Shown: positions 1 through 46,543, numbered from the stretch's first letter. The stretch is 46,543 bases of DNA from an uncultured Ignavibacteriales bacterium (GCA_947311785.1 CAMZLW010000017.1:1-46543); one strand, 5' to 3'. Notes: a model not told the origin generated them from the letters alone. Made by a program: numbers and translations.

Positions 1-361
1 CAAAAGGTTATCATCCCTAACTCCAGCTAAGGCGGGGCAGGTCGTCTTCTGTGTTGATGATTTTTAATTAGGGTCTTGTTCTTTCCAATCCTATTACATA
101 ATCCGGGTTTAATGAATATTGTAAGTTTTTTATACTTACATAGCAAAAATAACCATTATTCAAATTAATTTCAGGAGAAAATAATATATTTTACCCTTTA
201 TTCATAAGGGGTGGGGAGTTTACGACCAGGCACTAAGTACGAAAGATTATGAAAGATAGGATAAATATCAACCCAATTTTTTGTGATTCTTAATGAACCT
301 TATGGACTTGCAGACATAATGGCTTAGCAAATGTTACTAAGAGTTTGTAGCTATTGCTATT
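1..361. other. Intergenic region downstream of dnaA
   Basis: No convincing gene is visible. The stretch holds a hairpin with 7-bp arms, TGTAAGT at 120-126 and ACTTACA at 134-140. It also holds an 18-base string (TTTACGACCAGGCACTAA, 219-236) that recurs on the opposite strand at 46234-46251. A short open stretch at 2-67 could be the tail of a gene that starts outside the window, but it is too short to identify. Confidence 0.5.
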
Positions 362-1774
362 TTACGATACACCCATTTGAATTTTGTTTCGTAAAGTTTC
401 AACTATTTGCTTAGTTGACGAATCATCGGAAAGGCGTTGCTCAATACCATTGCATGCATGAATTACTGTAGAGTGGTCTCTTCCGCCAAAATGCAACCCT
501 ATTGTTTTAAGAGACGATTTTGTTAATTTTTTTGATAGGAACATTGCAACCTGACGTGCAAGAACTACTTCTTGCTTTCGGTTTTTTTCTCTTACTTTAT
601 TTTCATCAACTTCAAAATAATTGCATACAATTTGTGTAATGTAATCAATAGAAATATTCATTTGCCTGCCAGTTGCAATTTCGCCAACCGCTTTTCTTGC
701 AAGTTCCATATTTATTTCTTGCGAATTTAACGAGGCACTTGCTAATATTTTAATTAAAGAACCTTCCAACTCGCGTATATTGGTTGTAATATTAAAAGCC
801 ATATACTCAATAATATCGTTTGGTATAGTTATACCGTAACTTGTGGCTTTGTTTTTTAAAATTGCAATACGTGTTTCAAAATCTGGAGCTTGAATATCGG
901 CAGTTAAACCCCATTGAAACCTTGAAACCAAACGTTCACTTAACCCTTTTAAATCTTTTGGTGGCTTATCGGATGAAAGAATAATTTGTTTGCCAGCTTG
1001 GTGAAGTGTGTTAAAAATATGGAAAAAATAATCTTGAGTTTTTTCTTTGCCAATTAAAAATTGAATATCATCAATAATTAGTGCATCCATTTTTTTATAG
1101 AAACTAGAAAATTCGTTAGCTTTTCCATTTTGAATTGCATCAATAAACTCAATAGTAAATTGCTCGGAAGATAAGTAAACAATTTTTTTGGTTGAATCTT
1201 TCTCTTTTATTCTATTTCCAATTGCTTGAATAAGATGTGTTTTGCCAAGCCCAACGCCGCCATAAATAAAGAAAGGGTTAAAGGATGTTTCCCCTGTGTT
1301 CTCTCCAATAGCTATTGCAGCAGCTCTCGCCAATTGGTTTCCTTCGCCCTTAATAAAGTTTTCAAACTTATAACGTGGTATTAAGTAGCTCTCAAATTCT
1401 GGTTCTCTTGCTTGTATTGTTGGTGTAACTTCTTCTAAAACTAGAGTAGGAACTACATCCTCAATTATTTTAGTCATTTCAAGATTTGCGACATCTTCGT
1501 CGCGTACAATGTAATGCAGTTTTCCTTTGCTACCCAACATTTGGCGGATTGCATTATTAATAATTGTATTATAATGCTCTTCTATCCATTCTATAAAAAA
1601 ACTATTTGGAACTTCAATTTCTAAATTGTCCTCAGTATAGCTTATAGGTTTTATTGGAAGGAACCATGTATTATAAGTTAATGCAGGCACGTTTTCTTTT
1701 ATGAGAGACAAACATTTTTTCCAGATTTTTTTAGAATCCGAAGCAATTAAATTTTCTTTTCCTTTAACTTCCAA
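362..1774 (-). CDS. dnaA: Chromosomal replication initiator protein DnaA
   Basis: DnaA binds DnaA boxes at the origin, melts the adjacent AT-rich DNA and loads the replicative helicase. The 470-residue protein has all four family regions. Domain I is N-terminal (IWKKCLSLIKENVPALTYNTW), followed by a short acidic linker. The AAA+ domain has the Walker A motif GGVGLGKTHL near residue 172 and the Walker B motif ALIIDDIQF. The C-terminal DNA-binding domain carries the family signature GGRDHSTVIHA. Length is normal for the family. The start codon is TTG at 1774-1772, and a perfect TTATCCACA box lies only six bases upstream, which suggests autoregulation. The divergent gap to the asparaginase gene looks like oriC. 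Confidence 0.97.
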   Translation of the reverse strand: MEVKGKENLIASDSKKIWKKCLSLIKENVPALTYNTWFLPIKPISYTEDNLEIEVPNSFFIEWIEEHYNTIINNAIRQMLGSKGKLHYIVRDEDVANLEMTKIIEDVVPTLVLEEVTPTIQAREPEFESYLIPRYKFENFIKGEGNQLARAAAIAIGENTGETSFNPFFIYGGVGLGKTHLIQAIGNRIKEKDSTKKIVYLSSEQFTIEFIDAIQNGKANEFSSFYKKMDALIIDDIQFLIGKEKTQDYFFHIFNTLHQAGKQIILSSDKPPKDLKGLSERLVSRFQWGLTADIQAPDFETRIAILKNKATSYGITIPNDIIEYMAFNITTNIRELEGSLIKILASASLNSQEINMELARKAVGEIATGRQMNISIDYITQIVCNYFEVDENKVREKNRKQEVVLARQVAMFLSKKLTKSSLKTIGLHFGGRDHSTVIHACNGIEQRLSDDSSTKQIVETLRNKIQMGVS

Positions 1775-2222
1775 TATTACTTATCCACAATTAACATTTC
1801 TTTAAAATTAAGGTTTAATTAAGTTTTAATCAATTTTGAGATATCAACAAATTGTTATTCACACGTTGTTAACATTAAAAGACTTGTGCAACTTGTTGTA
1901 ATTTAATGTGTTACACGGTCTTGTTAAAACAAAATAAACAAAATCAATATTTTTTGAACAAATTTTAGAATTTTTGATGCTGTGAAACGTTTCACAAAAA
2001 CGAGTTCTTAACAAGTTATCAACACAGTTGGAGCATCTCTAATTCAATGTGAAACTAACCTATTTTTATCTATTCTCCAAATAATAAGTAAAAAAAAAAG
2101 CTAACTTATTTATCTATAACGAATTATATTTTTGGGTTACTATTTGTCTCTAAATATGATAATTTAATACTCCTTTTTTTTGCAAGATGTTAAGTTAAAC
2201 AACAAACTATTTAATATTTAAA
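1775..2222. other. Candidate chromosomal origin (oriC) upstream of dnaA
   Basis: This 448-base gap between dnaA and the divergent asparaginase gene is very AT-rich and has no ORF of note. On the plus strand it contains DnaA-box-like 9-mers: TTATCCACA (1781-1789, matching the classical consensus), TTATTCACA (1855-1863) and TTATCAACA (2016-2024). A perfect 16-bp palindrome TGTGAAACGTTTCACA lies at 1981-1996, and a further half copy TGTGAAAC at 2048-2055. Long A/T runs at 2090-2220 could be the unwinding element. Position beside dnaA plus clustered boxes is the usual signature of an origin. A GC-skew switch was not computed. Confidence 0.65.
1981..1996. promoter_or_regulatory. Perfect 16-bp palindrome in the origin region
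   Basis: TGTGAAACGTTTCACA is exactly self-complementary. Its halves, GTGAAAC and GTTTCAC, are the two halves of the bacterial ParB site parS (TGTTTCACGTGAAACA) in swapped order. It could be a binding site for a ParB-like or other dimeric regulator, but no binding protein is encoded in the window. Confidence 0.4.
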
Positions 2223-3191
2223 ATGAATAATATTATTATAATTTTTACTGGTGGAACTTTTTCGATGAAAATTGATAAAGTTTCAGGTGGAGCAATTCCA
2301 CATTTCCATGGAGACCAACTTCTTGATATGATTCCAGAGGCTGGAGTAGAAGCTAATATTTCGATGTACGAATTTGGAATGTATCCAGGTCCGCATATGA
2401 CTCCAGAATTGATGCTGAAGTTATCAAAAAGAATAAAAAAGTATGTTGAGTCGGACGACATTGATGCGGTTATTGTAACGCACGGAACAGATACTTTAGA
2501 GGAAACAGCTTATTTTTTAGATTTATCGATTAATACTAATAAACCAATTGTTGTAATTGGTGCTATGCGAACTAGCTCTGAGCCAGATTGGGATGGACCT
2601 AAAAATTTGCTTGATGCTATTTCAATTTGTAATAACAATAATAGCAAAGGAATGGGAGTTCTAGTTTGCTTGAATGGCGAAATAAATGCCGCTAGCGAAG
2701 TAACAAAAACTCACACAGAAGATATGGAAACATTTCAAAGTATGGATTTTGGCTCTGTTGGTTTTGTAGAAAATGGTAGAGTTGTTTTTAATAGACTGCC
2801 AAAAAAATTAGAAACAATTGAAACTGATGGCATTGTTTCAAATATTGATTTAATAAAGGTTCATACAGGTATTTCTGATAAGTTTTTTAAGTTTTCGGCA
2901 GATAGCGGAGTTGATGGAATTGTTGTTGAAGCTCTTGGTGTAGGTAATGTTCCACCAGCAGCATTTGATGGAATTAAATATGCAACCGAAAAAGGTATTC
3001 CTGTTGTTCTTGTTTCGCGTTGCCCAACTGGTGAAACCCTAGATATTTACAGTTATCCTGGTGCTGGAAAATGGCTAAAAGAACTTGGGGTGATTTTTAC
3101 AGATTATCTTAATGGTCAAAAAGCACGTATTAAACTTATGCTGGCTTTAAGCAAATGCAAAAATAAATCTGAAATATCCAAAATGTTTTAA
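2223..3191 (+). CDS. Asparaginase
   Basis: Predicted to hydrolyse L-asparagine to aspartate and ammonia. The 322-residue protein has the two active-site threonine motifs of the bacterial asparaginase family. The first is IIIFTGGTFSM at residues 5-15, with the nucleophilic threonine. The second is VTHGTDTLEETAYF near residues 85-98, with the threonine-aspartate pair. It also has the expected lysine motif VTKTHTEDMETF near residue 160. There is no signal peptide, so it is probably cytosolic. Length fits the family. It starts at an ATG with an A-rich leader rather than a clear Shine-Dalgarno and is transcribed away from the origin. Whether it prefers asparagine or glutamine cannot be read from the sequence. 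Confidence 0.9.
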   Translation: MNNIIIIFTGGTFSMKIDKVSGGAIPHFHGDQLLDMIPEAGVEANISMYEFGMYPGPHMTPELMLKLSKRIKKYVESDDIDAVIVTHGTDTLEETAYFLDLSINTNKPIVVIGAMRTSSEPDWDGPKNLLDAISICNNNNSKGMGVLVCLNGEINAASEVTKTHTEDMETFQSMDFGSVGFVENGRVVFNRLPKKLETIETDGIVSNIDLIKVHTGISDKFFKFSADSGVDGIVVEALGVGNVPPAAFDGIKYATEKGIPVVLVSRCPTGETLDIYSYPGAGKWLKELGVIFTDYLNGQKARIKLMLALSKCKNKSEISKMF

Positions 3192-3232
3192 AGCAAAAGA
3201 GGGAGGTGGTGAAAAGGTGGAAGTTAGAGGAA

Positions 3233-3281
3233 TCTTATGCTATTGTTGGATATTCCGCTCTTGGTAACAAAAAATATTACC
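3233..3281. repeat. Dispersed repeat, copy 1 (partner at 44472-44520)
   Basis: About 49 bases containing GCTATTGTTGGA, then CTTGG, AACAAAAAA and TTACC. They align without gaps to 44472-44520 with roughly 40 identical positions. The copy lies directly downstream of the asparaginase gene. Neither copy sits inside a recognisable gene. Confidence 0.55.
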
Positions 3282-3287
3282 ATATAT

Positions 3288-3686
3288 TTATTCATTACAT
3301 CTGTTTTCTATAAAATTTTCTGAACCTTCTGCAAGTTTCATTGCATCCTCCATAGATGGAACGTACCTAACATTATCAAATTTGAAGAGTTTATCCATTT
3401 TACATAAACTTTCCAAAGTAGTTGTTGAGTTTCCAATAATTCTAATAATTTGTCCAACCTTAACTTTTTCATTCATACTTTTTATAATTTTGTTAAAAAG
3501 TGCTTTTTGTTCACCAGAGGAAGATTGGTAGCCACTCATTTCCATAATCATTGAGTAGTTCTCTTTTAGTTGTGGCAATAATTGTCCAGCAGTGGCAATT
3601 CCGTTAGCAATATCGCTATCCGATATTTCTCCACTCATACCTACAATAAGGAGGTTGTTCTTTGTTTTTATTTTTAGTTCAAGCAT
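3288..3686 (-). CDS. SpoIIAA/STAS-like small cytosolic protein
   Basis: This 132-residue soluble protein has no signal peptide or membrane segment. The pattern of alternating beta strands and helices, beginning LELKIKTKNNLLIVGMSGEI and followed by a helix, a strand (YSMIMEMSGY) and a later strand (VKVGQIIRIIGNS), resembles the SpoIIAA-like/STAS fold. That fold is used by anti-sigma-factor antagonists and by membrane-associated lipid-binding relatives. The predicted role in binding a partner protein or ligand is inference from the fold. No kinase or anti-sigma gene lies next to it. The gene faces the asparaginase gene tail to tail. ATG start at 3686. It could also be an unrelated small alpha/beta protein. 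Confidence 0.6.
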   Translation of the reverse strand: MLELKIKTKNNLLIVGMSGEISDSDIANGIATAGQLLPQLKENYSMIMEMSGYQSSSGEQKALFNKIIKSMNEKVKVGQIIRIIGNSTTTLESLCKMDKLFKFDNVRYVPSMEDAMKLAEGSENFIENRCNE

Positions 3687-4075
3687 TATAAACTCATTTG
3701 TTAAAATGTTTTTTTGTAATAAAACTATCGAAATATTTTATATTTATTCAAGAGTTGAAATAAAAAATTATTACTCCAACCCAAAAAATAATTATCACAA
3801 TTTTTATGCTTTTATGAAACAAATTTTCTTAACTTTAAATCTCTTAGAGCAAATGTTGTTTTTAGATATGAAGTTTTGCCAGGCTCAACACTCTATTTTG
3901 TTTGGACAAACGATAGAGCCAATTACGAAAACCAAGGGCAACTAGATTTAGCAAACGATTTCACAAATCTCTGGGAAGCTGAAACCGATAATGTATTCTT
4001 GCTAAAGTTCACTTATTAGATAGATATATAAACTTAATGCTGAATAATTGACACAAGATTTTTATTTTCTAATAT
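3687..4075. other. Long gap with a decayed gene tail
   Basis: The gap of about 390 bases between the STAS-like gene and the RlpA-like gene is not empty. Its last 200 bases encode the end of a DUF5916 protein in an uninterrupted frame with no start (separate entry). The first 120 bases are AT-rich, with stops in every frame and no signal I can name. Confidence 0.5.
3813..4019 (+). pseudogene. C-terminal remnant of a DUF5916 (outer-membrane beta-barrel-type) protein
   Basis: Reading the plus strand in the frame ending at the TAG at 4017-4019 gives NFKSLRANVVFRYEVLPGST, then LYFVWTNDRANYENQ, and finally ETDNVFLLKFTY-stop. These match the closing strands that I know from DUF5916 proteins, which usually have an N-terminal CBM9-like domain and a long barrel of about 700-900 residues. 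Here only about 65 codons remain, with a stop just upstream at 3789-3791 and no usable start. This is therefore the eroded 3' end of a lost gene. Exact upstream limits of the homology are uncertain. Confidence 0.75.
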
Positions 4076-4546
4076 CTACTCAATTCCCCATTCAATAATT
4101 TCAAGTCGCACTTCCTGAATTCCAGTTTTATCCATTCCTAATTTAATTGCAGCACCGAGAGATAAATCGATAATTCTGTTGTCAACAAATGGACCTCTAT
4201 CGTTTATTCTAACAATCACTGTTTTATTATTTTCAAGATTAACAACACGTATCATTGTGTTAAATGGATATGTTTGATGGGCTGCCGTTAACTCGTACAT
4301 ATTATATGTTTCGCCATTTGCAGTAGTTTTGCCATCAAAATCATCTGCGTAAAATGAAGCAAAGCCAGTAACAGACTCTATTTCATTAGATAAATTGTGG
4401 AGTGTATCAATTTTGCTATCTTCATTTTCATTACTAAAAAATCGTACATCCCTCAGCTCATCCTTATTATATTTATTGGAATGAAACCTCGGAGAAGAAA
4501 CACAACTAACTAAACCTAACAACAAGAATGCAGAAAACCTTTTCAA
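4076..4546 (-). CDS. RlpA-like double-psi beta-barrel lipoprotein
   Basis: RlpA-family proteins are envelope proteins with a double-psi beta-barrel. In Pseudomonas the homologue is a septal lytic transglycosylase. The C-terminal 100 residues here carry the family hallmarks: TGFASFYADDFDGKTTANGE, LTAAHQTYPFNTMIRVVN and VIVRINDRGPFVDNRIIDLS. The frame is open back to a TTG at 4603, but I prefer the TTG at 4546. It has AGG nine bases upstream and yields a normal lipoprotein signal, LKRFSAFLLLGLVSC, with the lipobox LVSC. There is no SPOR domain, so any targeting to septal glycan must work differently. It is divergent from the DUF4139-like gene. Enzymatic activity is inferred only. Confidence 0.88.
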   Translation of the reverse strand: MKRFSAFLLLGLVSCVSSPRFHSNKYNKDELRDVRFFSNENEDSKIDTLHNLSNEIESVTGFASFYADDFDGKTTANGETYNMYELTAAHQTYPFNTMIRVVNLENNKTVIVRINDRGPFVDNRIIDLSLGAAIKLGMDKTGIQEVRLEIIEWGIE

Positions 4547-4755
4547 TTGATACCTATATTTGTTATCTGAAATATAACAAAATTCAGTTTTATTTTTAAG
4601 CAATCAATTATTAAATATGGGACAATCCCACAAAGCCTTCTATTAATTACCGCATGTTTAATAATGCAATCGTTATTCCAATAATATTTATATTGTGTGA
4701 ACATATTTCAATTTATGTTGTATATACTCCATCACAAAATAAAGAAGGTCTTAAG

Positions 4756-6117
4756 ATGAAAACAAAAATGCTTGTTCCAATTATGTTTCTATTTTTATTT
4801 ACGGTTTTAACCGCACAAGAAAACAATCAAAAATCTGTTGCTATCACAGTGTATAACAATAATCTTGGAGTAGTAAAGGATTTGCGTTCAATTGATATCT
4901 CCTCTGGAATTTCCACAATTAAACTAACAGATGTTGCCCAACACATCGATCCAACAAGCGTTCATATTGGAATTGATGGGGAAGTGCTTGAGCAAAACTA
5001 TCAATACGATTTAGTAAGTATCGATAAAATTCTTAAAAAATATCTCGATAAAAACATCCAACTAATTAATGAAAAAGGTGAATTGTTAGAAGGTAAATTG
5101 TTAACTGCAAATAGTAATCAGATAGTTTTGCAAAAAGCCAATGGCGGATTATTAATGCTACCTAATACTAACAAGTATCAAATTTCTGTGGGTGAACTTC
5201 CAAACGGATTAATAACCAAGCCTACATTGGTTTGGATGGTAAAGTCAAAAAAATCTGGCAAGCAAGATGTAGAGGTTTCCTATCAAACATCTGGTATGAA
5301 CTGGCATGCAGAGTATGTTGTTGTGCTTAATAAAGATGACACTAAACTTGATTTAAACTCGTGGGTTAGTGTTGATAACAACTCGGGTGCTACATTTAAG
5401 AATGCAAAATTAAAACTTATTGCTGGTAATGTTAACTTGGTTAAACCGCAGTATAACAGAAGGCAATATAAAGGGAGGGAGCTAGCTTCAATGGCAATGG
5501 ATGTGGTGCCAGCTCCACAATTTGAAGAGAAAGCATTTTTTGAATATCACATATATAATTTGCAACGCCCTACAACTCTTAGCAATAACGAAACAAAACA
5601 GATTTCACTTTTTGATGCTCAAAATGTAAAAGCAAATAAAAAATATTTGTACAAAAATGGAAGTTATTCTAATGGAAAAGTTGCAGTAATTATTGAATTT
5701 AAGAATAGCAAAGAGAACAATTTAAACGTGCCTATGCCAAAGGGTAAAGTTCGTGTTTACAAATCGGATGGTGATGCTATTGAATTTATTGGCGAAGATT
5801 TAATAGACCATACAGCCAAAAAGGAGACAATAAAATTAAAAATTGGTGAAGCATTTGATATTACTGTGAAGGAAATTCAAACCGAACATAGAAAAATTTC
5901 ACAGAGAGTTTATGAACAAGAATATGAAATAACAATTAAAAACAGAAAAGACGAAAAAATTGTTGTTGATGTAGAACGTTGGCTTGGCATTAATTGGAAG
6001 ATATTAAGTTCTTCGTTAGATTTTAAAAAACTTACTTCGCAAAGTATTCTATTTAAAGTACCAGTAAAAGCAGATAGTAAAACAGTATTAAAATATAAAA
6101 TTAGATACTCAAATTAA
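4756..6117 (+). CDS. Secreted DUF4139-like protein
   Basis: The frame is open from 4654, but the ATG at 4756, preceded by AAGAAGGT, gives a clean signal peptide (MKTKMLVPIMFLFLFTVLTA) and a 453-residue product. The central part, including SYQTSGMNWHAEYVVVLN and the WVSVDNNSGATFKNAKLKLI segment, matches the DUF4139 beta-rich region found in 'mucoidy inhibitor' MuiA-like proteins. The usual N-terminal coiled coil of MuiA is missing; the part before it (VAITVYNNNLGVVKDLRSI) is the short N-terminal domain seen in the smaller family members. It is probably periplasmic or attached to the outer membrane. Function is unknown. A strong hairpin terminator follows. Confidence 0.8.
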   Translation: MKTKMLVPIMFLFLFTVLTAQENNQKSVAITVYNNNLGVVKDLRSIDISSGISTIKLTDVAQHIDPTSVHIGIDGEVLEQNYQYDLVSIDKILKKYLDKNIQLINEKGELLEGKLLTANSNQIVLQKANGGLLMLPNTNKYQISVGELPNGLITKPTLVWMVKSKKSGKQDVEVSYQTSGMNWHAEYVVVLNKDDTKLDLNSWVSVDNNSGATFKNAKLKLIAGNVNLVKPQYNRRQYKGRELASMAMDVVPAPQFEEKAFFEYHIYNLQRPTTLSNNETKQISLFDAQNVKANKKYLYKNGSYSNGKVAVIIEFKNSKENNLNVPMPKGKVRVYKSDGDAIEFIGEDLIDHTAKKETIKLKIGEAFDITVKEIQTEHRKISQRVYEQEYEITIKNRKDEKIVVDVERWLGINWKILSSSLDFKKLTSQSILFKVPVKADSKTVLKYKIRYSN

Positions 6118-6160
6118 TTTGTTTTAAAACATTTCTAATAAGTTACTACAACTACAATTT

Positions 6161-6191
6161 ATGGTGAGGATTTATCTTCACCATTTTTTTT
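6161..6191 (+). terminator. Rho-independent terminator after the DUF4139-like gene
   Basis: Inverted repeat ATGGTGA (6161-6167) and TCACCAT (6178-6184), with a 10-base loop and eight T residues. It lies 44 bases past the stop codon. Confidence 0.8.
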
Positions 6192-6353
6192 GCAATCTCT
6201 ATAATTCTCATTCGTTTTTTTTCTGCATCTTACATATCAAACTTCATTAATAATAAGAGTCTCTTTTTTACATAATCTCTTTTTAATCAGTAAACGAATT
6301 TCTATGTTTGCAGTGAAAATAGTTATTAAAATTTTAGATGAAACAGGTTTGCA

Positions 6354-7286
6354 ATGAAAAAGGTTTTTAGCAAAACAGAGGTTAAGGAATATATAGCAAT
6401 AGCAATTGGGTCAATAATAATGTCGCTTGGCATCGGAGTTTTTCTTGTTGATGCAAAAGTAGTTCCAGGCGGTATTAGTGGCATTGGAATGGCAATCTAT
6501 TATTTATCCAACGAAACTATTCCTGTTGGTTTATCGGTATGGGTGCTTAATGTTCCCCTTTATATTTGGGGTGTAAAGGAGTTTGGAAAACGTTTTGGAA
6601 TGCGCACCTTTTATGGTTTTTCTATTAATGCTTTTTTTATAGATTTTTTTCGTGGTGATATTCCTGGATTTGAATTTATCCGACTACAAGAATCTCAAAC
6701 AGTTCAAAATCTTTTAGCCAACGATTTTTTGTTCCTAATTTTAATAGGTGCTGCTTTGCTTGGAATTGGTTTAGGAATTGTTTTTAAGTTTCAAGGCACT
6801 ACTGGCGGAACAGATATTATTGCTGCGGTTTTGCACAAAAAATTTCATATGAAACAAGGTATAGCAATGTTGGTTTTGGATATTGTTGTAGTTATTATTG
6901 CTGGAATTGCTATTGAATACAAATCGTTACCAATGGACAAACCCACAATAATGTTAATGTTATACGCACTATTTTTTGGAGTAGTTTCTGCACGTATTAT
7001 TGATATAATTCTTGATGGATTTGACTATGCACGCCAAGCTTATATTGTATCGGATAAAAATGATGAGATTGCAGAAAAAATAATAAGCGATTTAAGTAGA
7101 GGTGCAACAGCAATTAAAACGCGAGGTCTCTACAAAAATATTGATAGAGAAATGATTGCAACAATTGTTACTTTACGTGAACTTAGTAAATTAACCGAAA
7201 TTATTAAATCGATAGACCCAGATGCATTTGTAGTAATTAATAATGTTCACGAAGTATTGGGCGAAGGATTTAGACGCAGAATTTAA
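6354..7286 (+). CDS. YitT family membrane protein
   Basis: Conserved inner-membrane protein of 310 residues. The first 220 residues hold about five or six hydrophobic segments, starting YIAIAIGSIIMSLGIGVFLV and containing the family stretch VVPGGISGIGMAIYYL and the later GTTGGTDIIAAVL. The last 85 residues form the soluble DUF2179 domain, ending in the typical DPDAFVVINNVHEVLGEGF. The YitT domain is thought to be a transporter or membrane receptor, but no substrate is established. Length and architecture are complete. The gene stands alone between a terminator and the peptidase gene 33 bases downstream, with which it may be co-transcribed. Confidence 0.93.
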   Translation: MKKVFSKTEVKEYIAIAIGSIIMSLGIGVFLVDAKVVPGGISGIGMAIYYLSNETIPVGLSVWVLNVPLYIWGVKEFGKRFGMRTFYGFSINAFFIDFFRGDIPGFEFIRLQESQTVQNLLANDFLFLILIGAALLGIGLGIVFKFQGTTGGTDIIAAVLHKKFHMKQGIAMLVLDIVVVIIAGIAIEYKSLPMDKPTIMLMLYALFFGVVSARIIDIILDGFDYARQAYIVSDKNDEIAEKIISDLSRGATAIKTRGLYKNIDREMIATIVTLRELSKLTEIIKSIDPDAFVVINNVHEVLGEGFRRRI

Positions 7287-7319
7287 GAAATATTATTTTA
7301 TCTAAATATTGAGGAAAAA

Positions 7320-9158
7320 ATGCAACACATCATTCTTTTAGTAATACTCGTTTTTACAACAAATTTATTCTCACAAAACTCCAGCTTGTTTATACCTATT
7401 GATGTTAGTGAAGCATACGAAAACGGAACACGTACTTATGATGGAACTGTGAGCAACAGTTATTGGATTAATCACACAGATTATAATATTGATGTTGAGT
7501 TTATACCCGATAGCAATCTGGTCTTCGGATTATCTAAGATGATTTATTACAACAATAGTCCAGACACGCTTAATGAAATTGTAATTAGATTATATCACAA
7601 CAGAGAAAAGCCCTTTGGTGATGGAATGATAATTAAATCGATATCTATTCGTGGTGATAGCATTGACGTTACATCCCAGGATGTTAGGGTTAATGGAACT
7701 AATATGAGTATAAAGTTGGATGAAATAATTCTTCCAAACAAAAAAATAGAAATGGAAATAGATTGGAGTTTTGAAATTCCTAAAGTCCCTTTAAGGATGG
7801 GAAACTACAACGGCGATTATTTTATTGCATATTGGTATCCTCAAATTGCTGTTTACGATGATGTTTATGGATGGGATAAACTTCAATACGCTGGACCTAT
7901 CGAGTTTTACAATGATTTTAACAATTATAATATTAGATATACTGTGCCTGCTGATTATGTGATTTGGTCAACTGGAGATTTAGTGAATGAGGAATTGGTT
8001 TTTCAAGAAAATATTATTAAAAAAATTAAAGAAGCAAAGAACAGCGATAAAACAATAAACATTATTACCCTCGATGATTATGCAAATAATAGCGTAACAC
8101 TTAAAAACGAAAGTGGTAAAAACATTTGGAATTATGTTGCAAACAAAGTTCCAGATGTAGCGTGGGCAGTGAGTAATAACTACAATTGGGATGCTTCCAG
8201 CATTGAAGTTGAGCCTGGGCGACGCGTATTGGCTTCAGGGGTTTATCCCGATAGTATTACACAAAATAAAAACTCATCTCTTTATGCACGCAAATCCATT
8301 AAATATTTGTCTGAAGTTTCACCTGGTGTTCCCTACCCTTGGTTGCACTCTACTGCATTTACAAACAAACGAAGTGGTGGCGGAATGGAGTTTCCGATGA
8401 TACAAAATAATGGTGCTCCTAAAAGTATTGGAAGCAGTGTTGGATTAATATTTCATGAAATTGCTCACAATTATTTCCCATTTTATATGGGTACAAACGA
8501 ACGGCGTGCTGCTTGGATGGATGAAGGATGGGCAACATTTTTTCCGAGAAATCTTGTCGAAAAACTTGATACAACAAGTAATTATCAAAAAGGAAGAGTT
8601 GTTAGCTACGAAAGTTTAGCTGGTAAAACTAAAGACATTCCAATGATTTATCCAAGCTATATGATGACTCACGGAGAAATGCGAAATAATTTTTATAATC
8701 GTCCTGCTATTGCATACGAAGAACTTCGCCATCTATTGGGCGATGAACTTTTTCATAAATCCTTACGCGAGTATATAAACCGTTGGCACGAGAAGCATCC
8801 AATTGGTTACGATTTTTTCTTTACATTTAATGATGTGGTAGGTGAGGATTTATCTTGGTTTTGGAAACCTTGGTTTTTTGAATTGGGATACCCCGATTTA
8901 GCCATTGAAAATGTTGAGGTAAATAAGAATAGTGCCACTATTTCTGTAGCTATGGTAGGAAGTTTACCAACAAGAATTGAGTTAACAATTCTGTTTGAGG
9001 ATGGGAAAACAAAAACGGTTTCCGCTTCTGCATCACAATTAAAAGGGCAAACAAAAGTTGATGTTAAAATAAACACTTCAAAAAAAATAAAATCTATAAA
9101 ATTAGGAAGTGAACTAATTCCCGATATAAATAGAGGAAACAATTTATTTGAAATGTAA
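7320..9158 (+). CDS. Secreted M1 family metallopeptidase
   Basis: Zinc aminopeptidase-like protein of 612 residues with an N-terminal signal peptide (MQHIILLVILVFTTNLFSQ). The gluzincin motif is complete: HEIAH at residues 379-383, with the third zinc ligand glutamate in MDEGWATFF at residue 402, exactly 18 residues after the second histidine. The substrate-proximal GGMEFP stretch (a GAMEN-like loop) precedes it. N-terminal beta-sandwich features such as YWYPQIAVYDD are typical of the periplasmic or surface M1 enzymes of this phylum. There is no T9SS sorting domain, so it is likely periplasmic. A GAGGA ribosome site precedes the ATG. The preferred peptide substrate is unknown. Confidence 0.93.
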   Translation: MQHIILLVILVFTTNLFSQNSSLFIPIDVSEAYENGTRTYDGTVSNSYWINHTDYNIDVEFIPDSNLVFGLSKMIYYNNSPDTLNEIVIRLYHNREKPFGDGMIIKSISIRGDSIDVTSQDVRVNGTNMSIKLDEIILPNKKIEMEIDWSFEIPKVPLRMGNYNGDYFIAYWYPQIAVYDDVYGWDKLQYAGPIEFYNDFNNYNIRYTVPADYVIWSTGDLVNEELVFQENIIKKIKEAKNSDKTINIITLDDYANNSVTLKNESGKNIWNYVANKVPDVAWAVSNNYNWDASSIEVEPGRRVLASGVYPDSITQNKNSSLYARKSIKYLSEVSPGVPYPWLHSTAFTNKRSGGGMEFPMIQNNGAPKSIGSSVGLIFHEIAHNYFPFYMGTNERRAAWMDEGWATFFPRNLVEKLDTTSNYQKGRVVSYESLAGKTKDIPMIYPSYMMTHGEMRNNFYNRPAIAYEELRHLLGDELFHKSLREYINRWHEKHPIGYDFFFTFNDVVGEDLSWFWKPWFFELGYPDLAIENVEVNKNSATISVAMVGSLPTRIELTILFEDGKTKTVSASASQLKGQTKVDVKINTSKKIKSIKLGSELIPDINRGNNLFEM

Positions 9159-9229
9159 TTTGTTCTCTATTTATATTTTCAAGGATAGTAAAAACATACT
9201 ATAAGAACATTTGTATAACCAATATAAGA

Positions 9230-9290
9230 GCAAAGAGATGTCTTTGCAATTCCGAATGATGAGAGAAGCAATCTGTTCAAAAAAAAGGAA
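9230..9290. repeat. Hairpin and possible degenerate palindromic element
   Basis: GCAAAGA (9230-9236) and TCTTTGC (9241-9247) form a 7-bp stem with a 4-base loop. This is followed by sequence ending GAAGCAATCTG that resembles the 'GAAGCAATCT' dispersed palindromes common in many bacterial genomes. It lies between the peptidase and UDP-glucose dehydrogenase genes. Assignment to that repeat type is from memory and is weak. Confidence 0.3.
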
Positions 9291-9417
9291 CACATTAATT
9301 TGTGAACTTAGCCATGTGGTAAATACTATTTAACAGTTCATTATTTCTCTTTAATATCCTATTTTTACAATTAACTTTTATTGCAACTTCTTATAAATAT
9401 AGAACAGGAATGCTTAA

Positions 9418-10797
9418 ATGACGTTCGAGAAAAAAATATTATGTATTGGTGCAGGTTATGTTGGTGGACCAACAATGACGGTAATTGCAGACCAATGCCC
9501 ACATTACAAAGTTACAATTGTTGATATTAATGAAAAGAAAATTGCTGCATGGCAAACAGATAATTTGCCAATCTACGAGCCTGGATTGTTGGATGTTGTA
9601 AAACGAACACGTGGGAAAAACCTTTTTTTCTCAACAGATATTTCTAAGGAAATTGGAGAAGCAGATATAATTTTTGTTTCGGTAAATACTCCAACTAAAA
9701 CTTTTGGAGAGGGAAAAGGAAAAGCGTCAGATTTACAATACCTCGAAAAGACAGCACACTCAATAGTTGAAGCTTCCAACTCATCAAAAATAATTATTGA
9801 AAAAAGCACACTTCCCGTTCGCACAGCAGAAGCTTTGGAAAAAATTCTAAACAGCAACGATAAAGGAATTCACTTTGATGTAATTTCTAATCCAGAGTTT
9901 TTAGCAGAAGGAACAGCAATCCGCGATTTAGAAAACCCAGATAGAGTTTTAATTGGTTCGCGTGAAACAGAAGAAGGGCTAAAGGCTCGTCAAGCTATTG
10001 TTGATATATACAAGAATTGGGTTGCCGATGATAAAATAATTAGAAGCAATGTCTGGAGTTCTGAGTTATCAAAACTTGTGGCTAACGCATTTCTTGCCCA
10101 GCGTATTTCATCTATAAATTCTATTTCAGCTTTGTGCGAAAAAACAGGTGCAGATGTAACAGAAATAAGCAGAGCCATTGGTGCCGATTCCAGAATAGGA
10201 AATAAATTTCTAAATGCTTCTATTGGTTTTGGTGGATCTTGTTTCAAAAAGGATATTTTGAATCTTGTTTATATTGCAGAAACCCTTGGTTTAACAGAGG
10301 TTGCGGAGTATTGGGAGAATGTAATTAAGATAAACGACTACCAAGAGAGACGCTTTGTAAAAAGAATGTTAGAAACAATGTTCAACACTCTTGCAAACAA
10401 AAAGATAGTTCTTTTTGGATTTGCATTCAAAGCTAATACTGGAGATACACGAGAAACGCCAGCATATTACGTTGCAAAAATGTTGTTAGAGGAACACGCC
10501 GAAGTATATATCACAGACCCCCAAGCACTAAAAAATGCAAAGATAGATTTAGAAGAATTTGGCGACAGAATAAAATATGTAATAGATCCTTACGAAGCAG
10601 CAAGGGGAGCAGATGCAATTGCAATTATGACTGAGTGGGATTTATACAAAGAAATAGATTACAAAAAATTATATGATATTATGAAAAAACCAGCACATCT
10701 TTACGATGGAAGAAACATTTTAGACCATTCCAAGATTAAAGAAATAGGCTTTGATACTCATGTTATCGGTAAACAATCAAAATTAGGAAATAGATGA
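9418..10797 (+). CDS. UDP-glucose 6-dehydrogenase, eukaryotic-like type
   Basis: Oxidises UDP-glucose to UDP-glucuronate with two NAD+, supplying acidic sugar for surface glycans. The 459-residue protein has the N-terminal Rossmann motif CIGAGYVGGPTMTVIA and the nucleotide-sugar dehydrogenase stretch VSVNTPTKTFGEGKGKASDL. The catalytic cysteine is residue 275 in GFGGSCFKKDILNLVYI. The C-terminal domain carries LFGFAFKANTGDTRETPAYY. The phrases YEPGLLDVVKRTRGKNLFFS and SSELSKLVANAFLAQRISSI are close to animal and plant UGDH and unlike the shorter Ugd of enterobacteria. An AGGAA site precedes the ATG. Its stop overlaps the next start by four bases, so the two genes are likely translationally coupled. 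Confidence 0.95.
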   Translation: MTFEKKILCIGAGYVGGPTMTVIADQCPHYKVTIVDINEKKIAAWQTDNLPIYEPGLLDVVKRTRGKNLFFSTDISKEIGEADIIFVSVNTPTKTFGEGKGKASDLQYLEKTAHSIVEASNSSKIIIEKSTLPVRTAEALEKILNSNDKGIHFDVISNPEFLAEGTAIRDLENPDRVLIGSRETEEGLKARQAIVDIYKNWVADDKIIRSNVWSSELSKLVANAFLAQRISSINSISALCEKTGADVTEISRAIGADSRIGNKFLNASIGFGGSCFKKDILNLVYIAETLGLTEVAEYWENVIKINDYQERRFVKRMLETMFNTLANKKIVLFGFAFKANTGDTRETPAYYVAKMLLEEHAEVYITDPQALKNAKIDLEEFGDRIKYVIDPYEAARGADAIAIMTEWDLYKEIDYKKLYDIMKKPAHLYDGRNILDHSKIKEIGFDTHVIGKQSKLGNR

Positions 10798-12137
10798 AAG
10801 AGCCTAAAGTTAGTGTAGCAATAATGGCTAACAACGAAATTTTATTTGAGTTATATGGCGAGTTTGAATGCTCGTGTAACCGCGTACGATGTAGTGGAAA
10901 GTATGTTGCAAAATATGAAAATGGAGTAATATCCATAACAAATAATTCTGAAACACATACTATTGAAAACAATACAATATTCCGTTCAGCAAATATAGAT
11001 TCTGATACTTTTCTTTTGCGTGGTGTTTTAATAGGAAAAGATTTTCATTGGCAGAAGAAAGAGAACCAACGCTTTCAAGGCTCGCTAAAATTTATTATTG
11101 AAAACGGTGTGCTTACTGCTGTTAATGTAATTCCTGTAGAAAAATATTTAACAAGTGTAATTTCATCCGAAATGAACGCCTCAAGTTCTCACGAATTACT
11201 TAAGGCTCATTCAATTATTTCGCGTAGTTGGCTCTTGGCTCAAATTGATAAAAGCCAGGCCATCATTGACTCAGATGTAAAATATGAATCGCAAATTGAA
11301 ACAGAAGACGAGCTAATTAGATGGTCGGATAAAGAAGACCACACTCTGTATGATGTTTGTGCCGATGACCATTGCCAACGTTATCAAGGTATTGTAAAGT
11401 TGGTGGCACATAATGCACAAGACGCTGTTGAAATGACGCGTGGAATGGTTCTAAAATATAACAATAAAATTTGCGATACAAGGTTTTCAAAATCGTGTGG
11501 CGGAATATCTGAATCTTTTGAAAATGTATGGGAACCTGTTGAACACCCATATTTACAAAAAGTAATTGATTATAAATTTGACTCGGAAGAATTTGACTTA
11601 GATTTGAGGAAAGAAAAAGCCGCAGATAAATGGATAAGAAATAATCCTCCCGCATATTGCAACACAACAGATGAAAGAATACTATCGCAAGTGCTGGTTG
11701 ATTACGATAGAGATACAACGGATTTTTATAGATGGCGTTTGGAATACACTCAAAGTGAAATTGCTGAATTAATAAAAAAGAAATCTGGAATAGATTTTGG
11801 AGAGATTATTGATTTAACTCCACTTGAGCGTGGACACTCTGGGCGTTTAATAAAATTAAAAATCGTAGGGACTAAGAAAACATTAACTATAGGAAAGGAA
11901 TTAGAAATTCGCAAAACGCTTTCCGATAGCCACCTATATAGTTCTGCTTTTGTTGTTGATAAAAAAAACATAGTTGAAGGAATTCCACAAAAATTTATTT
12001 TAACTGGTGCTGGTTGGGGGCATGGAGTGGGGCTTTGCCAAATAGGTGCTGCAGTTATGGGTGAAATGGGATTTTCGTTTGATGTAATTCTGCTCCATTA
12101 TTTTAAGGATGCAGATATAAAAAGAATTTATGAATAG
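10794..12137 (+). CDS. SpoIID/LytB domain protein
   Basis: SpoIID/LytB domains act on or bind peptidoglycan. In sporulating Firmicutes SpoIID is a lytic transglycosylase acting on denuded glycan. This 447-residue protein has the N-terminal part of the domain at LTAVNVIPVEKYLTSVISSE and LLKAHSIISRSWLL, and the C-terminal part at GAGWGHGVGLCQIGAAVMGE. A Cys/His-containing segment, VCADDHCQRYQGI, lies between them. No signal peptide is visible at the ATGAAAGAG start, although the domain normally works outside the cytoplasm. Export may be unconventional, or it may act inside. Its start overlaps the UDP-glucose dehydrogenase stop (ATGA), pointing to a shared envelope-related operon. Catalytic activity is inferred. 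Confidence 0.87.
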   Translation: MKEPKVSVAIMANNEILFELYGEFECSCNRVRCSGKYVAKYENGVISITNNSETHTIENNTIFRSANIDSDTFLLRGVLIGKDFHWQKKENQRFQGSLKFIIENGVLTAVNVIPVEKYLTSVISSEMNASSSHELLKAHSIISRSWLLAQIDKSQAIIDSDVKYESQIETEDELIRWSDKEDHTLYDVCADDHCQRYQGIVKLVAHNAQDAVEMTRGMVLKYNNKICDTRFSKSCGGISESFENVWEPVEHPYLQKVIDYKFDSEEFDLDLRKEKAADKWIRNNPPAYCNTTDERILSQVLVDYDRDTTDFYRWRLEYTQSEIAELIKKKSGIDFGEIIDLTPLERGHSGRLIKLKIVGTKKTLTIGKELEIRKTLSDSHLYSSAFVVDKKNIVEGIPQKFILTGAGWGHGVGLCQIGAAVMGEMGFSFDVILLHYFKDADIKRIYE

Positions 12138-12148
12138 AAAGAGATAGA

Positions 12149-14209
12149 ATGGTTTTTCTAAATCCAACAATTTTATTAGGATTGTTTGCGGCATCAATTC
12201 CTATAATATTACATTTTCTAAATTTAAGAAAAATAAAGAAAGTAGAATTTAGCACTCTTGCATTTTTAAAAGAATTACAAAAGTCTAAAATTAGAAAAAT
12301 TAAAATTAAACAGCTCCTTCTTCTTTTATTAAGAATTCTGATTGTTATATTTATAGTTTTATCATTTGCAAGACCCACATTAGAATCAACCACAATTGGC
12401 GGAATAAACTCAGAAGCTAAAACAACTGCTGTAATAATTATTGATAATTCGTTTAGTATGTCTGTGGTTGATGAGAAAGGTTCGTTCTTAAATCAGTCAA
12501 AAGAAGTAGTAAAAGATTTGATTTCCTCTTTTCAAAACGGAGATGATATTCACGTTTTAACAACTTCCGAGAACAAAGATAATACAGCTCCAACAACTCA
12601 AACTGTTGATGGCATAGGTGTTTCCTACATTGCACTTCCAATCAGTAAGTTGCTTGCCACATCAAAGACTATAATTAGTAAAAGTAAAAACTTAAATAAA
12701 GAGATTTATCTTTTTTCTGATTTTCAAAGAAGCACACTTTTTGACAAGGATTCATTAAGCAATAATTATAACATTGAAAACACCAAGTTTTATCTTTTTC
12801 ATTATAGTGGAGTTGCTATAAACAACCTTTCGGTTACTAACCTAAAAATAAATAATCAAATATTTGAACTGAATAAATCTGTTAGTTTAACCTCTGAGAT
12901 ATCTAATTTTACTAATACAAATAGTGTTAATAAACTAAACTCACTTCTTGTTAATCAAAAAAGAACGGCACAGAAAAGTATTTCTGCATTGAGCAATTCA
13001 ACAAAAAACATTCAATTTAAATCTACTATTAGTAATACTGGAATAATTAGTTTTGCTTCTGTGTTGGAAGATGACGATATAAATTATGATAATATTTTTT
13101 ATAATTCTTTAGTTGTCCCAAACAAAAAAGAGATTCTTTTAATTGGAAAAAACGAACAAGAGTTTTTATTTATAAAATCTGCCATAAAATCCAACTCAGA
13201 TAAAACTACCGAGTTTACATATATCCATCCAAATAATTTAAGAACTACTAATTTGGATAATTACAATACCCTTGTTATTACTGGTGGATATGACGATAAA
13301 GGTTTTTTGGAAACAGTAAAAAAGTATATTGAAACTGGTGGAAGTGTTATCCTTTTTCCTGCCAAAAATTATAATATGAATGAAGAAAACAAACTGCTCA
13401 TGGGTTTGAGTATTCCTTCTGTAAGGGCATACTCAAAAAGCGATAACAATAATTCAATAAATTCATTTGATAAAATTGATTTTACGCATCCAATTTTTAA
13501 TGGAATATTTAGTAAAACCGATATTGATGTTGAATCTCCAAGTTTTTACAAATACTTAAAACAGACTACACAAGGGCGTGGCAAAAGTATTATTACGCTA
13601 CAAGATAAATCAGTGTTTTTGAGTGAGTATAAATTAGGTAAAGGAAAAGTTCTTCTTTTTAATATTAGTCCAAACTTAGAGTGGAGTAATTTTCCTCTTA
13701 AAAATATTTTTGCACCAATAATTAATCGTTCAATAAATTATTTAATTTCTAATTACTCATCTGAAACATCGGCTATTGCTGGAAATATTTTGTCTGTGGA
13801 TATTTCCAAAAGAAAATCGAAGCAAATTAAAATTATAAAACCAGATGAAAGCGTTGAACTACTTAGCGTAAATTCGCAAAGCGATAATTACTTAAATTAC
13901 CACAACACTGATTTGATAGGGGTTTATAAGTTTTATTCTAATAATATTTTGTTAGATATAAAAGTTGTGAACTACAATGTTTTGGAATCAAACTTAGAAT
14001 CATATCCATTAGATGAATTTTCTAAAAAATTTGAGCATGAAACTAATGTGGTTACAGAAATTTTGTCATCGGATGATTATAAAAAGAAAATATTAACAGC
14101 ACGTTATGGCTCAGAGCTGTGGCAACTTTTTTTAGTTGTTGCACTGTTATTGGCTTTGATAGAAATGTATATTGCAAGAAGTAGTAAAAAAGATTTGGCG
14201 GAGTTGTAA
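12149..14209 (+). CDS. BatA-type membrane protein with von Willebrand-like domain
   Basis: A 686-residue membrane protein. The N-terminus has the two-helix BatA domain: FLNPTILLGLFAASIPIILH, then LRKIKKVEFSTLAFLKEL, then a second helix LLLLLLRILIVIFIVLSFAR. A periplasmic part follows with a metal-site-like DNSFSM (DxSxS), as in von Willebrand A domains. The central region (VITGGYDDKGFLETVKKYI, GGSVILFPAKNYN) resembles a class I glutamine-amidotransferase-like fold. A last helix, WQLFLVVALLLALIEMYIA, anchors the C-terminus. The aerotolerance name for Bat proteins is historical and the actual function is unsettled. It follows the SpoIID gene by 11 bases and precedes hflX by 28, so it is probably in the same operon. 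Confidence 0.85.
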   Translation: MVFLNPTILLGLFAASIPIILHFLNLRKIKKVEFSTLAFLKELQKSKIRKIKIKQLLLLLLRILIVIFIVLSFARPTLESTTIGGINSEAKTTAVIIIDNSFSMSVVDEKGSFLNQSKEVVKDLISSFQNGDDIHVLTTSENKDNTAPTTQTVDGIGVSYIALPISKLLATSKTIISKSKNLNKEIYLFSDFQRSTLFDKDSLSNNYNIENTKFYLFHYSGVAINNLSVTNLKINNQIFELNKSVSLTSEISNFTNTNSVNKLNSLLVNQKRTAQKSISALSNSTKNIQFKSTISNTGIISFASVLEDDDINYDNIFYNSLVVPNKKEILLIGKNEQEFLFIKSAIKSNSDKTTEFTYIHPNNLRTTNLDNYNTLVITGGYDDKGFLETVKKYIETGGSVILFPAKNYNMNEENKLLMGLSIPSVRAYSKSDNNNSINSFDKIDFTHPIFNGIFSKTDIDVESPSFYKYLKQTTQGRGKSIITLQDKSVFLSEYKLGKGKVLLFNISPNLEWSNFPLKNIFAPIINRSINYLISNYSSETSAIAGNILSVDISKRKSKQIKIIKPDESVELLSVNSQSDNYLNYHNTDLIGVYKFYSNNILLDIKVVNYNVLESNLESYPLDEFSKKFEHETNVVTEILSSDDYKKKILTARYGSELWQLFLVVALLLALIEMYIARSSKKDLAEL

Positions 14210-14237
14210 CAATTCTGCAAGACCCAATGGAGAAAAA

Positions 14238-15515
14238 ATGCTAGATGTAAATGTAAAAAAAATGGTTATGGAAAAAGCAATGCTCGTTGCAATTAAAGAA
14301 CGCAACATAACCAAGTTTGTTGTAGAAGAGCATTTGGACGAATTAGAAATGTTAGCCGATACTGCTGGAGCAGAGACGGTATTAAAAATAATTCAAGATA
14401 GACCAGCACCAGACAAGGCATACTTTGTGGGCAAAGGGAAGGTTGAAGAGTTGGCAGAGTTAGTGGAACTAAATGATATTGTGCTTGTTATTTTTGATGC
14501 CGATTTATCGCCAACACAAGTCCGTAACCTTGAAAAAATTATTGATGTAAAAATTATTGACCGAAGTGGATTGATACTAGATATTTTTGCTTCGCATGCA
14601 AAAACAAAGCAAGCCAAAACACAAGTGGAGCTTGCACAACTTCAGTATATGTTGCCTAGGTTAACGCGTGCTTGGACTCATCTTTCAAAGCAACATGGCG
14701 GAATTGGAACCAAGGGACCTGGAGAAACTCAGATAGAGACTGACCGTCGTTTAATTAGAACTAGAATTTCAAAGTTGAAAAGTATTCTTCGCACAATAGA
14801 GAAGCAGGATAAAACCAAAAGTCTAAATAGGCAAGAGTTTTTAAAAGCATCTCTTGTTGGATATACAAATGCAGGCAAATCAACTTTTCTTAATTTATTA
14901 ACCGATGCAGATGTGCTTGCAGAGAACAAACTTTTTGCAACGCTAGATTCAACAACACGTTCATTTGAAATAGAGAAAGACAAAAAAGTTTTAATAAGTG
15001 ATACTGTTGGTTTTATCCGAAAGCTACCGCATAATCTTGTTGCCTCTTTTAAATCAACATTAAATGTTGTAAAAGATGCAGATATAATTCTTCACGTAAT
15101 TGATATTTCGCACCCTTTTTATGAAGACCATATAAAGATAGTTGAAGATACCCTTGATGAATTGGGATGCAAAGAGACATTGCAAATAAAACTATTCAAC
15201 AAAATAGATGCTCTCGAAGATATAGATAGAATTAGTTATGTAAAAAATAAATATGATAACTCAATTCTAATTTCCGCCCAGCGTGCAATAAATATTACCG
15301 AAGTAAAAAATGAATTGTTGGACATTTATGAAAACAACTATCGTGAAAAAGAGGTTGTTTTAAAATCGACACAATCAAAACTTATTTCTCAAATTCATCA
15401 AATTGCAGATGTTTTAAGTATTGATTATGTGGAAGACGAAGTTAAAATTATTTTCAAAGCCGATAAAGCTAATCTAAGTAAAATTGAAAAACTGATAAAA
15501 ACCGAACAAATGTAG
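14238..15515 (+). CDS. hflX: GTPase HflX
   Basis: HflX is a ribosome-binding GTPase that helps split stalled ribosomes during stress. The frame is open from 14172, but that extension overlaps the BatA gene. The ATG at 14238, with GGAGAA just upstream, gives a typical 425-residue protein. Visible motifs include the HflX N-terminal domain (YFVGKGKVEEL), the glycine-rich linker KGPGETQIETDRRLI, G1 GYTNAGKSTFLN, G3 DTVGFIRKLP and G4 FNKID. All GTPase motifs are intact. It is the last gene of the plus-strand run and ends four bases before the stop of the convergent GGGP synthase gene, so no separate terminator fits between them. Confidence 0.96.
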   Translation: MLDVNVKKMVMEKAMLVAIKERNITKFVVEEHLDELEMLADTAGAETVLKIIQDRPAPDKAYFVGKGKVEELAELVELNDIVLVIFDADLSPTQVRNLEKIIDVKIIDRSGLILDIFASHAKTKQAKTQVELAQLQYMLPRLTRAWTHLSKQHGGIGTKGPGETQIETDRRLIRTRISKLKSILRTIEKQDKTKSLNRQEFLKASLVGYTNAGKSTFLNLLTDADVLAENKLFATLDSTTRSFEIEKDKKVLISDTVGFIRKLPHNLVASFKSTLNVVKDADIILHVIDISHPFYEDHIKIVEDTLDELGCKETLQIKLFNKIDALEDIDRISYVKNKYDNSILISAQRAINITEVKNELLDIYENNYREKEVVLKSTQSKLISQIHQIADVLSIDYVEDEVKIIFKADKANLSKIEKLIKTEQM

Positions 15516-15519
15516 GGGG

Positions 15520-16278
15520 TTAGACTTTTACTGCTTCTTTAACGTGGATAGCATTAGCAAATTCTTTTACAAGATGCCAGTTATTATCGTCTTCAAAGAA
15601 GTTGCCCGTGATAACAATGCTTGCTCCGTTTTCAACTTTTTCGCGAGCGGTTTTGCTATCTCTAATTCCTCCACCAACTATTACTGGAATTGATAGAGCA
15701 GAGGAAACCATTTTTACCATTTCGTTTGGAACAGATTTTTCGGCACCAGAGCCACCTTCGAGATAAACGAATTTCATTCCAAGATATTCTGCAGCAAGGG
15801 CTGTTGCAGTTGCAATTTCGGGTTTGTTTCTTGGTATTGGAGAACTTCCACTCATATATTCGGCAGTGGTTTGTTTGCCCGATTCAATTAACATGTAGCC
15901 AGTAGAAATAGGCTCAAGGTTAGTTCGCTTAATTATAGGTGCAGCAATTACGTGAGTTCCAATAAGGTGTTCTGCGTTTCTTCCGCTAATAAGCGAAATA
16001 AAAAGAATTGCATCAGCTTTATCTGAAACCTGACTAACACTGCCTGGAAACAAAATTGTTGGAAGCGACGTAGCCGAGGAGATTGTATCTAACACATCAT
16101 CCAGAATGTTTGACATCATCAAACTGCCACCTACTAAAAAACCATCAACCCCAGAGTTTTCGCAGTGTTGAACGAAACTAATTAATCGTTCTCCGCTTAT
16201 AGCATCTGGGTCAATTAGAACTAAGTAGGCTGCCCCTTTTTCTGAGATAGATTTATATATTTTTTCTTGAACTTTCAT
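15520..16278 (-). CDS. Geranylgeranylglyceryl-phosphate synthase family protein
   Basis: Family members are TIM barrels that join a polyprenyl diphosphate to sn-glycerol-1-phosphate, the first ether-bond step of archaeal-type lipids. In bacteria the lipid product is often different or unknown. Characteristic sequences are YLVLIDPDAISGERLISFVQ, GVDGFLVGGSLMMSN, LFPGSVSQVSDKADAILFIS, FVYLEGGSGAEKSVPNEM and the phosphate-binding VGGGIRDSKTA. The frame is open to a TTG at 16296, but the ATG at 16278, with AGGA just upstream, gives a normal 252-residue enzyme. It is probably cytosolic or membrane-associated. No G1P dehydrogenase or second prenyltransferase gene is in the window, so the pathway context is absent. 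Confidence 0.93.
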   Translation of the reverse strand: MKVQEKIYKSISEKGAAYLVLIDPDAISGERLISFVQHCENSGVDGFLVGGSLMMSNILDDVLDTISSATSLPTILFPGSVSQVSDKADAILFISLISGRNAEHLIGTHVIAAPIIKRTNLEPISTGYMLIESGKQTTAEYMSGSSPIPRNKPEIATATALAAEYLGMKFVYLEGGSGAEKSVPNEMVKMVSSALSIPVIVGGGIRDSKTAREKVENGASIVITGNFFEDDNNWHLVKEFANAIHVKEAVKV

Positions 16279-16381
16279 AAATCCTAGTTTTTTCAAGTGC
16301 TAATTTAATAAAGTTATATCAATTTTCACAAATAAACATTTAATGTTCAAATATATATTAAAAAATGCTTAAATGTTTGTG

Positions 16382-18553
16382 TTATATATCACTTTTAGTG
16401 CTAAGAGATATTCGTCCTTTTTTAACATCAATGCCAATAATTTTAACATCTATAATATCGCCAACGTTTAGCAAGTCCATCGGATTTTTTACAAATTTAT
16501 TTGCTATTTGCGAAATATGTAACAAACCATCTTGTTTAACGCCGATGTCAACAAACGCACCAAAATCAACAACATTTCTAACCGTTCCGGCTAAAGTCAT
16601 TCCTTCAGCTAAATCTTCCATTTTTAGCACATCGCTTCGCAGAATTGGTTTTGGCATCTCTTCGCGTGGGTCACGCCCTGGCTTTAATAGGTTTTCAACA
16701 ATATCCATTAAAGTTGGTTCGCCAACGCCAAGCTTATCGGCAATTACTAGAGAGCCATTTTTATCAACATACGATTTTATTGTAAGACTCGATTTTTCTA
16801 TTTCACTATTGGAAGCTCCAACAAGGTCAAATAATTTTTCGGTTGCTTCATAACTTTCAGGATGAATAAAAGTGTTATCTAAAGGATTTTTTCCGTTTTG
16901 GATTTTCAGAAAACCAGCCGATTGCTCAAATGACTTTGCTCCAATTCCAGAGACTTTCAAAATTTCTTTTCTACTATTAAACTTTCCATTCTCCTCTCTA
17001 TGCTTAACTACATTTTCGGCAAGACGTTTGTTTAATCCAGAAACATACGCCAGCAAAGAGGCAGAGGCTGTATTTACATCAACGCCTACATAGTTTACGC
17101 AACTATCAACAACATCATCTAAGTTTTTTCGAAGCTGTTTCTGGTCAACATCGTGTTGATATAAACCAACACCAATTGATTTTGCATCAATCTTTACAAG
17201 CTCTGCAAGTGGGTCAAGTACACGACGAGCAATAGAAATATTTCCACGTTGCGATGCTTCTAAATCTGGGAACTCTTGCTTTGCAACTGGCGAAGCTGAA
17301 TAAACAGAAGCACCTGCTTCACTTACAATTAAATAGTGGCAACTTAAATTATTATCTTTAATAATACTTGCAACCATTACCTCGGTTTCTCTGCTAGCGG
17401 TTCCGTTTCCTATTGCAATTAATTCAACATTATGTTTTTTGATAAAGGCTAAAATTTTTCTTTTTGCTTCTTCTATTCTTCGTTGTGGTGGATGAGGATA
17501 TATTGTATCGCCTTCAAGATATTTTCCTGTAACATCAATAATTGCAATTTTAGAACCAGATACAAAACCAGGATCAATTCCCATAATTATTTTATTCATT
17601 AATGGTGGTTGCAAAAGTAACTGGCGCAAGTTGGATGCAAAAATATCTATGGCGTGTGAATCGGCAGTTTCAGTAAGGTGATTACGCACTTCTCTTTCAA
17701 TTGAAGGAAAAATTAATCTCGAGAAAGAATCATCCACAGCCTCATCCAACAACTCCATAAAAGCACTATCAGAAAACTTAAAATAAGTTTCGGTAATTAG
17801 TGATAGCAGTGTTCCCTTTTCAAATCCAAGAGTAACTTTTAAGAACCCTTCTTTATCGCCTCGGTTTAACGCTAATATTTGATAAGGTTTAATTTGAGTG
17901 ATATCAATTTTAAAGTCGTGATAAATATCATAAACATCTTTTTTTCTATCGGTCTCTTTTGGAGGTGTCTTTGATTTAAGCGAAGCAACCAGCGAGTGAT
18001 CTAGCAATTCGTTACGAACTACTTCGCGAACATCTGCATCATCACTAATCATTTCTGCAATTATATCTTGTGCACCTTGCACTGCTTCGGCTGGAGTGTT
18101 AACACCTTTTTCGGCATCAAGGTATTTTGCAATTTCAGCATCAAAATCTTCTTCGTAGTTTGGAGTGTTAATCATCAGTAATGCCAAGGGTTCTAGGCCT
18201 TTTGCCTTAGCAACCGAGCCACGCGTTTTTCTTTTTCGTTTGTATGGAAGATACAAATCCTCTACCTCTCGCAACTTAACCGAGTTAACTATTTTCTCTT
18301 TTAACTCGTCTGTAAGTTTACCTTGCTCTTCAATACTTTTAAGTATTGATTCTTTTCTATCTTCGAGTAGTTGATAATAATTTAATTTATCTTCAATATC
18401 TCTTAACTGGTCTTCATCTAAGCCACCAGTTTTTTCTTTTCTGTAACGCGAAATAAATGGCACTGTTGCATCTTCCTCAAAAAGCGTTGCAACTGTTTTT
18501 ATTTGTGATTCTTCTAATTGTAATTCTGTAGCAATCTGTTTTAGAATGTTCAT
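16382..18553 (-). CDS. tex: Tex family transcription accessory / RNA-binding protein
   Basis: Tex is a conserved nucleic-acid-binding protein linked to transcription and toxin expression in Bordetella and pneumococcus. This 723-residue copy is full length. It has the N-terminal helical region (ATVPFISRYRKEKTGGLDED), the YqgF/RNase H-like domain (IIMGIDPGFVSGSKIAIID, with the family glycine-rich turn) and helix-hairpin-helix repeats (LLAYVSGLNKRLAENVVKHR). The C-terminal S1 RNA-binding domain reads GTVRNVVDFGAFVDIGVKQD to GRISLSTKSDI. A GAGGTG ribosome site precedes the ATG. It is the middle gene of a minus-strand run; the 85-base gap to the GGGP synthase gene has no evident hairpin. Confidence 0.96.
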   Translation of the reverse strand: MNILKQIATELQLEESQIKTVATLFEEDATVPFISRYRKEKTGGLDEDQLRDIEDKLNYYQLLEDRKESILKSIEEQGKLTDELKEKIVNSVKLREVEDLYLPYKRKRKTRGSVAKAKGLEPLALLMINTPNYEEDFDAEIAKYLDAEKGVNTPAEAVQGAQDIIAEMISDDADVREVVRNELLDHSLVASLKSKTPPKETDRKKDVYDIYHDFKIDITQIKPYQILALNRGDKEGFLKVTLGFEKGTLLSLITETYFKFSDSAFMELLDEAVDDSFSRLIFPSIEREVRNHLTETADSHAIDIFASNLRQLLLQPPLMNKIIMGIDPGFVSGSKIAIIDVTGKYLEGDTIYPHPPQRRIEEAKRKILAFIKKHNVELIAIGNGTASRETEVMVASIIKDNNLSCHYLIVSEAGASVYSASPVAKQEFPDLEASQRGNISIARRVLDPLAELVKIDAKSIGVGLYQHDVDQKQLRKNLDDVVDSCVNYVGVDVNTASASLLAYVSGLNKRLAENVVKHREENGKFNSRKEILKVSGIGAKSFEQSAGFLKIQNGKNPLDNTFIHPESYEATEKLFDLVGASNSEIEKSSLTIKSYVDKNGSLVIADKLGVGEPTLMDIVENLLKPGRDPREEMPKPILRSDVLKMEDLAEGMTLAGTVRNVVDFGAFVDIGVKQDGLLHISQIANKFVKNPMDLLNVGDIIDVKIIGIDVKKGRISLSTKSDI

Positions 18554-18771
18554 AACACCTCAATATTTGAATGAACAAATGTTTTAAAAATTAATTAAAA
18601 TATCTACTTGAAAAAGTAAAAAGTGTGTGGAGACTAAAATTTTATCTCTAACAGTAGGTTTTGCACAACCCTCAAGGGACTTTGGATTTATGCAATTTTT
18701 TGCAGATATTTCTTTTAAATAATAGATTCTCCAAAAGAGGTAGGCTGTATGAAAGCAACAATATTAAAAAG

Positions 18772-18797
18772 TAGGGAACGATAATTATCGTTCCCTA
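18772..18797. repeat. Perfect 26-bp palindrome (TAGGGAACG family), copy 1
   Basis: TAGGGAACGATAA followed by its exact reverse complement. The same sequence lies at 19178-19203, on the other side of the small lipoprotein gene. On the minus strand it is followed by a short T run and could terminate that gene. Confidence 0.8.
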
Positions 18798-18809
18798 TAA
18801 AAAAAACAA

Positions 18810-19160
18810 TTACCCTATTTTCATTCCACTTAATAAATATCCAATAAGCATAAGTGTAACTGCAATACTACCCATAATAAAAACAGAAAGAGTTGCATGC
18901 TCATAAGTGTGAATAGTTCCAAACTCAGTTATGAGATATGTTTTAGATGAATCTTTTCCGTTAGTGTAAATCAGTTGGTTACCAATAATCTCAGCATATT
19001 TACCATAGACCCTATTAAAATATATAATTGAATCGTTATGCGTAATTGCCCAATCAACCGTTGTGTTTTCATTTAGAACAGTTTCAGAATTAATTGAAAT
19101 TGTTTTTGTTGAACTACAGCCTGCAAGAAAAATTAGACTCACTAAAAATATTTTTTTCAT
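18810..19160 (-). CDS. Small predicted lipoprotein with C-terminal membrane helix
   Basis: I do not recognise this 116-residue protein. It begins with a clear lipoprotein signal (MKKIFLVSLIFLAGCSS), with a lipobox LAGC at residues 12-15. A polar stretch follows that looks beta-rich (TVDWAITHNDSIIYFNRVYG, YAEIIGNQLIYTNG), and it ends with a hydrophobic helix (LSVFIMGSIAVTLMLIGYLL). A GGGAAGAA ribosome site precedes the ATG. Having both a lipid anchor and a C-terminal helix is unusual. The gene is bracketed by two identical palindromes (18772-18797 and 19172-19209). It could be a passenger of a mobile repeat pair or simply an orphan envelope protein. Function is unknown. Confidence 0.7.
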   Translation of the reverse strand: MKKIFLVSLIFLAGCSSTKTISINSETVLNENTTVDWAITHNDSIIYFNRVYGKYAEIIGNQLIYTNGKDSSKTYLITEFGTIHTYEHATLSVFIMGSIAVTLMLIGYLLSGMKIG

Positions 19161-19171
19161 TTCTTCCCATT

Positions 19172-19209
19172 TTTTTGTAGGGAACGATAATTATCGTTCC
19201 CTACAAAAA
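19172..19209. repeat. Perfect 38-bp palindrome (TGTAGGGAACG family), copy 2
   Basis: The core TAGGGAACGATAA plus its reverse complement is identical to copy 1. It is extended outward by TTTTTG on one side and CAAAAA on the other, so the self-complementarity covers 38 bases. It starts two bases past the clpB stop. On the minus strand the stem is followed by A residues, not T, so it is not a classical terminator for clpB. Confidence 0.8.
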
Positions 19210-19210
19210 T

Positions 19211-21829
19211 TTATGATTTATTAAATTCTAATTTATCATTGCCGTTATAATCTATAGTAATTGTATCACCAGTTTCAAATTTATTTAATAGCAATTCAGT
19301 AGAAAGAGGATTTAGTACATATTTTTGAATTGTTCTCTTCAATGGTCTTGCTCCATAAGCAACATCGTAGCCTCTATCCAACAAGAAATGTTTTGCTTTT
19401 TCGGTGAATTCAATTTTAATGTTTTTATTTTGTAACAATAGTTCAACATTTTGCAATTGGATTTCTATAATTCCAATAAGCTCTTTCTTCAATAGGGGTT
19501 TAAACAAAACAACTTCGTCAATTCTGTTTAAAAATTCTGGACGAATACTCTGCTGTAATAAATTTGTTAAACTCACTCTTACATCATTCATAATTGATTC
19601 AACATTTTTCTCATTTAATCCAGTCATTTTTTCTTGAATTAAATGCGAGCCGATGTTGGAAGTCATGATAATGATTGTATTTTTAAAATTAACTGTTCTA
19701 CCTTGATTATCGGTTAAACGTCCTTCATCCAAAACTTGTAACAACACATTAAAAACATCAGGATGTGCTTTCTCAATTTCATCCAATAGCAATACCGAGT
19801 ACGGTCTTCGGCGTACTGCTTCCGTTAACTGTCCGCCCTCCTCGTAACCAACATATCCGGGAGGTGCACCAATTAGGCGTGATACAGAATGTTTCTCCAT
19901 ATATTCACTCATATCAATTCGCACCATTGCGTGTTCGTCGTCAAAAAGTAAATCGGCAAGTGAGCGAGCTAACTCTGTTTTGCCCACGCCGGTTGTGCCG
20001 ATAAAGATAAACGAACCTATTGGGCGATTAGTGTCCTGCAAGCCTGCACGCGAACGCCTAATTGCATCAGCTACTGCTGTTACAGCATCGTCCTGCCCAA
20101 TTACACGCTTGTGAAGCTCCTCTTCCATTTTTACCAACTTACTACGTTCGCTCTCTAACATTTTATTTACCGGAATTCCCGTCCACTTAGCAACCACCTC
20201 TGCAACGTCTTCGGCTTCTACTTCTTCCTTAAGTAGTTTTTTGTTTTTTTGAATATCAACTAAGCTCTCACTCTCTTTTCTTAGCTCTCCTTCCAACTCA
20301 ACAATTTTGCCGTAGCGTATTTCCGCTACTTTACCAAGGTCTCCTTCGCGTTCAAATTTATCGGCAAGAATTTTTGTTTCTTCAATTTCACTTTTCAACT
20401 TTCTAATTTTCTGAATTTTTCCACGCTCAAGCAACCAGTGACTTTTTAACACATTACGTTTTTCATCAAGCTCTGCATATTCAAGTTTTATTTCTGCTAA
20501 TCTACTTTTTGAGAAATCATCGTTTTCACGTTTAAGTGCTTCACGTTCAATTTCCAATTGCTGGATTTTTCTTTCAAGTTGGTCAAGTTCTTCTGGCATC
20601 GAGTTAATTTCAATTCTCAATTTGGATGCAGATTCGTCAATTAAATCGATGGCTTTATCAGGAAGAAATCTATCGGTTATGTATCTGTTAGAAAGTTGAA
20701 CAGCCGCAACAAGTGCCGCATCTGTAATTCTAACTCCGTGATGCACTTCGTATTTATCACTTAATCCACGAAGTATTGATATTGCATCTTCCTCACTTGG
20801 TTCAGCAATTACAATGGGTTGAAAGCGTCTTTCGAGAGCAGCATCTTTTTCGATATATTTTTTATATTCTTTTAATGTTGTTGCACCAACAGCATGTAGC
20901 TCGCCTCGTGCCAATGCTGGCTTAAGAATATTTGCAGCATCCATTGCACCGTCCGTTTTGCCTGCACCAACAAGCTGATGAATTTCATCTATGAACAAAA
21001 TTATTTCTCCTTCTGAATTTTGCACCTCTTTGATAACAGCTTTAAGTCGTTCTTCAAACTGTCCGCGGAACTGAGCACCAGCTACCAACGAGCCTAAATC
21101 GAGCGAGATAATTTTTTTATCACGTAAGTTATCAGGAATATCTCCCGAGATAATTCTGTGAGCAAGTCCCTCGGCAATTGCAGTTTTACCCACACCAGGC
21201 TCGCCAATTAAAATAGGATTATTTTTTGTGCGTCGCGAAAGTACTTGCAGTACGCGACGTATTTCATCATCACGTCCAATAACGGGGTCTAACTTACCCA
21301 ACTTAACAAGCTCGTTTAAATCACGTCCATATTTTTTTAACGATTGGTATGTCTCCTCTGGGTTTTGTGATGTTACCCGTTGGTTACCACGTATATCTTT
21401 CAATGCAGAAAGGATTGATTTCTTTGTAATTGTATTTTTATTAAGCAAAGTACCAGCTTCACTTCTATCTTCAGCAAGTGCAATTAAAATATGCTCGGTA
21501 GAAATATACTCATCCTTTAATGTTTCGGCTTCTTTTACCGAGTTATCCAATAACTGTGCAGTTGATTGCGACATTTGCTGATTGCCAATACCAGCACCTG
21601 TTACTTTGGATTTCTTTTCCAGAAGTTCGCCAACTTTTATTAATAACGTATCAACATTGGATGCAATTTTTTGAATTAGTGAAACTGCCACACTATCTTT
21701 GTCTTGTAAAAGAGCAGCTAAAATATGCTCTGGCTCAACAATTTGATTGTTATAATTCTGTGCAATTTCAATTGAACTTTGAATTGTTTCCTGACCCTTT
21801 ACTGTGAATTTATTAAAATCAATTGCCAT
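19211..21829 (-). CDS. clpB: ATP-dependent disaggregase ClpB
   Basis: ClpB is a hexameric AAA+ chaperone that, with DnaK, extracts proteins from aggregates. At 872 residues it is full length. It has the Clp N domain ([20 protein letters not shown]), a first AAA+ module with Walker [16 protein letters not shown] near residue 207, and the coiled-coil middle domain (about residues 410-530, rich in K/E/L) that marks ClpB rather than ClpA or ClpC. The second module has [15 protein letters not shown] near residue 608, and the C-terminal part includes [17 protein letters not shown]. An AGAGG site precedes the ATG. No CIRCE element (TTAGCACTC-N9-GAGTGCTAA) is visible upstream. A 6-bp inverted repeat AACATT/AATGTT lies at 21885-21902. 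Confidence 0.97.
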
Positions 21830-21967
21830 AATTGTTACCTCTTAAATTTTATTTACTAAATATAATATTTTATGCAGTAACAAAAACATTGTTGGAAATG
21901 TTCCCAATTTTTTTTTCGTATAAGTTCTTACTAAAAAAGAAACTATAATTGGTGTTTATTCTTAAAT

Positions 21968-22008
21968 TTGACAAATCAATATTTTCCACTTACTTTTGTA
22001 AGTAAGTG
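21968..22008 (+). promoter_or_regulatory. Promoter and overlapping operator of the tetR gene
   Basis: TTGACA (21968-21973), a 17-base spacer and TACTTT (21991-21996) form a near-consensus sigma70-type promoter. The -10 lies within the inverted repeat CACTTACTT (21987-21995) / AAGTAAGTG (22000-22008), which has a four-base spacer. A bound TetR dimer would cover the -10 region, so autorepression is likely. The adjoining GTAAGTGATTACA (22002-22014) recurs before the exporter gene. Confidence 0.65.
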
Positions 22009-22036
22009 ATTACATAATAATTATTGAGAACAGAAA

Positions 22037-22627
22037 GTGGCAAGAGAATCTACACAAATTAGGCAAGAGCAAATTAAAAAAGCTGTGCTAAGTATTATTA
22101 CCGATGAAGGTCTTCACCATGTTTCTGCGAGAAATTTAGCAAAACGAATTGGATTAAGCGAAGGTGCAATCTTTAGACATTTTGCAACTAAAAAAGATAT
22201 AATCAAAGGAATTATGGATGATGTAACAGTCGATTTGATAGGCTCGTTGCGAACAATTGTCCTTAGTCCAATTAAATCTGAAAAAAAAATATTTCAGTAT
22301 TTATGTAGAAACATAAAATATTTGAGTGAAAACAAGGGTATAACGATGCTTCTTTTTTCGGAAGCAGCTCACCTTGGTGATAAGGAATTAAAAAACAAAT
22401 TGAACCAAATACTAATGGAGCAAAAGCAATTTATTATCAAAATTGTTAAAGATGGAATTGCTGAAGGAGTTTGGGGAAAAAAGATTGTACCCGAGGATTT
22501 TGCAATGTTGTATCTCGGTATTCCAATCACTTTTAATATTGAGTTTATTCTTAACAAAGATAATTTTGTTATAGAAAATTTTTGCAAACGAATGTATTCT
22601 TTAATTATTAATACATTAAGAAAATAA
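22037..22627 (+). CDS. TetR/AcrR family transcriptional regulator
   Basis: A ligand-responsive repressor of 196 residues. The N-terminal helix-turn-helix is typical of the family: QEQIKKAVLSIITDEGLHHV, then SARNLAKRIGLSEGAIFRHF, then ATKKDIIKGIMDDV. The helical C-terminal half (residues 60-196) should bind the ligand and dimerise. The start is GTG at 22037. An operator-like inverted repeat overlaps its own promoter at 21987-22008, and a related site lies in front of the next gene. The regulator thus probably controls itself and the downstream exporter, porin and FmdE genes. The ligand is unknown. Confidence 0.94.
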   Translation: MARESTQIRQEQIKKAVLSIITDEGLHHVSARNLAKRIGLSEGAIFRHFATKKDIIKGIMDDVTVDLIGSLRTIVLSPIKSEKKIFQYLCRNIKYLSENKGITMLLFSEAAHLGDKELKNKLNQILMEQKQFIIKIVKDGIAEGVWGKKIVPEDFAMLYLGIPITFNIEFILNKDNFVIENFCKRMYSLIINTLRK

Positions 22628-22647
22628 AAAAGATTATAGATTATGTA

Positions 22648-22661
22648 TGTAAGTGATTACA
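22648..22661 (+). promoter_or_regulatory. Second operator-like site, before the exporter gene
   Basis: TGTAAGTGATTACA is an inverted repeat, TGTAA-GTGA-TTACA, 19 bases before the exporter ATG. Thirteen bases (GTAAGTGATTACA) are identical to 22002-22014 in front of tetR. Sharing the sequence at both positions flanking tetR points to the same regulator. Confidence 0.65.
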
Positions 22662-22680
22662 AACTTAATTGGGATGAATT

Positions 22681-23433
22681 ATGTTTTATACAATAATTGC
22701 TATAATAATATTTATAGCCTCTTTCCTTTTTGCGATGCTAGGTTTAGGTGGTGGAATGATTTACGTTCCCGTTCTTAAATGGGCAGGCTTTGATGTTAAA
22801 GCTGTTGCAATTCCACTTGGACTTTTACTTAATGGACTAAACACACTACTTGCATTAATTCCATATTCCAGAAAAAAGCTTGTCGATTGGAAGGGTGGCT
22901 CGGCTATGGCAATATCTGCATTAGTATTTGCTCCAATTGGGGCGTACACATCGCAGTTTGTTCCGGTTCAAACATTAATTATTTTCTTTGCAATTGCAGT
23001 TTTAGGTGCTGCGGTAAGAATGGTGTTTTTTGCTAAAAGTCCTGAACCTGAAAAAATGATGGAGATAAAAAAACGTTCAATAATTGGTATAGCAGTTGGA
23101 GCTTTTGCTGGATTCATGGGTGGAATGCTCGGACTTGGCGGTGGATTTATTATTGCTCCAATTCTAATGTGGATGGGTTACAAAACTAAACAAGCCGCAG
23201 CTACTACAGCTTTCGTTGTTACATTTTCATCCTTCTCCGGTTACCTTGGTCACATGGCTGAGGGCAATTTTAATTGGAGCTTAACAATAATGGTGGTTAT
23301 TGCTGTAATAATTGGCTCTCAACTCGGAGCAAGTTTTATGAGCGGAAAAGCAAAACCTAAATGGGTAAAATCGTTATACGCTGTTGTACTTTTTGCGATT
23401 GCAATTAAAATGATTTTAAGTGTTGTGCTATGA
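22681..23433 (+). CDS. TauE/SafE (TSUP) family anion exporter
   Basis: Integral membrane protein of 250 residues. It shows the internal duplication of the TSUP family: the first half has FAMLGLGGGMIYVPVLKWAG near residue 18, and the second has FMGGMLGLGGGFIIAPILMW near residue 155. Seven or eight hydrophobic helices are visible. Characterised relatives move sulfite, sulfonates or other small organosulfur anions, but the substrate cannot be read from sequence. GGGATGAATT precedes the ATG. It is preceded by an operator-like repeat and overlaps the porin gene by four bases (ATGA). The TetR, exporter, porin and FmdE genes are tightly spaced, as expected for one operon. Confidence 0.92.
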   Translation: MFYTIIAIIIFIASFLFAMLGLGGGMIYVPVLKWAGFDVKAVAIPLGLLLNGLNTLLALIPYSRKKLVDWKGGSAMAISALVFAPIGAYTSQFVPVQTLIIFFAIAVLGAAVRMVFFAKSPEPEKMMEIKKRSIIGIAVGAFAGFMGGMLGLGGGFIIAPILMWMGYKTKQAAATTAFVVTFSSFSGYLGHMAEGNFNWSLTIMVVIAVIIGSQLGASFMSGKAKPKWVKSLYAVVLFAIAIKMILSVVL

Positions 23434-24416
23434 GATTCTTAAAATCAATATTATTTATTCTAATTTTTTCTTCACAAATTTTTGCCCAAAGTGAAGTAGA
23501 GAATTTTGAATGGAATGGATACGGACAATTCAGAGCTTATAAATTGGGTAACAACTCTGAAGGCTTTATGATAAGACGTGCAAAACTTTGGGTTAAGGGA
23601 GAAGTGCCTTCTGAAAATAGTTTTAGTTACAAAGTGATGGGAATTTTCACTTACAATCATTCCGGATATTTTGGTTTGCTCGATGCTTACGGAAATTATA
23701 ATTTCTTGAATGGATATTTAAGATTTGGACAACAAATTCCGGAGTTTAGTCTTCAAAGAGAACAACCCGATTGGAAAATCCCCGTTACAGAAAGAGCTTC
23801 CGTAATAAATAGAATGATTCCTGCTGCACAATCATTTGCTCGCGATTTAGGAATTCAAGTCCACTTAAATTTATTGAATAACTATTGGCAGATTGCATGT
23901 GGAGTTTTTAACGGAGATGGTGCAAATCTTAAAAATCATAATTCATCAAATTTTCTTTACACTGTTAGAAGTAGCCTTAAAATTGCGTTCAAAAAAAATT
24001 ATGCTTTGCACATTGGGGCTTCAGCAATGTACAGATATGCAGAGCAATACGACTTCTCATTAATCTTTGGAAGTAACTCAAGTTATACAGGAAACGATTT
24101 CCGATATGGCATTGAAGCCCTTTTAGCGTTAAACAAATTAGAACTTCAAGCTGAATACATTTCAGCAAACTTCAATGGCTTAAAAGCTTATGGTTACTAT
24201 GCATACGCGAATTACAATTTCACACCAAAAGATCAACTCGTTTTATCAACGGAACAACTGGTGGATTTAAATAACGACACTTACGACGACCCTTGGTTAA
24301 AGGTTGGTTACAATCATCTCTTCGCTAACAATGACGTTAAGTTAATGGTAAGCGGAGGCACACAATTTAACGACAATTATTCATTAACAACACAGATACA
24401 ATTATTTTTTAATTAA
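23430..24416 (+). CDS. Outer-membrane porin, phosphate-selective OprO/OprP-like
   Basis: Predicted beta-barrel of 328 residues after a signal peptide (MRFLKSILFILIFSSQIFAQ). Alternating short amphipathic strands with aromatic ends run through the whole protein (EWNGYGQFRAYKLGNNSEGF, MIRRAKLWVKGEV, YLRFGQQIPEFSLQREQPDW, VNRMIPAAQSFARDLGIQVH), closing with a strand that ends in phenylalanine-asparagine (LTTQIQLFFN). RRAKLW and the RFGQ...EFSLQ stretch are typical of the O/P porin family, which forms anion-selective channels. It overlaps the exporter gene by four bases and precedes the FmdE gene by 17. An outer-membrane channel for the same anion handled by the exporter is an attractive inference, not shown. 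Confidence 0.85.
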   Translation: MRFLKSILFILIFSSQIFAQSEVENFEWNGYGQFRAYKLGNNSEGFMIRRAKLWVKGEVPSENSFSYKVMGIFTYNHSGYFGLLDAYGNYNFLNGYLRFGQQIPEFSLQREQPDWKIPVTERASVINRMIPAAQSFARDLGIQVHLNLLNNYWQIACGVFNGDGANLKNHNSSNFLYTVRSSLKIAFKKNYALHIGASAMYRYAEQYDFSLIFGSNSSYTGNDFRYGIEALLALNKLELQAEYISANFNGLKAYGYYAYANYNFTPKDQLVLSTEQLVDLNNDTYDDPWLKVGYNHLFANNDVKLMVSGGTQFNDNYSLTTQIQLFFN

Positions 24417-24433
24417 ACAAAAGGAGTATTATT

Positions 24434-25036
24434 ATGACTAATCCACAAGAATGGTTAGAATTCGGACAAAAATTTCACGGACACAAATGCCCTGCAATGC
24501 CAATGGGTTTAAGAGTTGGTGCAACCGCAATGAACAAACTTGGAGTTGAAAGAGCAAAAGACGGACAGATTCTCGCACTCGTTGACCTTGGCGATAATCA
24601 TTGTGCAACTTGCTACGCTGATGGATTGCAAGTAATTATGGGTACAACTTTCGGAAAAGGAAATATCAAAAAAACACACAAAGGCAAATGGGCTTTAACT
24701 TTGGTTGATAAAGCATCAGGGAAAGCTGTTAGAGTTACACCAAAAGCAGAAGCAATGCTTGCAAATAAAAAAACAGAATTCTTTTCAGAGTACAGAGAAA
24801 AAGGAATTCCTGCAAGTAAAGTGCCTGACGAAGTTGTTGAGCCATTAGTTCAAAAAGTAATTGGTGCACCAGAAGAGATGCTTATGAATATCTCGGAGGT
24901 TTTTGATTATAAATTAGAACCACCAAAAGATAGCTTTGCAAGTTTTGTATGCGAAGATTGCGGCGAAATGACTGTTGAAGAATACGGACGCGTTAAAGGT
25001 AGCAAAAAATTGTGTATAGATTGTGCAAATAAATAA
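24434..25036 (+). CDS. FmdE family protein with C-terminal zinc finger
   Basis: A 200-residue cytosolic protein of family PF02663. The N-terminal core has the conserved FHGHKCPAMPMGLRVGATAM at residues 14-33, then DLGDNHCATCYADGLQVIMG with DNHCATC, and TTFGKGNI. A C-terminal treble-clef-type zinc finger follows at about residues 173-199: CEDCGEMTVEEYGRV and then CIDCANK, giving CxxC...CxxC. The name comes from the formylmethanofuran dehydrogenase operon of methanogens, but this organism need not have that pathway, and bacterial members lack an assigned reaction. A strong AAAGGAG site precedes the ATG. It is the last gene of the TetR/exporter/porin unit, so it may act on or sense the transported compound. 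Confidence 0.9.
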   Translation: MTNPQEWLEFGQKFHGHKCPAMPMGLRVGATAMNKLGVERAKDGQILALVDLGDNHCATCYADGLQVIMGTTFGKGNIKKTHKGKWALTLVDKASGKAVRVTPKAEAMLANKKTEFFSEYREKGIPASKVPDEVVEPLVQKVIGAPEEMLMNISEVFDYKLEPPKDSFASFVCEDCGEMTVEEYGRVKGSKKLCIDCANK

Positions 25037-25124
25037 AAACTTGGATATAGCAAATTATATATAGGTAAAAATGAAAGAAGAAATTTATTACAGATATGTC
25101 TCAAATTCGGTAAGTAATGAAACT

Positions 25125-25186
25125 TAACCAAGGTTATTAGAATTAATATAATAACTTTGGTTAATAATTCTTATTTTTATTTTTTT
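25125..25186 (+). terminator. Terminator of the exporter-porin-FmdE unit
   Basis: Fifteen-bp stem with one G-T pair: arms TAACCAAGGTTATTA at 25125-25139 and TAATAACTTTGGTTA at 25149-25163, with a 9-base loop. A T-rich tail follows to about 25186. A possible 18-codon ORF (ATG at 25071) lies between the FmdE gene and this hairpin, but nothing supports its translation. Confidence 0.8.
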
Positions 25187-25205
25187 AATAATTGGCAACT
25201 TAAAA

Positions 25206-26690
25206 ATGAAAAGAGAAACAATTTTTTTATTATTTATTCTTCTCTCAGTAACATTTTCACAAAATCAAAATCCTAAAAGAGAATTAAGGGGTGCGTGGAT
25301 TGCAACCGTTGTAAATATCGATTGGCCCCTTAGCAAAGATAATTCTACAGAAATCCAAAAACAGAATTTACGAAACCAGCTTGATTCTCTTGCGGATGTT
25401 GGAATGAACGCAATCTTTTTCCAAATACGAACAGAGTGCGATGCACTTTATAAATCTAATTTTGAGCCATGGTCTTATTGGCTAACAGGTAAGCAGGGCA
25501 AAGCTCCCGAACCATTTTACGATCCTCTTAAGTTTGCAATTGGTGAATCGCACAAACGAGGAATGGAATTGCACGCATGGTTTAATCCTTACCGAGCTGT
25601 GCGTGATACAGCTTACTATTTGTTAGATGAAAGCCACGTTGCCGTGCAACACCCCGAGTGGATTATTACTTCAAAGAAATTTAAAATGCTCAACCCAGGC
25701 TTGCCAGAAGTTAGAAAACATATTTTGGATGTTATGAACGATGTATTAATTAATTACGATATTGATGGAATTCACTTTGATGATTATTTTTATCCATACG
25801 TACCAAAAATATCAAACGAGGATTCACTCACGTTTCTTAATTATAGCAGAGGGCTTACAAACATTGACGATTGGCGTAGAGACAACATAAATATTTTGAT
25901 GAAAGAAATTTATGAAATTGTAAAATCTAAAAAGCCTTATGTAAAATTTGGAATTTCTCCTTTTGGAATTGTTAGAAACGAGTATGCAAATACAAACGGA
26001 TTTAATTCATACGATATAATTTATTGCGACCCACTAAATTGGCTGGAAAATAAAATTGTAGATTATGTAACTCCACAAGTCTATTGGGAAATTGGACACG
26101 AAAAGGCAGACTACGCAAAGCTAGTTCCGTGGTGGTCAACAGTAACAACCGATAGGCACTTGTATATTGGACAATACTCTAGCAAAATGGCAGCACCAAA
26201 TTATGACAAGAAAAAAAGTGAAATTGGAGAACAAATCCGTTTGAACCGAAGCACACCAAATGTTCTTGGCTCAGTATATTTTTCGGCAAAGTCAATTACG
26301 CGTAATTGGAGTGGTCTTGCAGACTCGATGAAAAATGATTGGTATAAAAACATAGCTATTCCTCCAGCAATGCCATGGTTAGATTCTGTTCCTCCAATAA
26401 AACCAGAGAATGTTCACGTTGTAAAAACAAAAGTAGGATTGTTAATTGATTGGAATATGCCTAACGCTGCTGCGGATGGTGAGTTTCCTAATTATTATTT
26501 GGTATATAAATTCAATTCCAAAAATGAAATTGATTTGAACAAACCAGAAAATATTGTTGCAAAAATTTTGAATAAAAAAACAAGCTACTTTAATTTAAAC
26601 GAAAACGACAAAAATAGTATTTATATAATTACCTCTGTTGATAGACTTCACAACGAGAGTGAAGGGGTTGAAATAAATAATAATAAATAG
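25206..26690 (+). CDS. Glycoside hydrolase family 10-like (GHL10/DUF187) secreted protein
   Basis: A 494-residue protein with an N-terminal signal (MKRETIFLLFILLSVTFSQ). The GHL10 domain begins at about residue 24 with the family opening RELRGAWIATVVNIDWP. It continues through IFFQIRTECDALYKSNFEPW, RGMELHAWFNPYRAVRD and the barrel motif YDIDGIHFDDYFYPY, in which the acidic pair is typical. A later YVTPQVYWEIGHEKADY is also characteristic. Relatives include B. subtilis YngK; the true substrate is not settled. A fibronectin-III-like tail (about residues 397-490) may bind carbohydrate or anchor the protein. The gene stands alone after a strong terminator. Confidence 0.9.
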   Translation: MKRETIFLLFILLSVTFSQNQNPKRELRGAWIATVVNIDWPLSKDNSTEIQKQNLRNQLDSLADVGMNAIFFQIRTECDALYKSNFEPWSYWLTGKQGKAPEPFYDPLKFAIGESHKRGMELHAWFNPYRAVRDTAYYLLDESHVAVQHPEWIITSKKFKMLNPGLPEVRKHILDVMNDVLINYDIDGIHFDDYFYPYVPKISNEDSLTFLNYSRGLTNIDDWRRDNINILMKEIYEIVKSKKPYVKFGISPFGIVRNEYANTNGFNSYDIIYCDPLNWLENKIVDYVTPQVYWEIGHEKADYAKLVPWWSTVTTDRHLYIGQYSSKMAAPNYDKKKSEIGEQIRLNRSTPNVLGSVYFSAKSITRNWSGLADSMKNDWYKNIAIPPAMPWLDSVPPIKPENVHVVKTKVGLLIDWNMPNAAADGEFPNYYLVYKFNSKNEIDLNKPENIVAKILNKKTSYFNLNENDKNSIYIITSVDRLHNESEGVEINNNK

Positions 26691-26721
26691 AGTAAAATAT
26701 CATTTTTATCTCAAATTTTGT

Positions 26722-26761
26722 AAATTGAGTAGTAACTATTTCCTCTATACTAACTCAATTT
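26722..26761. promoter_or_regulatory. Inverted repeat before the CBM9-AraC sensor gene
   Basis: AAATTGAGT (26722-26730) and ACTCAATTT (26753-26761) are exact complements, with TAGTA/TACTA continuing inward with one bulge. No T run follows on the plus strand, so an operator or mRNA structure is more likely than a terminator. It sits 33 bases before the ATG. Confidence 0.35.
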
Positions 26762-26793
26762 GATAATTATTTAGTAAATAAATGTAGATAAAT

Positions 26794-28155
26794 ATGAAAT
26801 TTTTCCTCCTATGCGGAGTTATTTCACTACTGTTTTCTTTTATTTCTTCTTCGCAAACAAAAAAAAGTATTCTTCAAATTCCATATTCCAATCTTAATTT
26901 ACAGGTTGATGGAGATTTAAGTGAATGGGAAGAGTATTTTGAATTTACTTTTTCAGACACTCTCAATTCATTTAACAACGAAACTAATTATAAATTAAAC
27001 AACATATATCCGGAAGAATTTGATTTCGACAAACTCCTTTTGCCAAAATCGAGAAACAAAGTCCGTTTCAGAGCCTTTTGGAACAATGAAAACTTCTGCT
27101 GTGCAATAACTGTTTACGACAAGCATTTTTATGCACAAAATCATGGACGCATTGATAAACCGTTGATTCACCTAAACGATGGTATTGAACTTTACATAGA
27201 CACAAAAAATGAGGGAACAGCAAAAATGGATGTAAATGATTATCAATTTTTAATTGACATAAGAAATAACACAGAGGTTTTCAAAGGTGATTTAAAAGAA
27301 ATTTTAGCCGATACAGTTGCGGTACCAAAAAATTTTGCTCAGAACATTCTTTTCTATTCTTCAGTAAAAAAAATTGGAGAAATAAACGACGGTATTGAAG
27401 ACAGTGTTTACACAATCGAAATTGTTATTCCCTTTGCGGCAATAGGGGTAACGCCAAAATCAAATATGAGAATGCGTTTGGATGTTTGTGTAAATGATAT
27501 TGATTATCCCCTTTCCCAGTCAACGCAAATTGAAGAAGTATCAACATCAATGTGGCCTTTTAGTTGGAGTGGTTATAGCGATTTTGGTTATCCAAAATTT
27601 TGGAAAACAGTTCAACTTACTGGTAGCCCAAGTTGGTTAGAATCTTTTTCGGAACAATACAAGAGGGAGTGGTTTTGGATATACTTAGTTACACTTGCAA
27701 TTGTAATTTTTATTATTTCACTCCTTTTGTACAGAACATACAAGTTGAAACAAATTCCAACTAACGAAGAAATTGATAAAAAGTCTTCCCTTTTTTTTAA
27801 CAATACTTTTGATGAAAATAGACTTTCGTACAATCAAAAAATTCTTAAATCTATTTCCAATTTTATTATAGAGAAACAGAGCGAGTCAATCCATTCTGAA
27901 AATGCTGCAAAAGCTGCAGGAATCTCTCTCCGCACATTTCAAAGAATTACTCGTGAAGAATTAAACCTAACTCCAACAAATTTTATTTACGTAATAAAAC
28001 TAAAATTAGTAGCAGATTTTTTGAAAAATAAAAAAGGAAATGTTACTGATGCAGCTTACGAATTTGGTTTTTCTGACCCATCCTATTGTTCCAAAATATT
28101 TAAAAAGTATTACGGAGTTTCTCCAACAGAATTTGTGAAAAATATCACAAAATAG
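26794..28155 (+). CDS. Membrane-spanning CBM9-like sensor with AraC DNA-binding domain
   Basis: This 453-residue protein joins an extracytoplasmic carbohydrate-binding-type domain to an intracellular DNA-binding domain. A signal segment (FFLLCGVISLLFSFISS) leads to a CBM9-like beta-sandwich at about residues 30-265 (LNLQVDGDLSEWEEYFEF, NKVRFRAFWNNENFCCAITV, LNDGIELYIDTKNEG, YTIEIVIPFAAIGVTP). One transmembrane helix lies at about residues 294-316 (WFWIYLVTLAIVIFIISLLL). The C-terminus is a complete AraC/XylS double helix-turn-helix (NAAKAAGISLRTFQRITREE and VTDAAYEFGFSDPSYCSKIF, ending YGVSPTEF). It looks like a one-component transmembrane regulator that senses a surface or periplasmic glycan. 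The small membrane protein and the T9SS cargo genes downstream are candidate targets. Confidence 0.88.
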   Translation: MKFFLLCGVISLLFSFISSSQTKKSILQIPYSNLNLQVDGDLSEWEEYFEFTFSDTLNSFNNETNYKLNNIYPEEFDFDKLLLPKSRNKVRFRAFWNNENFCCAITVYDKHFYAQNHGRIDKPLIHLNDGIELYIDTKNEGTAKMDVNDYQFLIDIRNNTEVFKGDLKEILADTVAVPKNFAQNILFYSSVKKIGEINDGIEDSVYTIEIVIPFAAIGVTPKSNMRMRLDVCVNDIDYPLSQSTQIEEVSTSMWPFSWSGYSDFGYPKFWKTVQLTGSPSWLESFSEQYKREWFWIYLVTLAIVIFIISLLLYRTYKLKQIPTNEEIDKKSSLFFNNTFDENRLSYNQKILKSISNFIIEKQSESIHSENAAKAAGISLRTFQRITREELNLTPTNFIYVIKLKLVADFLKNKKGNVTDAAYEFGFSDPSYCSKIFKKYYGVSPTEFVKNITK

Positions 28156-28239
28156 CTTGTACTCCGTAAATTACCTTAATTTACAAGTATTTGTCGCAAT
28201 TCTACATGCCGTTTTTACAATAATGCCCTACTTTTAGTT

Positions 28240-28464
28240 ATGAAAGAATTAAAACCTCATATAGTATCTGGGCTTTGTTTAATAGTTCTTTTTCTCCTTC
28301 CTCTATTCTTTGATGCAAATCCTTTTTGGTTGATTAGTGTAATTCTTTTAATTCTGCTAATGGTTTTACGTTCCTTTCTTGGCGAAATTTCAAAAAGTAA
28401 TGAAACCATATTTACAGCATTTTATTTACTAATAGTTATTTCAAGTGTTCTTATAATAATATAA
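28240..28464 (+). CDS. Small integral membrane protein
   Basis: I do not recognise a family. The 74-residue protein consists of about three hydrophobic helices (IVSGLCLIVLFLLPLFF, WLISVILLILLMVLRSFL, IFTAFYLLIVISSVLIII) separated by short polar turns (DANPF, GEISKSNET). It starts at an ATG 85 bases after the AraC sensor gene, and its stop lies nine bases before the next gene's ATG. That spacing suggests co-transcription with the secreted T9SS protein that follows. It could be a small accessory of the sensor or an unrelated membrane peptide. Confidence 0.6.
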   Translation: MKELKPHIVSGLCLIVLFLLPLFFDANPFWLISVILLILLMVLRSFLGEISKSNETIFTAFYLLIVISSVLIII

Positions 28465-28473
28465 AGGATTGCT

Positions 28474-30048
28474 ATGAAGTATTTTAAAAAATATCTGTAT
28501 AAAGTTGTTTTTTCTCTTTTTGTTATTAACTCACTAATTGTTGCCCAATTAATTGAACCAGAAAATTTAGTTTACATGGGTGCATTTCTAACTCCCGAGT
28601 GGGTTTCCGATACCGAGTGTTGGGAATATGGTGGAACTGCTATGGCATATTATCCACTTGGTGATGCTGACGAAGTAGCGGATGGTTATCCTGGCTCAAT
28701 TATTGCGTCGGGATTTGATGTACTTCAATATTTTTCAGAAATCTCAATTCCAATTCCAATTATTTCTGCTTCAAAAAATATTGCGGAATTAAACACTGCT
28801 GAAACCTTACAACCTTTTTCAGATGTTACGGGGGGGCTTTTTAATGCTCTATTGGAAGAAATGCCAAGAGTTGGTGTTGAATATCTTCCTGCACAAAGAG
28901 AACAAACATCCAATAAACTTTACTATTGCTGGGGTTCACATTTTCAAGAGATGGGCGAAGGGAGTGATATGCCTTCACATTCTTGGAGTGAAGTTGATTT
29001 GCAAAATCCACAAACTGCTGGAGCTTGGTGGTTGGGTAATGTATCAAATTATTCTGGAAACGATTATATGTTTTCAATTCCTAAGGAGTGGGCTAATAGC
29101 AATTCGTTAAATATGCTATTAGTTTCGGGAAGATATCGTGATGGTGGCTGGTCTGGCTTTGGACCCTCGCTATATGCATTTTCACCTTGGCTTAGTGGTA
29201 ATCCTCCAGTAAATGGAGATACATTGGAGGTGATTCAATTTTTGCAATATTCCAGTAATTACAATGGTGTTCCATCCCCTTCCTACAAATTAAACAATTA
29301 TGAACATTCCGACGAGTGGACTGGAGGGGCATGGCTAACAACAGAAAATAGTTCGGCTGTAATTTTTGTTGGTACTAAAGGAGTTGGCGAAGCTTGGTAC
29401 GGAAATGAGAATGGTCCTTGTTTAGAATGTGATAATCGCGGTTGGTGGTCTGCAGAATTTGAAAGTCAAATTTTGTTTTACGATCCTGCTGATTTTTCAT
29501 CCGTTGTACAAGGCACAATGGAACCCTACGAACCTCAGCCATATGCGGTTATGAATATTGATAGCGTACTCTTTCATTTGCGTTCCACACAACAATGGTA
29601 TCATTTGGGTGCTACAAGTTACGATAGAGTAAACCAGTTGCTTTACATTTTTGAACCTGGCAGATTTGGAGAAGATAGAACTCTGGTGCATGTATGGAAA
29701 ATTAAAAACTCAGCGGTTGGAATTATTGATAAACCGCAAACAATTAATGATTTTCAATTGTATCAAAATTATCCAAATCCCTTTAATTCAACCACAACAA
29801 TTGTTTATGAAATTCCCCTACTTCAACAAGCTAAGCACAAGAGCTTGGAAGGGGCTATGGGTGGGTTAGTAACACTAAAAATATATAACATACTCGGACA
29901 AAAAGTAGCAACACTTGTAAACCAAAAACATAAAGCAGGAACTTACAAAGTTCAGTTTGATGCTACATATTTATCATCAGGAATATATTATTACCAGCTT
30001 AAAAGTGATGGTTTTTCTCAAACTCGAAAATTAGTAATTCTTAAATAA
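28474..30048 (+). CDS. Secreted T9SS-cargo protein of unknown function
   Basis: A 524-residue exported protein. An N-terminal signal (LYKVVFSLFVINSLIVAQ) and a C-terminal type IX secretion sorting domain (DFQLYQNYPNPFNSTTTIVY ... LKIYNILGQKVATLVN ... SSGIYYYQLKSDGFS ... LVILK) bracket about 420 residues without a family I know. That part is rich in tryptophan, tyrosine and glycine (ECWEYGGTAMAYYPLGDADE, GGWSGFGPSLYAFSPWLSGN, GAWLTTENSSAVIFVGTKGV) and looks like a beta-propeller or sandwich. The sorting domain is interrupted by an unusual stretch, LLQQAKHKSLEGAMGG, encoded by a hairpin (29815-29854) that looks like an inserted repeat. Exported across the outer membrane and attached or released there. 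Confidence 0.75.
   Translation: MKYFKKYLYKVVFSLFVINSLIVAQLIEPENLVYMGAFLTPEWVSDTECWEYGGTAMAYYPLGDADEVADGYPGSIIASGFDVLQYFSEISIPIPIISASKNIAELNTAETLQPFSDVTGGLFNALLEEMPRVGVEYLPAQREQTSNKLYYCWGSHFQEMGEGSDMPSHSWSEVDLQNPQTAGAWWLGNVSNYSGNDYMFSIPKEWANSNSLNMLLVSGRYRDGGWSGFGPSLYAFSPWLSGNPPVNGDTLEVIQFLQYSSNYNGVPSPSYKLNNYEHSDEWTGGAWLTTENSSAVIFVGTKGVGEAWYGNENGPCLECDNRGWWSAEFESQILFYDPADFSSVVQGTMEPYEPQPYAVMNIDSVLFHLRSTQQWYHLGATSYDRVNQLLYIFEPGRFGEDRTLVHVWKIKNSAVGIIDKPQTINDFQLYQNYPNPFNSTTTIVYEIPLLQQAKHKSLEGAMGGLVTLKIYNILGQKVATLVNQKHKAGTYKVQFDATYLSSGIYYYQLKSDGFSQTRKLVILK
29815..29854. repeat. In-frame hairpin repeat inside the T9SS sorting domain
   Basis: CCCCT (29815-29819) pairs with AGGGG (29850-29854), and CAAGCT (29827-29832) with AGCTTG (29842-29847). 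It encodes LLQQAKHKSLEG, which has no counterpart in normal sorting domains, where the proline before the insert runs directly into the VTLK strand. This suggests an in-frame insertion of a palindromic element. Confidence 0.45.
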
Positions 30049-30084
30049 GAACAAATAATTTCAAAAATATATTTTGGAGGAGCA

Positions 30085-31593
30085 ATGAAAAAAAGAATGT
30101 TTTACATATTTACAATCGTTTTATTTTCGTACGTTGGTTTGTTAAGTCAATCCACGTCAAAAATTTATTACACGCGTTACGACACGTATCACCCATACGT
30201 TTATTCATCCGATTTGGACGGTTCTAACGAAACACATTTTTCTTTGCCAAATAAACCAAAATCAATTGCTGTAGATTGGAATAACACTCCTGTAAAACTC
30301 TTTATAGCCTTAGATCTCGGAAGTGGTAATGGGAAAATTATTCGTTGCAATACAGATGGCACCAACCAAGAAGATGTGGTTCCAACAACTACAGGGCAGG
30401 TTAACGACATTGAATTAAACGTAGGTGCTAAAGAAATCTACTGGATAGAAGATAGTTATAGCGACGATTATATTTATCACGGAGTTATGTACGGAACAAA
30501 TAATAGTCCATCCGAAATATATCATTCAACAGCAGATAATGTTACTCTATGGGGATTGGGGCTTAATGTAGGGGATAACACTCTTTGGTTTACGCTTAGA
30601 GGAGGTAGTCACTATGCAAGTTATGTAAAACAGATGTTAACAAATGGAACAGCCCTTCATACGGTTAAAAATCCGGTAAATAATCCTCACGACATAGAAT
30701 TTTACAATGGCAACTATTATTTATGCACAGGCGAAGGCATTGCCAAAATTGAAGGTGGTACAAAGGTATATTCTGTTATTCAAGCAAGTGAAACAAGCGG
30801 AGACGGAATTTCAATAGACAGTTATTATCATAAAATTTATTGGGTCGATTATTTAGCGGGTCGAGTTAAGAAGTGTAATTTCGATGGCTCAGGTGTTACT
30901 ACAGTTTCAACTACATTGTATGGTATGCTTCAAAAAATTGATACGGACTATAATGTGGCTGCGTTGCCTGTGGAGCTAACATCATTTAGTGCAAAAGTTA
31001 TTGGTGAAACTGTAGTATTAAACTGGCAAACAGCTACCGAAGTAAACAACTATGGATTTGAGATTGAAAGGCAGAATCAAGTATCGAGTATTAAGAATCA
31101 AGACAAAAGCCAAAGCTGGGAAACAATTGGATTTGTTGAGGGACATGGAAATAGTAGTTCTCCTAAAGAATACTTATTTGTTGACACTTCGACTCCGCTC
31201 AGTGCAAGTGCGGTGGCTTTGCATTCGCTCAGTTATCGTTTAAAACAAATTGATACAGATGGAACATTTGAGTACTCTGATGTGGTTGTGATAAAAATGG
31301 ATAGCCCAAAGAAATTTAAGTTGATTCAGAATTATCCAAATCCATTTAACCCAAGTACAGTAATTAGATATGACCTACCGCAAGGCGGAGCAGGAATTAG
31401 AGAGACAAAATTTGTAACCTTAAAAGTTTTTAATTCTCTTGGTCAAGAAGTTGCAACTCTGGTAAACCAAAAACAAAATGCCGGAAGCTATGAAGTAAAG
31501 TTTAATGCAAGTAGTCTTCCAAGTGGAATTTATTTCTACTCAATAACAGCTGGTGAAAATGTTTCTGTTAAGAAAATGATGTTGCTTAAATAG
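30085..31593 (+). CDS. Secreted T9SS-cargo protein with LDL-receptor-like propeller
   Basis: A 502-residue exported protein with a signal peptide (MFYIFTIVLFSYVGLLSQ). Residues 25-290 contain repeating blades with the pattern of YWTD/LDL-receptor-type beta-propellers: SDLDGSNETHFSLPNKPKSI, AVDWNN, IIRCNTDGTNQEDVV, KIYWVDYLAGRVKKCNFDGS. A linker domain follows (ALPVELTSFSAKVIGETVVL NWQTATEVNNYGFEIERQ) of the type that precedes sorting domains in Ignavibacteria. The C-terminus is a T9SS type A sorting domain (FKLIQNYPNPFNPSTVIRYD ... SIPSGIYFYS-like end ... KKMMLLK). Between linker and sorting domain an insert (TSTPLSASAVALHSL) seems to derive from a short palindromic repeat. TTGGAGGAG precedes the ATG. 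It probably acts as a surface binding or adhesion protein. Confidence 0.85.
   Translation: MKKRMFYIFTIVLFSYVGLLSQSTSKIYYTRYDTYHPYVYSSDLDGSNETHFSLPNKPKSIAVDWNNTPVKLFIALDLGSGNGKIIRCNTDGTNQEDVVPTTTGQVNDIELNVGAKEIYWIEDSYSDDYIYHGVMYGTNNSPSEIYHSTADNVTLWGLGLNVGDNTLWFTLRGGSHYASYVKQMLTNGTALHTVKNPVNNPHDIEFYNGNYYLCTGEGIAKIEGGTKVYSVIQASETSGDGISIDSYYHKIYWVDYLAGRVKKCNFDGSGVTTVSTTLYGMLQKIDTDYNVAALPVELTSFSAKVIGETVVLNWQTATEVNNYGFEIERQNQVSSIKNQDKSQSWETIGFVEGHGNSSSPKEYLFVDTSTPLSASAVALHSLSYRLKQIDTDGTFEYSDVVVIKMDSPKKFKLIQNYPNPFNPSTVIRYDLPQGGAGIRETKFVTLKVFNSLGQEVATLVNQKQNAGSYEVKFNASSLPSGIYFYSITAGENVSVKKMMLLK
31185..31233. repeat. In-frame palindromic-repeat insertion in the T9SS-cargo gene
   Basis: CACTTCGACTCCGCTCAGTG begins at 31185 and is followed by a second CGCTCAGT exactly 30 bases after the first (31196 and 31226). 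The first string matches a palindromic element I know to be widespread in Bacteroidota intergenic DNA. It adds about 15 residues just before the conserved YRLKQIDTDG. Confidence 0.5.
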
Positions 31594-31624
31594 TATCAAA
31601 TGATTAATTGATGGAGTATCTAAT

Positions 31625-31662
31625 CAATAAAAAAACCCAATTCAAAATTTTTGAATTGGGTT
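31625..31662 (-). terminator. Terminator between convergent genes
   Basis: Twelve-bp stem AACCCAATTCAA (31634-31645) / TTGAATTGGGTT (31651-31662). The plus-strand A run at 31629-31635 becomes a T run on the minus strand, so it terminates the DUF4920 gene. The hairpin may serve both directions. Confidence 0.8.
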
Positions 31663-31686
31663 GTTATGTTTAAAAATTGCAATATT

Positions 31687-32154
31687 TTAAATCTCGGCAC
31701 CAAGACCTTTAATTTGATAAATTGTTTTAACCTGTTTTTTATCGTGGTTACACTTTTCTTCTTTACCATCTTTTTCATGTTCTCCACAATCTCCGCCACC
31801 ACATTCAGCATCAGCTTCAACTGTAAAAGAGTAGAACTCTCCTTCAACTACTGCTGTTTTGCCCTTCGCTTCCATAGGGAAAACAATTTCGCCATCTTTA
31901 ACTTTTACTCGGATTGATTCAAATTCTTTATCGCTAGCTAACTCAATCCAACAACCTCTTTTGGCACAAACATTTAAAACAGTTCCTTCAACAAGTATTT
32001 TTTTACCTTCATAATTTTCCGGGTGTGCTAAAATTTCTGAAACTTTAACTTTTTCAGTTGAAGTAATTTCCTTCCCATATTTTTTTGTATCATCGGCAAA
32101 TAAATTTGCACTTAGCAATACCGTAAAAACAAATAATAAAATATATTTCTGCAT
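31687..32154 (-). CDS. Exported DUF4920 protein with Cys/His-rich tail insert
   Basis: A 155-residue protein with a signal peptide (MQKYILLFVFTVLLSANLFA). The DUF4920 beta-barrel (OB-like) core is recognisable: VKVSEILAHPENYEGKKILV, then EGTVLNVCAKRGCWIELASD with the conserved CAKRGCW, then IVFPMEAKGKTAVVEGEF. The function of DUF4920 is unknown; the paired cysteines suggest metal or redox chemistry. A low-complexity insert of cysteine, histidine, aspartate and glutamate (ECGGGDCGEHEKDGKEEKCN HDKK) near the C-terminus could bind metal. AGGAGA precedes the ATG. It is probably periplasmic. The gene stands alone between a terminator and the divergent carboxypeptidase gene. Confidence 0.85.
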   Translation of the reverse strand: MQKYILLFVFTVLLSANLFADDTKKYGKEITSTEKVKVSEILAHPENYEGKKILVEGTVLNVCAKRGCWIELASDKEFESIRVKVKDGEIVFPMEAKGKTAVVEGEFYSFTVEADAECGGGDCGEHEKDGKEEKCNHDKKQVKTIYQIKGLGAEI

Positions 32155-32245
32155 TCTAATTCTCCTGTTAGTATTTTTATTTTTTAATTATAAGATGTCT
32201 AAAATAAGAGCATTTGTATTATATTGCAAATATAAAAGAAAAAAA

Positions 32246-33298
32246 ATGAACAGACGTAAATTTATTCGCAATACTTCTTTAGTAACTGGAGCCACCGCTT
32301 TTGCTGGAATAAATACAATAGCAGGAAATTCCAAAGAGAAAAATTTTTCTAAGATTAAACCACACCGATTATCCAAGGGCGATACAGTGGGACTTATTGC
32401 TCCGGCTGGATATATTTCAGAAGAAAATTTGCAAGAAGCAATTGAAAACATTGAAAAACTAGGATTAAAACCACACTACACAAAAAGTATTATGGATAAG
32501 TATGGTTATCTTGCTGGAAAAGATAATGTGCGAGCAGATGATTTAAATAATATGTTCGCTAATGATAAGGTTGATGGAATCTTCTGTGTGCGTGGCGGAT
32601 ATGGTGTTGCAAGAATTCTTCGTGAAATAAATTATGATATTATTAAAGCAAATCCTAAAGTCCTTGTTGGATATAGTGATATTACCGCATTGCACTATGC
32701 TATCTACTCACAAACTGGATTGGTTACATTTCACGGACCAGTTGCAACTTCCACATTTAACAAATTCTCAGTCGATAATCTTGTAAAAACAATTATGCAT
32801 CCAGAAGAGAAAACAGTTTTTATTCCTGCGGATGATAGTGCCAGAGGAAGTGATTTTGATATTTACACTATCCGCGAAGGGAAAGCAAAGGGAGAGCTTA
32901 TTGGCGGAAACCTAAGCATTGCCGTAACTTTTCTTGGAACTCCGTATGATGTAGATTACAAAAATAAAATTTTATACCTCGAGGAAATTGAGGAAAAGCC
33001 CTACAGGGTTGATAGAATGTTAACGCATCTTTATCAAGCAGGCAAATTGGAAGAAGTTGCAGGAGTTGCTCTTGGAATTTTTAGAAAGTGTGATGCTAAA
33101 GTTGGCTCTGCCAAAGGGGAACAAACACTTTCGCTAAAAGAAGTGCTTTACAACAAACTTTACGATTTAGGAATTCCAGTAATTTACGGACTCTCATTTG
33201 GTCATGTTGAAAATAAATATACAATCCCCTTTGGAATAAATGCCGAACTCGATGTTCAAAAACAAACACTTACTTTAACCGAGCCAGCTGTTTTATGA
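32246..33298 (+). CDS. LD-carboxypeptidase (S66, LdcA/MccF family), Tat-type signal
   Basis: Serine peptidase of the S66 family that trims the terminal D-alanine from muropeptide tetrapeptides; some relatives give resistance to microcin C. The frame opens at 32195, but the ATG at 32246 gives a 350-residue protein beginning with a twin-arginine-like leader (NRRKFIRNTSLVTGATAFA). Family motifs are visible: GDTVGLIAPAGYISEENLQE at about residue 47, VDGIFCVRGGYGVARIL, and the nucleophile-elbow-like LVGYSDITALHYAIY. Later stretches are GGNLSIAVTFLGTPYD with YLEEI, and the C-terminal YGLSFGHVENKYTIPFGINA, which contributes the catalytic histidine. It is expected in the periplasm, where muropeptides are recycled. 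Confidence 0.92.
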   Translation: MNRRKFIRNTSLVTGATAFAGINTIAGNSKEKNFSKIKPHRLSKGDTVGLIAPAGYISEENLQEAIENIEKLGLKPHYTKSIMDKYGYLAGKDNVRADDLNNMFANDKVDGIFCVRGGYGVARILREINYDIIKANPKVLVGYSDITALHYAIYSQTGLVTFHGPVATSTFNKFSVDNLVKTIMHPEEKTVFIPADDSARGSDFDIYTIREGKAKGELIGGNLSIAVTFLGTPYDVDYKNKILYLEEIEEKPYRVDRMLTHLYQAGKLEEVAGVALGIFRKCDAKVGSAKGEQTLSLKEVLYNKLYDLGIPVIYGLSFGHVENKYTIPFGINAELDVQKQTLTLTEPAVL

Positions 33299-33590
33299 TT
33301 AACAACTTTTACATATTTAACATTCTTGCTTCAGTTACTATGCCAATTGCGTCCCTTCGGAAGCAACATTATCAATTGAAAAGATTGTCAGCCCTTACAC
33401 GGAATCTACATCTGTTGCTAAGAATTCCGATAAAAGCATTTGGGAATAACATGCTACAAAAATATTTTTTTGAGTTAACGCCAATACTTTGGAATATAAT
33501 AGACACTAACCGTTATCTTACTATTTACGATTTTCGACTTTCGATTCACGGCACCGCTCTTATCTCACGTCTCACATCTAAGTTACTGCC
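33299..33590 (+). other. Intergenic stretch with possible decayed coding
   Basis: No intact gene. One frame reads SYYANCVPSEATLSIEKIVS and on to PYTESTSVAKNSDKSIWE before a stop near 33450, which looks protein-like but has no start and no family I can name. The last 100 bases contain a TTTACGATTTTCGACTTTCGATT-like simple stretch. Treat as non-coding unless a homologue is found. Confidence 0.3.
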
Positions 33591-36056
33591 ATGTTCGCTA
33601 AAATAGTTTTTCCGCTTCCGTTTAGGAATGCTTTCACGTATTCAGTTCCAGAAGAGTTTGAAAGCCTTGTGTTTATTGGGGTTCGTGTAGTTGTTCCTTT
33701 TGGAAAAAGAACGCTAACTGGATTTGTGATTGATATAGTTGAAGAAGCAGAAACAGACCATAAAATAAAACCAATCCGTGATGTGTTAGATACTGCTCCA
33801 ATATTTGACAAAAACGAATTGAAATTTTACGAATGGATTAGCGACTACTATATAAGTTCACTTGGCGAAGCCCTACGGAACTCGGTGCCATACGGATTAG
33901 ATGTTGAATCGAAGAAAAAAGTTGTTGCCAATATGGATTTCTGTTTTGAGCTTTACAAAGAGGAAAAAAACAAAAATTCTACTCGTGCCAAAGTTTTAGA
34001 TTTGCTAAGTCAAAAAGAGACATACACATTTTCACTCTTGCAAAAAATGGTTAAGAAAAAATCAATCTACTCCATAGTAAATACACTCGAAAAAAAAGGA
34101 GCTGTATCATTAATAAATGAAATATCGGATGCAAAAGTTAAAGTAAAAAAAATTAAGCACATTAAGCTGAATAAGAGCATTGATGAAGTTTACGCAGCTT
34201 TGCCAGAAATTGAACAGCGTTCTACAAAACAAGTAATAATTTTAATGGAATTACTTTCAGCACCAGAAGATGAATTTCCATTAGCACAGCTACTAAAAAA
34301 AACAAACGCAAATCAGTCTTCTGTTAATTCATTATTCAAAAAAGATTTAATAGATATTTTTTATAAAGAAGTTGAAAGAAAATTTATAGAAACATACGAA
34401 GAAGCCAAAAAAAATATAAACCTTACTTCCAATCAAAAGATAATTGTTGAAAAAGTATCTAAAAATATTGAGCAAAAATCATTTAGCCCCTATTTATTAC
34501 ACGGTGTTACTGGAAGTGGAAAAACACAAGTATATATTGAACTTGTAAGAAAGGCTTTGGATAGTGGGCGAAACGCAATAGTGTTAGTTCCAGAAATATC
34601 ACTTACTCCACAAATTACAACTCGATTTTACAATGAACTTGGCGAATCTATTACAGTTATGCACAGCCGAATGTCGCTTGGCGAACGTTACGACGCATGG
34701 CGAGGAATTATAAATGGGAAATACCGAGTAGTTATTGGACCTCGTTCGGCTCTCTTTGCTCCGCTAAAAAATATTGGAGTAATAATAGTTGATGAAGAAC
34801 ATGATGGAAGCTATAAACAATACGATATGGTTCCAAAATATAATGCCCGCGATGCCGCAGTAGTAAAGGCTAGTATGAATAAAGCCCCAATTTTATTAGG
34901 CTCTGCAACGCCCTCTGTTGAAAGTATGCACAACGCAATTAATAAAAAATATGAACTGCTTGAATTAAAAAACAGAATTGACGATGCTAAACTTCCGATA
35001 GTTAGATTGGTGAATGTTTCATCAGAGCAGAAGCAAAAAAAAATGGATGGAGCTTTTTCGCCAGCTTTGATAAATAAAATAAATGACCGCTTACAAAAAA
35101 ATGAATCTGTAATTATACTCCAGAACAGACGTGGGTTTGCAACACAAATATATTGTGAAGATTGTGGTGAAATAGAGATGTGCGGAAATTGTTCAGTATC
35201 AATGGTGCATCACATAAATAAAAATATTTTGCAATGCCATTATTGTGGAGAAAAAAGAACAGTTCCCAAAGCGTGTGTTAAGTGCGGTTCGCTCTCTCTA
35301 AAGTTTTTTGGAACTGGAACACAGCGTGTTGAAGATGAATTGTTGTATAATTTTCCAGATGTTAAAATTGAACGAATTGATTCCGACACGCTAAACCGAA
35401 AAGGAAAACTTGGCGAAATTTTAAATAGATTTAAAAGTGGTGAAACACAAATTCTTGTTGGAACTCAAATTGTTGCGAAAGGATTAGACTTTTCAAACGT
35501 AACATTGGTTGGAGTAATATCCGCAGAAACAACTTTGTGGATTCCAGATTTTAGAGCCGATGAACGAACATTTCAACTACTTACGCAAGTATCAGGCAGA
35601 GCTGGACGCAGTTCCATTGAAGGGGAAGTTTTAATCCAAACACAAAACCCAACACACTTTGTCCTTCAAAAAGTTATGGCAAACGATTATCATGGTTTTT
35701 ACAAAAATGAAATTAAACTCCGTGAAGAGAGCGAGTATCCACCATTTACCCGAATTTGCACAATAGAAACAAAAGACGAGAGTGAATATAAAGCACGCGG
35801 TGCGTTAAATGATTTTTATAATTTGTTAATGAAAAAAGAAGCCTCGCTTTCAATTTCTGTTCCACAACCAGCAATGATAGCACGGATAAAAGGGAAATAC
35901 AGATTTAAGATTTTAATCAAAAGTCAAAAGTCAATAGACCCAAGTGGGAAATTTTTACGTGCTGCAGTTCTTGAATCATTTATTGAATTTAATCAACGCT
36001 CAAAATTTAGCGACATCAAACCAATAATTGATATGGACCCACAAAGCACTAGTTAA
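33591..36056 (+). CDS. priA: Primosomal protein N' / replication restart helicase PriA
   Basis: PriA recognises stalled forks and D-loops and reloads the replicative helicase. The 821-residue protein has the N-terminal 3'-binding domain (IVFPLPFRNAFTYSVPEEFE), a winged-helix region, and the helicase core with Walker A HGVTGSGKTQVYIEL near residue 306 and the DEEHDGSYKQYD motif. The split zinc-binding subdomain has eight cysteines in four pairs (CEDC, CGNC, CHYC, CVKC), followed by the RVEDEL stretch. The C-terminal helicase motifs include GTQIVAKGLDFSNVTLVGVI and the QVSGRAGR motif. Length is normal and all motifs are intact. No clear ribosome site precedes the ATG. Confidence 0.97.
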   Translation: MFAKIVFPLPFRNAFTYSVPEEFESLVFIGVRVVVPFGKRTLTGFVIDIVEEAETDHKIKPIRDVLDTAPIFDKNELKFYEWISDYYISSLGEALRNSVPYGLDVESKKKVVANMDFCFELYKEEKNKNSTRAKVLDLLSQKETYTFSLLQKMVKKKSIYSIVNTLEKKGAVSLINEISDAKVKVKKIKHIKLNKSIDEVYAALPEIEQRSTKQVIILMELLSAPEDEFPLAQLLKKTNANQSSVNSLFKKDLIDIFYKEVERKFIETYEEAKKNINLTSNQKIIVEKVSKNIEQKSFSPYLLHGVTGSGKTQVYIELVRKALDSGRNAIVLVPEISLTPQITTRFYNELGESITVMHSRMSLGERYDAWRGIINGKYRVVIGPRSALFAPLKNIGVIIVDEEHDGSYKQYDMVPKYNARDAAVVKASMNKAPILLGSATPSVESMHNAINKKYELLELKNRIDDAKLPIVRLVNVSSEQKQKKMDGAFSPALINKINDRLQKNESVIILQNRRGFATQIYCEDCGEIEMCGNCSVSMVHHINKNILQCHYCGEKRTVPKACVKCGSLSLKFFGTGTQRVEDELLYNFPDVKIERIDSDTLNRKGKLGEILNRFKSGETQILVGTQIVAKGLDFSNVTLVGVISAETTLWIPDFRADERTFQLLTQVSGRAGRSSIEGEVLIQTQNPTHFVLQKVMANDYHGFYKNEIKLREESEYPPFTRICTIETKDESEYKARGALNDFYNLLMKKEASLSISVPQPAMIARIKGKYRFKILIKSQKSIDPSGKFLRAAVLESFIEFNQRSKFSDIKPIIDMDPQSTS

Positions 36057-36086
36057 ATAAATATTTTTGATTTTTATTGTATTCTT

Positions 36087-36107
36087 TTGTACCTTTTAGT
36101 TGTACAA
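36087..36107 (+). promoter_or_regulatory. Inverted repeat before the toxin-antitoxin pair
   Basis: TTGTAC (36087-36092) and GTACAA (36102-36107), nine bases apart, sit immediately before the GGAGG ribosome site of the antitoxin gene. Toxin-antitoxin complexes of this type normally repress their own promoter at such repeats. Confidence 0.45.
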
Positions 36108-36119
36108 TTGGAGGATATA

Positions 36120-36353
36120 ATGCAAACCATAGCGGTTAGTAATTTTAGAGCAAAAATAATGACATTTCTTAAAGAAGTTGAAAATGGCTCAAGTATAAAA
36201 ATAACTTCTCGTGGCAAAGTTGTTGCAAGACTTGTTCCGCCAGACTTTACAAAAAAAAGTGCTAAACAAGAATTGATAAAAATTGGTGCAAATGCAAAAC
36301 TTTTTGATATCATTTCACCAATTAACGAAGTGTGGAATGCCGATAAATCTTGA
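36120..36353 (+). CDS. Antitoxin of the Phd/YefM family
   Basis: A 77-residue antitoxin that neutralises its partner by binding it, and binds DNA through its N-terminal half. The frame opens at 36087, but the ATG at 36120 has a strong GGAGG seven bases upstream. The Phd/YefM fold is recognisable in QTIAVSNFRAKIMTFLKEVE and SIKITSRGKVVARLVPPDF. The acidic, flexible C-terminus (residues 50-77) is the usual toxin-binding part. Its stop overlaps the toxin start (TTGA). An inverted repeat at 36087-36107 is a candidate operator. Confidence 0.9.
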   Translation: MQTIAVSNFRAKIMTFLKEVENGSSIKITSRGKVVARLVPPDFTKKSAKQELIKIGANAKLFDIISPINEVWNADKS

Positions 36354-36745
36354 TTACTATTGACACACATATAATAATCTGGAATGCAATAAAGCCAGAA
36401 CATTTAAGCAAGAAAGCAAATAATGCAATTGCCACAGCAAACAAAACAGATGGAATAATAATTTCTGATATTTCATTTTGGGAAATTGCAATGCTAATTA
36501 GTAAAAGTAGATTAGAAATTGAAATTCCATATTTAGATTTTATTAATTTAATAAGGGCATCTTACAATTTTCAAATAAAATCTATTACACCAGAAATTGC
36601 AGACCTTTCAACAAAGTTTCCATCCCAAGTAAACTTAGACCCTGCTGATAGAATTATTAGTGCCACGTCAATTTTATGCAATGCACCATTAGTTACAGCA
36701 GATTCAAATTTAAGAAAAAGCAAAACAATTAAAACCATTTGGTAA
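36350..36745 (+). CDS. PIN-domain toxin (VapC-like)
   Basis: A 131-residue ribonuclease toxin of the PIN family. The acidic residues expected in the active site are present: ITIDTHIIIW at the N-terminus, a glutamate in SDISFWEIAML near residue 45, an aspartate in NLDPADRIISATSI near residues 97-100, and VTADSNLRKSK at the end. The start is a TTG overlapping the antitoxin stop by four bases, which couples its translation to the antitoxin. It forms a type II module with that gene. Likely RNA target (tRNA or 23S rRNA, as in other VapC) is unknown. Nothing suggests it is broken. Confidence 0.92.
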   Translation: MITIDTHIIIWNAIKPEHLSKKANNAIATANKTDGIIISDISFWEIAMLISKSRLEIEIPYLDFINLIRASYNFQIKSITPEIADLSTKFPSQVNLDPADRIISATSILCNAPLVTADSNLRKSKTIKTIW

Positions 36746-36838
36746 CATTTATTTTGCTAAACCTTTCCTATTTGGCTATTTTTATAAATTGTATTAAAAA
36801 TTAAAGTTAACTCAATAAGTTATAAGGATTTAGCAAAT

Positions 36839-39307
36839 ATGAAATATCCATTTGCAGAAATAGAAAAGAAGTGGCGTGAAACGTGGGAAGAAAACAAAAC
36901 CTACAAAACAGATTTAACCGATTTAGAAAAAGCACTCTATACGTTGGTAATGTTTATTTATCCCTCTGGATCAAAACTACACATTGGTCATTGGTATAAT
37001 TACGCCCCAACAGATAGTTGGGCACGCTATAAAAAATTACGTGGCAACAATGTTTTTGCACCAATGGGTTACGATGCTTTTGGATTGCCTGCAGAAAATT
37101 ATGCAATCAAAACTGGAATTCATCCACAAGATAGTACATTCAAAAACATAGATGACATCCGCGAACAGTTGAAAACAATGGGCTGTATGTATGATTGGGA
37201 TGCGGAGTTAATGACTTGCGTTCCAGAATATTATAAATGGAATCAATGGCTGTTCATCCAACTTTATAAAAAAGGATTAGCCTACAGAAAAAATGCTCCC
37301 GTTAATTGGTGTCCCTCGTGCCAAACCGTTCTTGCAAATGAGCAGGTTCAGGGTGATGGAACATGTGAACGATGCGAAACAATGGTTGAACGTAAAAACT
37401 TAACCCAGTGGTTTTTTAAGATTACAAATTACGCCGATGAACTTTTGGATGGCTTAAAAACTATCGACTGGCCAGCAAAAACAAAGCTGATGCAAGAGCA
37501 TTGGATTGGAAAAAGTTTTGGAACAGAAGTTAAGTTTGGTGTTGTTGGGCATGAGGATAAAGAGATTCGTGTTTTTACAACCCGTCCCGATACACTATTT
37601 GGAGTAAGCTATGTTGTTCTTGCCCCTGAGCTTGATTTGGTTCAAGAGTTAACAAAAGCTGAAAATAAAAAAGCAGTTGCTGAATATATTGAATCTATAA
37701 AATCACTATCCGAGATTGAAAGGACTTCAACTATAAAAGAGAAAACTGGCGTGCCTACTGGGGCTTATGCAATCAATCCAGTTAATGGCGAAAAAATTCC
37801 AATTTGGATAGCCGATTATGCACTTGCTAATTATGGAACTGGTTCTGTAATGGCTGTGCCTGCACACGACGAACGCGACTTTGAGTTTGCAACTAAATTT
37901 AATTTGCCTATTAGAAAAGTTATTCTTGAAAAAGGAACAGAGGCAAATACTGAATTAACCGAAGCCTATACTACTGCTGGAACAATGATTAACTCGGCAC
38001 AATTTAATGGAATGGATTCTGTAGAATGTAAATCCAAAATTACTGACTGGCTTGCTGAGAACGACAATGGCGAAAAGAAAATAAATTATCGTTTACGCGA
38101 TTGGTTAATTTCTCGTCAGCGTTATTGGGGAACGCCCATCCCAATTGTTTATTGCGATAAGTGCGGAGAGGTTCCAGTTCCAGAAGAGCAGCTCCCAATA
38201 GAATTGCCTTATGAGGTTGATTTCAAACACGATGGCGGTTCTCCACTTGAAGGCAATTCACAATTTGTAAACACTACTTGTTCAAAATGTGGCGATGCTG
38301 CAAAACGCGATGTTGATACAATGGATACATTTATGGATTCATCGTGGTATTACTTGCGTTACTTAAATCCAAAATTTAAAGATGGAATGTTTGACACAAA
38401 ACTTGGTAACGAATGGACACCTGTTGATATGTATGTTGGCGGTGCAGAACATGCAACAATGCACTTACTTTACGCAAGATTCATTCATAAATTTTTACGC
38501 GATATCGGAATGGTCAACTCTGACGAGCCATTCAAACGCTTGATACACCAAGGCACAATTACAAACAATGGTGCCAAAATGAGTAAATCGAAAGGTAATG
38601 TTGTTAATCCTGGTAGCTTTATTGAAGAATATGGCTCAGATGTTTTCAGAATGTATATGATGTTCATGGGTCCATACGAACTTGGCGGAGACTGGAGCGA
38701 CAAAGGAATTGTTGGAGTTGATAGATTTGTTCAACGTGCATATTCATTATTTGAAAGCAATAAAAATTTAAGCAATATAGCTACTGCCCCAAGTAAATTT
38801 ACGATTGATAAATTATCTCCAACAGAAAAAACCATTTATCAATTAGTAAACAAAACACTTTCCAAGTTTGAAGTAGAAGTTGAAAATTTCCGCTTCAATA
38901 CTGCCGTTGCTTCGTTAATGGAATTAAACAACGGATTAAAAGAGCTTCCAGATTGCTCAGATGAAATGAAACTTTTTGCATTAGAAAGGTTTGCAACAAT
39001 GCTTGCTGCTCTTGCTCCACACATGGGTGAGGAGTGTTGGTCAATTCTTGGAAACGAAAAAGGGTTGTATGATAATCCAATTTGGTTTGAAGTTGACAAA
39101 AATGCGTTAGTTCAAGATTCTGTTACTATCATTGTTCAAGTAAACGGAAAGGTAAGAGCAAAACTCGATTTGCCTGCAGATAGCAATGAAGCAACAGTTA
39201 AAGAAATTGCTTGGACAGATAATAAGGTAAAAAGTCATACTGATGGAAAAACAGTAGTAAAAGAGATTTATGTAAAAAATAAAATTTATAATATAGTTGT
39301 AAGGTAA
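36839..39307 (+). CDS. leuS: Leucyl-tRNA synthetase
   Basis: Class I enzyme charging tRNA-Leu. The 822-residue protein has the HIGH motif in GSKLHIGHWYNYAPTDSW near residue 47 and a zinc-binding pair CPSC...CERC near residues 160-179. The CP1 editing domain contains the TTRPDTLFGVSYVVLAPEL and VMAVPAHDERDFEFA motifs, and MSKSKGNVVNPG is KMSKS near residue 582. The C-terminal part ends with the beta-grasp-like extension VQVNGKVRAKLDLPADSNE. It leads the leuS-serS pair, 32 bases apart, so the two are probably co-transcribed. Confidence 0.97.
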   Translation: MKYPFAEIEKKWRETWEENKTYKTDLTDLEKALYTLVMFIYPSGSKLHIGHWYNYAPTDSWARYKKLRGNNVFAPMGYDAFGLPAENYAIKTGIHPQDSTFKNIDDIREQLKTMGCMYDWDAELMTCVPEYYKWNQWLFIQLYKKGLAYRKNAPVNWCPSCQTVLANEQVQGDGTCERCETMVERKNLTQWFFKITNYADELLDGLKTIDWPAKTKLMQEHWIGKSFGTEVKFGVVGHEDKEIRVFTTRPDTLFGVSYVVLAPELDLVQELTKAENKKAVAEYIESIKSLSEIERTSTIKEKTGVPTGAYAINPVNGEKIPIWIADYALANYGTGSVMAVPAHDERDFEFATKFNLPIRKVILEKGTEANTELTEAYTTAGTMINSAQFNGMDSVECKSKITDWLAENDNGEKKINYRLRDWLISRQRYWGTPIPIVYCDKCGEVPVPEEQLPIELPYEVDFKHDGGSPLEGNSQFVNTTCSKCGDAAKRDVDTMDTFMDSSWYYLRYLNPKFKDGMFDTKLGNEWTPVDMYVGGAEHATMHLLYARFIHKFLRDIGMVNSDEPFKRLIHQGTITNNGAKMSKSKGNVVNPGSFIEEYGSDVFRMYMMFMGPYELGGDWSDKGIVGVDRFVQRAYSLFESNKNLSNIATAPSKFTIDKLSPTEKTIYQLVNKTLSKFEVEVENFRFNTAVASLMELNNGLKELPDCSDEMKLFALERFATMLAALAPHMGEECWSILGNEKGLYDNPIWFEVDKNALVQDSVTIIVQVNGKVRAKLDLPADSNEATVKEIAWTDNKVKSHTDGKTVVKEIYVKNKIYNIVVR

Positions 39308-39339
39308 AATCAGCATTCTATTTACTAAAGGAGCAAAAA

Positions 39340-40620
39340 ATGTTGGATATAAAATTTATTAGAGAAAACCCAGAGCTTGTAAAACAAGGCATTGTTAACA
39401 AAAACGAAAAAAATGATACTGTTGATGAAATTCTTGAACTGGATGAAAAACGCCGCTCTTTACTTACCAAAGTAGAGGAAAAGAAAGCCCAGAAAAATAA
39501 AGTTTCTGCCGAGGTTGGAAAACTAAAGCAAGCTGGCGAAAATGCAGACGAAATAATTGCAGAGATGAAACAACTTGGAGAGGATATTAAAGCCCTCGAT
39601 GACAAAGTTCGCACAGTTGAAGATAAATTTACAAACTTGCAAATGTGGGTTCCTAATATACCGCATTCATCGGTTCCTGTTGGAAAGGATGAAACAAGCA
39701 ATGTTGAAACTAAGCAATGGCTCCCTGAAGGTTTTTCGTTTGAAAATAACGAATCAATTTTAGACCATATTGAGCTTGGCAAAAAATTAAACATTCTTGA
39801 TTTTGAACGCGGTGCAAAAATTACAGGTTCTGGATTTCCAGTATATGTTGGCAAAGGTGCAAGGTTAGAGCGTGCATTAATAAATTTTATGCTGGATTAT
39901 CATTTGGATAATCACGGTTACACAGAAATTATGCCTCCGTTATTTGTAAATGCTGAATCGATGAAAGGCACTGGACAACTGCCTAAAATGGCTGACGACA
40001 TGTATTACGCAGAAAAGGATGGCTTATATGCAATTCCAACCGCCGAAGTTCCAATAACAAATATGCACCGTTCAGAAATTTTAAGCGAAGACGAACTTCC
40101 AATTAATTATACTGGCTACACTCCTTGTTTCCGTAGAGAAGCTGGCTCGTATGGTGCTGATTCTAAAGGATTTTTACGCACTCATCAATTCAACAAAGTA
40201 GAGATGGTTAAATTTGTAAAACCAGAAACATCTTACGATGAGTTAAACAATCTTGTAAGCGATGTTGAAGATATTTTGCACGAGTTAAAAATTCCATACA
40301 GAATTTTAGAACTCTGCACTGGCGATTTAAGTTTTGCCGCAGCTAAATGTTTTGATATTGAAACATGGTCGCCTGCCGAAAACAAATGGTTAGAAGCATC
40401 ATCTTGCAGCAACTTTGAGAGTTTCCAAGCAAGACGTGCAAAAATTCGTTTTAAAAAGAAGGATGAGAAGAAATCAGAATTCATACACACACTTAATGGC
40501 TCTGGACTTGCAACAAGCCGCCTTATGGTTTCAATAATGGAAAATTATCAAACTCCAGAAGGGAAAATAATAGTTCCAAAGGTGTTACAAAAATATACTG
40601 GTTTTGAAATAATTGGTTAA
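39340..40620 (+). CDS. serS: Seryl-tRNA synthetase
   Basis: Class II enzyme that charges tRNA-Ser and tRNA-Sec. The 426-residue protein starts with the antiparallel coiled-coil arm that reaches the long variable arm of tRNA-Ser (about residues 25-105, heavy in K/E). Motif 2 is FRREAGSYGADSKGFLRTHQ at about residue 265, followed by FNKVEMVKF. Motif 3 is LNGSGLATSRLMVSIMENYQ near residue 385, then TPEGKIIVPKVL. Length is typical. AAAGGAG precedes the ATG. Downstream lies a stretch of broken coding sequence rather than an intact gene. Confidence 0.97.
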   Translation: MLDIKFIRENPELVKQGIVNKNEKNDTVDEILELDEKRRSLLTKVEEKKAQKNKVSAEVGKLKQAGENADEIIAEMKQLGEDIKALDDKVRTVEDKFTNLQMWVPNIPHSSVPVGKDETSNVETKQWLPEGFSFENNESILDHIELGKKLNILDFERGAKITGSGFPVYVGKGARLERALINFMLDYHLDNHGYTEIMPPLFVNAESMKGTGQLPKMADDMYYAEKDGLYAIPTAEVPITNMHRSEILSEDELPINYTGYTPCFRREAGSYGADSKGFLRTHQFNKVEMVKFVKPETSYDELNNLVSDVEDILHELKIPYRILELCTGDLSFAAAKCFDIETWSPAENKWLEASSCSNFESFQARRAKIRFKKKDEKKSEFIHTLNGSGLATSRLMVSIMENYQTPEGKIIVPKVLQKYTGFEIIG

Positions 40621-40622
40621 AT

Positions 40623-40793
40623 AAAACAGATAATCTAAATGCTGGTAAATATTGGGTACAAACAGATAACGAAAAGTTAATGGGCTTGGTTTCTAAAGGA
40701 GTAAGCATTGGTGAATTGAGCGAATTCTTTCAGCGGACTGAGGGAGCAATTAGATGTAGAATTAAAAAGTTAAAGAAAGATGTGGCAGAATAA
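40623..40793 (+). pseudogene. C-terminal remnant of a helix-turn-helix protein
   Basis: In the frame that ends at the TAA at 40791, the sequence reads NAGKYWVQTDNEKLMGLVSK, then GVSIGELSEFFQRTEGAIRC and RIKKLKKDVAE. This resembles the Myb/GcrA-like helix-turn-helix often found at the C-terminus of helicases and other proteins (consensus around TEGAIRSRLKKL). The frame has a stop at 40605-40607 and no start codon of any usual kind before the domain, so this is probably the tail of a lost gene. A separate 26-codon ORF, MKIEIIESPTETFEYQPHIT..., follows at 40798-40878 and may be another fragment. Confidence 0.55.
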
Positions 40794-40949
40794 AATAATG
40801 AAAATAGAAATTATAGAATCACCAACAGAAACATTTGAATACCAACCACACATTACCGAAGGTGGTATTCAGTTTTAGTATGCCCAAAATTTGCAGCCTT
40901 TTATAAAATTTAATAACTTTTATTTTCTAAAAAAAAGAAGTTGAGTAAT

Positions 40950-41477
40950 ATGAAAAGAGTAATTTACCCAGGTACATTCGACCCCGTAACCAATGGGCAT
41001 ATAGATGTAATAGAAAGAGCAATGGATTTATTTGACGAAGTAGTTGTTACTGTTGCTCGTAATCCAGTTAAAAACCAAATGTTTTCGCTTGATGAAAGAT
41101 TAAATATGCTACGCGAATCACTTCTAAAATACGATAATGTTTTTGTAGATTCCTTTGATGGCTTAATTGTTGACCATGCAAAACAACAGAAAGCCATAGG
41201 AATTATAAGGGGCTTAAGAGCAGTATCTGATTTTGAATACGAATTTCAAATGGCATTAATGAACAGAAAATTAGATGAAAATCTTAGAACAATTTTTCTG
41301 ATGCCAAATGAAAAATATACTTACTTGAACTCCACAATTATCCGAAATCTTGCTGTCTTTCATGGAGATGTTGCCGATTTTGTTCCGCCAATAGTGGTTA
41401 AAATGCTTAAAGAAAAAAACAAAGTTCACGAAAAGAACGGCGTTGATAAAAAACAAGAAATTCGTGAGGATTTTTAG
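40950..41477 (+). CDS. coaD: Pantetheine-phosphate adenylyltransferase
   Basis: Transfers AMP from ATP to 4'-phosphopantetheine, the penultimate step of coenzyme A synthesis. The 175-residue protein opens with the nucleotidyl-transferase signature YPGTFDPVTNGHIDVIERA, with the TxGH motif at about residues 14-17. It also has AKQQKAIGIIRGLRAVSDFE and the ATP-binding loop YTYLNSTIIRNLAVF. The frame opens with a TTG at 40941, but the ATG at 40950 is nine bases past GAAG and leaves the normal MKRVIYPGTF start. It is separated from serS by remnants and from valS by a repeat-rich gap. Confidence 0.95.
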   Translation: MKRVIYPGTFDPVTNGHIDVIERAMDLFDEVVVTVARNPVKNQMFSLDERLNMLRESLLKYDNVFVDSFDGLIVDHAKQQKAIGIIRGLRAVSDFEYEFQMALMNRKLDENLRTIFLMPNEKYTYLNSTIIRNLAVFHGDVADFVPPIVVKMLKEKNKVHEKNGVDKKQEIREDF

Positions 41478-41485
41478 TATCGGTC

Positions 41486-41530
41486 GCACAGATTAGTTGT
41501 TGAATTAATTGCGATATAAGTAATCTGTGC
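41486..41530. repeat. Inverted repeat of the CAGATTA family, copy 1
   Basis: GCACAGATTA (41486-41495) and TAATCTGTGC (41521-41530), exact complements around a 25-base loop. It shares its core CAGATTA/TAATCTG with the palindrome at 41617-41641. Confidence 0.7.
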
Positions 41531-41616
41531 CAACTTACTATTTTAGAATAAAACTTTAAAATAAATTCATTAATTATTTTCGTTTCAAAATTAGTTCGTG
41601 TAATCTAATGTTTTTT

Positions 41617-41641
41617 TAGAACAGATTACTAATCTGTTCTA
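41617..41641. repeat. Palindrome of the CAGATTA family, copy 2
   Basis: TAGAACAGATTA and TAATCTGTTCTA are exact complements around a single central C, so the stem is 12 bp. It lies 106 bases before the valS ATG. No T run follows. The two copies in one 269-base gap point to a repeat family, with the rest of the gap otherwise featureless. Confidence 0.7.
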
Positions 41642-41746
41642 CGAGTAATTCAACTTTTGACTGCTATCACTAGTGCCAACCATAAATATTTATCTATCCT
41701 TTTAGTTATATTTGCGGACTTAAAAATTGAAAACAGAAGAGACAAA

Positions 41747-44368
41747 ATGAAAGTTAAAAATTTAGATGACATCCCAAAACAGTATGCCCCAAAAGATGTT
41801 GAAGATAAATGGTATAAATATTGGGAAGATAATAAAATATTCCATTCCGAAATTGATGAAACAAAAGAGCCATATACAATTGTAATTCCGCCACCAAATG
41901 TAACGGGTATGTTACACCTCGGACATATTTTAAACAATACTTTGCAAGATGTTTATATTCGCTACAAACGGATGAAAGGTTTTAACGCTCTTTGGGTGCC
42001 AGGCACTGACCACGCTTCAATTGCAACAGAGAGCAAAGTGGTTAAAATGCTACAGAAAAAAGGAATTAAAAAAAGTGATTTAACTCGTGAAGAATTTCTA
42101 AAGCATTGTTGGGATTGGACAGACAAGTATGGCGGAATTATTATTTCGCAACTTCGTAAGCTGGGTGTAAGCTGCGATTGGGAACGCGAACGCTTTACAA
42201 TGGACGATAGATATTATAAAAAAGTTACCGATACTTTTGTTGACCTTTACAAACAAGATTTAATTTATCGTGGGTACAGAATGGTAAATTGGGACCCAGC
42301 ATCAAAGTCGGCAATTTCGGATGAGGAAGTAATTTTCCGTGAAGTGCATGGTAGCCTTTGGTATATGCGATATCCAATAAAAGATTCGGATGAATATTTG
42401 GTGGTTGCTACAACACGCCCCGAAACAATGCTTGGTGATGCTGGTGTTGCGGTAAATCCTAACGATGAGCGTTACAAACATTTAATTGGTAAAAAAGTTA
42501 TTCTTCCAATTGTTGGACGTGAGATTCCCATTTTTGCTGATGATTATGTTGATCTTGAGTTTGGAACTGGATGTGTGAAAATTACTCCAGCACACGATGT
42601 TAACGATTACGCAATGGGGCAACGCCATAAATTAGAGATGATAAATATTTTTAATGACGATGCCACAACAAACACAAACGTTCCAGAAGCCTTTGTGGGG
42701 CTCGATAGATATGCTGTTCGTAAAAAAATTGTTGCAACTCTTACAGAACTTGGTGCTATAGAAAAAATTGAAGACTATACAAACAAGGTTGGATATTCCG
42801 AACGAGGTGGCGTACCTATTGAGCCATATCTATCGGAACAATGGTTTATGAAAATGGATGACCTTGCAAAACCAGCACTTGAAGTAGTTCGCGAAGGTAA
42901 AGTAAACTTCCACCCAAATCATTGGATAAAAACTTACGAACATTGGCTTGGTGGAATTAGAGATTGGTGTATTTCGCGTCAGCTTTGGTGGGGACACAGA
43001 ATTCCAGTTTGGTATCATAACGAAACCAACGAAATCTACTGCGAAAAAGAGCCACCAAAAGATATTGAAAACTGGAGGCAGGAAGAGGATGTGTTAGACA
43101 CATGGTCATCAAGCTGGCTCTGGGCACAAGATGTTTTTGATTCGGAGGAAGAACAAAAATATTACTACCCAACCGACCTACTTGTTACAGGACCCGATAT
43201 TATTTTCTTTTGGGTTGCACGTATGATTATGGCTGGAATGAAATTTATGAACGATGTTCCGTTTAAAGATGTTTACTTTACCTCTATTATCCGTGATGAC
43301 AAAGGACGCAAGATGAGTAAATCTCTTGGCAACTCGCCAGACCCAATAGATGTTATTAATAATTATGGCGCCGATGCACTTAGATTTTCAATCAATTACC
43401 TTGCTCCGCTTGGACAAGATGTTCTTTTCAACGAAGAGAAAACGGAACTTGGCAGAAACTTTGCAAACAAAATTTGGAACGCTGCACGCTTTCTTTTAAT
43501 GAATGCACAAGATGTTGAGTTGAATAATAACTTAATTGATAAGCACATTGATTTTACCGACAAATGGATTCAGTCTCGTTTTCAAAATACTTTGCAAAAG
43601 TTTGAAACTGCACTTGATGCTTTTGACGTTAACGGAGCAACAAAAATAATTTACAACTTTATCTGGAATGATTTCTGCGATTGGTATATTGAGCTTTCTA
43701 AAAAGCGTATGTATGCTGAGGATAAAGAAATTAAAGCTGCTGTGCTTACACGTTCGCTAACTCTATTTGCCGATATGATGAAAGTATTACATCCATTTAT
43801 GCCCTTTATTTCAGAAGAGATTTGGCAACTATTGGATGAACGAAAAGATGGCGAATCAATCTCAACTTCAGAATTTCCAAAACAGAATGCAAAATTAATT
43901 AATAACGATGCCGAAAGCGAAATTGAATTTGTTCAAGCTGTTGTAACAGCAATTAGAAATATCCGTGGCGAAAAAAATATTCATCCAGCAAAAACAATTT
44001 CTGTTTACTTAAAAATTTCAGCTATTTCCGAAGTTCAACAAATGTATATTAAATCTCTTGCAAAAGTTGAAGAACTAGTTGTAGGCGAAAACATTAACAA
44101 ACCAAAAGGAAGTGTTTCTGCGGTTGTTAAAGGGTTTGATTTATTTATTCCTCTAGAAGGTTTAATAGATTTAAGTGTTGAGCGAGAAAGAGTAGAAAAA
44201 GAAATTAAAAATCTTGAAGGAATTCTTGCAAAGATTAATGGAAAATTATCCAATAAAAGATTTGTTCAAAATGCTCCTGCAAAACTTGTTGAACAAGAAA
44301 AAGCAAAACAAACCGAATGGCAAAACTCATTGGATAAATTAAAGGTTGTATTAGCTGAATTAAAATAG
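41747..44368 (+). CDS. valS: Valyl-tRNA synthetase
   Basis: Class I enzyme charging tRNA-Val. The frame opens at 41657, but the ATG at 41747 gives a normal 873-residue protein (KVKNLDDIPKQYAPKDVEDK). HIGH motif: PPPNVTGMLHLGHILNNTLQ near residue 48. The editing domain has TTRPETMLGDAGVAVNP and VKITPAHDVNDYAMGQ. The KMSKS motif is DDKGRKMSKSLGNSPDPIDV near residue 525. The protein ends with the coiled-coil arm that is specific to ValS (VEREIKNLEGILAKINGKLS-like, about residues 805-870). The gene is preceded by two related palindromes. Confidence 0.97.
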   Translation: MKVKNLDDIPKQYAPKDVEDKWYKYWEDNKIFHSEIDETKEPYTIVIPPPNVTGMLHLGHILNNTLQDVYIRYKRMKGFNALWVPGTDHASIATESKVVKMLQKKGIKKSDLTREEFLKHCWDWTDKYGGIIISQLRKLGVSCDWERERFTMDDRYYKKVTDTFVDLYKQDLIYRGYRMVNWDPASKSAISDEEVIFREVHGSLWYMRYPIKDSDEYLVVATTRPETMLGDAGVAVNPNDERYKHLIGKKVILPIVGREIPIFADDYVDLEFGTGCVKITPAHDVNDYAMGQRHKLEMINIFNDDATTNTNVPEAFVGLDRYAVRKKIVATLTELGAIEKIEDYTNKVGYSERGGVPIEPYLSEQWFMKMDDLAKPALEVVREGKVNFHPNHWIKTYEHWLGGIRDWCISRQLWWGHRIPVWYHNETNEIYCEKEPPKDIENWRQEEDVLDTWSSSWLWAQDVFDSEEEQKYYYPTDLLVTGPDIIFFWVARMIMAGMKFMNDVPFKDVYFTSIIRDDKGRKMSKSLGNSPDPIDVINNYGADALRFSINYLAPLGQDVLFNEEKTELGRNFANKIWNAARFLLMNAQDVELNNNLIDKHIDFTDKWIQSRFQNTLQKFETALDAFDVNGATKIIYNFIWNDFCDWYIELSKKRMYAEDKEIKAAVLTRSLTLFADMMKVLHPFMPFISEEIWQLLDERKDGESISTSEFPKQNAKLINNDAESEIEFVQAVVTAIRNIRGEKNIHPAKTISVYLKISAISEVQQMYIKSLAKVEELVVGENINKPKGSVSAVVKGFDLFIPLEGLIDLSVERERVEKEIKNLEGILAKINGKLSNKRFVQNAPAKLVEQEKAKQTEWQNSLDKLKVVLAELK

Positions 44369-44755
44369 ATTTAAATTATTAATGGTTTGGTTTATCAATG
44401 CTGTCAACTTATTAAAGAGACTGTAATAGAACGAGCTTTATTATATCAGTTAAGTATGCTGCATGTTTGTGTCTTTTGCTATTGTTGGAGATTTATATCT
44501 TGGCAACAAAAAACGTTACCAAACCGGAATGCGATGTGTTACACTTAGGTCCTCTAAATATCGAAGTGTGATAATTTTTTCTTAAGTTGACAACATTGCG
44601 TTTATACAGCACAACACAAGGTGTTAACAATAATTTAATTTGTTTTTGTTATAAAATAGTAGAACTTTGCATACGGAAAATTATTTTAATAAAAGAAAAA
44701 GAGTTATCAAATTCATCATCATAGATATTTGAATAACACGAAGGAAAGAAGAGCT
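44369..44755. other. Long gap between valS and the phosphoesterase gene
   Basis: About 390 bases with no gene. It holds the second copy of the dispersed repeat (44472-44520), then ACACTT (44541-44546) / AAGTGT (44564-44569), a 6-bp stem with a 17-base loop and a T run at 44574-44580 that could be a weak terminator. Confidence 0.5.
44472..44520. repeat. Dispersed repeat, copy 2 (partner at 3233-3281)
   Basis: Forty-nine bases aligned without gaps to 3233-3281, sharing GCTATTGTTGGA, CTTGG, AACAAAAAA and TTACC. The reading frame across it (AIVGDLYLGNKKRYQTGMRC) is open but has no start. The repeat may continue downstream, but the partner copy diverges there. Confidence 0.55.
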
Positions 44756-45886
44756 ATGCATCAAAATATGAAAAGAACTATAATACTACTTTTGTTTTTG
44801 TCATCTATCGTTTTTTCACAAAGCTTTAAGTTTGTTGCAATGTCGGATAGTCGTGGTTCAGATAATGGTGTTAACACTCCAGTGCTTTCAGCTTTAATTG
44901 ACCATATGCTCAAAAACTATCCAGAATTAAAATTTGTTGTTTTCGCTGGAGATATGGTTAACGGTCACGAATACGACACTGATAGAACCAAGCGTGAATT
45001 ACTCCATTGGAAAGAAGTGATGGCTCCTATTTACAACTCCCCAAATATAGCGTGGCCTGGAGTTTGGCCTGTTGTGGGCAATCACGAAATTAGGCACAGA
45101 GATGATGAAAATAATTTCCGTGATGTATTCCAAGATGTATATATGAACGGACCTAAGGAACAGAAGGGTCTCTCATACTCTTTCGATTTTGGAAATTCTC
45201 ATTTCTGCATTATGAATACTGATGCTTGGTATTATGGAGATTTATCAGATACTACAGACGATAGACGAGATTGGCACCAAATAAAATATATGGATTGGGT
45301 TGAAGCCGATTTGAAATCCGCAACAGCTCGTGGGATGAAACACATTTTTACTTTTTCACACGAAATGCCTTTCCCTATTGGAGGACATTTGCGTGACGGA
45401 CTTCCAAATTTAGGAAGTAACTTTAAAGGGAAAATAGATTCTACCCGCCAATATTATTTGGATAGACGAGATGCATTTTGGAATTTAATGCAAAAGTATA
45501 AAGCAGATGCACATATTTGTGGACACGAGCATACATACGGTCGCCAAGAAGTTAATGGGGTTTATCAAGTGCTTAACGGAAGTAGCGGTGCTCCACTTTA
45601 TAATTTTAATCCTCGTTACGATAAAGATTCAACCACTGGTTGGACTGAAATGACTTATGAAGAAGCAGTTCCATATTACAAAGCCCTAAACTATAATTAC
45701 GGACCAGGCAAAAACTCACAGCGTTCAGAAAATTTTGTTGGCAAAAGAGCTTTTAATTATTCTGTTTACGAAGTGTTAAACGATAAAGTTATAGTTAAAA
45801 CTTATGGAGCTTATCCAACCAAAGGCTCTAATACTAAGTTTGATATGGATATAGAATTAATTGATGAATTTGTGATAGAGAAATGA
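44756..45886 (+). CDS. Secreted metallophosphoesterase
   Basis: Calcineurin-like phosphoesterase of 376 residues with an N-terminal signal peptide (KRTIILLLFLSSIVFSQ). All family metal-binding blocks are present: FVAMSDSRGSDNG (aspartate block, with arginine where the second residue is often histidine), VVFAGDMVNG (GDxx), GVWPVVGNHE (GNHE), FTFSHEMP (histidine block) and DAHICGHEHTYGR (GHxH). The frame opens at a TTG at 44729, but the ATG at 44756 follows AAGGAAAGAAG. The ATG at 44768 is an alternative. The mature protein is expected in the periplasm or outside the cell; phosphate-ester substrate unknown. It converges on the DUF4143 fragment across a perfect palindrome. Confidence 0.9.
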   Translation: MHQNMKRTIILLLFLSSIVFSQSFKFVAMSDSRGSDNGVNTPVLSALIDHMLKNYPELKFVVFAGDMVNGHEYDTDRTKRELLHWKEVMAPIYNSPNIAWPGVWPVVGNHEIRHRDDENNFRDVFQDVYMNGPKEQKGLSYSFDFGNSHFCIMNTDAWYYGDLSDTTDDRRDWHQIKYMDWVEADLKSATARGMKHIFTFSHEMPFPIGGHLRDGLPNLGSNFKGKIDSTRQYYLDRRDAFWNLMQKYKADAHICGHEHTYGRQEVNGVYQVLNGSSGAPLYNFNPRYDKDSTTGWTEMTYEEAVPYYKALNYNYGPGKNSQRSENFVGKRAFNYSVYEVLNDKVIVKTYGAYPTKGSNTKFDMDIELIDEFVIEK

Positions 45887-45889
45887 TTT

Positions 45890-45921
45890 TTGTAGGGTTG
45901 AGGCATGCCTCAACCCTACAA
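45890..45921. repeat. Perfect 32-bp palindrome (TGTAGGG...CCCTACA family)
   Basis: TTGTAGGGTTGAGGCA followed by its exact reverse complement, beginning four bases past the phosphoesterase stop. Its ends, TGTAGGG and CCCTACA, are the same as those of the palindrome at 19176-19205, but its interior is different. No T run follows on either strand. Confidence 0.8.
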
Positions 45922-45922
45922 G

Positions 45923-46273
45923 CTAAATACCTTCCCAAATAAAGGACTCATAGTTTCCTGAATTAAATACTTCAGTTTCGCTATTTGGATATGCTGTTAA
46001 AAAGCTCTTTGGAAATTTCCCTTTTTTCTTAGGATTCCACTTAAACTCGAAGGCGTGAAGTTTGCCATCATATTCTTTAATAAAATCAATTTCCTGTTGA
46101 GAGTGAGTTCTCCAAAAAAAATAGTTTGTATAAATTTGGTTGTCAATACGGTACTTCATACGTTCAACAATAATATGGTTTTCCCACAATGTATCTAAAT
46201 CTTGCCTTAAATTTAGCGAGTTAAAATTATTAATTAGTGCCTGGTCGTAAAGTCGTTGTATGATATTTTCCAC
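45923..46273 (-). pseudogene. C-terminal fragment of a DUF4143 AAA+ ATPase
   Basis: The 116 residues match the C-terminal DUF4143 part of ATPases that normally have about 380-400 residues: NLRQDLDTLWENHIIVERMK, then TNYFFWRTHSQQEIDFIKEY and GKLHAFEFKWNPKKKGKFP. The whole AAA+ ATPase half with Walker A and B is missing. At the upstream edge the sequence RLYDQALINNFN seems to replace the normal YD-xGIRN-ALINNFN junction, so the break falls at about 46234-46250. That is where an 18-base string shared with 219-236 lies. The frame after the break is intact, but the product is unlikely to function. Confidence 0.75.
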
Positions 46274-46425
46274 AAATAGAACCGACCCAGTCAGTTAGAT
46301 ATAGAGTCTTGGCTCTGTTTACTTCTGAAAAATATTCATAAAATCTCTTTAGTTCTTTAAAATAGATGTAACTATACACTAAAGGTTTTACTTTTTTTTG
46401 TTATAATTTGGATGGTTCTTGCTTT

Positions 46426-46543
46426 TTAGGCTGCTTTCTTCTTGAGTTTTTCCAACTCTTTTATTTTCTCTTTTTTCAACAAATTTCCTAATCGATGCGG
46501 TGCATTGAGCCAGCCGAAATGGAGATTATATGCAACTACACCA
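46426..46543 (-). CDS. C-terminus of a possible transposase (partial)
   Basis: The minus strand reads GVVAYNLHFGWLNAPHRLGN, then LLKKEKIKELEKLKKKAA and a stop at 46426-46428. The gene continues past the window edge. A tail of this kind, with a tyrosine-asparagine-leucine and a lysine-rich coil, is common at the ends of DDE transposases, but 39 codons are too few to name the family. The 46274-46425 gap between it and the DUF4143 fragment has a short open frame, KELKRFYEYFSEVNRAKTLY, with no identified homologue. Confidence 0.3.
   Translation of the reverse strand, partial: GVVAYNLHFGWLNAPHRLGNLLKKEKIKELEKLKKKAA

Follow-up and report, generated by a model that had tools for sequence, protein, structure and literature searches.

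What does an operon transport that joins a TetR-family repressor, a TSUP (TauE/SafE) membrane protein, a porin and an FmdE-family protein? The operon lies in a 46,543-nucleotide stretch of DNA from an uncultured Ignavibacteriales bacterium (the window), which is contig C17 in a genome of 2.85 Mb. An ORF map and family scans confirmed four consecutive plus-strand genes at the place where the original prediction had put them (Table 1). The genes had been described as joined by 4-bp overlaps or short gaps. The short gaps are there (53 bp between tetR and the TSUP gene, 17 bp between the porin gene and fmdE), but there is a single 4-bp overlap, between the TSUP and porin genes. Similarly, the strong terminator thought to close the operon is a real hairpin and strong for its composition, but its U-rich stretch lies about 10 nt past the stem; a scan for GC-stem terminators gave nothing above chance, and this AT-rich hairpin escaped it. 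An Rfam search found no elements within the operon. Some 200 bp from tetR, in divergent orientation to the operon, lies a ClpB-like AAA+ chaperone gene (window positions 19211-21829), and a relative of it (cluster c37) is also found near the module at two other loci (L052, L089).

Table 1 Features of the operon and its flanking control elements, in window coordinates.
Feature	Position	Strand	Details
Promoter, TTG-N20-TACTTTTG (Bacteroidota -33/-7 type)	21968..21998	+	Exact match
Putative operator O1, TGTAAGTAAGTGATTACA	21997..22014	+	Overlaps promoter; palindrome conserved in related loci
TetR-family repressor	22037..22627	+	196 aa, GTG start, PF00440
Putative operator O2, TGTATGTAAGTGATTACA	22644..22661	+	No accompanying promoter found; palindrome conserved in related loci
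TSUP (TauE/SafE) inner-membrane transporter	22681..23433	+	250 aa, PF01925
OprO/OprP-type 16-strand porin	23430..24416	+	328 aa; orthologue profile and AlphaFold/Foldseek
FmdE-family protein with C4 zinc finger	24434..25036	+	200 aa, PF02663 and PF01258
Terminator-like hairpin	25124..25164	+	16 bp, AT-rich, U-rich stretch downstream; -17.1 kcal/mol, z -5.06

Both membrane proteins belong to families with anionic cargo. PF01925 matches the TSUP protein over its full length (residues 6-244 of 250, 162.9 bits, 1.3e-47, above the curated cut-off); a sequence search returned no TSUP relative of solved structure. Proteins of this family move sulfur oxyanions and include sulfite and sulfonate exporters. 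TauE, for example, is cited as a sulfite exporter (PMC8472584). The window porin by itself has no Pfam match; one of its orthologues matches PF07396. A profile of 25 orthologues searched against the PDB found OprO best (5.6e-07) and also OprP, and the AlphaFold model (pLDDT 87.6) is a 16-strand barrel whose best Foldseek match is OprP (2o4v). Because profile and model agree in this way, the earlier assignment to OprO/OprP-like porins was right. The protein begins with a hydrophobic helix, likely a signal peptide, and has conserved arginines at positions 49, 50, 122, 138 and 202. It differs from OprP in sequence, to which it is 18% identical, and its anion selectivity is a prediction. Its match to ExtI, the porin of a selenite/tellurite operon, is weak (29 bits against a cut-off of 150). 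At five loci elsewhere (L019, L021, L027, L037, L041), a CDF cation transporter takes the porin's place between TSUP and FmdE.

The last gene encodes, as proposed, an FmdE-family protein with a zinc finger (PF02663, 3.8e-27; zf-dskA_traR finger PF01258, 1.1e-07). The closest solved structure is 2gvi from Thermoplasma (TM 0.81). The window protein shares with 2gvi, 2glz and 3d00 the fold, the NTD plus zinc-finger architecture, and the FHGHxC motif with a second cysteine. In 2gvi, the zinc ligands are His16, His18, Cys20 and Cys61, and a group of unknown identity lies 1.8 A from the Cys61 sulfur (PMC2954224). The equivalent residues here are His15, His17, Cys19 and Cys60, all of them invariant in 73 close homologues. 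So are His56 and Cys57 of an HCATC motif, and it is this extra cysteine, Cys57, that sets the window's subgroup apart from the three solved proteins. The finger (Cys173/176/194/197) has four cysteines like that of 3d00, whereas the 2gvi finger is Cys3Asp. The FHGHxC metal site, soft and rich in sulfur, would fit a thiophilic metalloid. Formylmethanofuran dehydrogenase operons account for only 13 of 208 PF02663 members (PMC2954224), and genes for that enzyme were found neither in the operon nor in the recurrent neighbourhood of FmdE loci.

The control region supports a dedicated circuit. The promoter matches TTG-N19/20-TAnnTTTG, which we take to be the Bacteroidota-type consensus, and exact copies are present in 15 of 26 tetR leaders compared to 0.15% of shuffles; a sigma-70 scan gave no signal above chance. 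In the window and most relatives, the 3' end of the promoter reaches two bases into O1, and in most relatives its TA element sits at a fixed distance of -6 from the operator. O1, before tetR, and O2, before the TSUP gene, are near-identical and are the sole exact copies genome-wide. A palindrome scoring at least 11/14 is found in 25 of 33 tetR leaders and 24 of 36 spacers between tetR and the next gene, but in none of 63 control stretches. No exact promoter was found before O2 or the TSUP gene in any of 32 such spacers, against the 15 of 26 leaders that have one, and we therefore rejected a separate promoter for the TSUP gene. Since the promoter accompanies O1 only and both operators are conserved, the simplest reading is a single transcript under autoregulation, with O1 as the main operator and O2 as the auxiliary one. 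A wider regulon in this genome was likewise rejected: there is no third exact site, and sites with three mismatches are no commoner than those of the reversed pattern.

The repressor itself (PF00440, 35.4 bits against a cut-off of 24) has nine orthologues besides the window's in a protein search of 58 genomes (its own and relatives), and all nine precede module genes. Together with the single conserved promoter and the two operators, this bears out the proposal of an inducible export operon with its own TetR; separate promoters, which would have spoken against it, were not found. Two cysteines, Cys90 (conserved in 36 of 36 homologues) and Cys183 (35 of 36), are a plausible candidate for the inducer sensor. 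The same pair occurs in TetRs that precede other genes, which counts against the arsenic reading developed below.

How widely is this arrangement conserved? One scan of GTDB genomes with an FmdE alignment as the single query gave 80 FmdE loci; these are related by descent and cannot be counted as that many independent events. Their genes were called as mechanical ORFs and clustered by BLAST, and short contigs hide some neighbours. Most loci are from Bacteroidota and Ignavibacteria, with others from Calditrichota, Spirochaetes and Cloacimonadota; Prolixibacter bellariivorans and P. denitrificans (L026, L023) are culturable hosts. TSUP is present in 64 of the 80, often with porin and TetR, so the expected clustering of TauE/SafE, FmdE and TetR is strong and spans several phyla; a lack of clustering, which would have spoken against the proposed operon, is clearly not what we see. 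Because the same arrangement recurs in distant genomes, it is more than chance. Two genomes of the same family have the order TetR, second FmdE, TSUP, porin, FmdE, and their proteins are 85-86% (TSUP), 74-86% (FmdE) and 44-58% (porin) identical to those of the window. The second FmdE paralogue (FHGHxCPFMPIG ... GHPQGCMQDG type) lies between TetR and TSUP in relatives (L009:7869-8510, L010:8958-9590 and many further loci) and the window lacks it. Five loci (L009, L010, L015, L022, L035) carry a pair of histidine kinase and sigma54-type response regulator immediately after the module; the window does not.

The TSUP protein is also rare: a reverse search with TSUP through 296 genomes of the phylum gave a match at 1e-60 in just two, the window's own and G020. 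None of four genomes of the same genus has the module, and because of this we consider the cassette patchily distributed and probably moved between lineages by horizontal transfer. Large plasmids of Citrobacter and its relatives, from clinical and environmental strains and in part conjugative, also carry FmdE and TauE/SafE genes, some with ars genes and some without (L104, L107). In haloarchaea, a plasmid of Halorubrum sp. BOL3-1 (p163, L106) carries an FmdE-TSUP-CDF-ZIP cluster, in which FmdE and TSUP are paired outside bacteria and outside any ars context.

Among the neighbours that recur around FmdE are arsenic genes. Among the 80 loci we found ArsC in 30, ACR3 in 28 and ArsM in 11, as well as ArsR, ArsP_1, ArsE, ArsF and ArsG. 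Representatives of ACR3, arsenate reductase, arsenite methyltransferase, ArsE, ArsF, ArsG and ArsP_1 were identified by NCBIfam and Pfam, with scores over the cut-off for ACR3 (401 against 283 bits), arsenite methyltransferase (345 against 263) and ArsG (312 against 200). For arsenate reductase, the representative matched models of that enzyme best, yet stayed below their strict cut-off (138 against 174). As a density control, we searched 37 module genomes for ACR3 and obtained 34 matches over cut-off, about one per genome. In these genomes, which share ancestry, ACR3 fell inside the roughly 12 kb FmdE locus in 20 of 37 cases, against 0.11 expected from density; a Poisson value for this excess takes no account of the common descent and is not to be read at face value.

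The linkage extends to gene order. At 23 loci, ArsC, ACR3 or ArsM is in a tight same-strand run with FmdE, and 18 of these runs also include TSUP; one reads ACR3, TSUP, FmdE with gaps of 3 and 19 bp (L055). At seven loci, FmdE is in a run that has ArsR ahead of it and no TetR. An ArsR-ArsM pair is divergent from the TetR operon at four loci (L015, L018, L033, L092), and ArsR alone at another (L032). Two plasmids of Pseudomonadota show the same association: in Sulfuricella denitrificans (L105), TauE/SafE-FmdE is some 8 kb from ArsC, and in Citrobacter amalonaticus Y19 (L107), TauE/SafE and FmdE are beside ArsC, ArsD, ArsA and ACR3. In a same-family genome (G021, which is also G054), the module and the ACR3 gene are some 14 kb apart. 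The operon was originally called self-contained, which is true in the window; elsewhere, though, module genes are interleaved with ars genes.

Several observations weigh against an arsenic role. In the window's own genome, no ars genes adjoin the module, and the arsC-acr3 pair is on a different contig (C79). ArsC, ACR3 and ArsM are all missing from 19 of 46 long loci (~40%), and any of them is present in the locus for only 10 of 28 TetR-headed runs. The Halorubrum FmdE-TSUP pair, too, is accompanied by CDF and ZIP metal transporters and not by ars genes. A methylation-dependent role in this host was rejected, there being no ArsM over cut-off in its genome.

On balance, we propose that the operon is a TetR-controlled accessory export module of the response to arsenic, as a thiophilic metalloid, and we give this a probability of roughly 0.55. 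Because ars genes (ACR3, ArsC, ArsM, ArsP, ArsEFG) recur in the module's neighbourhoods, the earlier hint of a sulfite or sulfonate substrate gives way to arsenic and the exporter reading is kept; the outward direction is suggested by the TSUP family name and the ars context. In such a scheme, TetR would repress its own single promoter through O1, reinforced through O2, until an inducer, possibly sensed by Cys90 and Cys183, releases it. FmdE, originally proposed to sense, carry or modify the exported molecule, would work as a cytoplasmic dimer that binds the cargo at a His/His/Cys/Cys site and either passes it to the exporter or converts it for export. TSUP would then take this cargo, an anionic arsenic species or else an adduct of sulfur and arsenic, through the inner membrane, and the porin would offer the exit through the outer membrane.

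Which arsenic species might this be? Thioarsenate is an attractive candidate, because TSUP proteins have sulfur oxyanions as cargo and because resistance of this kind has been anticipated. A 2018 review held that thioarsenate resistance mechanisms should exist, though unverified (PMC6205960). The module could conceivably be this missing bacterial system for thioarsenates or methylated thioarsenicals, with FmdE binding or converting them, TSUP pumping and the TetR cysteine pair sensing, but we regard so specific an assignment as rather doubtful.

The alternative that survives best keeps sulfur as the cargo. Here the module would accompany ars genes as a sulfur-anion or thiol-stress system, TSUP exporting sulfite, thiosulfate or other sulfur species from disturbed thiols or sulfide and FmdE acting as a redox or metal carrier. 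The known transport of sulfur oxyanions by the TSUP family speaks for it, as do rhodanese in 13 loci and OsmC, thioredoxin-like and DGC-domain neighbours. Against it, genes for ACR3, ArsC and ArsM lie interspersed in the module's own runs, and no family of sulfite or sulfonate metabolism is among the recurrent gene clusters of FmdE loci, so we consider it unlikely, if worth keeping in mind.

A role in divalent-metal (Zn, Cd, Fe) homeostasis is improbable. It would make FmdE a zinc-binding carrier or sensor working with CDF-type transporters, and its place in ars islands a feature of general metal-resistance islands. CDF genes are indeed in 28 of the 80 loci, sometimes at the porin's position, and the Halorubrum cluster fits as well; zinc occupies the FmdE site of 2gvi and 2glz, and metal-ion transporter genes are the neighbours of most PF02663 genes (PMC2954224). 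However, TSUP proteins and O/P porins have anions as cargo. Because P-type metal ATPases and MerA-like reductases are rare (2 loci each), these are not general metal islands. In Acidiplasma, FmdE is over 14-fold lower on sulfur, pyrite and arsenopyrite than on iron, which is neutral between the readings. Finally, TetR might control the export of some unrelated compound, organic or an oxyanion (sulfonate, phosphonate, selenite, tellurite), with the module hitch-hiking beside ars genes on mobile islands. The organic ligands that TetR regulators often sense, the weak ExtI match and the patchy distribution would suit this reading, but it is very unlikely, as hitch-hiking leaves FmdE and TSUP inside ArsR-headed runs with few-base gaps unexplained.

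If the arsenic reading is true, the ars systems of anaerobes gain a transporter family that has not been listed for them. Crystal structures of FmdE proteins are available and, outside methanogens, no reaction has been assigned to these proteins; the arsenic link gives them a directly testable role. Thioarsenates arise under sulfate-reducing conditions, and the module may be relevant to bacterial resistance there. The operon also supplies a defined TetR/operator pair as a candidate sensor. New here are the overlap of promoter and operator before tetR, the promoterless second operator, and the conservation of both in related loci.

How does the module compare with known systems? Like the TauE/SafE exporters of sulfite and sulfonates, it has a full-length PF01925 membrane protein; unlike them, it is partnered by FmdE, and its loci lack recurrent genes of sulfite or sulfonate metabolism. 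A survey of 685 ars operons listed ACR3, ArsB, ArsP, MFS, MIP and a few rare transporter types, with no TauE/SafE (PMC4435449), and TauE, TSUP and FmdE are likewise absent from a review of ars genes (PMC6205960). Our literature search, which left most subscription papers outside its scope so that absence is not proof, found no report of the module or of a link between FmdE or TauE/SafE and ars. The best reading is thus an export module of ars type, accessory in role and assembled from families previously unlisted for ars operons. With those operons (ArsR, ArsC, ACR3, ArsP, ArsM, ArsEFG) it has in common its loci, often single same-strand runs, and the logic of inducible efflux, but in the window it is under the control of TetR rather than ArsR.
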